From Acidobacteriota bacterium (GTDB lineage Bacteria; Acidobacteriota; Vicinamibacteria; Marinacidobacterales; Marinacidobacteraceae): 64,000 nt of DNA. Position 1 is the stretch's first letter, and the number at the start of each line of letters is the position of its first letter. Shown here piece by piece: positions 1 through 64,000 of this stretch. The position numbers and the translations under genes are program-made. The notes under the pieces are model-generated. The model was given only the letters and a program-made list of their open reading frames with translations. It was not told where the DNA came from and ran no database searches. The stretch spans positions 54,951-118,950 of the forward strand of contig JAJDUD010000056.1 in assembly GCA_022826825.1 (NCBI GenBank). Direction: 5' to 3'.

Positions 1-180
1 GCCAAAGGCCTTGTCCAACCGAATGGCCATCTCCGCCGAGATGCCGGCACGGGCGTTCACGACGTCCGAGAGCTGTTTGCGGCTGACACCAAGCCGTGCC
101 GCAGCTTCGGTCACGGTAAGCCCGAGCGGCTCCAGGCAGTCGTGGCGGACGGAAAGCCCGGGATGGGGCGGGTTCTTCAT
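1..180 (-). CDS. higA: HigA-type XRE-family antitoxin, C-terminus truncated by window edge
   Basis: Reverse complement reads [60 protein letters not shown], a typical HigA helix-turn-helix; lies downstream of a RelE/HigB-type ORF. Confidence 0.82.
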
Positions 181-200
181 CGCCATCTCAAGTTTCTCCT

Positions 201-479
201 TCAGTGGTAATCGGTCAGATCGACATCGGTTGCATCGCCTCCGTCGAACCGAAAAACGATCCGCCAGTTGGCCGACACCCGAACCGACCAGGTACCGGCA
301 AGCGTGCCCTTGAGCTGGTGCAGATGAAGTCCCGGCACCTTCATGGCGGTTGGATCGGTGGCCACTTCAAGTCGGGCCAGAATGCGCCCGATCTTGGCGA
401 CCTGCTGGGGCGGTAGCCGTCGGGGATCGTCGTTCTCGTAGAGAAGCCGTAGGCCCTTGTGCCGAAAGCGGACAATCAC
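201..479 (-). CDS. higB: HigB/RelE-type toxin
   Basis: 92 aa: [24 protein letters not shown]...[45 protein letters not shown], matches the HigB plasmid-maintenance killer pattern; toxin-first order with higA. Confidence 0.87.
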
Positions 480-597
480 CGCGTAAAGTGTAACCTCCCA
501 CTTCGCAATCCGCAGGAGTCGCGGCCGGCACGGACCACAGCGTGTCCGCGGTGTGCCGTCGCCCTTGGCCGTCGCCGGCCAAAGACTTCGCGGCGCG

Positions 598-2139
598 CTA
601 CTCCGAACCGAGTGCGACGATCGGGTCGAGCCGTGCGGCGCGGCGGGCCGGACTCACGCCGGCGATCACCCCGGTGAGCAGCGCCACCACGAACGAGATC
701 AGCCCGGCCACCACCGAGACCTCGACCGCCAGCCCGAAGGAGCTCTCGACCACCACGGCGGCTACCGCTCCGATCACGACGCCGAGGACACCGCCCGCGG
801 CGCCGAGGAGCACCGATTCCGTGAGGAACTGACTGCCCACGTCTCCGGTCTGCGCTCCGACCGCCATCCGGAGTCCGATCTCGCGGATCCGCTCGCGTAC
901 GGAGAGCAGCATGACGTTCGAGATCCCGATCGCGCCCACGATCAGCGAAACGAGCGCGATGGCGAGCAGCAACGCCGACATGGTCCGGCTGGACCGCTCG
1001 AGGGTGGCCGCGAGCTGCCGCAGGGTGGTGCGTTCGAGGTTGGGAATGTTGCCGGCGAGCGTCTCGGCCACCTTCGGGTGAAGCCCCTTGCCGAGCACTT
1101 CCGACGCCTGGGTGGTGACGGTGAAATCGTCGGCCTGGGTCTCGCCGATCCCGTGCCGCTCGCGGAGCAGGTCGGTGATGGACCGCGACACTTCGGTGAC
1201 TCTTCCGGACGACGCCGCGGTGACGGTGATGGAGTTGAGGTTCGTGGCGTTGAGCAGCCGGTGGACGGCGGTGAAGGGTGTGTACACGGCGTCGAACTCG
1301 TCGTCACCGGGCGCGCCGGGATTCATCCAGTTGGTGCTCACCACGACGCCGACGACCTCGAAGGCCTGGTTCCAGATCGTGACCTCGCGTCCGACCGGAT
1401 CCTCGTTCTGGCCGAAGAGCTGATCCCGGGCGACGCTGCCGAGCACCACCACCTGGGAGGAGCGCCGCAGTTCGCCGGAACTGAAGAACCTCCCGTGCTG
1501 CATCGCGAAGGAACGGCGGATCTGCACGAGGTCCACGTCGGTCCCGTGAAGGCGCGTGAACCACCGGCGGTCGCCGGCGAAGACCCGGACGCTCTCATGG
1601 ATGCCCGAAGCGACGTGGGCCACTCCCGATAGCGACGCGATCGCCTCCGCGTCGTCGCTCGTCAGGGTGGCGGCGGCGCCGAGACCCGCGGCCGAGTCCC
1701 CGAGCCGCTCCGCGGCCGTCGGGTGGTCGTGCTTTTCCATCGGGTCGTTTTCGGGATGCGCCAGCGCGACCGGCTCGATCTTCCGGAGGAGCCGCTCCAG
1801 CGCACCTGGCGGAAGGGCCGCCCCGTGGCGCGTCGGTGCTTCGACGCCCCCGATCGGCCGCTCGCCGCGGGTCCGGTAGTTCCCGGCGGTGATCTCGATC
1901 ACGTTGAGACCCGCGGCGCGGACCTGGTCCCGGATCGCTCCCTGGGCGCCCCGCCCGAGGGCGATGGTGGCCATCAGCGCGGCCACCCCGAACGCGAGTC
2001 CGAGCAGCGTCAGCGCGGTCCGGAGCGGATAGCGGCGAAGGCTCTGGAAGGCGGTTTCGAGCGCCGTCCGCCGCTCGGCCGGCATCTCCCGCACCAGGTT
2101 CTGGATCTGGTCGCGGTTCAGGGGAATTCGCTTAAGCAC
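598..2139 (-). CDS. MacB-like ABC transporter permease
   Basis: PLRTALTLLGLAFGVAALM N-terminus, periplasmic core, C-terminal FtsX-like domain (NVMLLSVRERIREIGLRMAVGAQ; SPARRAARLDPIVALGSE); overlaps its ATPase gene. Confidence 0.87.
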   Translation of the reverse strand: MLKRIPLNRDQIQNLVREMPAERRTALETAFQSLRRYPLRTALTLLGLAFGVAALMATIALGRGAQGAIRDQVRAAGLNVIEITAGNYRTRGERPIGGVEAPTRHGAALPPGALERLLRKIEPVALAHPENDPMEKHDHPTAAERLGDSAAGLGAAATLTSDDAEAIASLSGVAHVASGIHESVRVFAGDRRWFTRLHGTDVDLVQIRRSFAMQHGRFFSSGELRRSSQVVVLGSVARDQLFGQNEDPVGREVTIWNQAFEVVGVVVSTNWMNPGAPGDDEFDAVYTPFTAVHRLLNATNLNSITVTAASSGRVTEVSRSITDLLRERHGIGETQADDFTVTTQASEVLGKGLHPKVAETLAGNIPNLERTTLRQLAATLERSSRTMSALLLAIALVSLIVGAIGISNVMLLSVRERIREIGLRMAVGAQTGDVGSQFLTESVLLGAAGGVLGVVIGAVAAVVVESSFGLAVEVSVVAGLISFVVALLTGVIAGVSPARRAARLDPIVALGSE

Positions 2140-2857
2140 CGGGGGTTGCTCCGTTACCCGAGATGGCCTCGTCCGTGAGAATGCGTCCGTCGCGCAGTTC
2201 GACGCTCCGCGAGGCGTACTGCGCCACCTGCCGGTCGTGGGTGATCATGATGACGGTCAGCCCGCGTTCGGAATTCAGGCGGGCGAACGTATCGAGGATT
2301 TCCCGTCCGGTGCGGGTGTCGAGGTTGCCGGTGGGTTCGTCCGCCAGCAGCAGGCCCGGCCGGTTGGCGAGCGCCCGGGCGATGGCGACCCGCTGCTGCT
2401 GCCCCCCCGAGAGCTGGCTCGGCGCGTGGGTGGCGCGGTCGGAGAGCCGGACGGCCTCCAGCGCTTCGGCCGCCTTCTGCCGCCGTTCTTCGCGGCCGGG
2501 TCGCTTCGCCCCGTAGAGCATGGGGAGTTCCACGTTCTCGAGGGCGCTCGCCCGCGCCAGCAGGTGGAAGCTCTGGAAGACGAACCCGATCTCCTCGTTG
2601 CGGATGCGCGCGCGCTCGTCGTTTCCGAGCCGGGCCACGTCGCGTCCCATGAGCCGGTATTCGCCGGAAGTCGGCTGATCGAGACAGCCGAGGATGTGCA
2701 TGAGGGTGCTCTTTCCGGAGCCCGACGGGCCGAGGACCGACAGGAACTCGCCCTTGTTCACCGAAAGCGTCAACCCCCGGAGGGCTTCCACCCGGTGGGT
2801 CTCGCTCAGGACGTAGGTCTTGACGAGATCACGGACCTCGATGGCGGCCAATGGCAA
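2132..2857 (-). CDS. ABC transporter ATP-binding protein (MacB/LolD type)
   Basis: Walker A GPSGSGKST, signature LSGGQQQRVAIARAL, Walker B GLLLADEPTGNLD. Confidence 0.93.
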   Translation of the reverse strand: MPLAAIEVRDLVKTYVLSETHRVEALRGLTLSVNKGEFLSVLGPSGSGKSTLMHILGCLDQPTSGEYRLMGRDVARLGNDERARIRNEEIGFVFQSFHLLARASALENVELPMLYGAKRPGREERRQKAAEALEAVRLSDRATHAPSQLSGGQQQRVAIARALANRPGLLLADEPTGNLDTRTGREILDTFARLNSERGLTVIMITHDRQVAQYASRSVELRDGRILTDEAISGNGATPGA

Positions 2858-2967
2858 CTCCTCCGGAATGTGGTTCCTGGCGTCTCAGGGAATCCGCTCG
2901 GCGCCCGAAGCGCCGGACCCGGCTCCCATCCGGGAAACCGGGTCCGCGGCGCGCAGTTCTCGTTGTC

Positions 2968-4650
2968 TCAGTCCTCGTCCATCCCCGTCTCGGCCGGAGC
3001 ATCGGGGAGCAGTCCTGCGTAGGCATAGACGAAGGTCGCGATCGACTTCTCGGCCCCGGCCATCCCGTAGACCTCGCCAGCGCCCTCGATCACCCAGAAC
3101 TCGTTGGCCGCGTGCGCGCCGCCGCCGTGTCCGGCGGCTCCGCCGACGATCGGCATCGAGAGGTCGGTTCCGTCCGCGAAGTCCCCGTCCCGGCCGCTGA
3201 AGAGGTAGGCCGGCCAGTAGCCGCCGAGGATCGTTTCGCCCTCGATGGGATTCCGGTAGCGGATGCCGAAGATGTCGTAGGTGCGCAGCAGGGAGTGCGC
3301 CGCCCGGTTGTCATAGCTCGACTTCGACCACGGCACGTCGCCGATGATCGTCATCTCGACGTCCTCGTAGCCCTGCTCGTCCAGGTAATCCCGGATCTTC
3401 TGGACCATGTCCAGACCGTCCATGCTGGGGACGTAGCGCATGTTGTGCTTGGAGGTGATCCGGTTCGGCAGGATCGCGCCGGCGCCGCCCGGATACATGT
3501 TGCCGGCCCAGACGCCGTCCATGTTGAAGGAGATGCCGTACCGGGCGCTCTTCAGGTAGGTGAGCGGATCGTCGCTGATGAAGCGGGCGACGCCGATGTT
3601 CTCGGCGGCGATCGACATGTCGAGGTTCTCGGCGGCGCTCTGGAACATCGCCTCCTCGGCGTCGTTCAACGGGTCGGCGCCGTCGTAGAAGCCGGGAATC
3701 AGCACCCGGTTTCCGTCATCGGTAACCAGTGACGAGAGCATCTTCACGTGCCGGAGCGCCGGCGCGTCGGTGGAGCGCTTGTGCGCGCCGTGGATGTTGG
3801 AGGCCACCGGTCCCCGGCCCCAGCTCGCGCCGCTGGTGGTGAGCTCGATGTAGACGCAGCCCTCGGAGCCGCCGCCGATCCCGGCGGCGCCGGAGCGGGA
3901 CTGGGAGCCGAAGCGGTACATCGCATCCGCCTCGCGGAAGAGCTCCGGGTTCTCCCTGACGAACTGCCGCAGGCCGATGGACATCCGTTCCTCGTCGCCC
4001 TCGGCGATGAAGATCAGGTTCACCGGCATGGTCCCGGTGACTTCCAGGATGGAATGGAACGCGTTCCACTGCACCATCTGGGGGCCCTTGGAGTTCGTGG
4101 CGCCCCGGCCGATCATCACCTTCTTGAAGGGGCCGAACTCGGTGAACTCGCCGTCGAACGGCGGCAGCACCCAGGCCTCGGGCTGGGTGATGGGCATCGT
4201 GTCGTACATCCAGTAGATGAGCAGCGTGCGTTCCGCCCCGTAGTTGCAGTTCGCATAGACCACCGGGTTGCCGGGCTGTCCCCACTCGGTCATCGGGATC
4301 TCGTAGACCTGGGACTGTTGGCAGCCGAGCTGGTCGAAGAAGCCCTTGACCATCTGGGCGGACTCGGGGATGCCCTCGCCGGAGTTCGAGATGCTGGGCT
4401 GCTGGATCCAGCGGCGGAGGTTCATCACGTGTCCGTCCACGTTGTCGTCGATGTACTGGAACACCTCCTGGAGTTCCTCGGGAACCTGGGACAGGTCGGG
4501 GGCGATCTCGGTGTCGCCGTCAGCCCGGACGCCGAGCGCCTCGGTTGCGGGGGCCATGGGGTCCTCCGTCCCGGGCGCTCCACAGGCGAGCAGGCCGAGC
4601 CCGGAAACGAGGATCAGAAACAGGCCGAATCGGGTTGCCTTTCGCGTCAT
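2968..4650 (-). CDS. M20-like peptidase-fold lipoprotein, copy 1
   Basis: Start taken at MTRKATRFGLFLILVSGLGLLACGAPG (lipobox). M20-like blocks LLIYWMYDTMP, GRGATNSKGPQ, AEGDEERMS, GGGAHAANEFW. Same coding length (1683 bp) as copy 2. Confidence 0.82.
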   Translation of the reverse strand: MTRKATRFGLFLILVSGLGLLACGAPGTEDPMAPATEALGVRADGDTEIAPDLSQVPEELQEVFQYIDDNVDGHVMNLRRWIQQPSISNSGEGIPESAQMVKGFFDQLGCQQSQVYEIPMTEWGQPGNPVVYANCNYGAERTLLIYWMYDTMPITQPEAWVLPPFDGEFTEFGPFKKVMIGRGATNSKGPQMVQWNAFHSILEVTGTMPVNLIFIAEGDEERMSIGLRQFVRENPELFREADAMYRFGSQSRSGAAGIGGGSEGCVYIELTTSGASWGRGPVASNIHGAHKRSTDAPALRHVKMLSSLVTDDGNRVLIPGFYDGADPLNDAEEAMFQSAAENLDMSIAAENIGVARFISDDPLTYLKSARYGISFNMDGVWAGNMYPGGAGAILPNRITSKHNMRYVPSMDGLDMVQKIRDYLDEQGYEDVEMTIIGDVPWSKSSYDNRAAHSLLRTYDIFGIRYRNPIEGETILGGYWPAYLFSGRDGDFADGTDLSMPIVGGAAGHGGGAHAANEFWVIEGAGEVYGMAGAEKSIATFVYAYAGLLPDAPAETGMDED

Positions 4651-4806
4651 CGAAATCTCCTTCACGAGTCGAACGGAGCCTGGGCCGCACCCCTGCTTCG
4701 AGGGACGGCCAACCCCGGACGATATGTCCCGGCGCGCCGGCCTGTCAAAGGGCGAAGAGCGCCGGTCAGTTGCCGTGAGAATGCGGCCCAAGCAGCAGAA
4801 ACGGCC

Positions 4807-5064
4807 TGGAACGCCGACCTCCGGTCGGCACGCGGCCCGCAGGGCCGCAACGGCGCGCCGCCAATCCAGCCAGATGGCGTCGCCATCCCGCCCTCCGGGA
4901 GGAAGACCGATACGCCATCGCCCGCCGGGGGCGGGCGGTGCCGACCGGAGGCCAGTTCTCCCGGTGGGGGCCGGCGTGCCAAGCCGGCGGAACCATCTGG
5001 CGGATCCGTTCCGCGCCGCCTTGCGGCCCTGCGGGCCGCGTGCCGACCGGAGGTCGGCGTTCCA
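4807..5064. repeat. Intergenic inverted-repeat element with perfect 44-bp terminal arms
   Basis: 4807-4850 tggaacgccgacctccggtcggcacgcggcccgcagggccgcaa is the exact reverse complement of 5021-5064. Confidence 0.9.
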
Positions 5065-5147
5065 AGCCGGCGCGTCATCAGGCGGAGTGGAGGTCAGCCG
5101 GGTCTCTGCCCTCCAGTGACCTTCACCTCAGGCTGTTGACGCCCGCG

Positions 5148-6830
5148 CTATTCCTCGTCCATGCCGGTCTCGGCCGGGGTATCCGGAAGCAGTCCGGCGT
5201 AGGCGTAGAGGAAGGTCGCCACCGTCTTCTCGGCCCCGGCCATTCCGTAGACGTCGCCAGCGCCCTCGATGACCCAGAACTCGTTGGCGGCGTGGGAGCC
5301 GCCTCCGTGACCGCCGGCACCGCCGACGATCGGCATCGAGAGATCGGTTCCGTCGGCGAAGTCGCCGTCCCGGCCGCTGAAGAGGTAGGCGGGCCAGTAA
5401 CCGCCGAGGATGGTTTCGCCTTCGATGGGGTCCCGGTAAGGGATGCCGAAGATGTCGTAGGTGCGCAGCAGGGAGTGCGCCGCCCGGTTGTCGTAGCTGG
5501 ACTTCGACCACGGCACGTCGCCGATGATCGTCATCTCGACGTCCTCGTAGCCCTGCTCGTCCAAGTAGTCCCGGATCTTCTGCACCATTTCCAGACCGTC
5601 CATGCTGGGGACGTAGCGCATGTTGTGCTTGGAGGTGATCCGGTTCGGCAGGATCGCGCCGGCGCCGCCCGGGTACATGTTGCCGGCCCAGACGCCGTCC
5701 ATGTTGAAGGAAATCCCGTAGCGGGCGCTCTTCAGGTAGGTCAGGGGATCGTCGCTGATGAAACGGGCCACCCCGATGTTCTCGGCCGCGATGGCCATGT
5801 CGATGTTCGCGGCGGCGCTCTGGAACATCGCCTCCTCGGCGTCGTTCAACGGGTCCGCGCCGTCGTAGAAGCCGGGCACCAGCACCCGGTTGCCGTCGTC
5901 GGTGACCAGCGACGAGAGCATCTTCACGTGCCGCAGCGCCGGGGAGTCGACGGAACGCTTCCGGGATCCGTGGATGTTGGAGGCCACCGGGCCCCGGCCC
6001 CAGCTCGCGCCACTGGTGGTCAGTTCGATGTAGACGCAGCCCTCGGAGCCGCCGCCGATCCCGGCGGCGCCGGAGCGGGACTGCCGCCCGAAGCGGTACA
6101 TCGCCTCCGCCTCGCGGAAGAGATCCGGGTTCTCGCGGACGAACTGGCGCAGGCCGATGGACATCCGCTCCTCGTCGCCCTCGGCGACGAAGATCAGGTT
6201 CACCGGCATGGTCCCGGTGACTTCCAGGATGGAATGGAACGCGTTCCACTGCACCATCTGGGGACCCTTGGAGTTCGTGGCGCCCCGGCCGATCATCACC
6301 TTCTTGAACGGGCCGAACTCGCTGAACTCGCCGTCGAACGGCGGCAGCATCCAGGCCTCGGGCTGGGTGATCGGCATGGTGTCGTACATCCAGTAGATGA
6401 GCAGGGTGCGCTCTGCGCCGTAGTTGCAGTTCGCATAGACCACCGGGTTGCCGGGCTGCCCCCACTCGGTCATCGGGATCTCGTAGACCTGGGACTGCTG
6501 GCAGCCGAGCTGGTCGAAGAAGCCCTTGACCATCTGGGCGGACTCGGGGATGCCCTCCCCGGAGTTCGAGATGCTGGGCTGCTGGATCCAGCGGCGGAGG
6601 TTCATCACGTGCCCGTCCACGTTGTCGTCGATGTACTGGAAGACCTGCTGGAGTTCTTCGGGGATCTGCGACAGGTCCGGGGCGATCTCGGTGTCGCCGT
6701 CGGCCCGGACGCCGAGCGCCTCGGTGGTGGAGGCCATCGGGTCCTCCATCTCGGGCGCTCCACAGGCGAGCACGCCGAGCCCGGCGGCGAGGATCACGAA
6801 CAGGACGAATCGGGTTGCCTTCTGGGTCAT
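5148..6830 (-). CDS. M20-like peptidase-fold lipoprotein, copy 2
   Basis: Start MTQKATRFVLFVILAAGLGVLACGAPE (lipobox); near-identical to 2968-4650 over its length. Confidence 0.82.
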   Translation of the reverse strand: MTQKATRFVLFVILAAGLGVLACGAPEMEDPMASTTEALGVRADGDTEIAPDLSQIPEELQQVFQYIDDNVDGHVMNLRRWIQQPSISNSGEGIPESAQMVKGFFDQLGCQQSQVYEIPMTEWGQPGNPVVYANCNYGAERTLLIYWMYDTMPITQPEAWMLPPFDGEFSEFGPFKKVMIGRGATNSKGPQMVQWNAFHSILEVTGTMPVNLIFVAEGDEERMSIGLRQFVRENPDLFREAEAMYRFGRQSRSGAAGIGGGSEGCVYIELTTSGASWGRGPVASNIHGSRKRSVDSPALRHVKMLSSLVTDDGNRVLVPGFYDGADPLNDAEEAMFQSAAANIDMAIAAENIGVARFISDDPLTYLKSARYGISFNMDGVWAGNMYPGGAGAILPNRITSKHNMRYVPSMDGLEMVQKIRDYLDEQGYEDVEMTIIGDVPWSKSSYDNRAAHSLLRTYDIFGIPYRDPIEGETILGGYWPAYLFSGRDGDFADGTDLSMPIVGGAGGHGGGSHAANEFWVIEGAGDVYGMAGAEKTVATFLYAYAGLLPDTPAETGMDEE

Positions 6831-6987
6831 CGGTGTCTCCTTCATGAGTCGAACGGGCCAACTCCGGAAGATACGCGCCGGTTCGGCGACCGTCAAAGGG
6901 CGGACGGCATTTTCGCGGCGAAATCCCGTTGCCATTGCGCGGTGTGGCGGCGCGCGTCCGGCGTCGTTCCCGGAGGCCCTTGCGGAT

Positions 6988-8286
6988 GCATCCGGGAATT
7001 GCCCCGCATACGCTTCCCGAATCCGCCGTTCCCCCGCCCGCTTCCGTCGCCTGCCGCTGGTTTCGGCCGTGCTCCTGTGCTGGGCGGCGTGCGACCCGGC
7101 GCCGCCGCCTGCGACGGATCCCGTTCCACGGACGGCCGACGAACTCGCCGGCCGGTACGTGCGGCTCGCCTTCGCTCTCCACGAGCGCGACCCGCTCTTT
7201 CTGGACCTCGTGTTCATGGAGGTCCCTTCGGAGACTCTCGACCTCGAACTCCGGGAGATCGCCGAGCGGGCCGCGCGCCTCGCGGAAAGCTCCCGCGACA
7301 TGGCGCGGACCGGGGACGAGTTCCGGGTTCGCCGCATCGAGGCGTCGCTCCGGGCAATGGCCTTTCGCGCCCGTTCGTTGCTCGGGGACCGCCGCCCGGT
7401 GGCCGAGGAGCTCCGGGAGGTCTTCGGGCTCTCCTGGACGGATCTCGAGGTGGACACCGACCGCCTCCATTTCCGCGTGGACCGCTCGCTCGCCGGCGTG
7501 GCTCCCCTCAAGGTCCGCGTGCGCCGCTACTACGAGCGCTCGGACGTGCCCGGGGAGTCGGCGGAAGTCCGGTTGCGCGAGGCGCTGGTCGCGTGCCGGA
7601 GCCTCGCGCTGGGCGAATCAGCCGCGATGGAACTTGCACCGCTCGGCATCCGCTGGATGAAACCGGCGGAGGCGCTGGCGCTTCCGACCGGCCCCTCACC
7701 GTTCTACCGCTATTCCGGGGAAGGGGCGGGCACGCTGTGGCTTCCCCTGGGTCTTTCGCTCAGGTCCTCGGAGTTGCACCGGCTGGCGTGTCACGAAGGG
7801 ATCCCCGGCCATCACCTGCAGGCGATCGTCGCCGACCGGGAGTTCCAGGCCACCGGATGGCCCGAACTCGGGATCGTCCCGCTCTACGGTCCCCGGACCG
7901 CGGTGTTCGAGGGCCTGGCGGCAATGGTCGAGGGGCTTGCGCCGTCCGCTCCCGCCGACGAATCGCTCCGCGCCCTCGAGCCCGTGGTAGCGCGGGTGCT
8001 CGCCGGGTACCTGGACGGCGAACTGACCCGTCTGGAGGCGCTGCGCGCGCTCGATTTCGAGGCCCTCGTCCCCGATCCCCACGGCCTCCTCGCCCATGCC
8101 GACCGCTTCGGCGGATACGCTCTCGTCCGTCCCTCCGTGGACCCCGCGTTTCGCGGCGCCCTGGAGAGCCTCATCGATCCCCGGCTCTCACCCGACGACC
8201 TTCTCTCCGGGATCGTGAAAGCGGTCCGCGAAGCCATGAGTCCGGCGGAACTCATTCACCTCCTTTCCCCTTCTCTCCATAATTGA
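6988..8286 (+). CDS. DUF885-like putative metallo-lipoprotein; start codon uncertain
   Basis: Motif CHEGIPGHHLQAIVADREFQATGW followed by FEGLAAMVEGLA; signal/lipobox-like RLPLVSAVLLCWAACDP. No convincing ATG/GTG just upstream of the signal peptide. Confidence 0.65.
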   Translation, partial: ASGNCPAYASRIRRSPARFRRLPLVSAVLLCWAACDPAPPPATDPVPRTADELAGRYVRLAFALHERDPLFLDLVFMEVPSETLDLELREIAERAARLAESSRDMARTGDEFRVRRIEASLRAMAFRARSLLGDRRPVAEELREVFGLSWTDLEVDTDRLHFRVDRSLAGVAPLKVRVRRYYERSDVPGESAEVRLREALVACRSLALGESAAMELAPLGIRWMKPAEALALPTGPSPFYRYSGEGAGTLWLPLGLSLRSSELHRLACHEGIPGHHLQAIVADREFQATGWPELGIVPLYGPRTAVFEGLAAMVEGLAPSAPADESLRALEPVVARVLAGYLDGELTRLEALRALDFEALVPDPHGLLAHADRFGGYALVRPSVDPAFRGALESLIDPRLSPDDLLSGIVKAVREAMSPAELIHLLSPSLHN

Positions 8287-8309
8287 GATGGTTGGTTGAC
8301 GCCTTGCTG

Positions 8310-8834
8310 ATGCGCCCGGCACGCCTCTGCGTGCTCCTTGCCCTCGCCGCCTGCGGAGCTCCCGAAGAAGAACCGCCCTCCGACGGGATGGAGGGCATGC
8401 CGGGGATGGGCGGGATGATGATGGCGCACGGCGATCACGCTCCCCGGTACGGGGGCTACGTCTTCATGCACGGCGATCTCCATTTCGAGGTCGTGCTGAC
8501 CGCCGAAGGCGAGCACCGCATCTATTTCTCCGACGCCATGCGGAGCGAGCTGCCGGCCGCGGTGGCCGAGGACGTGCGGGTCACCATTCGCCGCCTCGGT
8601 GAGGCGGGCGAGGAACTCGAACCGCTGCGGCCGCGGATCGACGAGTTCGGCGAAGCCTGGATCGCGAGCAGCGATCCCATCGAAACCGAGGACACGGTGG
8701 CGATCGTCTACTTCCGGTTCGAGGGCTCGCCGTACGAGATCGAGGTTCCGTTCATCATGGAGCCGCCGACCGTGGATCCGCACACCGGGCTGCCGCTCCC
8801 GTCTCCGCCACCGGACGCTGAAGAGCCCCGGTAA
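8310..8834 (+). CDS. Met/His-rich lipoprotein, hypothetical
   Basis: MRPARLCVLLALAACGAPEEEPPSDGMEGMPGMGGMMMAHGDHAPRYGGYVFMHGDLHFEVVL; lipobox plus metal-binding-like Met/His cluster. Confidence 0.65.
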   Translation: MRPARLCVLLALAACGAPEEEPPSDGMEGMPGMGGMMMAHGDHAPRYGGYVFMHGDLHFEVVLTAEGEHRIYFSDAMRSELPAAVAEDVRVTIRRLGEAGEELEPLRPRIDEFGEAWIASSDPIETEDTVAIVYFRFEGSPYEIEVPFIMEPPTVDPHTGLPLPSPPPDAEEPR

Positions 8835-8866
8835 GACAACGGCCGGTCGGCCGGGGCGCTCGCCCG

Positions 8867-10213
8867 CTACTCGGAGCGCAGGGCGACGATCGGGTCCAGC
8901 CTCGACGCGCGGCGGGCCGGATACCAGCCGAAGAAGACTCCGACGCCCATCGCGAGCACGGCGGCCCCGGCGATCGCCACCGCCGGGATCAGGGTCCGCC
9001 ACCCGAACATGGCTTCGACGAGCGTCGAGGAAAGCCCACCCAGCGCGACCCCGAAGAGCCCGCCCAACGCGGCGAGACCGATCGCCTCGGCCAGGAACTG
9101 CCACATCACGTCGCGGCGCCGCGCCCCGACCGCGAGCCGCAGCCCGATTTCCCGGGTGCGCTCCGTGACCGCGAGCAGCATGACGTTCATGATCCCGACG
9201 CCGCCCACGATCAGGGAGACGCCCGCGAGCGCGCCGAGCAGGAGGGTCATCGTCGAGGTCGCGCGGCTCAGGGTGCCCACCATCTCCTCGGAGGTGACCT
9301 CGTCCAGCTTGGGCATGGAGGCGAGCACGAACGCGGCGGCGGTCGTGTAGAGCCCCTGCGTCAGCGCCTCGGTGGCCTGGGTGCGGACGACGAAGTCGTC
9401 CGGCAGGCGCGTGCCGCGCCGGAAGGAATGCGGCGCGGTCGCTTCCGCGGGTGGCGCCGCGCGGGTCAGCTCGTGCCGCTCGCGCAGCAGGTTGGCCACG
9501 TCCCGGGCCACCCGCGAGGCGTCGCCGGCGCGCTCGGTGGCGATCGCGACGGCCTGCAGGTAGTCGCGCCCCACGAGATCGGCGAGCAGCGTGTGAGGGA
9601 CCATCGCGGCCTCGGCGAGCTTGCGGTCGGAAGACTGGTAGATCCCCACCACCTCGAATTCCCGCTCCCGGATCACCACCGTGCGGCCCACCCCGGAGCG
9701 CCCGGGGAAGAGCTCGGCCTCCACCGGCGAAGAGAGCAGCACGACGGCTCGACCGTTCTCGACGTCGCCGGCGCTGAAGTTCTCGCCGTCCTGGAACCGC
9801 ACCTGGTAGATCTGCGGTCCCTCGGCCGAAACCCCGTGAATCTGCGCGAAGGAGTCGCCGGTGTCGGCGAGCAGGGCCGTCCGCTCTTCCACGACCGGGC
9901 TCACCATCGCCACGTCCGTGATGTCCCGGATCGCCTCGGCGTCGCCCGGCGTCAGCGTGTCCGCGCGGCCGAAACCGGAAGGGATGTTCACCGCGTCGCC
10001 GCCCCGGATGTAGTTGCCGGCCCGCACGACGATGATGTTGGTCCCGGCGGAACGCACATCGTCGGCGACGGCCGCCCGGGCGCCGGAGCCGAGCGCGGCC
10101 ATGGTGATGACCGAAGCGACGCCGATCACCAGGCCGATCAGGGCGAGCGCGGTCCGCAGGGGATTCGCGGTGAGGGCGGCGCCGGCGGTGCGGAACGGGA
10201 GCGGGGCTTCCAC
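8867..10213 (-). CDS. MacB-like ABC transporter permease (no adjacent ATPase)
   Basis: ANPLRTALALIGLVIGVASVITMAALGSGARAAV; IMNVMLLAVTERTREIGLRLAVGARRRDV; PARRASRLDPIVALRSE. Confidence 0.87.
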   Translation of the reverse strand: MEAPLPFRTAGAALTANPLRTALALIGLVIGVASVITMAALGSGARAAVADDVRSAGTNIIVVRAGNYIRGGDAVNIPSGFGRADTLTPGDAEAIRDITDVAMVSPVVEERTALLADTGDSFAQIHGVSAEGPQIYQVRFQDGENFSAGDVENGRAVVLLSSPVEAELFPGRSGVGRTVVIREREFEVVGIYQSSDRKLAEAAMVPHTLLADLVGRDYLQAVAIATERAGDASRVARDVANLLRERHELTRAAPPAEATAPHSFRRGTRLPDDFVVRTQATEALTQGLYTTAAAFVLASMPKLDEVTSEEMVGTLSRATSTMTLLLGALAGVSLIVGGVGIMNVMLLAVTERTREIGLRLAVGARRRDVMWQFLAEAIGLAALGGLFGVALGGLSSTLVEAMFGWRTLIPAVAIAGAAVLAMGVGVFFGWYPARRASRLDPIVALRSE

Positions 10214-10284
10214 GGGATGCGGAGTCTAAGGGCCGCGACCGTTTCCGCGGGGGTTTCACCGAAAGCGGCTAGAATAAGCAATCA

Positions 10285-10716
10285 ATGAAGCAAGCAATTT
10301 CCGCGAACCCGCGCCAGGCGGAACTCCGCCGTCGAGCCGCCAGCCGCGGCAAGTACGCCCCTCTCCACCGGCGCCTCGCCGGCTTGACCGGAGACGCCTG
10401 GCGAGCCTCGTTCCGCGAAATCGAGGACGTTCTCGGATTCGAGCTCCCCGATTCCGCCCGCCTCTACCCGGCCTGGTGGTCGAACGGCGACCGTCACAGC
10501 CACGCGCTGGCCTGGGTGGCAGCGGGTTTCCGGGTTCGCCCTGTATTGCATGACGAGGCGGTCGTCTTCGAGCGGCCTGACGCTGCGGAATCTGCCGTGA
10601 TGCCAGGGGCACCGCGGCTTGATCTCGACCGCGAATGGCCGGCCCTTCCCGGAAACCCCTGGCCCGAGGGGTTCACGGGTTCCCGCGAACAGATCTACGA
10701 AGACGACGGGCGCTGA
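10285..10716 (+). CDS. DUF7662-like small protein, candidate partner of the downstream PIN gene
   Basis: 143 aa with KYAPLHRRLAGL...FREIEDVLGFELPDSARLYPAWWSNGDRHSHALAWVAAGFRV; ends 7 nt before the PIN start. Confidence 0.6.
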   Translation: MKQAISANPRQAELRRRAASRGKYAPLHRRLAGLTGDAWRASFREIEDVLGFELPDSARLYPAWWSNGDRHSHALAWVAAGFRVRPVLHDEAVVFERPDAAESAVMPGAPRLDLDREWPALPGNPWPEGFTGSREQIYEDDGR

Positions 10717-10723
10717 AGCGGCC

Positions 10724-11143
10724 GTGTTTCTGGACACGAACGTCCTTCTCTCGTCCCGATTCCAGGAAACCCCGGGATCGGCGGCGGCGCGTCGGCTGAT
10801 GGCGGCCGCCGTGACGGCTTCGGAGCCTCTCCGCGTGAGCCGGCAGGTCCTTCGCGAGTACCTGGCGGCTTCGACCCGGCCGCAACCCTGGGGAAGCGCG
10901 CGTTCCATGTCGGAAGCGCTCTCGGACGTCACGTGGATCAACGAGCGCTTCGAGATCCTTGAAGACGGCCCGCGGGTCACCGCTCACCTGGTCGTTTTGT
11001 GCCGCGAGGTCCCGGTCGCGGGCAAGCAGGTTCACGACGCCAACATCGTCGCCACCATGCTGGCGCACGGCGAGCGGCGCCTCGCCACCCTGAACGCGAA
11101 GGATTTCCGCCGCTACGGGGACCGCATCGAGATCGTTGGCTGA
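10724..11143 (+). CDS. PIN-domain protein (VapC-like), GTG start
   Basis: VFLDTNVLLSSRF..., VLREYLAAS, HDANIVATMLAHGERRLATLNAKDFRRYG: PIN acidic residues present. Confidence 0.82.
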   Translation: MFLDTNVLLSSRFQETPGSAAARRLMAAAVTASEPLRVSRQVLREYLAASTRPQPWGSARSMSEALSDVTWINERFEILEDGPRVTAHLVVLCREVPVAGKQVHDANIVATMLAHGERRLATLNAKDFRRYGDRIEIVG

Positions 11144-11214
11144 TCCGGACCGGAGAGCGTCCGGACCGGGTGAACGCTCATCCCGGCCGCGTGACTTTGT
11201 CTACAGGCTGCCAG

Positions 11215-11635
11215 AGAAAGGAGCGCCGGCCTTCAGGCCGGCATCGTGGCGCGCCGCGCCGCGAAACTCCCATGGGCGCGTCCTCCGGCGCGCCCCGCCG
11301 TGCATGAAGAGGCTTGCCGGTGGCGGAATCGCACGCGACCTGATGGCGAAACGGCTTGGAACGCCGACCTCTGGTCGGCACAGCGGGCCGAAGGCCCGCG
11401 GGCGACGGCCCGCTCTTCGCCCTGGGCGACAGAGGTCCGGGAGCGTCCCCTCCGCCCAGTTGCACCTCACCCTGCAGATCGGCGCTCCAAGCCGAACGCG
11501 CCACCTTGGGTGAGCAGCGTCACGACGTGCGCGGCGCGGACCGCCGCGCGTGCCGGTCTGAAGACCGGCGTTCCCAGCCGGCGGCGCCATCAGGGCGCTT
11601 GGCCGATCCGCCGGACTGCATTTCACAGCAATCTG
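11215..11635. repeat. Composite intergenic inverted-repeat element
   Basis: Contains ggagcgccggccttcaggccggcatcg, ggaacgccgacctctggtcggcac and gtgccggtctgaagaccggcgttccc palindromes; 11351-11407 matches 60264-60320 inverted with 1 mismatch; 11481-11587 matches 45031-45136 inverted. Confidence 0.85.
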
Positions 11636-11684
11636 GTGAAGAGCGGGGCTCCTCTCCCCGTTCCGCCCTCTGGGGCGGAGGCCC

Positions 11685-12833
11685 CTACGGCCAGATCGAC
11701 CCGGCCGCCAGCTCTTCCGCGAACCGGAGCGCGGGCCAGACTTCGATCCCGTCGTCGGTTCGGAACGACCGGCGACCGCCGTACACGAGGAGCCGGCGGG
11801 TGAGTCCGGGGAGTCCGTCCACCGCGCGCAGTCCCCGGAGCATGCCCGTCTGGTAGCGCTCCGCGGCCTTCGCCTCGATGGCGAGGAACTCGCGGTCGCG
11901 GCGGAGGAGGAAATCCACCTCGACGCGCGATTCGGCCGGCGACCAGTAATGGATGTCGTCGCAGATCATCCGCTCCTCGGCGTAGGTCCTCAGCAACGAG
12001 AAGACCCAGCCCTCGAAGAGGGCGCCCCGCTCCTCCGGCGCGAGTGGCCCGTAGAGCCCCTTCGCGGCCCGCGCGAGTCCCGGGTCCGTCCAGTACAGCT
12101 TGGGCCGCCGGCGCTCGCGGACCCGCAGCTTCGCCTCGAACGCGCCGAGCCGCGATGCGAGAAGCGTGTCTTCCAGCACCTCGAGGTATCCGGCGACCGT
12201 ACTCCGGGCGACGCCGGCATCCCGGGCGATACCGGAGACGCTCAGGGTCTGCCCGTGCAGCAGCGCAGCGACCGGCAGGAAGCGGATGAATCCTCCGAGG
12301 TTCCGTACCGCCGCCCCGCCGCGGATCTCTTCCCGCAGGTAGAAACCGACGTAGTCGCGCAGCGTCCGGGCCGGATCCTCCGAAGCGACGACGAGTGGCA
12401 CGGAGCCGATGCGGAGGACGCGTTCGAGGTCGAAGTCCTGACCCATCTCCTCCGGAACCAGGGGGAACATCTCCTTGCGCACGGCCCTGCCGGCGAGCAG
12501 GTTGGTCCCGGCCGCCCGGAGTTTCCTGGCGCTGGAACCGAGCAGGGCGAACCGGCGCCCGCGTTCCTCGATCAGACGGTGGACCTCGTTCAGGAGCGCG
12601 GGCGCCCGCTGGACTTCGTCCACCACGATCCACCTCTCGTCGGGAATCCCCGCCACCATCTCCGCGAAGCGCCCCGGGCGGCCGATCAGTTCGTGAAAGA
12701 GCGCCTCGTCCAGGAGGTCGAAGCGGGCCGCATCGGGAAGTTCCGACCGCGCCCAGGTGCTCTTCCCGACCCCCCGCACGCCGAACAGGAAAAAGCTGCG
12801 CTGCGGTGGATTAGTGAGCCGCGTGTACAGCAT
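11685..12833 (-). CDS. AAA ATPase with DUF4143-type C-terminus
   Basis: FLFGVRGVGKSTWAR, WIVVDEVQRAPALLNEVHRLIE, VEVDFLLRRDREFLAIEAKAAERY. Confidence 0.88.
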   Translation of the reverse strand: MLYTRLTNPPQRSFFLFGVRGVGKSTWARSELPDAARFDLLDEALFHELIGRPGRFAEMVAGIPDERWIVVDEVQRAPALLNEVHRLIEERGRRFALLGSSARKLRAAGTNLLAGRAVRKEMFPLVPEEMGQDFDLERVLRIGSVPLVVASEDPARTLRDYVGFYLREEIRGGAAVRNLGGFIRFLPVAALLHGQTLSVSGIARDAGVARSTVAGYLEVLEDTLLASRLGAFEAKLRVRERRRPKLYWTDPGLARAAKGLYGPLAPEERGALFEGWVFSLLRTYAEERMICDDIHYWSPAESRVEVDFLLRRDREFLAIEAKAAERYQTGMLRGLRAVDGLPGLTRRLLVYGGRRSFRTDDGIEVWPALRFAEELAAGSIWP

Positions 12834-13187
12834 GCCGTTATTTTACGGCGTTTTTTGCTGTCATTCTGGCAAACAGTGAGGCATCGATCGCCGCCCTCCC
12901 GGCTACGCATCGGGAAGAAGACGAGCGCTGACGCGGAGCCATGCAAGGTTCCCCGGCTTGACAGAACCCTACGAGATTCAAGAGAATTGACGGTTCGGCT
13001 CCAATAAATCGAATATTGGGACGAAGTTTCTGAATTCCGGCACTCGCAGGTGCCGGAGCAATCATCCCATTTAGAACGACTTAGGCGGAGATAGACCCCG
13101 GCCGCGGCTTCTGGTCCGACCGTTGCTCTTTCCGGCTGACATCTTTCTCCTTTCCATGCTCCCGACCCCATAGGAGGACCAAGCAGC

Positions 13188-16118
13188 ATGAGAAAACTCA
13201 TTCTCTTTACGCTGCTGGTGGCGTGGCCGAGTGCGGCCCTGTCCCAGCAGATCTACGGACGCCTCGAGGGCGCCGCGAACGACGCGCAGGGCCTCGTCCT
13301 CCCCGGAGTGACGGTGACCCTGGAGTCCGTCGAACTCGTGGCACCCCGCGTCGCGACCACTGACGTGGACGGTTCCTACCGGTTCGCGCAGCTCGTCGGC
13401 GGCAGCTACAACATGACCTTCGAACTCGGCGGTTTCCAGACCGTCGTCTTCGAGGACATCACCGTGGTTGGCGGTTCGACCTTCGAGATCAACGCCACCA
13501 TGGACATCGCGACCGTCGCCGAGACCGTCACCGTGACCGGTGAGTCTCCGGTGGTGGACGTGAAGACCACCGGTGTGTCGGCGACCTTCGACACCACCCA
13601 GCTCGAAGACGTCCCGTCGGCCACCGACATGTGGGCGGTCCTCCAGCAGAGCCCGGGCGTGCGGATGCGCGGCTACGACGTGGGCGGGTCCCACAAGAGC
13701 CAGCAGTCCGGCTACGAGACCTTCGGGGTCCGGGGACAGAACCGGATCATCAACGACGGCGTGAACACCACCGAGGGAACCGGCGGCGCGGGGGGGTACT
13801 ACGACTTCTACGCGATCGGCGAGTTCCAGGTGTCCGCGCAGGGCGCCGACGTGGAGTCGAACACCCCGGGCGCGACGGTGAACGCGGTGTGGAAGAGCGG
13901 CGGTAACGACTTCTCCGGGACCGAGCACTTCGCCTACGAGCCGCCGGACATGATCGCCGACAACCTGCCCTCGGAGCTCGTGAGCCGCGGCGGGACGACG
14001 GCCCCGGTGATCGAGTTCTACGAGGCGCACATCGACCTCGGCGGCCCGATCGTGCGGGACAAGGCGTGGTTCTACGCCGCCTACAACCGGTTCGTCATCG
14101 ACCGGATCATCTCGGGAGTTCCCGAGGATCAGGCGACCGACCTGGGCGACTTCGACATGTTCACGGTGAAGGCGAACTGGCAGATCACCGACCGGGACCA
14201 GTTCATCACCTTCCACCACTGGTCACTGAAGCAGAAGCCCTTCCGGGGCCTCTCGGCAGTCCGCCCGGCGGAGTCCATCCTGGCGCAGGACTCGTGGTCC
14301 TGGCTGCACAAGGCCGAGTGGCAGCGGGTGTGGAGCGACCGTCTCTACAGCAACATCCAGGTGAACCACTTCGGCTTCGGTTGGCCGATGACCCCGGCGG
14401 TGGACCCGGCGACGAAGCCGGCGCGGATTGACCTCGGCACCGGCCAGTGGTCGGGCGCGGGCTGGCGGCCGTTCACCTTCAACCGCTGGAAGCCGCACAC
14501 GACGGGTCAGTTCAACTACTACCTGCCGACCGAGAGCGGCAGCCACGACCTGAAGTTCGGCTGGGACTGGCAGATTGACGAGCGCCAGTTCGGCTGGAAC
14601 GCCAACTCGGGCGCCGTCCGTTACCGGGACGACAGCACGAAGGACCCGCCGAGTCCCATGAACGTGGACCAGATCGAGTTCCACAGCTTCCCGAACTTCA
14701 ACTACGACCGGAACACCCACCTGGATCTGTACGCCCAGGACGTGTGGACGATCAACGACCGTCTGACGATCAACGCCGGTTTCCGTTTCGGGAGTCAGCG
14801 GATGGGCTATCTGGGGTCCAACAACACTCCGGGTGGACCTTGTGACGCAGCGCTCGGCTGCCTCCGTGAGATCGCCGACGTGGACGCGAACGTCCACGGC
14901 GCCCTGCCGCTGCTCTTCGGCCAGGGAGGAGAAGTCCCGGGCGAAGACAACCTCATCAGTTGGTGGAACATCGCCCCGCGCGTTGGCTTTACCTATGACC
15001 TCACCGGCGAGGGCCGCTCCGTCCTGAAGGGCTATTTCGGGCGCTACTACCACAACATGAACACCGGGATTCCGGCTGCGAACCCGGGCGGCAACAAGTT
15101 CGTCCGCTACGAGTTCCTGGACCAGAACATGAACGGCCTGTTTGACGGCGTGAACGAGCTCGGGACCCGTCTCGCGGGAAGCACCGGCGCCGGCCTCGGG
15201 ATCGAGCGTTCCGCCCCGGTCGGCGCGGATATCGATCAGGGCATCGTCCAGCCGTACGTTGACGAGATCAGCGCTTCGGCCGAACACCAGATCGGTTCCG
15301 ACATCGGAGTCCGGTTCTCGTTCGTCCACAAGCGCCAGACGGGCGCCTGGGGCAACCTGAACATCGCGCGCGTCGGAAGACTGACGAACAGCAAGACGAT
15401 TGCCTGTCCGGCATCGTGCGGACCGGGCGCGAACGAGTACGGTACCGATCCCGGCTACGGCGGCACGGGGCTGACGGTCAACGACCTGCCGGACGGGGCT
15501 CCCCTGAGTGAGAACCTCTACACGAACGCGCCGGAGAACGAGACGAAGTTCAACTGGAACACGCTTTCGTTCGGCGTCAACCGCCGGTTCCGCAACAACT
15601 TCTTCTGGAACGCCTACTTCGACTACCAGTGGCGGCACGAGGGCCGGACTCCGGGCCAGTCCACGAGCCCGCTCACCACGGATCCGGTCGGCGTCGGCTG
15701 GGGCCTTCAGTACGGCTCCATTCCGCTGATCCAGGACCTGAGCAACTGGCAGCTCAAGAGCGCCGGCCGTTACGTGATGCCATATGACGTCGGCACCGCC
15801 GCGACCCTGCGGCTGGTCAGCGGCTTCAACTGGGCGCCCATGGTTCGGGTCCCGGTGGGCAACGTCGGCAGTCAGACGATCTTCCTGGACAACATGGGCA
15901 ACCGGCGTTCGGACAACGTCGTGATCCTGGACTTCCGGGTTGACAAGGGCGTCAGCCTCGGCGACACCGCGGAGATCGAGTTCATGCTTGACCTCTTCAA
16001 CGCGCTGAACGGCGCCGCGGAGACGAACTTCTTCATGAGCGCCGGCGGCAACTACCTGAAGACCATCGAGTGGATCCAGGGCCGCACCATCGGCCTCAGC
16101 GCCCGCCTGACCTTCTAG
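13188..16118 (+). CDS. Oar-like TonB-dependent receptor with carboxypeptidase-regulatory-like N-domain, paralogue 1
   Basis: Signal peptide, GRLEGAANDAQGLVLPGVTVTLES...DVDGSYRFAQL, plug SPGVRMRGYDVGGSHKSQQSGYETFGVR, C-terminal GRTIGLSARLTF. Confidence 0.9.
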   Translation: MRKLILFTLLVAWPSAALSQQIYGRLEGAANDAQGLVLPGVTVTLESVELVAPRVATTDVDGSYRFAQLVGGSYNMTFELGGFQTVVFEDITVVGGSTFEINATMDIATVAETVTVTGESPVVDVKTTGVSATFDTTQLEDVPSATDMWAVLQQSPGVRMRGYDVGGSHKSQQSGYETFGVRGQNRIINDGVNTTEGTGGAGGYYDFYAIGEFQVSAQGADVESNTPGATVNAVWKSGGNDFSGTEHFAYEPPDMIADNLPSELVSRGGTTAPVIEFYEAHIDLGGPIVRDKAWFYAAYNRFVIDRIISGVPEDQATDLGDFDMFTVKANWQITDRDQFITFHHWSLKQKPFRGLSAVRPAESILAQDSWSWLHKAEWQRVWSDRLYSNIQVNHFGFGWPMTPAVDPATKPARIDLGTGQWSGAGWRPFTFNRWKPHTTGQFNYYLPTESGSHDLKFGWDWQIDERQFGWNANSGAVRYRDDSTKDPPSPMNVDQIEFHSFPNFNYDRNTHLDLYAQDVWTINDRLTINAGFRFGSQRMGYLGSNNTPGGPCDAALGCLREIADVDANVHGALPLLFGQGGEVPGEDNLISWWNIAPRVGFTYDLTGEGRSVLKGYFGRYYHNMNTGIPAANPGGNKFVRYEFLDQNMNGLFDGVNELGTRLAGSTGAGLGIERSAPVGADIDQGIVQPYVDEISASAEHQIGSDIGVRFSFVHKRQTGAWGNLNIARVGRLTNSKTIACPASCGPGANEYGTDPGYGGTGLTVNDLPDGAPLSENLYTNAPENETKFNWNTLSFGVNRRFRNNFFWNAYFDYQWRHEGRTPGQSTSPLTTDPVGVGWGLQYGSIPLIQDLSNWQLKSAGRYVMPYDVGTAATLRLVSGFNWAPMVRVPVGNVGSQTIFLDNMGNRRSDNVVILDFRVDKGVSLGDTAEIEFMLDLFNALNGAAETNFFMSAGGNYLKTIEWIQGRTIGLSARLTF

Positions 16119-16143
16119 AGATCTCCTAGCTCAAGCACCTTTC

Positions 16144-16184
16144 AAGGCCCGCCGCCCTTCGGGGCGGCGGGCCTTTCGCTTTTT
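16144..16184 (+). terminator. Rho-independent terminator
   Basis: aaggcccgccgcc-cttcgg-ggcggcgggcctt hairpin followed by a short T tract, 26 nt after the receptor stop. Confidence 0.85.
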
Positions 16185-16597
16185 ACGGCGCCGATCAGGG
16201 CCGTACAAGCGGCCGTCACTCGCGCACGCGGGCGAACCGTGCCGCCAGTCGCGCCGCCGCCTCAAATGGGAGAGGCGTCCATCGCCGTGAAAGCCAGTTG
16301 GTCCAGCGCGCCAACGGTCTTTGAGAATTCAAGAAACGCTGCTCTTCGGACCATGAAACCGAAAGTCCGAGTCTGTTTTCTGGATGCCATTCGGCACAGG
16401 CGGTTGTTCCTGTCCAACGGGACGAAGCCGGAGATGGCTTCTTCGGATTCGGACATCCAGTGGAATCAAGCTAAGCCGCCCATTTAGAGGGACTTAGCCA
16501 GCAGGGCGCCCCCGTGCGCGCCCCTTGGTCCCGCCGTTGCTGTTCCGGCCAGCATGTTTCCACTTCCATGTTCCGGATCCCCAAGGAGGACAACGGC

Positions 16598-19522
16598 ATG
16601 AAAAGAACCCTTCTCTTTACGCTGCTGGTGGCATGGCCGAGTGCGGCCCTGTCCCAGCAGCTCTACGGACGCCTTGAGGGCGCCGCCACCGACGCGCAGG
16701 GCCTCGCCCTTCCCGGAGTGACGGTCACCCTGGAGTCCGACGAACTCGTCGCTTCGCGGACCGCGACCACCGACGTGGACGGCTCGTACCGCTTCGCGCA
16801 GCTCGTCGGCGGCAGCTACAACCTCACGTTCGAACTCACCGGTTTCCAGACGGTGGTCTTCGAGGAAGTCATCGTCGTCGGCGGTTCGACCTTCGAGGTG
16901 AACGCACCGATGGACATCGCGACCGTCGCCGAGACCGTGACGGTCACGGGCGAGTCGCCGGTGGTGGACGTCAAGTCCACCGGCGTCTCGGCGACCTTCG
17001 ACACCACCCAGCTCGAGGACGTCCCGTCGGCCACCGACATGTGGGCGGTCCTCCAGCAGAGCCCGGGGGTACGGATGCGCGGCTACGACGTGGGCGGGTC
17101 CCACAAGAGCCAGCAGTCCGGCTACGAGACCTTCGGCGTGCGCAACCAGAACCGGATCATCAACGACGGCGTGAACACCACCGAGGGGACCGGCGGCGCG
17201 GGGGGTTACTACGACTTCTACGCGATCGGCGAGTTCCAGGTGTCCGCGCAGGGCGCCGACGTGGAAATGTCCACGCCCGGCGCGCAGGTGAACGCCGTGT
17301 GGAAGAGCGGCGGCAACGACTTCTCCGGCACGGAGCACTTCGCCTACGAGCCGCCCGAGTGGATCAACGACAACATCACCTCCGATCTCGAGAGCCGGGG
17401 CGGAACGTCGGCGCCGGTGATCGAGTTCTACGAAGCCCATCTCGATCTGGGCGGCCCCATCGTCCGCGACAAGGCGTGGTTCTACGCCGCCTACAACCGG
17501 TTCGTCATCGACCGGATCATCTCCGGACAGCCAGAATCGGAAGGCACGGACCTCGGCGACTTCGACATGTTCACCGTGAAGGCGAACTGGCAGATCACCG
17601 ACCGGGACCAGTTCATCACCTTCCACCACTGGTCGCTGAAGCAGAAACCCTTCCGGGGCCTTTCCTCGAACCGCCCGGCGGAATCCATCCTGGCGCAGGA
17701 CTCCTGGACCTGGCTCCACAAGGCCGAGTGGCAGCGGGTGTGGAGCGACCGTCTCTACAGCAACATCCAGGTGAACCACTTCGGCTTCGGCTGGCCGATG
17801 ACCCCGGCGGTGGATCCGGCGACGAGCCCGCCGCGGCTCGACGAGGGGTCGAACATCTGGTCCGGCGCCGGCTGGAGGCCCTTCACCTTCAACCGCTGGA
17901 AACCGCATTCGACCGGCCAGTTCAACTACTACCTCCCCACGGCGAGCGGCAGCCACGACTTCAAGTTCGGCTGGGACTGGCAGATTGACGAGCGGCAGTT
18001 CGGCTGGAACGCCAATTCGGGCGCCGTGCGCTACCTGGACAACAGCAGCCAGGATCCGCCGCGGCCGCTGAACGTGGACGAGATCCGCTTCGAGAGCTAT
18101 CCGAACTTCAACTACGACCGGAACACGCACTACGACTTCTACCTGCAGGACGTGTGGACCATCAACGACCGGCTCACGCTGAACGCCGGCGTGCGCATCG
18201 GTTCTCAGTACATGGCCTACCTGGAATCGAACAACGTGCCCGGCGGTCCCTGCGACGCAGCGCTCGGCTGCCTGCGCGAGATCGCCGACGTGGACCCGAA
18301 CGTCGCGGCGGCGCTGCCCCTGCTGTTCGGTCAGGGCGGGCAGGTGCCGGGCGCGGACGTCATCCGTTGGTGGAACGTCGCGCCGCGCGCCGGTTTCACC
18401 TTCGACGTCACCGGCGAGGGCCGCTCCGTCCTGAAGGGCTACTGGGGCCGCTACTACAACAACATGAACACGGGCATGCCGAACTCGAACCCCGGCGGCA
18501 ACAAGAACGTCGTGTACAAGTTCCTCGATCAGAATCAGAACGGCCTCTTCGACGGGGTGCACGAGCTTGGGGACCGGGTCAGCGGGTCCACCGGCGCCGG
18601 GCTGGGCATCGAGCGCACCGCCCCGGTAGGGACGGCGGTGGACCCGAACCTGACGGTCCCTCACGTGGACGAGTTCAGCCTGTCCGGCGAGCATCAGATC
18701 GGCAGCGACCTGGGCGTCCGGGCGTCGGTCGTGCACAAGCGGCAGACGGGGCATGCCTACGGTCTCGGAACCGCGGCGCCGCTGAACGTGGCTCGCGTCG
18801 GGACGCTCACCAACGTGGTGCAGGTTCCCTGCCCGGCGGCCTGCGAATCGGCCGGATTCGGGGGAACGACGGTGACGGTGAACGGACTGCCCGACGGGGC
18901 CCCGACCAGCCAGGAGCTGATCGCCAACACGCCGGAAGACGAGAGCCAGTGGAACTGGACGACGGTGTCGGTCGGCGTCAACCGCCGCTTCCGCGACAAC
19001 TTCTTCTGGAACGCCTATTTCGACTACCAGTGGCGCCACGAGGCGCGGCGCAGCAACAACGAGTCCACGAGCCCGCTGACGACGGATCCGACGAACGTGG
19101 ACTGGAACTACTCCTACGGTCCCATCCCGCTCGTCCAGGACCTGACGAACTGGCAGGGCAAGACCGCCGGCCGCTACGTGTTCCCCTACGACATCGGCGC
19201 CGCCGCGACCTTGCGCGTCCTGAGCGGCTTCAACTGGTCCCCGATCCTGTCCATCGCGGTTCCGAACGCCGGCTCGCAGCGCATCTTCCTGGACAACCTC
19301 GACAACCGCCGTTCCGATACGGTGACCATCCTCGATCTCCGGGCCGACAAGTCCTTCTCGCTCGACGGCCGGGCGGAGATTCAGGTCATGGTTGACGTGT
19401 TCAACGCGCTGAACAACGCCACCGAAACGAACTTCAACATGCGGGTGGGCAGCGCTTACCGCGAACCCATCGAGTGGATCCAGGGCCGCACCATCGGCCT
19501 GAGCGCCCGCCTGACCTTCTAG
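16598..19522 (+). CDS. Oar-like TonB-dependent receptor, paralogue 2
   Basis: Start MKRTLLFTLLVAWPSAALSQQLYGRLEGAATDAQG; same plug motif; C-terminal GRTIGLSARLTF; strongly similar to 13188-16118. Confidence 0.9.
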   Translation: MKRTLLFTLLVAWPSAALSQQLYGRLEGAATDAQGLALPGVTVTLESDELVASRTATTDVDGSYRFAQLVGGSYNLTFELTGFQTVVFEEVIVVGGSTFEVNAPMDIATVAETVTVTGESPVVDVKSTGVSATFDTTQLEDVPSATDMWAVLQQSPGVRMRGYDVGGSHKSQQSGYETFGVRNQNRIINDGVNTTEGTGGAGGYYDFYAIGEFQVSAQGADVEMSTPGAQVNAVWKSGGNDFSGTEHFAYEPPEWINDNITSDLESRGGTSAPVIEFYEAHLDLGGPIVRDKAWFYAAYNRFVIDRIISGQPESEGTDLGDFDMFTVKANWQITDRDQFITFHHWSLKQKPFRGLSSNRPAESILAQDSWTWLHKAEWQRVWSDRLYSNIQVNHFGFGWPMTPAVDPATSPPRLDEGSNIWSGAGWRPFTFNRWKPHSTGQFNYYLPTASGSHDFKFGWDWQIDERQFGWNANSGAVRYLDNSSQDPPRPLNVDEIRFESYPNFNYDRNTHYDFYLQDVWTINDRLTLNAGVRIGSQYMAYLESNNVPGGPCDAALGCLREIADVDPNVAAALPLLFGQGGQVPGADVIRWWNVAPRAGFTFDVTGEGRSVLKGYWGRYYNNMNTGMPNSNPGGNKNVVYKFLDQNQNGLFDGVHELGDRVSGSTGAGLGIERTAPVGTAVDPNLTVPHVDEFSLSGEHQIGSDLGVRASVVHKRQTGHAYGLGTAAPLNVARVGTLTNVVQVPCPAACESAGFGGTTVTVNGLPDGAPTSQELIANTPEDESQWNWTTVSVGVNRRFRDNFFWNAYFDYQWRHEARRSNNESTSPLTTDPTNVDWNYSYGPIPLVQDLTNWQGKTAGRYVFPYDIGAAATLRVLSGFNWSPILSIAVPNAGSQRIFLDNLDNRRSDTVTILDLRADKSFSLDGRAEIQVMVDVFNALNNATETNFNMRVGSAYREPIEWIQGRTIGLSARLTF

Positions 19523-19545
19523 GACCTCCCAGCGCAAGCACCTTC

Positions 19546-19577
19546 AAGGCCCGCCGCCCCGAGGGGCGGCGGGCCTT
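19546..19577 (+). terminator. Rho-independent-like hairpin terminator
   Basis: aaggcccgccgccccgaggggcggcgggcctt directly after the receptor gene; weak T tract. Confidence 0.7.
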
Positions 19578-19653
19578 CTGCGTTGGAACGCCGCTCTCTT
19601 CTGGCCCACATGCGGCCCACAGGGCCATAGTCTGCGTTCCACCGACGCGCGTA

Positions 19654-19905
19654 GTGGCCTGTCCGGCTTGGAACGTCGGGCAGTTCTCCCGGTGGGGCGC
19701 AAGCCTCGCCATCCGGATTCCCAAGCCCGTCGCCGAGCAGTGGGGCGTGCGCGAAGGGGCGGTCGGTGAAATCGTCCCGCGCCGGGACGAGGTGATCCTT
19801 CGGAAACGGCGTTACGACCTCAGCGACCTGGTGGCCGGTATCACCGCGGGCAATCGCCACGGTGAGATGGACTGGGGTGCCGCCGAGGGTGCGGAAGCAT
19901 GGTAG
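19654..19905 (+). CDS. mazE: MazE/AbrB-family antitoxin; start uncertain (in-frame GTG)
   Basis: QFSRWGASLAIRIPKPVAEQWGVREGAVGEIVPRRDEVILRKRRYDLSDLVAGITAGNRHGEMDWGAAEGAEAW; no ATG at the expected position. Confidence 0.8.
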   Translation: MACPAWNVGQFSRWGASLAIRIPKPVAEQWGVREGAVGEIVPRRDEVILRKRRYDLSDLVAGITAGNRHGEMDWGAAEGAEAW

Positions 19906-20241
19906 GGGATTCGCACGTTCCCCCGACGTGGTGATCTCGTCTGGTTGAACTTCAACCCGCAGGCCGGGCACGAACAGGCGGGCCATCGCCCGGCGCTCGT
20001 GCTGAGTCCGCGGGAATACAACGAGAAATCAAGCGTCGCCCTGTTCTGTCCCATCACTTCCACCGTGAAGGGCTACCCCTTTGAAGTCGAGTTGCCGCCG
20101 GGCGGGGTGATCGGAGGGGCCGTTCTCGCCGATCAGGTGTGGAGTCTCGATTGGCGCCCGCGCCGCCTGAAGTTCGCGGCCGCGGCGCCGCGGCAAGTCG
20201 TCGCCGAGGTGCTGGGCAAGCTGCGCGCCGTGCTCTCCTGA
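19899..20241 (+). CDS. mazF: MazF toxin with apparent +1 frameshift in a C5 run near its 5' end
   Basis: RRGDLVWLNFNPQAGHEQAGHRPALVLSPREYNEKSSVALFCPITSTVKGYPFEVELPPGG...VLADQVWSLDW. ATG overlapping the mazE stop opens a frame ending in TGA at 19932; removing one C from 19920-19924 joins the frames. Confidence 0.75.
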
Positions 20242-20272
20242 GACCGTCGCGGGGCGATCCAGGCGACCGCGG

Positions 20273-21454
20273 CTACATCCAGTCCGCGAGAACGTCGGGT
20301 GCGCCAATGGGCGCCGCACGCACATCTCCGTCGCCGAGCGGGTACTCGTTGGGCGCGCGGCAGAAAATGGTCATCGCCCGGACCGAGCCGATTGGCAACT
20401 GACCGCCGACCCGCCGCAGCGCGGCAGCGTCGCGCGCACCGGGGTGTTCGCTCCACTTGGCGTCCGCCAGCCGGAAGCGCCCCCCGCGGTGGAGCAGGAA
20501 GTCCGCTTCGCGGCTCCGGTCCCGATAGAAGTGGAAGTCCCAGCCTCCCCGCCGGTTCGCCTGCGCGCGGCGCAGCTCGGAGCACACCAGCGTTTCCCAG
20601 AGCGATCCGGCGAGCGGCGATCCGTGAAGATCGTCAGGCGAATGGATACCGCACAGGAAGGCCGCAAGTCCGGCGTCCCGGAGGTACAGCTTTGGCTGTT
20701 TGACGAGCGCCTTCGTCCGGTTCGAGAACCACGGTTCCAGCAGCACGATCTGGTGCGACGCCTCGAGTGCGGAGAGCCAGGCGCCGGCGGTGGAACCGCT
20801 GATGCCGATGTCCCGAGCCAGATCGGCGCGGTTGAGGAGGTTGCCCGAGCGCAGCGCGGCGGCCCGCAGGAAGCGTTCGTGGTCCCGGAGGTTGGCTACC
20901 CGCAGAAACTGACGCAGGTCCCTCTCCAGGTAGGTCAGGACCAGAGATCGGTAGAACTCGCGGACCTCGATCCGCAGGTTCTGGTACAGCTCCGGGAAAC
21001 CCCCGCGCACCAGGAACTCTTCGACGGTAAGCCCGGGATGGGCCCCCCGCGCCTCCGCGAAGGAGAGCGGCTCCAGCTCGTTGACGCTGGCGCGCCCGGC
21101 GAGCGCATCCGAGACCGAACGCATCAGGGCGAGCGGCTGTGATCCCGTGAGAAGAAACGCTCCGGGACGCCCGCGGTCACGGTCCACCGCCACCTTCAGG
21201 TAGCGAAAGAGGCGGGGGGAGTACTGAACTTCGTCGAGGATCACCGGCGGCGGGTATCGCCGGAGAAAGGAGGCGGGGTCGCGCTCGGCCTGTTCCGCCT
21301 CGCTGGGCAGATCCAGGGTGACGAAAGCGTGGTCCGGGAAAAGGCGCCGCATCAGACTCGTCTTCCCGGTCTGCCGCGCCCCGGTCAGGACGACGACCGG
21401 GCGAGTGGCGGCGCGCTCCAGGAGCACCGCCTCGACCTCTCGCTGCACCCACAT
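20273..21454 (-). CDS. AAA ATPase with DUF4143-type C-terminus
   Basis: VVLTGARQTGKTSLMRRLFPDHAFVTLDLPSEAEQAERDPASFLRRYPPPVILDEVQYSPRLFRYLK; C-terminal EADFLLHRGGRFRLADAKW. Confidence 0.9.
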   Translation of the reverse strand: MWVQREVEAVLLERAATRPVVVLTGARQTGKTSLMRRLFPDHAFVTLDLPSEAEQAERDPASFLRRYPPPVILDEVQYSPRLFRYLKVAVDRDRGRPGAFLLTGSQPLALMRSVSDALAGRASVNELEPLSFAEARGAHPGLTVEEFLVRGGFPELYQNLRIEVREFYRSLVLTYLERDLRQFLRVANLRDHERFLRAAALRSGNLLNRADLARDIGISGSTAGAWLSALEASHQIVLLEPWFSNRTKALVKQPKLYLRDAGLAAFLCGIHSPDDLHGSPLAGSLWETLVCSELRRAQANRRGGWDFHFYRDRSREADFLLHRGGRFRLADAKWSEHPGARDAAALRRVGGQLPIGSVRAMTIFCRAPNEYPLGDGDVRAAPIGAPDVLADWM

Positions 21455-21527
21455 CGTGCGAATTCTACGATACTGTCGAACGAATTGCCTTCCTCAGATG
21501 CGAGATTGCCCCACCGCGTGCAATCGA

Positions 21528-21765
21528 GACGCCCGTGCCCAAGACCGTCGCCGAACAACGGAGCGTACGGCAGGGGACGAATCCACAGGCCGGACACGAG
21601 CAGGCGGGCCGTTGCCCGGCCTTCGTCTCGAGTCCGGGGGAATGCGACGAGAAGTCAAGTGTGGGCCTGTTCTTTGCGGTCACCTCCGCGGCAAGTCGTA
21701 TCCCGGGGGAAGCTGAACGCCCTCACCTCCTGAATCCGGTCCGGGGCAATTCAGGAGACCGTTCC
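21528..21765 (+). pseudogene. mazEF relic with internal deletions
   Basis: PKTVAEQRSVRQG (cf. PKPVAEQWGVREG) joined directly to NPQAGHEQAGRCPAFVSSPGECDEKSSVGLFFAVTS (cf. NPQAGHEQAGHRPALVLSPREYNEKSSVALFCPITS); 3' flank also resembles that of mazF. Confidence 0.78.
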
Positions 21766-21787
21766 TGCGGGCGTGTACGAACCGCAG

Positions 21788-22225
21788 TCACAAGACGTTG
21801 ATCGGCACGAGTTCTTCCAGACCAGCGAAGTCGGTGGGGTTCCGCGTGAACAGTGGCAAGCCGTGAGCCACGGCGGTTGCAGCGATGAGGAGGTCGGCGA
21901 ACCGGCGGCGGCTCGCACGACCGCTGCCGCGCATCGTCGCGTAGACGAGACCGTAAGCGCGCGCGACTTCCGCATCGAGCGCAAGCGGGTCCCAGTTTGA
22001 GGCGGCCCACTGCAAGCGGTGTTGGCGACGGCCGCGCTCCTGCTCGTCCGTCGTGGCGTGCGGCCCCGCGGCGAGTTCGGCGAGCGTGATTGCCGAGATC
22101 GCGGTTTCGTCGGGAAGGTCGTCGCCCTTGATCCGATCCAGGTCAATAATGACGGACGTATCGAGCAGGCCACGAGCCGCGCCCGTCATCTGCACGACCG
22201 CCGGAAGGGGTTCAGAGGTCGACAT
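21788..22225 (-). CDS. vapC: VapC-type PIN toxin
   Basis: GLLDTSVIIDLDRI..., AISAITLAELAAGP, FADLLIAATAVAHGLPLFTRNPTDFAGLEEL; overlaps the upstream antitoxin gene. Confidence 0.88.
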   Translation of the reverse strand: MSTSEPLPAVVQMTGAARGLLDTSVIIDLDRIKGDDLPDETAISAITLAELAAGPHATTDEQERGRRQHRLQWAASNWDPLALDAEVARAYGLVYATMRGSGRASRRRFADLLIAATAVAHGLPLFTRNPTDFAGLEELVPINVL

Positions 22226-22457
22226 CCGGAATCACGAACGCATCGAGGTCCGCGCGAAATCGCTCGGCATCGATTCGGGGCGCGTTCAAGGCCGCAGTCT
22301 TGATCACATTCCGGGGTACAAACCGTCGCGCCGCCACCGGCCTCAGCTCGGCGACCGGCGTACCGTTGCGGGTAACGGTCAGTTGCTGGCCAGTCTGCAC
22401 CTGACGCAATATCGCCGCAGAATCGTTACGAAGCTGGCGTTGTGTAATAGTTCGCAT
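22212..22457 (-). CDS. vapB: Phd/YefM (VapB)-type antitoxin
   Basis: MRTITQRQLRNDSAAILRQVQTGQQLTVTRNGTPVAELRPVAARRFVPRNVI; 14-nt overlap with vapC. Confidence 0.85.
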   Translation of the reverse strand: MRTITQRQLRNDSAAILRQVQTGQQLTVTRNGTPVAELRPVAARRFVPRNVIKTAALNAPRIDAERFRADLDAFVIPDVDL

Positions 22458-22465
22458 TGTCGAAT

Positions 22466-22490
22466 TGTAGCAGATGTAGCGTTCTGTAGC
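22466..22490 (-). promoter_or_regulatory. Three GCTACA direct repeats immediately upstream of vapB (candidate operator/-10)
   Basis: Minus strand GCTACAgaacGCTACAtctGCTACAattcgacaATG; repeat starts 9-10 nt apart; last copy forms TACAAT. Confidence 0.5.
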
Positions 22491-22604
22491 ATTTAGAGCC
22501 GTGATTCCGGTTGCCTCCGTCCCCGCCACCAGCCCGCCAAGGCCTGAACGGCGGGAAGCCACTTCCGAGATGCGTTCCCCGGCGCCGCGCGCGCGGCAGG
22601 GAAT

Positions 22605-23723
22605 TTATTCCTGGGCGCGCTCGTACTTGGTGAGACCGCCGCCCGCGGTGGGGCGCGAGGCCGGCCCCTCGGCGACGAACACGTTCCCGTCTTCGTCCAC
22701 CGCGACGCCCTCGCCGGCGACGCCCTGAAGCACGCGGCCCTCGGCCGGGTAGTGCGGGGGAATGAAGGCGGTCACCTTGTCCTCACTGGCGTGGCCGATC
22801 CGGACCCCGTTCAGCCAGCCGTAGTGGTTCGTCTCGGTGGACTCGGAGTCGATCGCGTAGAGCATGTCGTCGTCGGTGATGTACAGCCCGCTGATCCGGC
22901 TGAACTGGAAGTAGGTGTCCAGCAGGTTCCCGTCCTGGTCGAAGATCTGGATCCGGTGGTTGCCCCGGTCGGCGACGAACAGCCGGCCCTGGGAATCCAT
23001 TTCGAGGCCGTGCGGGGTGCGGAACTGGCCGGGCCGGAACCCGATGATGCCCCACTCCTTGATGAAGTTGCCTTCCGAGTCGTACTTGAGGATGCGTCCG
23101 GTGCGCCCTTCCGGCGGGTCCGGGCTCTGGCCGCTGTGGCCGTCGGAGACGAAGATGTCGCCGTTCGGCGCGGTGATGACGTCGCAGGGCTCGTGGAGCT
23201 GTCCGGGGCCGGTGCCCGGCTGCCCGGCGATCCCGAGGCGCATCAGCTCCTCACCCTCGGGGGTGAACTTGATGACCTGGTGTCCCTTGGTGCCGGCCTC
23301 GTTCCCCTGGGAATCCGTGACCCACACGTTGCCGTCATCGTCCACGTGCAGCCCGTGCGGGAGCACGAAGAGCCCGGCCCCGAACTCGGCGAGGAGTTCG
23401 CCCGTGTGCCGGTCGTACTTGAGGACGGGATTCAGGTGGGGATTGTCCTCGCAACCCCCGGCGAGCGCGTTCGCGCCACAGCGGTCATAGACCCAGACGT
23501 GGCCGTCGGGCCCGATGTCCACACCGGCGGTGGAACCCCAGGTCCGGCCGTCCGGGAGATCGGCCCACTGGGTGAGGACCACCGGGTTCGGATTCGGCAG
23601 GTTCCGCTGCACCAGATCGGGGCTCCCGGCCGGTTCCTCCATCTCCGGGGCCGCGGCGCCGCCGCAGCCGTAGGCGCCCAGCGTCAGGGCGCCGGCAATC
23701 ATAAGGATCTTCACATCGCGCAT
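22605..23723 (-). CDS. NHL/six-bladed beta-propeller-type lipoprotein
   Basis: MRDVKILMIAGALTLGAYGCGGAAA lipobox; repeated DDDGNVWVTDSQGN, APNGDIFVSDGHSG, DSQGRLFVADRGNHRIQIFDQDGNLL, DEDGNVFVAEG. Confidence 0.82.
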   Translation of the reverse strand: MRDVKILMIAGALTLGAYGCGGAAAPEMEEPAGSPDLVQRNLPNPNPVVLTQWADLPDGRTWGSTAGVDIGPDGHVWVYDRCGANALAGGCEDNPHLNPVLKYDRHTGELLAEFGAGLFVLPHGLHVDDDGNVWVTDSQGNEAGTKGHQVIKFTPEGEELMRLGIAGQPGTGPGQLHEPCDVITAPNGDIFVSDGHSGQSPDPPEGRTGRILKYDSEGNFIKEWGIIGFRPGQFRTPHGLEMDSQGRLFVADRGNHRIQIFDQDGNLLDTYFQFSRISGLYITDDDMLYAIDSESTETNHYGWLNGVRIGHASEDKVTAFIPPHYPAEGRVLQGVAGEGVAVDEDGNVFVAEGPASRPTAGGGLTKYERAQE

Positions 23724-23830
23724 CGTGTCGCTCCTTGAGAGGTTTGCGGCCTGCCTCCGAGCTGACCGCGCATCGCAGTGTACCCGGGTGGCCGGATGCG
23801 CCGCGCGGCAGGAATTGGGGCGGTCCGCTG

Positions 23831-25792
23831 TCAGGGCCGAAGGGCGGTCGCAGGCAGCGGACCCACGTAGGGGCGGCCGGCCCGATAGAGGGCGAGGCGC
23901 TGTGCGATTGCTGCGGCATCGGCGGTGCCGCCGGCGTTCCTGGCCAGGTTGGCGGCGCGTTCCGCAGCCTGCAACGCGCCGGTGAAGTCCCCCGTCGCGG
24001 CCAGGGCAGCCCCGAAGAGATCCAGGGAGCGGGGCTCCTGGAACGCGAACTGTCCCGCGAGGCGTTCCGCGAGGCGTACCGCCTCGCCGGGGCTCCTCAG
24101 GTCGCGGCGTGGATGGGCGGCGAGGATTCCAGCCAGGGGGCCGAGCGCCGCGGGCAACTCCGGCTCGATTCTCAGGGCGTCGCGAAACGCCGCGATCGCC
24201 TCCGCCGGCCGGTCGGCGCCGAGCAGCGCGGCGCCGAGCGCCGCGTGTACTCCCGCGGAGTCCGCACTCAGTTCGGCGGCGACGGCGAGCGGTCCCACGG
24301 CGCTGGCGAAGTCCCCGGATTGGAGCAGCGTTTCCCCCAGTTCGTAGTGGGCGTGGGGCGTCCGGGGTCTCTCGGTGGCGGCTTCCCGGAAGGCGGTCAA
24401 GGCGTCCGATATCCGCCCGCCGTCCCGGAACAGCGCGCCCGCCTTCACGCGGGTCTCGTAGTCCGCACCGCCTTCGAGGGCTTCCCTCAGCAGCGCCTGC
24501 GCCTCGGCCCGGGCGCCGCGGATGTGGAGCAGTTCCGCGAGGCCGGTGCGAAGCCGGGCTGCTTTCGCGGGAGGGTTCTCTTCGGGCATCCGCCGCTCGT
24601 AGAGCTCCTCGAGCCAGCCGAGCTCGCGCCGGCCGGCGGCCGATCCAGGGCTCGGAGCGTCCCCGGGAACGCGGATCCAGTGGTCGGTGAACGGGGTGCC
24701 GTGGAACGCCTCGCTCTGGGTCGGCAGGTGGCACCCGGCGCAGTCGGACTCGGCCGTGACCACGGTCTGCCGGTGGAGCGACGGGGCGTCCTCGTGGCAG
24801 CGGGAGCAGACGGCGCGGGTCCGATCCGGTCCGGCGGGCTCGGGGAGGTGCGGGTCGTGACACTCGGTGCAGGTGATGGTGGTTTCTGCAGCGGACTCGC
24901 GGAAACAGGCACTCATCATCAGGCTCGCTCCGGCGTGCCGTGCGAGCAACGGGTCCCGGGCCAGGATCTCCCGCGGCTCGAAGTCGGTGGGCTGGCGGTG
25001 GCATTGCCCGCAGAAGACGACCTGATCCGCCGGTGAGAGCCGTCCCGGATGGAAGATTAGGCCCGGATCGCCTCCGGTGGACTGGGCTTCCACATGGGCG
25101 ATCCCGGAGCCGTGACAGCGCTCGCAGGAGACGCCCAGGACGGCTTCGTGCGGGTTAAATCGGCCGTCCTCGTCCCAGGCGAATGCGGTGGCGTGGCAGC
25201 CGATGCAGTTCGCGCTCTCTTCGATGGTGTCGAGATTGCCCAGCGCGTCTTCGTCCTCTTCGCCCCCGGGAGTCGGGAACCAGCCGTCGCGGGCGTGCGA
25301 GAAGGAGAGCCGGAGTTCGCGCAGCCGGCCACCGGGCGCAAAGGAAACGGGCGTCAGGCCGCGGAGTCCGGAGCCGAAGACGGCATCCGCCGGCACCGCC
25401 GGGGGATCGGCGCCCGGCGCAGCGAACCGGACACCTCCATCGGTCTCGAGTTCGTAGGCGGGTTGCGGTCCGATCCCCGCTGGCCACGAGACCGCCCGCG
25501 CCAGCATCTCGTCGGAGAACCAGCGGTCGCGCGTCTCCCCGGTCACGACCCCCGCAGTGCGGGCCATCGGATGTTCCGCCTGCGTCGCCGCAATGTCCGC
25601 GTGGCAGGCGCCGCAGGTCTCCGAGCCCACCCCTTCGGCCGGGCTCGCCAGGGGGCGGCGCGGCGCGGTGGTCGCAGCTGCCGGATGGGAAAGTCCTTCC
25701 TGTGGGTCGGCGCCACTGCCACATCCCCATAACGCCGCCAGTAGAAGACCGGTGGAAACGAGTGTTCCCCGGGACTTCGGCACGGCCGCCAT
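23831..25792 (-). CDS. Seven-haem c-type cytochrome with C-terminal TPRs, lipoprotein
   Basis: CGACH, CIGCH, CERCH, CGQCH, CTECH, CSRCH, CAGCH; start MAAVPKSRGTLVSTGLLLAALWGCGSG; C-terminus TPR-like. Confidence 0.85.
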   Translation of the reverse strand: MAAVPKSRGTLVSTGLLLAALWGCGSGADPQEGLSHPAAATTAPRRPLASPAEGVGSETCGACHADIAATQAEHPMARTAGVVTGETRDRWFSDEMLARAVSWPAGIGPQPAYELETDGGVRFAAPGADPPAVPADAVFGSGLRGLTPVSFAPGGRLRELRLSFSHARDGWFPTPGGEEDEDALGNLDTIEESANCIGCHATAFAWDEDGRFNPHEAVLGVSCERCHGSGIAHVEAQSTGGDPGLIFHPGRLSPADQVVFCGQCHRQPTDFEPREILARDPLLARHAGASLMMSACFRESAAETTITCTECHDPHLPEPAGPDRTRAVCSRCHEDAPSLHRQTVVTAESDCAGCHLPTQSEAFHGTPFTDHWIRVPGDAPSPGSAAGRRELGWLEELYERRMPEENPPAKAARLRTGLAELLHIRGARAEAQALLREALEGGADYETRVKAGALFRDGGRISDALTAFREAATERPRTPHAHYELGETLLQSGDFASAVGPLAVAAELSADSAGVHAALGAALLGADRPAEAIAAFRDALRIEPELPAALGPLAGILAAHPRRDLRSPGEAVRLAERLAGQFAFQEPRSLDLFGAALAATGDFTGALQAAERAANLARNAGGTADAAAIAQRLALYRAGRPYVGPLPATALRP

Positions 25793-25804
25793 CTTGGCCG
25801 AGTT

Positions 25805-26986
25805 GTGCCCGAAAGGAAAGACCCGCCCGTGCGTTACGCTCCGTTCATGGCCGGCGCGTCGGGCAGTGGGAACCCGTTCCGTCCGGGAACGGGCAGGATG
25901 CCCCCGGTGCTCGCCGGTCGTGACCAGGAACTGGCCCTTGCCGAACGCCGGCTCGGAGAACTCGCCGCCGGCAGCGTGCCGCCCCAGGGCTTGCTCCTCT
26001 ACGGGCCCCGCGGAACGGGCAAGACGGTGCTGCTCGAGCGAATTGCTCGGCGGGCGAAAGAACTCGGGCTGCGTGCCCAGCAGCTCGCCGCGCCAACGCT
26101 TCGCAGCGAGGACAGCCTGGTTGCGGACCTGAGGGAGCGCGCCGGCCTCACAGAAACCCGCCTTACCGGAGTACAGCTCGGGCCGATCGGGGGCACGGCG
26201 CAACCGGCCGCGCCGAGTCGCAGCGTTGCCCACCTCTTTGCGGCGTGGGTCGAGACGGCCCACTCGCCTCTCGTCGTTGTGCTGGACGAAGCTCAGGCCA
26301 TCGGTCCAGAGGCGGGCATGGTCTTCTTTGACGCGGTGCAGGCCGCCGCGATGCGTGACCTTCCGTTTCTCCTGGTGGCGGCCGGGACTCCCGATGCTCC
26401 GCGACGGCTGCGGCAGGCCGGCTCGTTCATGGAACGAGCCTTCGAGAACCTGCCGCTCGGACGACTACCGCGCACCGCCACGAAACAAGCCCTCGCAGAA
26501 CCGACGGTGAACGCGGGAAGGCCACTGGCGCCGGACGCGTTGGCGTTGCTGGCCGAAGAATCACAGGACTACCCGTACTTCGTCCAACTCCTCGGGAGCG
26601 CGGTCTGGGATGCGGCCGCGGCAGCGCGCGCGCCGGAGATCCGTGCCGAGGTGGCTCGCCACGGACTCGCTCACGCACGCGCCGAAACCAGCCGCTTCTA
26701 TGGCAGGCGGTTCGCCGAGGCGCGGGAGCGGGGAGTCCACCGGGCGTTGCCGGCCCTTGCATCGCTGATGGAACAACCGGGCGCGCGGCTCGACGATGCG
26801 GCGCTCGACGCCTTTCTGGATCGCGCCGTCGTGGACGGCGCCGGTTCGGGAGACCCGACCCGGCTCCAGACGACGTTGCAGGATCTCGGAATCCTGTGGG
26901 AGGCCTCCCCAGGGCGGTGGGAGATGGGAATCCCGAGCTTCGCGCAACACGTGCTGGAGCGCAGCGGGTCGAGGCCGCCGGGTTAA
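25805..26986 (+). CDS. AAA ATPase, ATP-binding protein (ATG alternative at 25847)
   Basis: LLLYGPRGTGKTVLLERIARRA, PLVVVLDEAQAIG. Confidence 0.75.
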   Translation: MPERKDPPVRYAPFMAGASGSGNPFRPGTGRMPPVLAGRDQELALAERRLGELAAGSVPPQGLLLYGPRGTGKTVLLERIARRAKELGLRAQQLAAPTLRSEDSLVADLRERAGLTETRLTGVQLGPIGGTAQPAAPSRSVAHLFAAWVETAHSPLVVVLDEAQAIGPEAGMVFFDAVQAAAMRDLPFLLVAAGTPDAPRRLRQAGSFMERAFENLPLGRLPRTATKQALAEPTVNAGRPLAPDALALLAEESQDYPYFVQLLGSAVWDAAAAARAPEIRAEVARHGLAHARAETSRFYGRRFAEARERGVHRALPALASLMEQPGARLDDAALDAFLDRAVVDGAGSGDPTRLQTTLQDLGILWEASPGRWEMGIPSFAQHVLERSGSRPPG

Positions 26987-27058
26987 CCCGGCTGGCGGGT
27001 GTGACCGCCGGAACGTCAACAGTTGCCGGTCTTTGGGCGAGTCCCGCCCAAAAGGAAA

Positions 27059-27090
27059 GGCCCGCCGGCCCCTTGCGGGACCGGCGGGCC
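27059..27090 (-). terminator. Hairpin terminator for the minus-strand receptor gene
   Basis: ggcccgccggccccttgcgggaccggcgggcc with T-rich sequence 3' on the minus strand. Confidence 0.75.
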
Positions 27091-27131
27091 GTGTTGTTCC
27101 GGTCGAACCGGTTGGTTGGCCTCCTCTCAGA

Positions 27132-30026
27132 TCAGAAGGTCAACCTCACGGAAAGCCCGATGGTTCGTCCCTTGAGGTACTCGACGATCCGTTGATACGG
27201 AACCACCGAATCGATCAACTGGAAGTTCGTGATCGTGTTGGCGTTCAGCGCGTTGAAGATGTCGAAGAGGAACTGTGCGTTCATGCGATCGCTCAGCGCG
27301 AAGGACTTGTCGAGCCGGAAGTCCACAAGCGTCACATTGGGCGAGCGGTCCTCACTCATGGGGGCGAGCCAGGAGGTGACCGTCACGCGTCCGTCGTACA
27401 CCGAGTTCCGGTGGGTCGGCGCGAAGTTGAACCCACTCACGTACCGATACGTTCCCGCCACGCCGATGTCGTACGGGAGGACATACCGCGCGGAGGCCTT
27501 CAACTGGTACGTCGTGGTGTCCTGCACGGTCGGGATGTCCTGGTCGTAATTGAGGAACCAGCCCTGCGACGTGGGGTCGGAAGACAGCGGCGAGCTGGTT
27601 GCCCAGCCGCTGGACGATCCAGCCGGGCTCCGCGGCTCCGAACGCCACTGGTAGTCGAAGTACACGTTGTAGAAGAAGTTGCTCCGGAACCGCTTGTTGA
27701 GTCCCAGCGAAACGGTGTGGAAGTCCATGTCGCTCTCACCGGCCGGGTGGTTCGTGGTCAGCCTGTCGGTCGTGCCAACCAGTTCCTCGGGGTAGAGGAG
27801 CAGGTTGAACGACCGGTTGTACCCCGCGGGACACCCGTCGCAGGTCGGAATCGAGATCGGGGTGTTCAGCCCCAGGTCCGCCTGGTCGAAGCTGCCCCAG
27901 GTGTTGCGCATCCGCTTGTACACGTACGAAACACGCGTGCCGAGGTCAGCGGTGAGCTCGTGCTCGATCGAGGCGCTCAACTCGTCCGCCCAGGGGAGTG
28001 ACCAGTTCGGATCGATGGGGGTCGTGGAACCGGAACCGGCGCCTGCCGTGAACGAGAGCTGCTGGCCCAGTTCAGAGGTGTCGTCGAGGACTCCATTCAT
28101 GTTCTGGTCCAGGAACTCGTAGCGTGCCGAGGGCTGACCGCCCGGATTGGCCGACAGGAGTCCGGTGCCGATGTTGGAGTAGTAGCGCCCGAAGTAGGCC
28201 TTGAAGACGCTGGCCCCTTCGCCGGTGATGTCGTAGGTGAGTCCCACGCGGGGCGCGATGTTCCAGTGGTCGAACACGTCGCTTCCCGGAGTCACACCGC
28301 CGGCGCCGAAGACGCTCATCAGGATCTGGCTCTGGTTGGCCGGGAGTTCGAACTTGCATTGGAGCACCTCCTGACACGGGGTGCCCGGCGAGTTGTCGGC
28401 TTCCAGATAGGAAAGGAGCTGGCTGCCTACCCGGATGCCCGCCATCAGCGTCAACCGGTCGTTGACCGTCCAGACGTCCTGCACGAAGAAGTCCGCGTGC
28501 ATGTTCCGGTTGTCCACGAGGTTCGGAACTCCCACGAGGTCCACCTGGTGCACGTTGAGGGGGCGACCCTGGGCCGGATCGTCGCGGTAGCGAATCCCGC
28601 CGGAGTTCGTGTTGAACCCGCGAAGTTCGCTGTCGAGCTGCCAGTCCCAGCCGAACTTGAAGTCATGGCTGCCGTTGCCGATCGGGACGTAGTAGTTGAA
28701 CTGAGCGGTGCTCTGGGGCTTCCACCGGTTTCGGGTGAAGGGCTGCCATCCGGCGCCGGACACGTGGCTGGTTGCGAGGTTGAACCTGGGCTCGTTCCCG
28801 TTGATGGGATCGGCCTTCGGAACCATCGGCCAGGTCGTTCCCATGTGGCCGATCATGACGTTGCTGAAGAAGCGGTCGCTCCAGACGCGCTGCCACTCCG
28901 CCTTGTGCAGCCAGATCCAGTAGTCCTGCGCGAGGATGGATTCGGCGGGGCGGGTCGCGGAGAGGCCGCGGTTGGGCTTCCGTTTCCACGACCAGGTCGA
29001 GAACCCGATGAACTGGTCGCGCTCGGTGATCTGGTAGTTGACCTTGGCGGTGAAGATGTCGAAGTCGCCGACGTCCGTCGCCAGGTTCTGGTCCACGCCC
29101 GAGATCGCCGTGTCAATGTAGAAGTTGTTGTAGGCGCCGTAGAACCACGCCTTGTCCCGTACGATGGGGCCGCCAAGATCGATGTGGAACTCGTAGAACT
29201 GGAGTACCGGCGACGGGGAACCGTCCCGGGCTTCCAGCTCGGACGTGAAGTTGTCGGCGATCAAATCCGGTGGGTTCCAGGCCCCGCTCTCGAGACCGGA
29301 GAACTCGTTGCCGCCGCTCTTCACGGTGGTCTGGATTTGGGCTCCCGGAGTGGACATCTCCACGTCCGCGCCCTGCGCCGAAACCTGCATTTCCTCCATC
29401 GCGTAGTAGTCGTAGTAACCGCCAGCGGAGCCGGAGCCCTCGGTGGTGTTCACGCCCTCGTAGAGGACCCGGTTCTGGCTCCGCACCCCGAAGGTCTCGT
29501 ACATGGACTGCTGGCTCTTGTGCGAGCCGCCCACGTCGTAACCCCGGACCCGGATGCCCGGGCTCTGGTGCAGCACCGCCCACATGTCGGTGGCGGTGGG
29601 GACCTCGTCGAGCTGGGTCTTGTCGAAGGTCGCCGCCACGCCGGTGGACTTCACGTCCACCACCGGTGACTCGCCGGTCACGGTGACCGTCTCCGCCACG
29701 GTGGCGATCTGCATGTCGGCGTCCACCGTGAAGGTGGCGCCGGTCACGACCCGGACGGCCTCGAACACGACGGTCTGGAAGCCGCTCAGTTCGAACGAAA
29801 TGTTGTAGTCGCCGGGAGGCAGCGCCTGGAACCGGTAGGAGCCGTCAATGTCGGTGGTCGCATTCCGGCCTCCGATGATGGCCTCACCCGAGAGGGTGAC
29901 GGACACTCCGGGGAGAGCGAGTCCCTGGGCGTCGCGCGCCGCGCCTTCAAGGCGTCCGTACTGCTGCTGGCCGACCGCCGGGACGGCGAACGCCAGGAAC
30001 AGAAGAGCGAGAAGAGTCTTTCTCAT
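27132..30026 (-). CDS. Oar-like TonB-dependent receptor, paralogue 3
   Basis: Start MRKTLLALLFLAFAVPAVGQQQYGRLEGAARDAQGLALPGVSVTLSGEAIIGGRNATT; plug SPGIRVRGYDVGGSHKSQQSMYETFGVRSQNR; C-terminal GRTIGLSVRLTF. Confidence 0.9.
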   Translation of the reverse strand: MRKTLLALLFLAFAVPAVGQQQYGRLEGAARDAQGLALPGVSVTLSGEAIIGGRNATTDIDGSYRFQALPPGDYNISFELSGFQTVVFEAVRVVTGATFTVDADMQIATVAETVTVTGESPVVDVKSTGVAATFDKTQLDEVPTATDMWAVLHQSPGIRVRGYDVGGSHKSQQSMYETFGVRSQNRVLYEGVNTTEGSGSAGGYYDYYAMEEMQVSAQGADVEMSTPGAQIQTTVKSGGNEFSGLESGAWNPPDLIADNFTSELEARDGSPSPVLQFYEFHIDLGGPIVRDKAWFYGAYNNFYIDTAISGVDQNLATDVGDFDIFTAKVNYQITERDQFIGFSTWSWKRKPNRGLSATRPAESILAQDYWIWLHKAEWQRVWSDRFFSNVMIGHMGTTWPMVPKADPINGNEPRFNLATSHVSGAGWQPFTRNRWKPQSTAQFNYYVPIGNGSHDFKFGWDWQLDSELRGFNTNSGGIRYRDDPAQGRPLNVHQVDLVGVPNLVDNRNMHADFFVQDVWTVNDRLTLMAGIRVGSQLLSYLEADNSPGTPCQEVLQCKFELPANQSQILMSVFGAGGVTPGSDVFDHWNIAPRVGLTYDITGEGASVFKAYFGRYYSNIGTGLLSANPGGQPSARYEFLDQNMNGVLDDTSELGQQLSFTAGAGSGSTTPIDPNWSLPWADELSASIEHELTADLGTRVSYVYKRMRNTWGSFDQADLGLNTPISIPTCDGCPAGYNRSFNLLLYPEELVGTTDRLTTNHPAGESDMDFHTVSLGLNKRFRSNFFYNVYFDYQWRSEPRSPAGSSSGWATSSPLSSDPTSQGWFLNYDQDIPTVQDTTTYQLKASARYVLPYDIGVAGTYRYVSGFNFAPTHRNSVYDGRVTVTSWLAPMSEDRSPNVTLVDFRLDKSFALSDRMNAQFLFDIFNALNANTITNFQLIDSVVPYQRIVEYLKGRTIGLSVRLTF

Positions 30027-30227
30027 GGTCCCTCCTTCGGGGAGAAAAGTAGAAGAACGGTACCAGAGTTCGGCAAGAGGTGTGCCAGCGATCGAAACGG
30101 TTCTCTGAATCCACAAAAGCCCATCTTTCAAGAAGATAGGGAGACCGGAGGAGCGGTGTTTCGAGTCCGATCCAAATTTTCCGATCCACGGATCGCTACG
30201 GTGGAGGCGCCAGTGGACAAAGAAAAA

Positions 30228-30259
30228 GCCCGCCGGCTTCCGTGCGGAAGCCGGCGGGC
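30228..30259 (-). terminator. Rho-independent terminator for the minus-strand receptor gene
   Basis: gcccgccggcttccgtgcggaagccggcgggc followed by TTTTTCTTT on the minus strand. Confidence 0.85.
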
Positions 30260-30286
30260 CAGGTCCTGATCGGACGGTTCAGCAGG

Positions 30287-33184
30287 TCAGAAGGTCAACC
30301 TCGCCGAGAGCCCGATCGTTCGTCCCTTCAGGTAGTCCACGACCCGGTTGAAGGGACCCGTGTCAAGCAACTGGAAGTTGGTGATCGTGTTGGCGTTCAT
30401 GGCGTTGAACAGGTCCAGGATGCCCTGGACGCGCATCCTGTCACCGAGTTCGAACGACTTGTCCACCCGGAAGTCCAGGATCCCCACGTTGTCCGAGCGA
30501 TCCTCACTCATGGGCGCCAGCCAGACATACGGCTTCAGGCTGCCGCCGTAAAGGCTCAGCCGGTGCGTCGGCGCGAAGTTGAAGCCGCTGATGAGCCGGT
30601 AGGTCCCGGCGAGCCCGATGTCGTACGGCAGCACGTAGCGCGCCGAGGTCTTGAACTGATAGGTGCTGGTGTCCTGCACCGTCGGGATGTCCTGGTCGTA
30701 GTTGATGAACCAGCCCTGGGCGGTGGGGTCCGCCGAGAGCGGGTTCCGCGCCGCCCACGAGGTGGACGAGGTTCCGGGACTCCGCGGCTCGGAACGCCAC
30801 TGGTAGTCGAAGTACACGTTGTAGAAGAAGTTGTTGCGGAACCGCTTGTTGAGCGCCAGCGACAGGGTGTGGAAGTCCATGTCGCTCTCGCCGCCCGGGT
30901 GGTTCATCGTGATGTTGTCGGTCTGTCCGACCAGGTGTTCCGGAACCACCAGCAGATTGAAGGACCGCCCACAGCCCACGTGGGGACACGTCTCTTCGCC
31001 GGCGGCAATCGAGATCGGCGTGTTCCGGTTGTTCAAGAGAACCTGGTTCAGGCCGCTCGACCAGGTGTTCCGCATGCGCTTGTACACGTAGGAAACCCGG
31101 GTCCCGAGGTCCGCGGTGAGTTCGTGCTCGATCGCAGCGCTGGCCTCGTCGGCCCAGGCGAGCGACCAGTTCGGGTCGATCGGCGTTCCCGCCCCGGCGC
31201 CGGCGCTGAACGCGAGGCGCTCGCCGAGTTCGGATGAATCGTCGAGCACGCCGTTCATGTTCTGATCGAGGAACCGGTAGGTGGCGTTGGCCTGCCCGCC
31301 GGGGTTCGCCGAACCGAGCCCGGTGCCGATATTGGAGTAATAGCGGCCCGCGTACGCCTTGAACACCGAGGTGCCCTCGCCGGTGATGTCGTAGGTGAAA
31401 CCAGCCCGGGGGGCGATGTTCCAGTGCGAATACACGTGGTCACCGGGGATCGTGGCGCCGGCGCCGAAGACCTCCCCGAGGTACTGGGACTGGTTGGACG
31501 GCAACTCGAACTGGCAGAGCAGCGACTCGGGGCAGGTACTGCCCGGCGCGTTGTCCGATTCCAGGTAGGACAGGATCTGGCTGCCGACCCGGAAGCCGAG
31601 GGTCACCGTGAGGCGGTCGTTCACCGTCCAGACATCCTGCGCGAAGAAGTCCGCGTGCATGTTCCGGTCGTCCGTGAGGTTCGGGACGCCGACGAGATAG
31701 ACGCGGTCCACGTTGTGGGGCCGTCCCTCGTTGACGTCGTCGAGGTAGCGCACCGCCCCCGAGTTCGAGTTCCAGCCGAAGAGCTGTGAGTCGAGTTGCC
31801 AGTCCCAGCCGAACTTGAAGTCGTGGCTGCCGGTCCCGATGGGGACGTAGTAGTTGAACTGACCCGTGCTCTGCGGCTTCCAGCGTTTCGAGGTGAAGGG
31901 CTGCCAGCCGGCGCCCGACCGGATGTTCGTGGTCGCCTCGATGCGGGGCTCGTTGCCGCTGATCGGATCGCCCTTCGGGGTCATGGGCCAGACGGTGCCC
32001 ATGTGGCCGACCATGATGTTGCTGTAGAGCCGGTCGCTCCAGACCCGCTGCCACTCGGCCTTGTGCAGCCAGATCCAGTAGTCCTGGGCGAGCACCGATT
32101 CCGCCGGGATGGTGGCTGAAATCGAGCGGTTCGGCTTCCGCTTCCACGACCAGGTCGAAAAGCCGATGAACTGGTCGCGCTCGGTGACCTGGTAGTTCAG
32201 CTTGGCGGTGAAGATGTCGAAGTCGCCGATGTCGGTGCCGAGTTCGATCGCCTGCCCGGACACCGCGGTGTCGATGTAGAAGTTGTTGTAGGCCGCGTAG
32301 AACCACGCCTTGTCCCGGACGATGGGGCCGCCGAGGTCAAGGTGGTACTCGTAGAACTTGAGCACCGGAGCCGCGGAAGCCAGGTTGGACTCGAGGTGGC
32401 TGTCGAAGTTGTCGGCGATCCAGTCGGCCGGGTTCCAGGCCCCGCTCTCGAGACCCGAGAACTCGTTACCGCCGCTCTTGACGGTTGTCTGGATCTGCGC
32501 GCCCGGCGTGGACATTTCCACGTCCGCCCCCTGCGCCGAAACCTGCATTTCCTCCATCGCGTAGTAGTCGTAGTAACCGCCCGCGCTCCCGGAGCCCTCC
32601 GTGGTGTTCACGCCCTCGTAGAGGACCCGGTTCTGGCTGCGCACTCCGAAGGTCTCGTACATGGACTGCTGGCTCTTGTGGGAGCCGCCCACGTCGAATC
32701 CTTGGACCCGGACTCCCGGGCTCTGCTGGAGCACCGCCCACATGTCGGTGGCGGTGGGAACCTCGTCGAGCTGGGTCTTGTCGAAGGTCGCCGCCACGCC
32801 CGTGGACTTCACGTCCACCACCGGCGACTCGCCGGTCACGGTGACGGTTTCCGCCACCGTGGCGATCTGCATGTCGGCGTCCACGTTGAAGGTGGCGCCG
32901 GTAACGACCCGGATGGCTTCGAATACCACGGTCTGGAAGCCGCTGAGCTCGAACTGGATGTTGTAGTCGCCCGGAGGCAGCGCCTGGAACCGGTAGGAGC
33001 CGTCCACGTCGGTGGTGGCATTCCGGCCTCCGATGATGGCCTCACCCGAGAGGGTGACGGACACTCCGGGGAGAGCGAGTCCCTGGGCGTCGCGCGCCGC
33101 GCCTTCGAGGCGCCCGTACTGCTGCTGGGCGGCCGCCGGGACGGCGAACGCGAGGAGCAGAAGAGCGAGAAGAGTCTTTCTCAT
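30287..33184 (-). CDS. Oar-like TonB-dependent receptor, paralogue 4
   Basis: MRKTLLALLLLAFAVPAAAQQQYGRLEGAARDAQGLALPGVSVTLSGEAIIGGRNATT; plug SPGVRVQGFDVGGSHKSQQSMYETFGVR; C-terminal GRTIGLSARLTF. Confidence 0.9.
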   Translation of the reverse strand: MRKTLLALLLLAFAVPAAAQQQYGRLEGAARDAQGLALPGVSVTLSGEAIIGGRNATTDVDGSYRFQALPPGDYNIQFELSGFQTVVFEAIRVVTGATFNVDADMQIATVAETVTVTGESPVVDVKSTGVAATFDKTQLDEVPTATDMWAVLQQSPGVRVQGFDVGGSHKSQQSMYETFGVRSQNRVLYEGVNTTEGSGSAGGYYDYYAMEEMQVSAQGADVEMSTPGAQIQTTVKSGGNEFSGLESGAWNPADWIADNFDSHLESNLASAAPVLKFYEYHLDLGGPIVRDKAWFYAAYNNFYIDTAVSGQAIELGTDIGDFDIFTAKLNYQVTERDQFIGFSTWSWKRKPNRSISATIPAESVLAQDYWIWLHKAEWQRVWSDRLYSNIMVGHMGTVWPMTPKGDPISGNEPRIEATTNIRSGAGWQPFTSKRWKPQSTGQFNYYVPIGTGSHDFKFGWDWQLDSQLFGWNSNSGAVRYLDDVNEGRPHNVDRVYLVGVPNLTDDRNMHADFFAQDVWTVNDRLTVTLGFRVGSQILSYLESDNAPGSTCPESLLCQFELPSNQSQYLGEVFGAGATIPGDHVYSHWNIAPRAGFTYDITGEGTSVFKAYAGRYYSNIGTGLGSANPGGQANATYRFLDQNMNGVLDDSSELGERLAFSAGAGAGTPIDPNWSLAWADEASAAIEHELTADLGTRVSYVYKRMRNTWSSGLNQVLLNNRNTPISIAAGEETCPHVGCGRSFNLLVVPEHLVGQTDNITMNHPGGESDMDFHTLSLALNKRFRNNFFYNVYFDYQWRSEPRSPGTSSTSWAARNPLSADPTAQGWFINYDQDIPTVQDTSTYQFKTSARYVLPYDIGLAGTYRLISGFNFAPTHRLSLYGGSLKPYVWLAPMSEDRSDNVGILDFRVDKSFELGDRMRVQGILDLFNAMNANTITNFQLLDTGPFNRVVDYLKGRTIGLSARLTF

Positions 33185-33374
33185 GGTCCCTCCTTTACGG
33201 GAAAGGCAAGAAGAGCTTCCGCGGCCCAGACGAATCCTCGGCGCACCGAGCCGCTGGACGGCATCTCGAATCGTGATGTGACACGGAAACGTTCAAATAA
33301 TTGAACCGATGATACGGGGGAGTTCCCGCCGACTTCAAACGCGTCTGGCAGGTAATGGCCGGGAGCCGGCCGCG

Positions 33375-34946
33375 CTACCGAAACGCGGGTTCCGGCATTG
33401 CCTGGCGCAGCATCCCGAGGAAGTCCGCCGGCAGGTCGATCCCCAGCCGGCGACCGTCGTGGGCGACCTCCCAGGCGCCCTCGAAATCACCGGTGGAGGC
33501 CAGCGTGGCGGCGAGGCCCAGCCGGTAGTCGCCCCGGAACGGTTCCTTGCCGACCGCGATGCGGAAATGGCGGATCGCGTCCTCGAACTGGCGGTTCGCC
33601 GCGAGCACCTGGGCGATCGAATCATGGGTCCCCGCGCGCTCGGGCTCCTGTTCGAGCGCTCTCCGGAACCAGCGCAGCGCCTCCGGCCGCCGGCCATCGA
33701 GCGCGGCGATGCTGCCGAGGCTGGAGAGCGCCCCCGGATGGTTCGGCTGGATCTCGAGGGCGTGGAGACAGCGCCGCTCCGCTTCGCCGAGATTCCCGGA
33801 CTGCGCGAGGACGATGCTCGAGTTGATGAGCGCCGCGACGTGGTCGGGGTTCTTCTCGAGCGCGATGGCCCAGGCGGCCAGCGCCTCGTCATTCCGGTTC
33901 TGTCGGGAGAGGTTGTTCCCGAGGTTGTAGTAGAGGTCGGCGGCGTCCGGGCGCGACCGGATCATTTCTCGCAACAGGCGCTCCGCCACCTCGGGCCGGC
34001 CGGCGCCCTCGGCGGCGAAGGCGCGGCGCTCCTTCCCGATCACGGAGGCCGCCACGTTGTTCACCGCGTCCATCAACGGATCGCTGATCATGAGGTCGTG
34101 GTCGAGACTGCGGGCGCGTTCCGCCGCCGCTCGCGCCCGCTCGCCGTCACCCGTCCGCCGGTACACGCGGGCCAGCGCGGCGGCGATGGCGCCGGACTCC
34201 GGAGCGAGGGCTTCCGCCTGTTCCAGGAGCGGCAATGCCGCTTCGAGGTTTCCGTCACTCGCGAGCAGGCGTCCGAGCCGGAAACTCGCGGCCGCGGTGT
34301 TGGCCGGCGCGGAGCGGGTCGTTCCCAGGCGGTCGAGCGCGGCCCGGTAGTGGCCCCTAGCGGCCTCCGGATCCGCGCGGTCCTCGGCGATCTGCCCCGC
34401 GAGCAGGTAGGCGGGGGCGTATCCGGGGTTCAGGCCGATTGCTTCGAGCGCCGCGGCTTCGGCCAGTTCCGGGTCCGCACGCCAGAGCGATCGCGCCTTG
34501 AGATATGGGAAGCGGTAGTCGTCGTCGGCCAGCGCCCCCGCGGCGGTGTACGCGGTGGCGGCTTCGGAATGGAGTTCATGAGCCAAGAAAGCGGCGCCGA
34601 GCGCCGCCCAGCGATCCGGAGAATCGGGGTCGTCGAGGACACCGCCGCGGGCGCGCCGGATCACCTCGCCGACCTCCGGCTCCATTTCGGAAAGCTCGGG
34701 GTCCGGAGGATCGGGAAGGTCCGGGCCACCGCCCCGCAAGAGGAAGAAGGCCGCAACCAGGACCGCGGCGACGGCCCCGAGCCAGAGGGAGCGGGAGGCG
34801 CCTTTACGTTCCTCGGTCGCCGGTTTCGGAGAGGTCCCGTCGTGGTCGGGGGCCCGGCGCGAGGGTCCACGATGCTCGCTTGATCCCCTGGGGACTCCCC
34901 GAGCCTTCTCCCCCCGCCGTTTCCGGGGCTGCCGCGAGCGGGCCAT
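33375..34946 (-). CDS. TPR-repeat protein with N-terminal membrane anchor
   Basis: LWLGAVAAVLVAAFFLLRGG; repeated TPR signatures such as AADLYYNLGNNLSRQNRNDEALAAWAIALEKNPDHVAALINSSIVLAQSGNLGEAERRCLHALEIQPNHPGAL. Confidence 0.85.
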   Translation of the reverse strand: MARSRQPRKRRGEKARGVPRGSSEHRGPSRRAPDHDGTSPKPATEERKGASRSLWLGAVAAVLVAAFFLLRGGGPDLPDPPDPELSEMEPEVGEVIRRARGGVLDDPDSPDRWAALGAAFLAHELHSEAATAYTAAGALADDDYRFPYLKARSLWRADPELAEAAALEAIGLNPGYAPAYLLAGQIAEDRADPEAARGHYRAALDRLGTTRSAPANTAAASFRLGRLLASDGNLEAALPLLEQAEALAPESGAIAAALARVYRRTGDGERARAAAERARSLDHDLMISDPLMDAVNNVAASVIGKERRAFAAEGAGRPEVAERLLREMIRSRPDAADLYYNLGNNLSRQNRNDEALAAWAIALEKNPDHVAALINSSIVLAQSGNLGEAERRCLHALEIQPNHPGALSSLGSIAALDGRRPEALRWFRRALEQEPERAGTHDSIAQVLAANRQFEDAIRHFRIAVGKEPFRGDYRLGLAATLASTGDFEGAWEVAHDGRRLGIDLPADFLGMLRQAMPEPAFR

Positions 34947-34951
34947 CGTCT

Positions 34952-36637
34952 TCAGCGGAATTCGCCGGCGCCGCGCCGCAGGCTGACGGTATCGGCTTCG
35001 GTCCCGGGAAAGGCCTCCCGCGCGCCGTCCGGCCACACGACGACGAACTCGCTCACCTGGACGCCGCTTGGAACGGCGAAGAAGGCCCGCGGATCACCGG
35101 TCGCCAGATAGCTGCCGCCCGGATCGGCGCGCCGAACCGACCGGCTGCCGTCCTGGAAGACAGCGGTGACCACCGCAGGGAAGGCAGGCCGGCCCTCGCT
35201 GTCCAGCGTACTGACCCTGAGCGGCGATCCCGTCCGCCCGAAGTCGTTCCGGTAGAGCCGCGCCGGACCTTCGGCGTTCGCCAGCAGCAGATCCAGGTCG
35301 CCGTCCTCGTCGTAGTCGGCCAGCGCGAGCCCGCGGCTCACCTCGATGACTGCGGCGAAGTCCCCGGCCCCGCCGAAGTCGCCGAAGAGCGCGTCGCTAC
35401 CCTCGATTCCGCCGTTTCGGAACACCTGGTTCGGTTCGCCGAACGCCTTCCAGAAGGCGTTCCCGAGCGCCCCGGGAAGCGCGGGCTTCCGCTGCACCCG
35501 GCCGTTCGCCACGACCAGGTCGAGAGCGCCGTCGAGGTCCAGATCCACGAACCCGGTCCCGAAACCGGTCATGGCCATGCTCGCCGGACCGAGTCCCGAG
35601 GGACCGGTGCGGTCGGCGAACGAGAGTCCGAAGTCGGCGCCGTCGCTCCGGTAGAGCGTGTTGGTTTCGTCCGCCACGTGGGTGATGAAGAGATCGAGAT
35701 CGAGGTCGTGGTCCACGTCCCCGAGCGCGATGCCCATGCCGGCCTCCGGCCGTCCGGCGTCGTTCAGGGCGACCCCTGCCAGGAAGGCGTCGTCCGCGAA
35801 ACCGTCCCCGCCCTGATTCAGCCAGAGCTGGTTCGCTTCGCCGTCGTTCGCCACGTAGAAATCGAGCCGCCGGTCGCCGTCGAAGTCGTGGCAGACAACG
35901 CCCAGCCCCGGCGCGTGCACGGCGCGGAGACCCGCGGCGAGCGAGACATCCTCGAATCGACCGCCGCCAACGTTGCGGTAGAGGTAGTCGTGGATGCCCG
36001 GGAAGACCTGCGGACTGCAGTAGTCCCGGCTGCCGTCCTGCTGGGTGCAGAACTTCCCCGGGTCGTTCCGCACGTAGCGGGCGACGTAGAGGTCGAGGCG
36101 CCCGTCGGCGTCGTAGTCGCAAAACGCCGCCGACGAGGACCACCCCTCGCCGGCCACTCCCGCCCCGGCGGTCACGTCCTCGAAACGCCCGTCACCGAGG
36201 TTTCGGTACAGGATGTCCGGCCCGTAGTTGGTGACGAAGAGGTCGGTGCGGCCGTCACCGTCGAAGTCCGCGGCGGCGAGGCCCATCCCGTACCCGGTGT
36301 CGGCGGTTCCCGAAGCGGCGCTCGCGTCGGTGAACGATCCCGAAGGCCCCTGGAGATACAGCGCGTTGCCCGGCGCTCCCGGCCGCGGCCCCATGGGGTC
36401 GGCGGGGCGTCCGCCCTGGAGCAGGTAGATGTCGAGGTCCCCGTCCCCGTCCGCGTCGAAGAACCCCGCGCCGGCGCCGGTGATCTCGGGAAGCGAGAAG
36501 TTGCCCTCGTCCCCGGCGTCGTGGACGAACCGGATGCCCGCCTCCTCCGTCACCTCGGTGAAGCCCTGGGCGGACGCGAACCCGGCGCCGGCGAAGCCAA
36601 GAGCCGCGATAAAGAGGATCCCGGCGCGACGGCTCAA
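34952..36637 (-). CDS. CRTAC1-like FG-GAP/VCBS repeat protein with ASPIC/UnbV-type C-terminus
   Basis: DFDGDGRTDLFVTNYG, DYDADGRLDLYVARYV, DFDGDRRLDFYVAND, DVDHDLDLDLFITHV, DLDLDGALDLVVANGR, DYDEDGDLDLLLAN; signal peptide. Confidence 0.88.
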   Translation of the reverse strand: MSRRAGILFIAALGFAGAGFASAQGFTEVTEEAGIRFVHDAGDEGNFSLPEITGAGAGFFDADGDGDLDIYLLQGGRPADPMGPRPGAPGNALYLQGPSGSFTDASAASGTADTGYGMGLAAADFDGDGRTDLFVTNYGPDILYRNLGDGRFEDVTAGAGVAGEGWSSSAAFCDYDADGRLDLYVARYVRNDPGKFCTQQDGSRDYCSPQVFPGIHDYLYRNVGGGRFEDVSLAAGLRAVHAPGLGVVCHDFDGDRRLDFYVANDGEANQLWLNQGGDGFADDAFLAGVALNDAGRPEAGMGIALGDVDHDLDLDLFITHVADETNTLYRSDGADFGLSFADRTGPSGLGPASMAMTGFGTGFVDLDLDGALDLVVANGRVQRKPALPGALGNAFWKAFGEPNQVFRNGGIEGSDALFGDFGGAGDFAAVIEVSRGLALADYDEDGDLDLLLANAEGPARLYRNDFGRTGSPLRVSTLDSEGRPAFPAVVTAVFQDGSRSVRRADPGGSYLATGDPRAFFAVPSGVQVSEFVVVWPDGAREAFPGTEADTVSLRRGAGEFR

Positions 36638-36765
36638 AGCCCCGTCAGTATAGGGACGCGGACTGGGGTTTCGAGGCGGAACCGAACGGCTCGACCGTCC
36701 GTTATGTCGGTTGCGGGGCGAGCGGCGCCAGCACGCGATTCGCAGTTCCCCGCGGGAGGCACCCG

Positions 36766-37662
36766 ATGATGAAACCCCGGAAGACGGCGATCCTGCTTGC
36801 GATGACGGCGCTGGTGGCGCCGGCCGCCTTGGCGCAGCCGGATCCCGAACACTGCGAGCACCGGAACACCGTGAACCTGAGCGACCCCGCGGGCGGGACC
36901 CTGGAAGTGAAAAGCGGGGCCGGCGCCGTCGAGATCGAGGGCGAGCCGGAGCTCACGGAGTTCCGGGTGGCGGCCACCCTCTGCGCCGCCAGCGAGCAAC
37001 TCCTCGACGGCCTGGCCGTGTCGCTTCAGGGAGGACGCCTCGACACGACCTACCCGGAGCGCCGGGGCGGTGGCTGGGGTTTCTGGCGGAAGCGCTACGC
37101 GAGCATCCACCTCGCGGTCCGGGTTCCCCCGGAGACCGCCATCGAGCTGGAGGACGGGTCGGGATCGGTCCGCGTTGCGGATGTCGGCGCCGTGATCGTT
37201 CGGGACGGGTCCGGCTCGCTGCGTCTGGATCGAACGGGGCCGGTACGCGTCGAGGATCGTTCGGGCGGCCTGCGCGTCGCGGGAGCGCGGGGCGATGTCT
37301 TCGTGGAGGACGGTTCCGGCAGCCTGAGGATCGAGGACGTGACCGGCGACGTGACGGTGGACGACGGCTCGGGGAACCTCACGGTCCACGACGTCACGGG
37401 CAGCGTCCGGCTGGAGGACGGTTCCGGGAGCGCCGAGGTGCGTTCGGTGACCGGGAACGTGGTGGTGACGGATGACGGCTCGGGCAGTATCGAGATCGAG
37501 CGCGTCGGCGGTGAGGTGCGCGTGAGCGACGCCGGCTCGGGCAGCGTCCGCGTCCGCGACGTGGAGGGCGGCCTGACCGTTACCGGGACCCGCAGGTCCC
37601 GGATCGACTACGAGGACGTGCGCGGCGAGGTGGACCTCCCACCGGACCGGCGCCGGCGTTAG
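36766..37662 (+). CDS. DUF4097-like beta-strand-repeat secreted protein
   Basis: Signal peptide; repeated (V/I)xDGSGSLRIEDVTGDV units. Confidence 0.72.
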   Translation: MMKPRKTAILLAMTALVAPAALAQPDPEHCEHRNTVNLSDPAGGTLEVKSGAGAVEIEGEPELTEFRVAATLCAASEQLLDGLAVSLQGGRLDTTYPERRGGGWGFWRKRYASIHLAVRVPPETAIELEDGSGSVRVADVGAVIVRDGSGSLRLDRTGPVRVEDRSGGLRVAGARGDVFVEDGSGSLRIEDVTGDVTVDDGSGNLTVHDVTGSVRLEDGSGSAEVRSVTGNVVVTDDGSGSIEIERVGGEVRVSDAGSGSVRVRDVEGGLTVTGTRRSRIDYEDVRGEVDLPPDRRRR

Positions 37663-37706
37663 CCGCTGGGAGCTCGCGCCGCCGGAGGCGGACCGGGGAC
37701 GGCGAG

Positions 37707-37955
37707 GAGCGCTAGGAGCGCCGGCCAGTCCTCCCGGTGGGGGCCTTCAGACCGGCATCGCCCGCGCAGCGGGCGAAACTCCCGACGTCTTTTCGCCGCA
37801 TGGCACCCTCGCCAAAGGGAATGGCGCAGCGACAACCGCGCGCGCTCACTCCGCTTCGCTGTCCTTGTTTCGGGTCCCCGCAATGGGGCGCAACAGCGCC
37901 GGGAGTTTCGCGGCCGCTGGCCGCGATGCCGGCCTGAAGGCCGGCGCTCCTTCCC
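37707..37955. repeat. Intergenic inverted-repeat element
   Basis: ctaggagcgccggcc...gcatcgcccgcgcagcgggcgaaactccc / gggagtttcgcggccgctggccgcgatgccggcctgaaggccggcgctcc arms; interior matches the element at 44812. Confidence 0.82.
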
Positions 37956-38546
37956 CTAGCGCCGCAGCGCGGCGTGGCCGCGGACCATGCGTTCCAGGTC
38001 GTCGAGTTCGTGGGTGACCCCGCTCACTTCGCTGGCAGGCGCGGCTTGGATCGGGAACAACAGGCTGAGGCTCCCGTCGTCGGCCCGGGAAAGCGGCATC
38101 TTTCCCTCGGTCCCGCCGAGGACCGACGGCAGGCGCCCCCGCGTTCCCCGCAGGAAGACGACCGTGTCCTCGCCCACCCGGAAGTGCGGCATCTCCGAAA
38201 CCATCACCGTCGTATCCCCGACGGTGCCGCCCGGGATGCGGAAGACGATCCGCCGGCCGGCCTGGCCGGACAGCACTCGCTCGATCCGCATCGTGACCCG
38301 GGTGTAGATCCGCGAGTGGTCGTGATTCCAGGTGCTTTCCATCCGCTCGATGGTCCCCGCCACCACCTGGGTGGCGAGTTCGGACATCCTCTGGATCCCG
38401 AGCGGCGCGAACGGTGAGGGGATGGGTTCACGGCGCTGGGCGGTGAGGCCGGTGGGAACGAGGAGCAGGGCGACGAGAACCGCGGCCGTTCCGAGGCGGG
38501 GTGCCCGTTCCGGTCGGCGGCTGGGGGTGGAGGGGTCTGCGGCCAT
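37956..38546 (-). CDS. Hypothetical secreted protein
   Basis: Start MAADPSTPSRRPERAPRLGTAAVLVALLLVPTGLTAQRREP; in-frame ORF of 196 aa in an otherwise unassigned gap. Confidence 0.55.
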   Translation of the reverse strand: MAADPSTPSRRPERAPRLGTAAVLVALLLVPTGLTAQRREPIPSPFAPLGIQRMSELATQVVAGTIERMESTWNHDHSRIYTRVTMRIERVLSGQAGRRIVFRIPGGTVGDTTVMVSEMPHFRVGEDTVVFLRGTRGRLPSVLGGTEGKMPLSRADDGSLSLLFPIQAAPASEVSGVTHELDDLERMVRGHAALRR

Positions 38547-38641
38547 CGGCGCTGCGCTGGGACGAACGTAGTTTCGCACTCCACGCCGACGGCCGCGAGC
38601 GGTGGCCGGCGAGCTGTCGCCGGCCACCGGGGTGGGAATCG

Positions 38642-41515
38642 CTAGAAGGTCAGTCGCAGGCCGACTTTGGCGGCGCGCGGATCGATTGCGGCGATCACGT
38701 TGTTGTAGTTCGATCCGGTGCGCAGGTTGAAGTTGGACACCGCGTTCGAGTTGAACGCGTTGTACACGTCCACCATCGCGGTCACGAGCGCTCCGTTCGC
38801 GAGATCGAAGCCCTTTTCGATCCGGAAGTCCGCGATGGTCACGTCGTCCGACCGGTTCTCGCTCAGGTTCGTCAGGAACACCGGCTGGGTGCCCGAACCG
38901 GGAATGGACACCCGCTGGATCGGCGCCCACGGCCAACCGCTCTGGTAGCGCACGTTCCCGGACACGGCAATGCCGTAGGGGAACGAGTAGCGGGCCAGCA
39001 GCCGCCCGTTCCAGTTCGTGGTCTCCTGGCGGAAGTCCACATCGAGGCTGTGGTTCTGCCACACGGTGCCGTGCCCGTCGGTGCCGACGTCGATCGGGTC
39101 GGCGGTCAGGGGGCTCCGCGACTCGCCCGAAGCGGCGCGGTATTCGTCCCGCCATTGGTAGTCGAAGCTCGCCTGCACGAAGAAGCCGCCGGCGAAGCGC
39201 CGGTTGGCGGCGAACTGGATCGTGTCGTAGGTCGCCTCGATTCCGGGGAACGTGTCGGTCTGGATGTCCACGAGGTTCGCCACGTCGTCGGGAACCCGCT
39301 GCACGTTGATCGGGGCTCCGGTCAGCGCATTGATCGGGCAGTCGAAGTCGGTCCCGCACGGAATCCCGCGGCCGTCGAGCAGCGCGAGCTGTTGCGGCAC
39401 GTTCCACTGGCCGCTGTCACCGTTCAGGTGCTTGCGCACGTACGACGCCCGGAGCGCGGTGTCGGTGACGACCTCGTGCTCGAAGGAGACGCTGAACTCG
39501 TCCACGTATTCCTTCGCGAGGTCCGGATTCACGGGGGTGCCGAGCGCGCGGATCGCCGTGCCGGTGGCGCCGCTTTCCGCTCGCAGCGTGCCGAGCTCCT
39601 GCGCGCCGTCATAGAGGCCGTTCGCGTTCTGATCGAGGAAATCGAACCGGACCCAGGCCACGTTCGCCGGGTCCGCCCGCCGGTGCGCGTCGGCGAGGTT
39701 CACGTAGTAGCGGCCGTAGTGGCCCTTCAGAACCGTGCCGGGAGCGATTTCGTACGTCGCGCCGAGCCGGGGGGCCCAGGTGTTCCAGGTCACGAGCGTC
39801 TGCCCCTGGGTCACCCCGGTCGGGAAGAAGTCCGCGAACAGCGGATTCGATTCCGAATCGAGGAAGTGGGTCCGCTGCTGTCCGAAGCGCACGCCGATGT
39901 TGAGCGTGAGCCGCGAATGCGGACGCCAGGTGTCCTGGGCGAACAGGTCGTGGTGGGTGTTGCGTGAATCGGCGTTGATCTGGCCGTCGGCGGGCATGCT
40001 GAAGAGCGCGATCTGGTCCACGCCGTGCGGACGTCCCTGGGTGCTGTCGTCGATGTAGCGCACGTGTCCCGAGTTCGAGTTGGCGCCGAATTTCCGGCTG
40101 TCGATCTGGAAGTCGTACCCGAACTTGAAATCGTGGCTCCCGAGAAAATCGGGAACGTAGTGGCTGACCGTGGCCGTCACCTGCGGCTTCCAGCGCTCGA
40201 ACGTGAAGGGCGGGGTCCCGGTGATGTTGGTGTTCCAGCCGGCCCCGGTGTGGATGCCGGTCGCCTGGTCGAAGCGCGGCGGATTCGACTCCGGGTCCAC
40301 CTGCGGGACCATGGGCCAGCCGAAGCCGAAGTGCTTGACGGCGAGGGTCGAGAAGGTCCGGTCGTCCCAGACCCGCTGCCACTCGCCCTTGTGCGCCCAG
40401 CTCCAACTGGCCTGCGCGAGCACGGAGTCCGGGCCGACCGTGTTCGAGAGGCCCCGCTGCGGCTTCTCCTTCAACTGGTAGTTCGTGTAGGCGATGAGCT
40501 GGTCCTGGTTCGTGAGCTGCGCGGTGATCTTGCCGCCGAACTGGTCGAAGTCCCCGAGATCGGTGGCGAGGTTCGGGTCGACGCCGGAGATCTGCTTGTC
40601 GATCCGGAAGTGGTTGTAGAAGCCGTAGAACCAGGCGCGGTCCTCGACGATGGGGCCGCCGAGGTCGGCGTGGGCTTCCCAGAAGAGGATGTTCGGATTG
40701 CCCGTGAAGTTGCGGGCTTCGAGCTCGCGGTCCACGTTGTTGCCGACGAAGCTCTCGTGTTCGTAGTCGCCGTGCAGCATGCCGCTGAACTCGTTGCCGC
40801 CGCTCTTCATGGTCATCACCACCATGGAGCCGGGCCCGGTCATCTCGACGTCCGCCCCGGCGGCCGAGGTGGTGAACTCCTCGATGGAGTAGTAGTCGAA
40901 GTAGAAGCCGGTGCCGCTCTCGCCCTCGGTGGTGTCCACGCCGTCGGCGAGGATGCGGTTCTGGCGGCGGATTCCGAAGCTCTCGTAGCCGGTCTGCTGG
41001 CTCTTGTGGCTGCCGCCGACGTCGTAGCCGCGCATGCGCACGCCGGGGGTCTGGGCGAGTACTGCCCAGACATCGGTCGCCGAGGGCACCTCGTGGAGGG
41101 CCTCGGTCCCGAAGTCGGTGGAGAGCGCCGTCGTCCGGACGTCCACCACCGGCGCCTCACCGGTGACGGTCACGGTCTCCGCGACGGTCGCTACCTCGAG
41201 GGTCACCGGCACCGTGATGGTGCGGTTCCCTTCGACGATGATGCCCTCGCGCACGAGCGTCTGGAATCCGGAGATCTCGAACCGCAGGTTGTAGGCGCCG
41301 CGGCGCAACGAGCGGAACCGGTACGAGCCGTCGCTCAGGGTGATCGCCGCCTGTTCGGTGATGAGCGCCTCGCCGGAGAGGGTGACGTTCGCTCCGGGTA
41401 CGGCGAGGCCCTGGGAGTCGGTGACCCGGCCCTCGATCTCGCCCGCGGTCTGGCCGAAGGCGGCGGAGCCGGCCAGCGCCCAGAGAGCGAGCGCCAGGGG
41501 AATGCGTGGTTTCAT
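38642..41515 (-). CDS. Oar-like TonB-dependent receptor, paralogue 5
   Basis: MKPRIPLALALWALAGSAAFGQTAGEIEGRVTDSQGLAVPGANVTLSGEAL; plug TPGVRMRGYDVGGSHKSQQTGYESFGIRRQNR; C-terminal AAKVGLRLTF. Confidence 0.9.
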   Translation of the reverse strand: MKPRIPLALALWALAGSAAFGQTAGEIEGRVTDSQGLAVPGANVTLSGEALITEQAAITLSDGSYRFRSLRRGAYNLRFEISGFQTLVREGIIVEGNRTITVPVTLEVATVAETVTVTGEAPVVDVRTTALSTDFGTEALHEVPSATDVWAVLAQTPGVRMRGYDVGGSHKSQQTGYESFGIRRQNRILADGVDTTEGESGTGFYFDYYSIEEFTTSAAGADVEMTGPGSMVVMTMKSGGNEFSGMLHGDYEHESFVGNNVDRELEARNFTGNPNILFWEAHADLGGPIVEDRAWFYGFYNHFRIDKQISGVDPNLATDLGDFDQFGGKITAQLTNQDQLIAYTNYQLKEKPQRGLSNTVGPDSVLAQASWSWAHKGEWQRVWDDRTFSTLAVKHFGFGWPMVPQVDPESNPPRFDQATGIHTGAGWNTNITGTPPFTFERWKPQVTATVSHYVPDFLGSHDFKFGYDFQIDSRKFGANSNSGHVRYIDDSTQGRPHGVDQIALFSMPADGQINADSRNTHHDLFAQDTWRPHSRLTLNIGVRFGQQRTHFLDSESNPLFADFFPTGVTQGQTLVTWNTWAPRLGATYEIAPGTVLKGHYGRYYVNLADAHRRADPANVAWVRFDFLDQNANGLYDGAQELGTLRAESGATGTAIRALGTPVNPDLAKEYVDEFSVSFEHEVVTDTALRASYVRKHLNGDSGQWNVPQQLALLDGRGIPCGTDFDCPINALTGAPINVQRVPDDVANLVDIQTDTFPGIEATYDTIQFAANRRFAGGFFVQASFDYQWRDEYRAASGESRSPLTADPIDVGTDGHGTVWQNHSLDVDFRQETTNWNGRLLARYSFPYGIAVSGNVRYQSGWPWAPIQRVSIPGSGTQPVFLTNLSENRSDDVTIADFRIEKGFDLANGALVTAMVDVYNAFNSNAVSNFNLRTGSNYNNVIAAIDPRAAKVGLRLTF

Positions 41516-41925
41516 GGGAAGTTTTTCTCCTTGGGGGGTTGGGTTTGCGGCTTCGCGCCCGGCGCCCGGGGCAGGACCGGTGTTTCTTGAATTCGCGCTG
41601 TTTCCGGAGCCCGGAATGGCCGCGGCGCGTTGCCGTGCATGTCCTCAGAAAGGCGCAAGGGGTGCGCCCGGGTTTCCCGGCGCCGTCCGACCGCTCCCGA
41701 CTGCGGAATTCCCGGTACCGACCGCGCGTTGGCTCCGGGATCGCGGATGCCCGGGTTTTCGCCGCCTTGGATGCCGTATCCGGTGCGCCGGTTCGATTCA
41801 GAAACGCCCTGGGGAGTCCACGGTCCTGAATCGGAGAATCCGTCTATCGTGAATTCCCGGGCGAGTGCGTCTCACCGCTCTCGGCGCTCACGCCACCTCA
41901 TCCACCGGCTGCTACGCTTCCATGC

Positions 41926-42537
41926 ATGTCCCTGCCGCCGCCCGCTCCCGCGATCCGCATCCGGGCCGAGCCGCGCGACGCCTCGACCTGCCGGTTCGTG
42001 GTGGATCGCCCCGTGTTCCCTGGCGGTTCGGTCTATTTCGACTCCGTCGGACGCGCCGGGAATTCCGTGCTGGCGCGGGAACTCCTGAGCATTCCCGGTG
42101 TCTCGGGGGTGCTCCTTCAGGACAACCTGATCACGGTGACCGCCGCGGAGAACCAGGTCAATTGGATGCCGATCGGCCGCGAGGCGGGAAAGCGGATCCG
42201 GTCCGTTCTCGAGGGCCCCGAGCCGGCGGTGGACTCCGAGGCGCTCGCCGATCTTCCGGCGCCGGAGGACATCCGGGACCGCGTCCAGGCCGTCCTGCGC
42301 GACGAAATCAACCCGGCCGTCGCCTCGCATGGCGGATACATCGATCTTGTCGGCGTCGAGCAGAACCAGGTCTTCATTCGCATGGGAGGCGGCTGCCAGG
42401 GGTGCGGGATGGCCACCGCCACGCTGCGCCAGGGCGTCGAGAAGATCCTGCGCCGGGCGGTTCCGGAGATCGGAGCCATCCTGGACACCACGGACCACGC
42501 TGCCGGGACGAATCCCTACTACGAGCCGGCTCGGTAG
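41926..42537 (+). CDS. Nfu-type Fe-S scaffold protein
   Basis: N-terminal Nfu-like domain plus NifU C-terminal domain with GGGCQGCGMATATLRQGVEKILRRAVPEI. Confidence 0.88.
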   Translation: MSLPPPAPAIRIRAEPRDASTCRFVVDRPVFPGGSVYFDSVGRAGNSVLARELLSIPGVSGVLLQDNLITVTAAENQVNWMPIGREAGKRIRSVLEGPEPAVDSEALADLPAPEDIRDRVQAVLRDEINPAVASHGGYIDLVGVEQNQVFIRMGGGCQGCGMATATLRQGVEKILRRAVPEIGAILDTTDHAAGTNPYYEPAR

Positions 42538-42561
42538 GGCCGGCGGGATGAGAATCCCACC

Positions 42562-44802
42562 GTGACTCCCGGCGGGCCCCGGAGGGCGCTTCTCCTGTTG
42601 GGCGTGGCGTTCCTTTACCTCGCGGAGGACGGAGCGGCCGAGTTCGGTCAACGGCGCAACCAGCGGGAGCGGGAAGCGCCCCCGGTAGCGTGGAGCCACG
42701 ACCCGCCGCCGGCCGGGACCATGATCACGCGCGCCGAGCACGTGACCCGCGAGGGCTCCCAGGTGGTCCTCGACGGCTACGCGCAGGTGGCCTTCGGAGG
42801 ACTCCGGATCCAGGCCGACCGGATCGAGATCGACGAGGAAGCGCTGAGCGTGCGGGCGGAGGGCAACGTCGTCTTCGAACGACGTAACGAGAAGATCGTC
42901 GCCGAGTCCATGGAAGGCAGCCTCGAGGATGGAACGGCGGTCTTCCGGAACGCCCGGGGGATCCTCGGCCAGGACTTTCATTTCGTCGCCGAGACCCTCG
43001 AGGAGCTGGACGACGGGGCGTTCGCGATCGAGCGGGGAGCGTTCACCACCTGCGCCCAGCCGAATCCGCGCTGGAAATTCACTGCGAGCCGCGCGGTTGT
43101 CCGGCCGGAGAAGCACGTGTGGCTGCGCAACGTCGCGTTTCGGGTCAAGGAGCTGCCGGTGACCTACTTCCCGGCGCTCTACTACCCGCTCGAGGAGGAC
43201 GGCCGGCAGACCGGCTTCCTCATCCCGCGCTACAGCCGCTCGGACCTCCGGGGACACCTCATCAGCCAGGGTTTCTACTGGGCCATCAACCGCTCGATGG
43301 ACGCGACGTTCAGCGTGGACCACTTCACGGTGGCGGGCACCGGGCTCGGCATGGAGTACCGCTATCGCGGGAACAGCGGCTCCCGGGGCGAAGCGGAAGG
43401 GTTCCTCATCAACGACAAGACCACCGAGAACCGCGAGTATTCGCTCAGCTTCAACGTGGCGCAGCGGCTGCCGGCGCGATTCCGGTTCAGCGCCGCCGGC
43501 GACATGTTCTCGAGCTTCGATTTCAGCCGCCGTTTCCAGGATTCCTTTTCGCGCTCCACCCGGCGGTTTCAGCGCTCCAAGGTGGATCTCAGCGGCCAGC
43601 TCTTCCGTCACCGCATCAAGTTCAAGATCGACCGCAAGGACACCCAGTACACCTCCCGGAGCAGCCGCCGGCAGACGATGCCGCAGTTCTCGATCACCCG
43701 GCGAAACCTGAACCTGCTGGGCCAGTTCGTCCAGCTCGGCTACGAGGCCAACTACGTGCGCGTGGGCCGCTCACGCCGCGATGACTTTCAGGAGTGGAAC
43801 CGGCTCTTCGTGGGGCCGACCCTGGGTCTTTCCCTGCCCGAGATCCCGTTCCTGCAACTGCGGGCGGAGATCGACGCGGGGTATCTGCGCTACGGTGGTT
43901 CGATCGACCCCGAGACCGACGATTTCGATCCGGAACTGGGGCTGAGCCGGCGGTACTACGGAACGGCCCTGCAACTGTCCGGTCCCAAGTTCGAACGCAT
44001 CTTCGACACCGAGGGCAACTTCTACGCCGCCCGCCTCAAGCACCTGATCGAGCCGGAAGCGAACTGGGAGTACCGGAAGAGCGACGACAAGTCCGACTAC
44101 GTCAATCGTTTCGACCGCTACGACAGCTCCACGCAGGCGAACCAGATCAGCTTCGGGTTGGTGAACCGCCTGCTCGCCAAGCGCTACCGGGACGGGGTCG
44201 AGGAATCGTCGGCGACCGACGTCATCACCTGGCGCATCCAGCAGAGCTGGTACTTCGATCCGACGGCGGGAGCGTACGACTCCCGCTACGTGTCGTCCTC
44301 CTTCGAGGAGAGTGAAATCGAGATACGGAAGTCGCCCATCCGCTCCGATTTCCGCTTCACGCCGGACCAGAGCGTGAACGGCGACTGGACCATGGAGTGG
44401 GACCCGGACGAGCGGCTGTTCACCTCGATCCGCACCGGGCTGCGCGTCGGGGACCGGCTCTCCAACCGAAGGTTCAACTTCAACTGGTCCCGGCGCGCCC
44501 GCCGGATCGGCGGCGAGGACAGCGAAGAGGTGGACGTGAAGAGCTATCTCCGCGCCGGGACCGACTTCTTCCCGACCGAAGTGATCCGTACCGGTTTCGA
44601 CGTCAACTACGACATCACCGAACGGAGGCTGTCCAACATCCGGCTGCGCACCGACTTCCTGTTCCAGTGCTGCGGGCTGAACGTGGAGTGGATTCGCTAC
44701 AACCTCGTGAGCCGGAGCGAGAACATCTTCCACTTCAGCGTCACCCTCGGCGGACTCACCAGCTTCGGCTTCGGAGCGGGTGGGCGCGACAGCTACTACT
44801 GA
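42562..44802 (+). CDS. lptD: LPS-assembly protein LptD
   Basis: OstA-like N-domain (GYAQVAFGGLRIQADRIEIDEEALSVRAEGNVVFE) and beta-barrel (VTYFPALYYPLEEDGRQTGFLIPRYSRSDLRGHLISQGFYWAIN). Confidence 0.85.
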   Translation: MTPGGPRRALLLLGVAFLYLAEDGAAEFGQRRNQREREAPPVAWSHDPPPAGTMITRAEHVTREGSQVVLDGYAQVAFGGLRIQADRIEIDEEALSVRAEGNVVFERRNEKIVAESMEGSLEDGTAVFRNARGILGQDFHFVAETLEELDDGAFAIERGAFTTCAQPNPRWKFTASRAVVRPEKHVWLRNVAFRVKELPVTYFPALYYPLEEDGRQTGFLIPRYSRSDLRGHLISQGFYWAINRSMDATFSVDHFTVAGTGLGMEYRYRGNSGSRGEAEGFLINDKTTENREYSLSFNVAQRLPARFRFSAAGDMFSSFDFSRRFQDSFSRSTRRFQRSKVDLSGQLFRHRIKFKIDRKDTQYTSRSSRRQTMPQFSITRRNLNLLGQFVQLGYEANYVRVGRSRRDDFQEWNRLFVGPTLGLSLPEIPFLQLRAEIDAGYLRYGGSIDPETDDFDPELGLSRRYYGTALQLSGPKFERIFDTEGNFYAARLKHLIEPEANWEYRKSDDKSDYVNRFDRYDSSTQANQISFGLVNRLLAKRYRDGVEESSATDVITWRIQQSWYFDPTAGAYDSRYVSSSFEESEIEIRKSPIRSDFRFTPDQSVNGDWTMEWDPDERLFTSIRTGLRVGDRLSNRRFNFNWSRRARRIGGEDSEEVDVKSYLRAGTDFFPTEVIRTGFDVNYDITERRLSNIRLRTDFLFQCCGLNVEWIRYNLVSRSENIFHFSVTLGGLTSFGFGAGGRDSYY

Positions 44803-44811
44803 TGCCGGAGC

Positions 44812-45175
44812 GCAAGGAGCGCCGGTCTTCAGACCGGCATCGCCCGCGCAGCGGGCGAAACTCCAGGGATCCATTTCGTCGCATGGCGCCCTCGCCAAAG
44901 GGAATGGCGCGGCGACAACCGGGCGCGCGGACTCCGCTTCGCCATCGCTGGGTTCCCGCGACGGGGCGTCACGGCGCCGGGAGTCTGCTGTGAGAGTGCA
45001 GTCCCGCGGGTCGGCCAAGCGCCGTGCGAACGCCGCCGGCTGGGAACGCCGGTCTCCAGACCGGCACGCGCGGCGCTCCGCGCCGCGCATGTCGTGACTC
45101 TGTTCACCCAAGGTGGCGCGTACGGCCTGGAGCGCCGACCTGCGGGTCTGAAGACCGGCGCTCCTGAACCATCAC
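44812..45175. repeat. Composite intergenic inverted-repeat element
   Basis: 44812 onward parallels 37707-37955 (gagcgccggtcttcagaccggcatcgcccgcgcagcgggcgaaactcc...atggcgccctcgccaaagggaatggcgc); 45031-45136 parallels 11481-11587 inverted. Confidence 0.85.
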
Positions 45176-45209
45176 GATGGCGAATTCCCTACCCGCCGGG
45201 TAACGAGCG

Positions 45210-45932
45210 TTGTTTCCCCTGCTCGCGCTGAACGGCGCCCTCGCCCTCCTCGGCTGGCGCCTCCGCACCGTCACCGGCGCCGGCGCGCTCGCCGGGTTCG
45301 CGGTCGGCGCCGCGGTCGTCTGGAGCCTGGGCGGCTTCGGCTACCTGGTGCTGCTCCTCTACTTCGCACTCGGCGCCCTCGTGACCCGCGTCGGCTGGAC
45401 CCGCAAACGGGCTCTCGGGATCGCCGAAGCCCGGGGCGGCGCCCGGGGACCGGCGCAGGTGGCCGCGAACGGGGGACCCCCGGTCCTCTTCTGCCTGCTC
45501 GCGGGTCTCTTCCCGGCTTCGTGGGGCGCGCCCGCCGCCGCCGCGTTCGTCGGTGCGCTCGCCACCGCGGCGGCCGACACGGTGTCCTCGGAAGTGGGGA
45601 AATCCCTGGGAGGGACCGTGCGGCGGCTTCCCGGCCTCTCCCGGGCGCCGGCCGGAACGCCCGGCGGCGTCAGCTTCGCGGGGTCGGCCGCGGGTCTCCT
45701 GGCTTCCTTCGCGATCTGCGGCGCCGCCGCGGCGGGCGAGCTGATCCCGCCCGCGTGGTTCCTGCCGGTGGCGGCCGCCGGATTCCTGGCCGCCCTGCTC
45801 GAGGGTCTGCTCTCCCCGCTCGAAACCCGCGGGACTCTCGACAATGACGGAGTCAACGCAGTCTCCGTTCTTGCCGGCGGCCTCCTCGCGTTCGGGTGGG
45901 GATGGTTTTCGACCAGTGGCGGCACCGGATGA
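45210..45932 (+). CDS. DUF92/TIGR00297 family membrane protein
   Basis: DUF92-like: RTVTGAGALAGFAVGAAVVWSLGG..., DTVSSEVGKSLGG, PGGVSFAGSAAGLLAS, LESPLETRGTLDNDGVNAVSVLAGG-type C-terminus. Confidence 0.8.
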   Translation: MFPLLALNGALALLGWRLRTVTGAGALAGFAVGAAVVWSLGGFGYLVLLLYFALGALVTRVGWTRKRALGIAEARGGARGPAQVAANGGPPVLFCLLAGLFPASWGAPAAAAFVGALATAAADTVSSEVGKSLGGTVRRLPGLSRAPAGTPGGVSFAGSAAGLLASFAICGAAAAGELIPPAWFLPVAAAGFLAALLEGLLSPLETRGTLDNDGVNAVSVLAGGLLAFGWGWFSTSGGTG

Positions 45933-46846
45933 TCCGGGTGGTCTCCGAGCGGCTGACGCTCTACCGCGAGTTCTCGCGGCCGTTCACCCTGCTGCCCCCG
46001 CTGATCGGTTTCCTCAGCGGAAGCGTCACCGCCTACGGCGCCCCGCCCGCCCTGGAGAACGTCCCCTGGATCTACCCCGTCCTCGGAGCCGTCATGGCCG
46101 CCACCCTGAACGCGGCGAGCAACGCCCTGAACCAGATCTGCGACCTCGGGATCGACCGCATCACCAAACCGGACCGGCCCCTGCCTTCCGGGCGGCTGGC
46201 GATCGCGGAAGCGTGGTGGTTCACGGCGGTGTGCTGGGTCCTGTCGCTGGCCGCGGCGTGGTTCGTGAGCCCCGGAGGCCGGCGCGAGTGCTTCTGGATC
46301 GTCGTGGTGGCGAGCGTCTTCATCTGGATGTACTCGGCGCCGCCGCTCCGGACGAAGCGGCTCGGGATGCTGGCGAACCTGACCGTCGCCATTCCCCGCG
46401 GGCTGCTCCTGAAGGTGGCCGGCTGGTCGGCGCTCAAGACGGTGCTCGATCCCGAACCGTGGTTCATCGGGCTCATCTTCGGGCTCTTTCTGCTCGGCGC
46501 CACCACGACCAAGGACTTCTCCGACATCGCGGGAGACCGCGCCGGAGGTTGCCGGACGCTCCCGGTGGCGCACGGTCCCCGGGGTGCGGCCTGGCGGATC
46601 GCACCTTTCTTCGTGCTGCCCTTCGTGCTGATTCCCGTGGGGGTCCGCACCGATCTGCTGACCGGCAACGCCGTGTTGCTGGACGCGCTCGGCGTCACGC
46701 TGGTGCTCTACGGGGTCTTCACGGCGTGGCTCATGCTGCGCCGTCCCGACGAACTCGCGACCGACAGCAACCACGTGTCCTGGCGGCACATGTACCTGAT
46801 GATGATGGTTGCCCAACTCGGGTTCGCGGCCGCTTACGTCCTCTGA
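45929..46846 (+). CDS. UbiA-family prenyltransferase
   Basis: [24 protein letters not shown] and [20 protein letters not shown] motifs; ATGA overlap with the DUF92 stop. Confidence 0.87.
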
Positions 46847-46901
46847 TCCGGGGCGCTTGTTTCGCCTGCGGAGGGCGTGGCGGTCCTATACTGGCGCTTC
46901 C

Positions 46902-48182
46902 GTGAGCCAGACGTTTTCCCGCCGCCACCTCGGTCCCGACCTCGCCGAGAGGGATCCCGAAATCGCCGCCGCCATCCATGCCGAAGAGATCCGCCAGTCC
47001 GAGGGTCTCGAACTGATCGCTTCCGAGAACTTCGCGAGCGATGCGGTCATGGAGGCCACGGGTTCGGTGATGACCAACAAGTACGCCGAGGGGTATCCCG
47101 GCCGGCGGTACTACGGAGGCTGCATCCACGTCGACGAGGCGGAGCGGCTGGCCCGCAACCGGGCCAAGGAACTCTTCGGTTCCCGGTATGCGAACGTGCA
47201 GCCCCACAGCGGCTCGCAGGCCAACATGGTCGCCTACCAGGCAATCCTGGAGCCGGGCGACGCCTTCCTCGGCATGGCCCTCGATCAGGGCGGACACCTC
47301 ACGCACGGCCACCCGCTGAACTTCTCGGGCCAGTTCTACGAACCCGTTGCCTACGGGGTGCGGCGGGAGGACGAACGCCTCGATCTCGATCAGTTGGCGC
47401 AGCTCGCCCGGGAACACCGGCCGAAGATGATCATGGTGGGCGCGAGCGCGTATCCGCGCCTCTACCCGAGCGCGGAAATCCGGCAGATCGCGGACGAAGT
47501 CGGGGCGAAAGTGGTCACCGACATCGCTCACGTGGCCGGTCTGGTCGCGGGCGGCGCCATTCCGAGTCCGGTGCCCTATTCGGACATCGTCACCACCACC
47601 ACCCACAAGACGCTGCGGGGGCCGCGCGGGGGGCTCGTCCTCTGGAACGAGAAGGCGTACGGAAGGGCCCTCAACCGGATCACCTTCCCTGGAATCCAGG
47701 GCGGGCCGATGATGCACACGATCGCCGCCAAGGCGGTGTGTTTCCGGGAGGCGCTCGATCCGTCCTTCGCCGAGTACGCGCGCCAGATCGTGGCGAACGC
47801 CAGGGCGCTGGCCGAGGCGCTCATGGAGCGGGGGTTCCGGCTGGTCTCCGGGGGGACCGACAACCACCTCGTGCTGGTGGACGTGGGGGCCCGGGGGATC
47901 ACCGGCCGCGATGCCGAAGTGGCCATGGAGACCGCGGGGATCACCGCGAACAAGAACACCATCCCGTTCGATCCCGAGAAGCCGATGATCGCGAGCGGCA
48001 TCCGCCTGGGGACGGCGGCGCTCACCACCCGGGGAATGCGGGAGAGCGAGATGGCCGAGGTCGCGCGCCTGATGGATGCGGCGCTCCGGTCGGCGGGCGA
48101 TGAGGCGGCGCTCGCCCGGATCGCCGCCGAGGTTGCCGAACTTGCCTCGGGCTTCCCGCTCTACGTATCGCCCGCGGCGTGA
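46902..48182 (+). CDS. glyA: Serine hydroxymethyltransferase
   Basis: [57 protein letters not shown] start. Confidence 0.96.
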
Positions 48183-48249
48183 ACGGCGGGGGCGCCGGCC
48201 GGCCGCCGGCGGTTTCCGGGTCTAGACAGCGGGCGGGGGCGCGTCGGGA

Positions 48250-50256
48250 ATGAGTCGGGCGGCCGATTTCCTCGGGCCCCACGGGGTGCTCTCCGAGTCG
48301 CTGCCCGGCTTCGAACACCGGGCCGGGCAGGTGGAAATGGCGGCGCGGGTGGAGGCGACGCTGAACGGGGACGGGGCGCTGATGATCGAGGCGGGAACCG
48401 GGATCGGCAAGTCGTTCGCCTATCTGATCCCGGCGCTCCTCTGCGGGGAGCGGGTGGTGGTCTCGACGGCGACCAAGAATCTTCAGGACCAGCTCTTCGA
48501 GAAGGACCTTCCCCAGCTTCAGCGCCTTCTGGGAAGCCGTGTGCCGGTGGCCCGCATGAAGGGGCGCGAGAACTATCTCTGCCGGCTGGAGTGGCAGAAG
48601 TTCCAGACCGAAGGGGACCTGAAGCTCGATGCCCGGCGCAGCGCCGACCTGCGGCGGATCGCCGCCTGGGCGGAGAAGACGAAGACCGGAGACCGCGACG
48701 AGATTCGCGGACTCCGGGGACCGACCGAGTACTGGCGCGGCATCTCGACCATTTCCGAGAACTGCATCGGCCGCCGCTGTCCTCATCACGAGGAGTGTCA
48801 CCTGACGACCCTGCGGAAGCAGGCGCATTCCAGCCAGATCCTCATCGTGAACCACCACCTGCTGGTGGCGGACCTGATCTTGCGCCAGACCGACTTCGGC
48901 GAGGTGCTGCCCGAATACGACCACCTGATCGTGGACGAGGCCCACCGGCTCGAGGACGCCGCCACGCACGGTCTCTCGAGCACGCTCTCCGGAGCGGCGG
49001 CGGACCGGCTCGCGACCGACCTGACGCGCTTTCTCAAGCGATCGGCCCCGGAACTCGCGTCCCCCGCGGCCATCCGCAAGCTCCGGCGCTCGTACCGGGA
49101 ACTCTTCGAGACCCTCGCTCCCGAACGCGACGACCGGCCGCGCCTGTTCCACCCCGAAAGCCTGCCCCCCGAGGCCAGGGAGTACGCGCAGGCGGCCTCC
49201 GTCCAACTCCAGGCCCTCGAAGGTCACCTGCTGAAGGTCCGCGAAACCCTGAGAGAGAACCCGCCGCCCGACGGGAGCGATGGCGAGACCGGCGCCGAGA
49301 GGCTCCTGAAGCGCGTTACCGAATTCCGCATCGAGCTCGGCGCGCTGATGACGCCGCGTCCCGACTACGTCCACTGGAGCGTGTTCCGGAGAGAGACCGC
49401 GCGTCCGGAAGGAGGGAACGGCAAGGCCGCGACCCGCCGGGCGCCCACCTGTTTCGCCAGCACCGCCCCGGTGCATCCCGGCGGCGAACTGCGGCAGGGG
49501 CTTTTCGATCCCCTGAAGTCCTGCGTCCTGACCTCCGCGACGCTGGCCCTCGACGGGGGCTTCGACTACGCGGCGGACGCACTCGGGGTGACGGCGGCCT
49601 CGGGGAAGGTCGTTCCCTCACCCTTCCGGTTCGAGGAGCAGGCGCGGCTCTATGTCCCGCGCGATCTGGTGGACCCCCGCGACCCGGGGTTTCAGGATGC
49701 CGCCGCCGAGCGGATTCTCCACCTGGTCGCCGCCAGCCGGGGCCGGGCGCTCATCCTGTTCACGAGCTGGGGGAACCTGGAGCGCGTGGGCTGGGTGCTC
49801 GGGACGGCCTGTCCGTTCCCGGTGCTGCGGCAGCAGCGGGGCGGCGGCCACGCCGCCCTCCTCAATTCCTTCCGGAACACGCCGAACGCGGTCCTGCTGG
49901 GGGTGCGCTCGTTCTGGGAAGGGGTCGACGTTCCGGGAGACGCGCTCACCCTGCTGGTGATCGACAAGCTGCCCTTCCCGGTGCCGTCCGATCCCCTGCA
50001 CCGGGCGCGCGCCGAGCGGGCCGAGGAGGCGACCGGTGACGGCTTCGCCAACTACTCGGTGCCGCAGGCGGCCCTCACCCTGAAGCAGGGTCTCGGCCGG
50101 CTGATCCGGACCCAGCAGGATGTCGGTTTGGCCGCGGTCCTCGACTCGCGTCTCGTGCGCATGGGCTACGGCCGGCGGCTGCTGCGGAGCCTCCCGCCCT
50201 TCCCCCTGATCACGGGGCTGGACGAGGCGACCGGGTTCCTGGAGTCCCTTTCGTGA
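48250..50256 (+). CDS. DinG-like ATP-dependent helicase
   Basis: IEAGTGIGKSFAYLIPALL; HLIVDEAHRLEDAA; SFWEGVDVPGDALTLLVIDKLPFPVPSDPL; QGLGRLIRTQQDVG. Confidence 0.92.
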   Translation: MSRAADFLGPHGVLSESLPGFEHRAGQVEMAARVEATLNGDGALMIEAGTGIGKSFAYLIPALLCGERVVVSTATKNLQDQLFEKDLPQLQRLLGSRVPVARMKGRENYLCRLEWQKFQTEGDLKLDARRSADLRRIAAWAEKTKTGDRDEIRGLRGPTEYWRGISTISENCIGRRCPHHEECHLTTLRKQAHSSQILIVNHHLLVADLILRQTDFGEVLPEYDHLIVDEAHRLEDAATHGLSSTLSGAAADRLATDLTRFLKRSAPELASPAAIRKLRRSYRELFETLAPERDDRPRLFHPESLPPEAREYAQAASVQLQALEGHLLKVRETLRENPPPDGSDGETGAERLLKRVTEFRIELGALMTPRPDYVHWSVFRRETARPEGGNGKAATRRAPTCFASTAPVHPGGELRQGLFDPLKSCVLTSATLALDGGFDYAADALGVTAASGKVVPSPFRFEEQARLYVPRDLVDPRDPGFQDAAAERILHLVAASRGRALILFTSWGNLERVGWVLGTACPFPVLRQQRGGGHAALLNSFRNTPNAVLLGVRSFWEGVDVPGDALTLLVIDKLPFPVPSDPLHRARAERAEEATGDGFANYSVPQAALTLKQGLGRLIRTQQDVGLAAVLDSRLVRMGYGRRLLRSLPPFPLITGLDEATGFLESLS

Positions 50257-50963
50257 ACCAGCCTTCGCTCGCCGAGCGCATCGCCGCGGTGCGCGACCGG
50301 ATCTCCGAGAGCTGCCGCCGCGCCGGCCGGGCCGAGGGAAGGGTCCGTCTGGTGGCGGTATCGAAGACGCGGCCGGCCGCGGACATCGAAGCGGCGGCCG
50401 CGCTCGGGCTCACCGACTTCGGCGAAAACCGGATTCAGGAGGCGGCCGCGAAGCTCCCCCGCCTCCGGACTTCGATCACTCCGCACCTGATCGGCCATCT
50501 CCAACGCAACAAGGCGCGGCAGGCCGCGGGACTCTTTCCCGTGATCCAGTCGGTGGACAGCGTGGCCCTGGCGACCCGGTTGAGCGCGATGGTCAGCCAG
50601 GGCGTCGTCCCGCCGGGCGGTCCCCCGATTCGGGTCCTGGCGCAGGTGGATCTGGCTGGCGAGGCCTCCAAGTTCGGAATCCCGGAGGCCGACTTGCCGC
50701 GCGCTCTGGAAGAGATTTCCGGACTGTCCGGTCTCCGGCTCTCCGGGCTCATGCTGATGCCGCCGTTCGACCCCGATCCGGAGGCGGTCCGTCCCTGGTT
50801 CGTCCGCCTCCGGGAGCTGGGCCGCCGGTTCGCGGAAGGCGGACTCCTGCCCCGCGACCCCGACCTCTCGATGGGGATGAGTCACGACTTCGAGGTGGCC
50901 ATCGCCGAGGGGGCGACCACGATCCGCGTGGGAACCGCGATCTTCGGCCCGCGGCCCGCCTGA
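50253..50963 (+). CDS. YggS-family PLP-binding protein
   Basis: RLVAVSKTRPAADIEAAAALGLTDFGENRIQEAAAK; PHLIGHLQRNK; LSMGMSHDFEVAIAEGATTIRVGTAIFG. Confidence 0.95.
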   Translation: MNQPSLAERIAAVRDRISESCRRAGRAEGRVRLVAVSKTRPAADIEAAAALGLTDFGENRIQEAAAKLPRLRTSITPHLIGHLQRNKARQAAGLFPVIQSVDSVALATRLSAMVSQGVVPPGGPPIRVLAQVDLAGEASKFGIPEADLPRALEEISGLSGLRLSGLMLMPPFDPDPEAVRPWFVRLRELGRRFAEGGLLPRDPDLSMGMSHDFEVAIAEGATTIRVGTAIFGPRPA

Positions 50964-50990
50964 CCCGAAAAGCAACCGCCGTTGGTCCTC

Positions 50991-51044
50991 GGAGCGCCGG
51001 CCTCCGGCCGGCATCGCCGTGCGGCAGCACGGCGAGTCCGACGG
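50991..51044. repeat. Short copy of the intergenic palindromic repeat
   Basis: ggagcgccggcctccggccggcatcgccgtgcggcagcacggcgagtcc between convergent yggS-like and lepB genes. Confidence 0.7.
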
Positions 51045-51048
51045 TTTC

Positions 51049-51708
51049 CTACTGGACCGGGGCGAAGAAGCGGTCCCAGCGGGTCCGGGAAAAGAACCTC
51101 ACCGGTAGCAGCAGCAGGTCCACGAACCGCCGGGAAAGCCGGGTCTCCAGGTATTCCTCGCGCGGCGCCCCGTAGGACCAGTAGATGAAGAGCCCCTTGC
51201 CCTTGATGTTCTCGGCGGGAAGGGCGCCCCAGTAGCGGCTGTCGTGGCTGTTGTCCCGGTTGTCCCCCATCACGAAATAGTGTCCGTCCGGGACGCGGTA
51301 CTCGCGCATTCCGGGCTGTCCGCCGTGGACGAAACGGGTGTAGTCCTCGGGCAGGGGTTCGCCTTCGATCAGGACCTGCTGGCGGCCGATCTGGAGCGTT
51401 TCACCGGGGAGCCCCACGACCCGTTTGATGAAGTCCCGATCGGGCTCCTCCGGGAACTTGAACACCACTACGTCGCCCCGTTCCACCTCGCGCGACGGCA
51501 GCACTCCGGCTCCGCCGTCCTGGTAGAGCATCTTGTTGACCATCAGGTGGTCGCCGATGAGCAGGTTGTCCTGCATGGAGCCGGTCGGGATCTTGAACGC
51601 CTGGAAGACGAAGGTGCGCACGAACAGCGCGAGGATCACCGCGGCGCAGATCGATTCGAAGTACTCGCGGGCGGACGAACGCGGGCGCGGCGTGACGGGA
51701 GCGGTCAT
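51049..51708 (-). CDS. lepB: Signal peptidase I
   Basis: FKIPTGSMQDNLLIGDHLMVNK; FIKRVVGLPGETL; YFVMGDNRDNSHDSRYWG. Confidence 0.95.
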   Translation of the reverse strand: MTAPVTPRPRSSAREYFESICAAVILALFVRTFVFQAFKIPTGSMQDNLLIGDHLMVNKMLYQDGGAGVLPSREVERGDVVVFKFPEEPDRDFIKRVVGLPGETLQIGRQQVLIEGEPLPEDYTRFVHGGQPGMREYRVPDGHYFVMGDNRDNSHDSRYWGALPAENIKGKGLFIYWSYGAPREEYLETRLSRRFVDLLLLPVRFFSRTRWDRFFAPVQ

Positions 51709-51718
51709 GACGGCCCGA

Positions 51719-52696
51719 TCAGGCGCCACCCCAGGCCGGAGTCGTCGCTTCCTCCGGGGAACCGACCACCGTGGTGACCGTCTCCGGATCGAAGGAGACG
51801 ACGCCGATCGGCGCCTCGGGCGCCTCGGGGAAGAGCAGCTCGGGAACGATTTCGTAGATGCCGTCCTCGAGTCCCGTGCAGGAGACCACGGCGAAGAGAT
51901 TCGTCTCGTTCACCTGGTTCAGCATGCTCTGGGGAATGCGCACGTTGGCCACGATTTCGCCCACGGCCGGCTGGCACGGAGCCTCGTCTGGTTCGCCCGG
52001 CGTCACCCAGACGGCCAGCCGCAATTCGCGGGCTTCCCGCGCCTCACCGATATCGAGGCGCACGTCGACGTAGCGGACACTGGGGCGAAGGGCGGGGTCG
52101 AGCTCGATCTGCAGGCGCTGCGCAAAGGTCTCCCGCAGCCCCTGCGCGGAGATCGGTTCGGTGGTGATCTGCGCCGTGTCGCGCAGCAGCGACTCGGGCC
52201 CTTCCACCGCGAGTTCGAGCGGTTCGATCACGACGCTGTGGATCTCGAACCCCGTCGCCGGCTGGCCGAGCACTCTTGGGCTCACCCGGACGGTGCTGGT
52301 CAGGGTGCGGTCGAGACGGAGGAGCACCTGCGGCGGGTCCACCCGCATCACCTGCACGCCCGACGGGGCTTCCACCGCCTCGGCCCCGAGAAACCAGGTG
52401 CGCTCGCCGGGGGCTTCTCCCGTCAGGTCGAGCCGCGCCCGGAGTCCCTGGACGGGGGCGTCGCGCAGCAGGCCGGAGGCGCCCCGAAGCCTCACGTCCA
52501 CCTCCTGGACCGACTGGTCCACGACCTCCAGTCCGGCCGGGACGTTGACGAGCTCGAGCGGTGTGGAGACGAACACCTCGGCCCCCTGCTCGTCCGCGAC
52601 GAAGAACCAGAGGCCGAACGCCAGTACGAGCGCCACGATGGCGCGGAACATCTCCACCGCGCGGAAGGACTCGGACCCCGTGACGAACTTGCTCAA
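51719..52696 (-). CDS. YbbR-domain protein (CdaR-like)
   Basis: Single TM N-terminus followed by YbbR-like repeats; ATGA overlap with the upstream diadenylate cyclase gene. Confidence 0.83.
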   Translation of the reverse strand: MSKFVTGSESFRAVEMFRAIVALVLAFGLWFFVADEQGAEVFVSTPLELVNVPAGLEVVDQSVQEVDVRLRGASGLLRDAPVQGLRARLDLTGEAPGERTWFLGAEAVEAPSGVQVMRVDPPQVLLRLDRTLTSTVRVSPRVLGQPATGFEIHSVVIEPLELAVEGPESLLRDTAQITTEPISAQGLRETFAQRLQIELDPALRPSVRYVDVRLDIGEAREARELRLAVWVTPGEPDEAPCQPAVGEIVANVRIPQSMLNQVNETNLFAVVSCTGLEDGIYEIVPELLFPEAPEAPIGVVSFDPETVTTVVGSPEEATTPAWGGA

Positions 52697-53541
52697 CGGA
52701 CGACCTCCGGGCTCGAGAGACGGCGCGCCGGCGCTGGCGTAGCGGCGCCCGAAGGGGCCGGACGGGACCGGGCGAGTTCCGCTTCCAGATCCGAGCGATC
52801 GGCGATCGGAATGATCCGGCCGCCGGCAACCACGCTCGCCTGCCCGGTCTCCTCCGAGACGACCAGCACCGTGGCATCGGTCTCCTCGGTGAGTCCCAGC
52901 GCGGCGCGGTGCCGCGTTCCCCCGAACCCGCCTTCCGCGTCGTGCCGGGAGAGGGGCAGGACGCAGCGGGCGGCGACGATCCGATCGCCACTGACGATGG
53001 CGGCCCCGTCATGGAGCGGGGAGGTGGGCTGGAACAGCGAGACCAGCAGTTGCGAACTCAACTGCGCGTCCAGCGGCATGCCGGAATCGGCGTAGCTCTT
53101 GAGGCCGATGTTCCCCTGCCAGACGACGATGGCTCCGACCCGATGCCGGGAGAGATCGGTGGCGGCTTCGACCAGCGTCGCAATGGTGGCGCGCTGCGGG
53201 TCCGGATCCCGGCGCCGGCCGCGGAGGAAACCGCCGCCGCCGATCTGGGCGAGACCGGTCCTGATTTCCGCCTGATAGAGGACGATGAGCGCGATTCCCA
53301 GATAGGGCAGCGTGTTGCGCACGATCCACTGCACGGTGGTGAGCCCAAGCTGGCTGGACCCGGTGAGCACCAGCAAGCCGCCGACGATCACCGTGCCGAA
53401 GGCCATCTGGGAGGCGCGGCGGCCCTCGATGAGCTTCAGCAGGACGTAGATCGCCCCGGCAACCAGGAGGATGTCCAGGACATCCGTCCAGGACAGGCGC
53501 GCCGCGAGCGTCTCGGCCAGGTCGAGGATCGTCTCGGTCAA
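52693..53541 (-). CDS. cdaA: Diadenylate cyclase CdaA (DisA_N domain)
   Basis: Three TM segments; LHDGAAIVSGDRIVAARCVLPLS; GTRHRAALGLTEETDATVLVVSEETGQASVV. Confidence 0.93.
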   Translation of the reverse strand: MTETILDLAETLAARLSWTDVLDILLVAGAIYVLLKLIEGRRASQMAFGTVIVGGLLVLTGSSQLGLTTVQWIVRNTLPYLGIALIVLYQAEIRTGLAQIGGGGFLRGRRRDPDPQRATIATLVEAATDLSRHRVGAIVVWQGNIGLKSYADSGMPLDAQLSSQLLVSLFQPTSPLHDGAAIVSGDRIVAARCVLPLSRHDAEGGFGGTRHRAALGLTEETDATVLVVSEETGQASVVAGGRIIPIADRSDLEAELARSRPAPSGAATPAPARRLSSPEVVR

Positions 53542-53591
53542 TCTGGTTCAGGCGAGGTGCCCTGCCGCCACGAGCCCTCCTTCACAGATTG

Positions 53592-55514
<1,923 letters not shown>

Positions 55515-55690
55515 CTCAGCGGGACGGTCCGCAGAGGAAAGGCCGCGTGACTTTGTTCACCGGCTCTCGGTTCTTGTCACCCATACGAAGGAAGTCCCGG
55601 CAAATTATAGGTTGCGCCCCGATCTCCCGGCCGGACCGGTTCCGGGAACCGGCAACGGCGTCCGTGTGGCGCAAGCAACATCGGTGTACT

Positions 55691-56818
55691 TCAGGATCCA
55701 TCGGCGCTTGCGGCGGGGGCCCCTTCGGCGGGCGAGACGGTCACCACCCGTTGCTCCAGCCGTACCGTCGCTCCCGGCAGGTTCACCGAGGATCCGCCGC
55801 GGCCCGTCCTGACGAGACGGACCACCGCTTCGATGTGCACGGCCCCGATGCGCCGCAGATCTCCGCGCGCGGTCCGGAGCGCCTCCCGGACGAGCCGGCG
55901 CGCGAGCGCCGGGTGCGCCGCGCCGAGCGCGGCGGCCGGAAACCGGACGCACGTGGAACCGTCGCGTTTCACCACGCTCGCAACCTCCCGGAAGCGTTCG
56001 GAGGTGATTTCGCTCAGCCACTCCTCATCCTCCCGCAGGAGCGCGGCGGTCCGGCCGAGCGCCGCCTCCGCCCGCGGGTTCACCGAGTCCCGGAGGAGCG
56101 GCAGGGCCTGGCGACGGATCCGGTTCCGGGTGAACTCCTCGAGTTCGTTGGATGGATCGGGGTAGAACGGCCACCCCGCCCCGTTTACCAGTTCGGCGAT
56201 CTCGGTCCGCGAAACCGAAAGCAGGGGCCGGACGATTTCGATTCCCCGCTCGTCGCTCCGGACGGGGGCCATGGCGCCGAGCCCGAGGGCGCCGGCGCCG
56301 CGAGCCAACTGGAGCAGCACGGTCTCGGCCTGATCGGTCAGGGTGTGCCCGAGAAGAACTGTCGCGGCGCCCCGTTCCCGGGCGATTTCGGCAAAGAAAT
56401 CGAGCCGCGCCAGCCTGCCGGCCTCCTCGATGGAGCGGCTCTCCCGGCGGGCGCGGCCTCGGACGTCCTGCTGGCCCGTGATGCATTCGATCCCGAGCGA
56501 CGCCGCGACGGTCCTCGCGAACCCGGCCTGCGCCCCGGAATCGGGACGGAGCCGGTGGTCGAGGTGCGCCGCCAGCAGCGCCGGCCCACCGGCCCTCTCG
56601 CGCACCCCACCGGGGGCGCCGAGGACGTGAAGAAGGGCGGTCGAGTCCATGCCACCGGAAAACCCGACCAGGACGGACCGGTTCCCGGCATCGTCCGGAA
56701 ACCAGTCGAGGGCGGCGGCGAGGGCTTCCCGCACCGCCGCGAGAACGGGGCCCCGCAGCGCTTGGCTCCCCGGAGGCGGCTGTCTGGAGACCCCGGGATC
56801 AGGCGCCGCCCGGTCCAT
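55691..56818 (-). CDS. tilS: tRNA(Ile)-lysidine synthetase
   Basis: VLVGFSGGMDSTALLHVLG; LLGHTLTDQAETVLLQLARGAGALGLGAM; RNRIRRQALPLL. Confidence 0.93.
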   Translation of the reverse strand: MDRAAPDPGVSRQPPPGSQALRGPVLAAVREALAAALDWFPDDAGNRSVLVGFSGGMDSTALLHVLGAPGGVRERAGGPALLAAHLDHRLRPDSGAQAGFARTVAASLGIECITGQQDVRGRARRESRSIEEAGRLARLDFFAEIARERGAATVLLGHTLTDQAETVLLQLARGAGALGLGAMAPVRSDERGIEIVRPLLSVSRTEIAELVNGAGWPFYPDPSNELEEFTRNRIRRQALPLLRDSVNPRAEAALGRTAALLREDEEWLSEITSERFREVASVVKRDGSTCVRFPAAALGAAHPALARRLVREALRTARGDLRRIGAVHIEAVVRLVRTGRGGSSVNLPGATVRLEQRVVTVSPAEGAPAASADGS

Positions 56819-58112
56819 CCTTTCTCGCTCTCGAGCCGGATGGCTCCCGGGGGGCCGGCTCGATGCGCAGCCGGGTGATCCGGTGGCCGTCCACGGCCAT
56901 CACCCGGAGCACGGCGCCCGCAACCTGTACGGCTTCCCCCTCTTCCGGGATGTGGCCGGTTCGGGCGAGCACGAATCCCGCTACGGTGTCGTAGTCGTCC
57001 CCCGGCGGAATCTCGATCCTCGCTTCGGGGCCGCTCAAACCGGGCCCGTGCTGAGCGAGTTCAGCGTTGGCCTCGGAAACGGTCAGGGTGCCGTCGAGCA
57101 GAAAGCTCCCTCCGGGCCCCGGCGCGCTCTCGCCCGGTCCGGGACCGCGAATGGCTTCGAGGAGCGAACTCGAGGTCACGAGACCCTCCACGCCGCCGTG
57201 TTCATCCACCACGATGAGCATGCGGCAGGACTGCTCGCGCATCTGGACGAGCGCCTGGGCGAGCGTGGCGGTACCCGGAGAAAAGCGCGCCGGCGCCAGG
57301 TGGTTCTCCGGCCGGAAGTCGGCCCCGGATTCGACGGCCGGCAGGACGTCGCGAAGATCCAGGATGCCCCGCACGTCGTCGAGGGTGCTCCCCACCACCG
57401 GGAGCCGGGTATGGCCGTGCCGGCGGAAGAGCCGCATCGCCTCCGAGACCTCGGCGCCGAACGGGACGGCCACGATCGCCCGCCTGGGGGTCATGACCTC
57501 GGTGAGCCGCCGCCCGGTGGCGTCGGCGAGTTTCACCAGGACCTGCCTCTCCACCGCGTCGGCGTCCGGCGATCCGAAACGCAGGCTCTCCCGCATCTCG
57601 GCGGCGCTGATCGTCGCCTCGCGCGCCGGGCGCGAGATGCCGAAGACCCGCAGGAAGTTGGTCACCAGCCAGGACAGGGCGGCCGCGATCGGGCCGAGGA
57701 GCCACAACAACCCCTGCACCGGCCGCACCATGCTCAGCGACCACTTCTCGGAGTGACGGGCGGCGATGCTCTTGGGCACCATCTCGCCGAAGACGAGCAG
57801 GGCGGCGCCGACGAGGAGCGTCGCGAGGGTTGCCGCCCGGGCGCGCTCATCGGTGGTTTCGGCTCCCGCCGAAAGCACGACCGTGGCCAGCACGCCGGCG
57901 AGTACGTTGGCGAAGACGTTTCCCGTCAGGATCGCTCCCAGGAAACGTTCCGGATGCTCGGCCACCCGGACAACGGCGGCGGCCTTCCGGCTGCGGACCG
58001 CCAGCGCGCGCAGGCGGTGCAGCCGCACCGCCATGAAGGCGGTCTCCGATCCCGAGAAGAAGGCCGAAAGGACCAGGACTCCGAGGAGCGCCGCCGCGAA
58101 GGCCCAGGTCAC
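56799..58112 (-). CDS. CNNM/CBS-domain (CorC/hemolysin C-like) membrane protein
   Basis: FFSGSETAFMAVRLHRLRAL DUF21 start; CBS region MTPRRAIVAVPFGAEVSEAMRLFRRHGHTRLPVVG; CorC-type C-terminus GDDYDTVAGFVLARTGHIPEEGE. Confidence 0.93.
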   Translation of the reverse strand: MTWAFAAALLGVLVLSAFFSGSETAFMAVRLHRLRALAVRSRKAAAVVRVAEHPERFLGAILTGNVFANVLAGVLATVVLSAGAETTDERARAATLATLLVGAALLVFGEMVPKSIAARHSEKWSLSMVRPVQGLLWLLGPIAAALSWLVTNFLRVFGISRPAREATISAAEMRESLRFGSPDADAVERQVLVKLADATGRRLTEVMTPRRAIVAVPFGAEVSEAMRLFRRHGHTRLPVVGSTLDDVRGILDLRDVLPAVESGADFRPENHLAPARFSPGTATLAQALVQMREQSCRMLIVVDEHGGVEGLVTSSSLLEAIRGPGPGESAPGPGGSFLLDGTLTVSEANAELAQHGPGLSGPEARIEIPPGDDYDTVAGFVLARTGHIPEEGEAVQVAGAVLRVMAVDGHRITRLRIEPAPREPSGSRARKDGPGGA

Positions 58113-59221
58113 GGACCGCTGGCCGGGTGACTCGACGGTTCCGGCCGCAACGTGCGGTACTTGGTGTCGCGCTGCACCGGAGTGAATCCGGCTTCCCGGA
58201 TCAGAATCTGCACCTCGTCAATGCTCGTGCGGTTGATGAAACCCGTGCACGCGTGAACGTTCTCTTCGAGCAGCGTGCCCCCGAAGTCGTCGGCGCCCCA
58301 ATGCAGGCCGACCTGGCCGGCCTTCTTCCCCTCGCTGAACCACGATGCCTGGATGTGATCGAAGTTGTCGAGCACCAGCCGCGAGACACCGAGGACACGG
58401 AGGTAGTCGTTGGGTCCGGCGTAGTGCGGAATCTTCCGGACGAGCGGAGTGTTGCCGGGCTTGAAACTCCAGGGCACGAACGCCGTGAATCCGTGGAACT
58501 CATCCTGCAGTTCGCGGATGCTCGACAGGTGGGTGACGATGTCCTCCGTCGTTTCCACGTGGCCGTACATCATGGTCGCGGTACTCACGAACCCGACGGC
58601 GTGAGCCTCGCGATGCACGTCGAGCCAGGCGTCCGCCCCCCCCTTCTTGTGGGACACCTTCCGCCGCACCCGGTCGCTCAGGATCTCGGCGCCGCCCCCG
58701 GGGAGCGTGTCCTGCCCCGCCTCCTTGAGCCTGACCAGGACCTCGCGAATGCTGAGCCCGCTGACCTTGGCCATGCCTTCGACTTCAACCGCCGACCAGT
58801 AGTGCGGGGTGACCTCCGGAAAACGTTCGCGCGTTCCGCGGACGAGATCAAGGTAATAGTCGAGCGGCAGCGATTCGTTGACTCCTCCCTGCAGGAGGAC
58901 GGTCGTAGCGCCCTCCTCGACGGCTTTGCCGATGCGGTCCAGCATTTCCTCGACGGAATGGGTATAGGCCTCCGCGTGTCCCGGGGGCCGATAGAAGGCG
59001 CAGAAGGTGCAGTCCACTTCGCAAACGTTCGTGTAGTTGGGATTCGTATCGACCACGAAGGTGACTTCCCGTTCCGGATGCCGGCGGAACCGGTCGTGGT
59101 TGGCAAGCTCTCCGACAAACAGCAGGGGAGCCTCGTCCATCAGCCAGGCGGCGTCGGTTTCCGAGAGCCGCACGCGGCTTTCCACCTTGCGCCGGATCCG
59201 GTCCATCGCGCCTTTCAACAT
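58109..59221 (-). CDS. mqnC: Cyclic dehypoxanthine futalosine synthase (radical SAM)
   Basis: NYTNVCEVDCTFCAFYRPPG; LLQGGVNESLPLDYYLDLVR; LPGGGAEILSDRVRRKVS. Confidence 0.93.
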   Translation of the reverse strand: MLKGAMDRIRRKVESRVRLSETDAAWLMDEAPLLFVGELANHDRFRRHPEREVTFVVDTNPNYTNVCEVDCTFCAFYRPPGHAEAYTHSVEEMLDRIGKAVEEGATTVLLQGGVNESLPLDYYLDLVRGTRERFPEVTPHYWSAVEVEGMAKVSGLSIREVLVRLKEAGQDTLPGGGAEILSDRVRRKVSHKKGGADAWLDVHREAHAVGFVSTATMMYGHVETTEDIVTHLSSIRELQDEFHGFTAFVPWSFKPGNTPLVRKIPHYAGPNDYLRVLGVSRLVLDNFDHIQASWFSEGKKAGQVGLHWGADDFGGTLLEENVHACTGFINRTSIDEVQILIREAGFTPVQRDTKYRTLRPEPSSHPASGP

Positions 59222-60015
59222 GCCGCCCCGTTCTCCTGCATCGCCGGCGCCGAGGAAACGAGATTTCCTTTCCTCACCAGTTGCCGGAAGGTTGCGAAGC
59301 CCCGGCGCTCCGGCTCGTCGAACCGGTAGGTGAAGTCCCGGAGATACCTCGCAATGGTTGACCCATCCCCCAGCGGTCCCGCCGCCTCGTCGGCGATTTC
59401 GGGAATCCGTTCGATGCCCCGCTCGAGTGAGGCGGCGATCGTGTCCTGGAGCCCGGACCGCTTGGCCGCAGTCAACGACCGGCGCGCGCTCCAGATCGCG
59501 AAGACGAAGGGCAGTCCGGTCCAGTCACGCCAGCGCGCCGCGAGGTCGAAGCGGTAGGGAAACCGCGGATCGGGCCGTTCGCGTTCCCGAAGCGCCTCGT
59601 CGCCGATCAGGAGGACGGCTTCGTGTTCCCGCGTGACCCCCGAGCGGTACTCCGGACGCTCGATGCCAAGCCGCTGCTCGAGCCAGAGCCGCAGCAGCAG
59701 CACCGACGTCGAGGTTTCCCTGGTGATTTCGACGGTCCTTCCACCGAGTTGCTCGGCGGGGCGCCGCGAGAGGAGAAACACGCTTCCCGCTTTCTTGCGG
59801 CAAGCGATTCCGAAGGCGCCCCGAGCGTCTCCCAGCGGTGAGTACCGCGCTTCGCTGCGAATCAGGTCTCCGACCGAAAGTAGTCCGGCGTCGAGTTCCG
59901 AGGTCGCCGCGAGCCGGCCGATCTCGGACGGTGACGCGCGGAACACGCGCAGACCCGGAAAGGGCTCGAAGGGCCGGGTATTGAGATAGGCGAGTTGCCC
60001 GAGAAGCAGGCGCAT
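59215..60015 (-). CDS. mqnA: Menaquinone biosynthesis MqnA
   Basis: LGQLAYLNTRPFEPFPG...SPSEIGRLAATSELDAGLLSVGDLIR; LLIGDEALRERERPDPRFPYRFDLAARWRDWTGLPFVFAIW. Confidence 0.92.
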   Translation of the reverse strand: MRLLLGQLAYLNTRPFEPFPGLRVFRASPSEIGRLAATSELDAGLLSVGDLIRSEARYSPLGDARGAFGIACRKKAGSVFLLSRRPAEQLGGRTVEITRETSTSVLLLRLWLEQRLGIERPEYRSGVTREHEAVLLIGDEALRERERPDPRFPYRFDLAARWRDWTGLPFVFAIWSARRSLTAAKRSGLQDTIAASLERGIERIPEIADEAAGPLGDGSTIARYLRDFTYRFDEPERRGFATFRQLVRKGNLVSSAPAMQENGAAC

Positions 60016-60109
60016 TGCTAACGGCCTGTGGTGGAGCCCGGTTGAGCGCCGAGGCCGCTGGTTGCAGTGAAAATGCGGTCCGACGGGTCGGTCAAAGTGC
60101 CCTGGTGGC

Positions 60110-60325
60110 GCCGCTGGCCTGGAACGCCGACCTCTGGTCGGCACGCGCTGCGCGACTGCGCAGCGCACGGCGGGGCGCTGACCTGCGGGATGGTTCTCTC
60201 TCGCGGTGCGACTGGGCCGAGGAGATGCTCCCGGATCTCTGTCGTCCAAGGCGAATAGCGGCGCGTCGCCCGCGGGCCTTCGGCCCGCTGTGCCGACCGG
60301 AGGTCGGCGTTCCAAGCCGTTTCCG
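60110..60325. repeat. Intergenic inverted-repeat element between mqnA and mqnE
   Basis: ctggaacgccgacctctggtcggcacgc ... gtgccgaccggaggtcggcgttccaagcc; 60264-60320 is 56/57 identical to the reverse complement of 11351-11407. Confidence 0.87.
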
Positions 60326-60398
60326 CCGTTTTCATGACCAGCGGGGTGCGTAGGAGGACCCGATCATGAGCGTTTCTCCCGGTAGGGGGCACGGGCGG

Positions 60399-61511
60399 TC
60401 AGGCAGCCTCCCAGACCTGGACCACGTTGTAGAGCGCGTCCCGCTCCACGGGGACCTTGCCGGCGTCCTGAATCATCTGGATGAGCCGCTCCCGGGCGAC
60501 GCCGACCGGACTCGTCGCCTGCGCGAGATGGGCGATCTTTTCTTCACCGATGGTTCCGTCGAGGTCGCTGGCTCCGAAGTTCAGCGCCATGGCCGCCGAG
60601 TCCTCGCCGAGCATCACCCAGTAAGCCTTGACATGGGGAACGTTGTCGAGGAGCAGGCGGGCGCAGGCGACGGTTCGGAGATCCTCGAGAACCGACGCCT
60701 GGCGCTCGGCGAGGCCGGTGTTGCCCGGTTGCAGGGCGAGCGGAATGAACGACTGGAACCCGGCATCGGACGAATCGCGTTCGTCCTGCGCTTCCCGAAG
60801 CTGGATCATGTGATCCACCCGTTCGGCGAGCGTCTCGATGTGCCCGTAGAGCAGGGTCGCGTTCGTCATGATCCCCAGCCGATGAGCCGCCCGGTGCACC
60901 TCGAACCAGCGTTCCCGACCGATCTTGGTCTTGAACGTTTCCTTGCGGACGCGGTCCGAGAACACCTCCGCTCCACCCCCCGGCAGAGTCCTCAGGCCCG
61001 CCTCCTTCAGTTGGATCAGGATGTCCTCGATGCTGGTTTTCTCCAGCCGGGCGAACCAGTCGATTTCGACGGCCGTCCACGCCTTGATCTGGACCGTCGG
61101 AAAGTTCCGATGGATCTCGCGAACGATCTCGAGATAGCGGGCGAAGGGCCACTTGGGGTGCAGCCCGCCCACGATATGGACCTCGGAGAGTTCGTCGGAC
61201 ACCTGGGCGAGGACTTCCTCCATGGTCTGTTCGTATGCGTGTGCGTCGCCCGGCTTGGCGGCGAAGTCGCAGAAGACGCAGGACAGGACGCACAGGTTCG
61301 TCGGGTTGATCTGCCGGTTCACCACGAACTGGACCCGGTCCCCGTTGCGCACCCTGGCGGTGTGGTCCGCCATCCGCCCGAGTGCCGGCAGGTCGACGGT
61401 CCAGAGCAGAGTCATTCCGTCGTCGAAGCCGAGGCGGTCTCCGGCCAGAACCTTCTCCCAGATCGGGACCAGGGATCGGTCGCGGAACGCGACGCCTTCG
61501 GCAATCAGCAC
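60399..61511 (-). CDS. mqnE: Aminofutalosine synthase (radical SAM)
   Basis: QINPTNLCVLSCVFCDFAAKPGD; VHIVGGLHPKWPFARYLEIVREI; LPGGGAEVFSDRVRKETFKTK. Confidence 0.93.
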   Translation of the reverse strand: MLIAEGVAFRDRSLVPIWEKVLAGDRLGFDDGMTLLWTVDLPALGRMADHTARVRNGDRVQFVVNRQINPTNLCVLSCVFCDFAAKPGDAHAYEQTMEEVLAQVSDELSEVHIVGGLHPKWPFARYLEIVREIHRNFPTVQIKAWTAVEIDWFARLEKTSIEDILIQLKEAGLRTLPGGGAEVFSDRVRKETFKTKIGRERWFEVHRAAHRLGIMTNATLLYGHIETLAERVDHMIQLREAQDERDSSDAGFQSFIPLALQPGNTGLAERQASVLEDLRTVACARLLLDNVPHVKAYWVMLGEDSAAMALNFGASDLDGTIGEEKIAHLAQATSPVGVARERLIQMIQDAGKVPVERDALYNVVQVWEAA

Positions 61512-61642
61512 GGGAAATCTCCGGAGCCAGGCGCTCGGGAACGAGGCCGGATGCGTTCGGCATCCCGGGCGCGGGAGGCCTCGATTGAGGGGCGAAAAAT
61601 CCTAGCATGAGAGCGCCGGTCCGAAGACCGGAGCACCGCGGC

Positions 61643-62194
61643 TTACCGGGTTTCTTCTTCCCGCCACCCGGGTGCGTCGGCGAGTCCCAATACGCCGAGC
61701 ACCTTGTCGCAAAAGCCGTCCACGACTTCGGCCATCGAGTCGGGGTTGCGGTACCAGGGAGGCGCCACGGGCATCACGATCCCACCCGCTTCGGAAACGG
61801 CGAGGGCGTTCCGCAAGGTGATGGTGGACCAGGGTGTCTCGCGCACGCAGAGAACGAGGCGCATGCGTTCCTTGAGGGCGACCTGAGCTGCCCGGGTAAT
61901 CAGCGTGTCCGCGATTCCGTTCGCGACCTTGCCCAGCGTCGAAAGACTGCACGGGATCAGAACCAGGGCGTCGTAGCGGTTTGAACCCGAAGACCAGGGT
62001 GCGGCCAGATCGGAGTCACGATGCACACGTCGGACGTGTTCCTTCAGATCATCCAGCGCCAGACCTGTCTCGAGCCGCAGCACCTCCTCTCCCCAGCGGG
62101 ACACGATGAGGTGTTTCTCACCGGGACAGCGTTTCAGGAACCGGACACCGTAAACCGCTCCCGAAGAGCCCGACATGCCGACGACGATTCTCAT
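61643..62194 (-). CDS. ubiX: UbiX-like flavin prenyltransferase
   Basis: MRIVVGMSGSSGAVYGVRFLK; ALVLIPCSLSTLGKVANGIADTLITRAAQVALKERMRLVLCVRETPWSTITLRNALAVSEAGGIVMPVAP. Confidence 0.94.
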   Translation of the reverse strand: MRIVVGMSGSSGAVYGVRFLKRCPGEKHLIVSRWGEEVLRLETGLALDDLKEHVRRVHRDSDLAAPWSSGSNRYDALVLIPCSLSTLGKVANGIADTLITRAAQVALKERMRLVLCVRETPWSTITLRNALAVSEAGGIVMPVAPPWYRNPDSMAEVVDGFCDKVLGVLGLADAPGWREEETR

Positions 62195-63078
62195 GACGCC
62201 GGAAGGGAAGCTTGAGACAGCAGAATGCCGAGGAAGACGACGCATCCCAACACGGCATTCACCTGAAAGAAGGCGAAGTTCACCCGATGCCGGAGTCGAT
62301 GTTGCAAGAGAAAGAGACCGCCGGTGAGGATGAACAGGAGACCGGACACGGTGCCGTGAAGCGAGGTTGAGAAAAGGATCATAAGAGCACAGAACGCCAG
62401 AGCGTGCATTCCGGCGGCAACCCTTGCGGCCTGCCGGCTTCCGATCGCCGCAGGCAGCGAGAAGACACCGGTCTGGCGGTCCGACTCTTCGTCGAGGGTC
62501 GCATAGAGAATGTCGAAGCCCGCGGACCAGAGCGCCGTAAAGGTGGCCAGCATCACGATCGGCAGGAGACCTCGCCATTCGAGAGCCACCGCATAGAAGC
62601 CGCATAGCGGGCCCAGGGCGAGCGTGACGCCGAGTCCCAGGTGCGCCCACCGGGTGGTTCGCTTCAGAAGTGGATAGCCGACGAAAGCCGCCAGCGGGAT
62701 GGGCGCGATGGCCAGGCAGCGGGGCGAGATGGCCCAAGCCGCCGCCAGGGCGACGATGAACGCGAGGATGGCCACGACCACCGCACCTCGAAGGGAAATC
62801 GCGCCCGCCGGCAAGGCGCGATTCGCGGTGCGTGGATTCTGTGCGTCGAGGTGTCGGTCGAGGATTCGGTTGAGCCCCAACGCGGTCGTGCGAGCCCCCG
62901 TGGCCGCGACGAGAATCAACACCGCGGTGCGCAGGGTGAGCGGAGGTTCCGCCAACAATGCGCCCGCGTAGATCAGGGGAACCGAGAACAGCGTATGTTC
63001 AATCTTGAGGTAGTCGGCCCAAACCTTGAGGCGATGCCCAATCGAGGTTCGCACGTTATCGGACACGTCCCGGAGCAA
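62191..63078 (-). CDS. UbiA-family polyprenyltransferase, MqnP-like
   Basis: ARTTALGLNRILDRHLDAQNPRTANRALPAG; ILYATLDEESDRQTGVFSLPAAIG; ATGA overlap with the ubiX-like gene. Confidence 0.9.
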   Translation of the reverse strand: MLRDVSDNVRTSIGHRLKVWADYLKIEHTLFSVPLIYAGALLAEPPLTLRTAVLILVAATGARTTALGLNRILDRHLDAQNPRTANRALPAGAISLRGAVVVAILAFIVALAAAWAISPRCLAIAPIPLAAFVGYPLLKRTTRWAHLGLGVTLALGPLCGFYAVALEWRGLLPIVMLATFTALWSAGFDILYATLDEESDRQTGVFSLPAAIGSRQAARVAAGMHALAFCALMILFSTSLHGTVSGLLFILTGGLFLLQHRLRHRVNFAFFQVNAVLGCVVFLGILLSQASLPAS

Positions 63079-63343
63079 TGTTCCTCATACCGGCTGAAGC
63101 AACCGGGCGACGCGGCCGGCAAGACTAACAGCCTGTGGACCGTCATTCTCTCAACCGGCTGCAGTCCGATGGCGCACCGCCAACATCGACTGGCCTGGTG
63201 TCGTCCGTCCTGGAGAACATTCACTGGTTGACCGAACTTCGAGAGCAGTGTTACGCTGAACTTGCGGGCTGCCCAACGGGACGTGGTTCTGTTTGCCCGT
63301 TATCCGGCGAACGGTTTCCTCGCAAGGGGTGAAGAAAACTGTA

Positions 63344-64000
63344 ATGAAGAAAAAGGCCAAGCGGTCGGCCAAGAAGAAAACGCGCAAGAAAGCAGGTGCG
63401 CGGGTGGCGTCGCGGAGTAGCGCTACCCGAAAGAAAGTCTCGCGCAAGAAAGCAACGCGTAAACGGTCGACGCGCAAAGCGACAGCGCGCAAGGCGACGC
63501 GCAAGAAAGTCACCCGGAAAAAGGTGTCGCGCAAAAAGACCACTCGGAAGAAAGCCACGCGCAAGAAGGTGACCCGAAAGAAGGCGGCGCGGAAGAAAGT
63601 GACCCGAAAGAAGGCCACGCGCAAGAAGGCGACCCGCAAGAAAGCGACCCGGAAGAAGACGTCCCGGAAGAAAGCCACCCGGAAGAAGGCGACGCGGAAG
63701 AAGACGTCGCGGAAGAAGGTGACCCGAAAGAAGGCGACGCGGAAGAAAGCCACCCGGAAGAAGGCGACGCGGAAGAAGGCGTCCCGGAAGAAGGCCACCC
63801 GGAAGAAGGCGACGCGGAAGAAGGCGACGCGGAAGAAGGCGTCCCGGAAGAAGGCGACGCGGAAGAAAGCGACCCGCAAGAAGGCGACGCGGAAGAAAGC
63901 GACCCGGAAGAAGGCAACGCGGAAGAAGGCGACCCGGAAGAAGGCGACCCGGAAGAAAGCCACCCGGAAGAAGGCGACCCGGAAGAAGGCCACCCGGAAG
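63344..64000 (+). CDS. Histone-H1-like Lys/Arg-rich repeat protein (runs off window)
   Basis: ATG at 63344 opens MKKKAKRSAKKKTRKKAGARVASRSSATRKKVSRKKATRKRSTRKATARKATRKKVTRKKVSRKKTTRKKATRKK... with no stop before the window end; missing from the ORF track. Confidence 0.85.
   Translation, partial: MKKKAKRSAKKKTRKKAGARVASRSSATRKKVSRKKATRKRSTRKATARKATRKKVTRKKVSRKKTTRKKATRKKVTRKKAARKKVTRKKATRKKATRKKATRKKTSRKKATRKKATRKKTSRKKVTRKKATRKKATRKKATRKKASRKKATRKKATRKKATRKKASRKKATRKKATRKKATRKKATRKKATRKKATRKKATRKKATRKKATRKKATRK
63480..64000 (+). repeat. 15-bp tandem coding repeat encoding (A/V/T)(T/S)RKK pentapeptides
   Basis: Repeated aagaaggcgacgcgg / aagaaagccacccgg units in frame to the window end. Confidence 0.92.

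Follow-up and report, generated by a model that had tools for sequence, protein, structure and literature searches.

Proteins of the family examined here are labelled M20 peptidases by annotation although three of their five metal ligands are gone family-wide. The window, a 64,000-nucleotide stretch of an Acidobacteriota genome, carries two of the corresponding genes in tandem on the minus strand (copy 1, 2968..4650; copy 2, 5148..6830). Each 1683-bp open reading frame encodes 560 amino acids followed by a stop codon, without internal stops, and the substitutions of copy 1 are shared by copy 2. Within the window, the pattern TAYTGGATGTAYGAY is matched at these two places and no others, against a chance expectation of 0.00. 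The preliminary description had presented the two genes as intact and near-identical; the former is borne out by the reading frames and by the signs of selection, but the latter is too strong for copies that are alike at 93% (93.4% identity in protein and 92.6% in DNA). Comparison of the two yields dN of 0.033, dS of 0.249 and dN/dS of 0.13, with values of 0.06-0.12 for the corresponding copies in close relatives, and purifying selection acts on both copies. Window copy 1 is closest to copy 1 of two related loci (L006 and L008) and window copy 2 to their copy 2, and the duplication therefore predates those species. In another relative (L007), the two copies differ unusually little (dS 0.091), which would fit partial homogenisation. 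A third copy (79% identity) lies on the same contig of the window genome, ~34 kb away and outside the window.

The M20 affiliation of the two proteins is indicated by both profile and fold. Their scores against the Pfam M20 profile (PF01546), 35.0 and 33.5 bits, exceed the cut-off of 24.6, and none of the NCBIfam M20 models attains its own cut-off with the window copies. Among solved structures, those closest in sequence are Sso-CP2 (4mmo), a pneumococcal M20 peptidase (2pok) and the carnosinases. The AF2 model of copy 1 (mean pLDDT 86.6, pTM 0.86) agrees with this result: in a Foldseek search, the top PDB matches were 4mmo and CN2 (E 9.4e-31), and the comparison with M20 structures thus gives a carnosinase-like fold at E of about 1e-30. 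Both copies start with an apparent signal peptide that carries a lipobox Cys (LLAC or VLAC), as in bacterial lipoproteins. In a 50-row alignment of the family (A1; mean column identity 60%), Cys23, the probable lipidation site, is present in 49 sequences, and a strict lipobox was recognized in 57 of 87 family sequences.

We set the metal-ligand columns by HMMER alignments to the M20 structures 4mmo, 2pok, CN1 and CN2, and these columns were placed clearly. Met148, within the YWMYDTMP motif, occupies the position of the metal His and Asn186 that of the bridging Asp, Glu220-Glu221 align with the catalytic/ligand Glu pair, and His513 matches the last ligand His in the alignment to 4mmo, which spans the C-terminus. 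Alignment with canonical M20s from this phylum places the 'SD' ligand column at Phe247-Gly248 or at a deletion. Compared with a two-metal M20 centre, the window copies lack the ligand His of the HxD motif (the Asp of which is retained), the bridging Asp and the site-2 Asp/Glu, and possess the Glu-Glu pair and the C-terminal ligand His. The replacement of His by Met and of the bridging Asp by Asn, the loss of the S-D ligand region and the retention of the catalytic Glu-Glu had all been claimed from the letters of the two genes and are confirmed by these alignments. Retention of the C-terminal His is likewise correct, but the motif given for it, GAHAANE, does not apply to copy 2, which reads GSHAANE.

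The same changes characterize a large family, hereafter clade A, which was collected by a scan of genome contigs that had IYWMYDTM among its patterns and gave 69 loci. In 88 relatives from Acidobacteriota and Pseudomonadota, the metal His column is occupied by Met in 79 and Gln in 8, with one gap, and the bridging Asp column by Asn in all 88. Glu220-Glu221 and the dimer-domain His287 are each present in 88/88 sequences, and His513 in each of the 84 that extend to that position. The site-2 Asp/Glu column contains Gly or a deletion, and some members have lost the loop of the third ligand altogether. As a check on motif bias, the search was repeated with the protein alone in 396 Acidobacteriota genomes. 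Members with >50% identity were found in 16 of these, and those that were read carry the same motifs; a bias of the motif-based scan toward the Met form was accordingly rejected. In the order to which the window belongs, the family is present in 13 of 14 genomes. Among 289 sampled Alphaproteobacteria and 274 Gammaproteobacteria, close members were found only in the genome used as centre, with one additional distant match in each sample, and such scarcity implies a sporadic presence in the Pseudomonadota. Local decay or sequencing error was also considered and dismissed, given that the substitutions are fixed in independent genomes of two phyla.

The homologue search by signature thus reveals a trait of a family in two phyla, and fixation of the substitutions across it gives a sound basis to the earlier suggestion of a different metal centre or binding function. 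The accompanying term pseudoenzyme is less secure: the ligand substitutions are real, but the base Glu, the ligand Glu and the C-terminal His are invariant, a pattern that fits a single surviving metal site at least as well as a complete loss of catalysis.

More distant relatives indicate that the altered centre is not a recent development. Proteins of clade B, which are 30-35% identical over nearly the full length, have the same Met and Asn and retain Glu-Glu and the C-terminal His (for example, YFMYDVKQ, GAVNQKGP, EGEEEIG and AHAPDEY). In a tree of 58 proteins, for which long branches and odd composition were flagged in the case of L145, L150 and L163, the ABC-linked clade A has support of 100/100 and the union of A and B 99/95, clade B alone is poorly supported (64/55), and canonical M20s of the same phylum branch outside A + B. 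Because Met and Asn are common to distant clade B, the change appears to be old and, most simply, would predate the split between the two clades. Further out, in L145 and L163, Asn replaces the metal His and Glu-Gln replaces Glu-Glu. A plasmid-borne relative from Cytobacillus shows the Met/Asn combination with Glu-Glu and His retained, and nearly all ligands are gone from plasmid-borne relatives of Natronosalvus (L170) and Bosea (L171). All three adjoin or sit near peptide-type ABC importers. The persistence of the Natronosalvus and Bosea proteins despite the more extensive ligand loss indicates that the M20 fold can be retained without metal.

The genes around the tandem pair provide a second line of evidence. 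On the minus strand of the window, the order is copy 2, copy 1, an ABC ATPase and a permease. The MacB/LolD-type ATPase (2132..2857; PF00005, 119 bits), the best NCBIfam matches of which are MacB and LolD, both under cut-off, begins 110 bp downstream of copy 1, and the start of the MacB_PCD/FtsX permease (598..2139; PF12704, 113 bits; PF02687, 68.6 bits) overlaps its stop by 8 bp. A second such permease (8867..10213; PF12704, 111 bits; PF02687, 69.4 bits) is encoded on the same strand upstream of the M20 pair, an arrangement that is repeated in L006-L008 and L010. The combination of MacB_PCD plus FtsX permeases with a LolD/MacB-type ATPase is that of type VII ABC genes. This conserved link, the strongest functional clue, was overlooked in the preliminary description. 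Across two phyla, a MacB/LolD-type ATPase is found directly downstream and on the same strand in 42 of the 58 loci with enough sequence, followed by one to three MacB_PCD/FtsX permeases. In some genomes, among them Granulicella and Sulfopaludibacter, a four-base overlap joins the end of the M20 gene to the beginning of the ATPase gene, a usual sign of translational coupling. The remaining 16 of the 58 loci have no adjacent ATPase; about half of these are second paralogues at the purD/purE locus, the type to which the third copy of the window genome belongs. In clade B, from the same phylum, a MacB permease or a DUF885-like neighbour was found in 0/20 loci, and the difference between the neighbourhoods of the two clades (Fisher p 3.7e-9) is a guide only, the sequences being related rather than independent. 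Sphingomonas natans has four copies in a row and Solimonas marina has three; such arrays recur in the family, so that the duplication in the window is nothing special.

From this gene order, the M20-like lipoprotein very probably partners the ABC unit physically. MacB-type units are common in Acidobacteriota, which we counted against such a partnership. An NRPS region surrounds one Bryocella locus, but an NRPS query found no match at the other loci, and a natural-product cluster was rejected as a general explanation. No adaptor-like cluster of the MacA type was detected among the widely shared neighbours, and a literature search, with most subscription journals outside reach, found no paper linking M20 proteins to MacB.

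The same observations bear on the most conventional explanation, an ordinary two-zinc M20 peptidase that uses alternative ligands and happens to have unrelated ABC genes for neighbours. The Pfam score above cut-off and the carnosinase-like fold agree with it, and candidates for alternative ligands might be sought among further invariant residues, such as His74, His301, His402 and Asp219. Nevertheless, the profile and structure-anchored alignments leave little ambiguity as to the ligand columns, the loop of the third ligand is deleted in some members, and the neighbourhood, gene overlap included, is conserved in two phyla, making this explanation highly improbable. Together, the conserved operon and the fixed substitutions suggest an undescribed, transporter-linked machine of the cell envelope; an ordinary peptidase or a gene in decay fits less well.

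The account we favour, tentatively and with slightly less than even confidence, is that the M20-like proteins constitute the periplasmic, lipid-anchored arm of an apparently undescribed type VII ABC system and contain a rebuilt metal centre. Type VII ABC units work in the periplasm, with function set by the partner protein, and one such partner is a hydrolase, TesA, which acts with YbbAP (PMC12646458). By analogy, the ATPase and the two or three MacB_PCD/FtsX permeases would work mechanically in the periplasm, with the M20-fold lipoprotein as the partner that handles the substrate, comparable to EnvC with FtsEX or TesA with YbbAP. The ancestral two-zinc centre would have been rebuilt through the loss of the site-2 His and the third Asp/Glu, with the makings of site 1 retained, namely, Glu221 and His513, and Asn186 standing where the bridging Asp had been; base Glu220 and the dimer-domain His287, both conserved, would lie next to it. 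Met148, Asn186 and Arg222 are candidates for residues that now fill site 2. The M20 enzyme ArgE has one zinc site made up of Asp112, Glu145 and His355, of which the Asp is shared with the other site (PMC11270798); the counterparts in the window protein are Asn186, Glu221 and His513. In M28, a family of the same clan, the two-site layout has been reduced to a single zinc in glutaminyl cyclases (PMC7522609). A search of the literature for 5-nitroanthranilate aminohydrolase as a mono-metal precedent found nothing usable, and a viral fold library was uninformative, its matches being limited to an aminoacylase-like protein of an insect virus and to M28 peptidases of phages. The protein is predicted to hydrolyse, or otherwise handle, a peptide-like amide that the transporter would present, and the neighbouring HExxH protein may take part.

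The least certain step of this proposal is the preference for a single metal. Asn binds metals less strongly than Asp does, and therefore site 1 may be empty as well, in which case the M20 fold would serve as a metal-free binding or adaptor lipoprotein of the ABC system, with Glu, His and Arg lining its pocket. Such a pseudoenzyme is the main rival, somewhat less likely than the favoured account: three of the five ligands are missing in every member, the Natronosalvus and Bosea relatives near peptide ABC importers have been stripped of almost the entire set, and inactive peptidase domains are among the known partners of type VII ABC units; the LytM domain of EnvC is inactive. However, Glu220, Glu221 and His513 do not vary in clade A and are retained in clade B, a constraint beyond that expected of a plain binding pocket. 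Because the base and two ligands never vary, we prefer a single-metal enzyme or handler and lean slightly toward one bound metal rather than none; judged from these residues, the protein is probably a single-metal hydrolase.

Other neighbours recur as well. Between permease 2 and copy 2, two genes lie on the opposite strand. The first (7051..8286, plus strand), of uncertain start codon in a frame that is open from position 6487, encodes a DUF885-like protein with the motif HEGIPGHH, a predicted HExxH metalloprotein with a weak match to PF05960 (22.2 bits against a cut-off of 32.4). Of the 70 loci, 43 have a DUF885-like neighbour, in which the motif CHEGYPGHH is conserved. The second (8283..8834, plus strand) encodes a small His-rich (lipo)protein with the motif HGDH..(H)GG...M.GD.H.E. 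About 3 kb beyond permease 2 is a gene for a CarboxypepD_reg/outer-membrane beta-barrel receptor (13140..16115, plus strand; PF25183, PF13620); similar receptors adjoin the operon in other genomes, and this one is a possible member of the system only.

A further alternative is a metal-handling system of the envelope, in which the His-rich protein would carry copper or iron, the ABC unit would support its transfer in the manner of FetBCD beside FetMP/P19, and the M20-like protein would have a non-zinc centre that binds a metal or its complex with a peptide. The His-rich protein, in which His49, His67 and Glu69 are invariant (alignment A2), is modelled by AF2 as a beta-sandwich, and its fold matches are led by the copper/silver protein CrdA, with FetP, P19, FtrA and HftA in the top 50; no match passes E 0.001, however, and the fold is a common one, so that these matches serve as a lead only. 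TonB-type receptors occur in 21/70 loci, CopC and CopD adjoin separate M20 copies in Acidobacteriaceae, and the fet cluster likewise has, besides an ATPase and two permeases, a small metal protein of the periplasm (PMC10783030). Against this, the His-rich gene was recognized in only 28 of 70 loci, many of them short, and Met148 is replaced by Gln in some members and hence is not a required ligand. We therefore regard a dedicated copper or iron locus as unlikely. A composite, in which an undescribed family of type VII ABC machines operates with a single-metal (possibly non-zinc) M20 partner, a TonB receptor, the HExxH protein and a His-rich metal carrier on peptide-like or metal-peptide substrates, is rather unlikely.

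What is new here is an M20 homologue that falls outside the two-metal definition and that, as the putative partner of a type VII ABC unit, has an unexpected fold. Thanks to the conserved operon, an odd peptidase becomes one side of a partnership that can be tested. If true, this partnership would extend the type VII ABC superfamily, in which function is defined by the periplasmic partner, by a partner of a new kind. Clades A and B, set beside their canonical neighbours, also offer a natural series for studying how a two-metal hydrolase can lose one site and yet persist.

Among known systems, MacAB-TolC has similar MacB_PCD/FtsX permeases and a MacB-like ATPase, but in the present loci the ATPase and permease are separate genes, there are two or three permeases, and no adaptor was recognized among the widely shared neighbours. 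The FetMP-FetABCDEF/P19 system resembles the window in its ATPase with two homologous permeases and in its small periplasmic beta-sandwich metal protein, to which the fold match here is weak, and differs in the FTR1 permease and thioredoxins, which were not recognized here, and in the absence of an M20-like protein (PMC10783030). FtsEX-EnvC and YbbAP-TesA similarly pair a MacB/FtsX-type ABC unit with a periplasmic partner of hydrolase fold (PMC7668044, PMC12646458), whereas here, as gene order suggests, the partner would be a lipoprotein of M20 fold, of which two to four tandem copies are often present. With the dipeptidases of the carnosinase/Sso-CP2 type (PF01546; 4mmo, 2zof, 3dlj), the window proteins share the fold, the length of the catalytic and dimer domains, the Glu-Glu pair, the C-terminal His, the dimer-domain His and a conserved lid Arg; by contrast, the metal His is Met or Gln, the bridging Asp is Asn, the third Asp/Glu is lost, and the protein is a secreted lipoprotein coupled by gene order to an ABC unit. 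In the M28 glutaminyl cyclases and GPAA1, the bridging Asp is generally kept. These single-zinc proteins belong to M28 rather than M20, and the bridging position here is Asn, but they parallel the present family in that the His and third ligand of one site have been lost and the Glu and His of the other site retained (PMC7522609).

A third copy of the M20-like lipoprotein gene, 79% identical, lies outside the window (locus L003, G000:C55:22487-24139), where it is adjoined by purD/purE genes and the ABC unit (the MacB/LolD-type ATPase with its MacB_PCD/FtsX permeases) is absent. This site is syntenic in related genomes (L011-L016 and L026). In Acidobacteriaceae, separate M20-like copies are adjoined by a CopC copper-resistance gene at three loci, L126 (11422-12708), L140 (139-495) and L143 (13607-14922), two of which also carry CopD; these genes are transcribed in the direction opposite to that of the M20-like copies. 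Another copy, in Bryocella elongata (L052/L124-L125), is contained in a nonribosomal peptide synthetase region together with genes for a P450 and an acyl-AMP ligase-like protein.

Ligand losses of other kinds are found in more distant M20 relatives, namely, those of Natronosalvus (L170, 4977-6458) and Bosea (L171, 4983-6446) and the further-out L145 and L163. Across this set, the bridging Asp is replaced by Lys or Ala, the metal His by Asn, and the Glu-Glu pair by Glu-Gln or Glu-Leu. Plasmid-borne members are adjoined by peptide-type ABC importers.

Within the window, two CarboxypepD_reg/outer-membrane beta-barrel receptors are encoded in tandem (13140-16115 and 16475-19519). A conserved member of the neighbourhood is a divergent DUF885-like protein (7051-8286), which scores under the Pfam cut-off and retains the HEGIPGHH motif. 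The small His-rich protein at 8283-8834, with an HGDH...GG...GD.H.E motif, belongs to an unclassified family without matches in Pfam or NCBIfam; its predicted structure is a beta-sandwich loosely resembling CrdA and P19.
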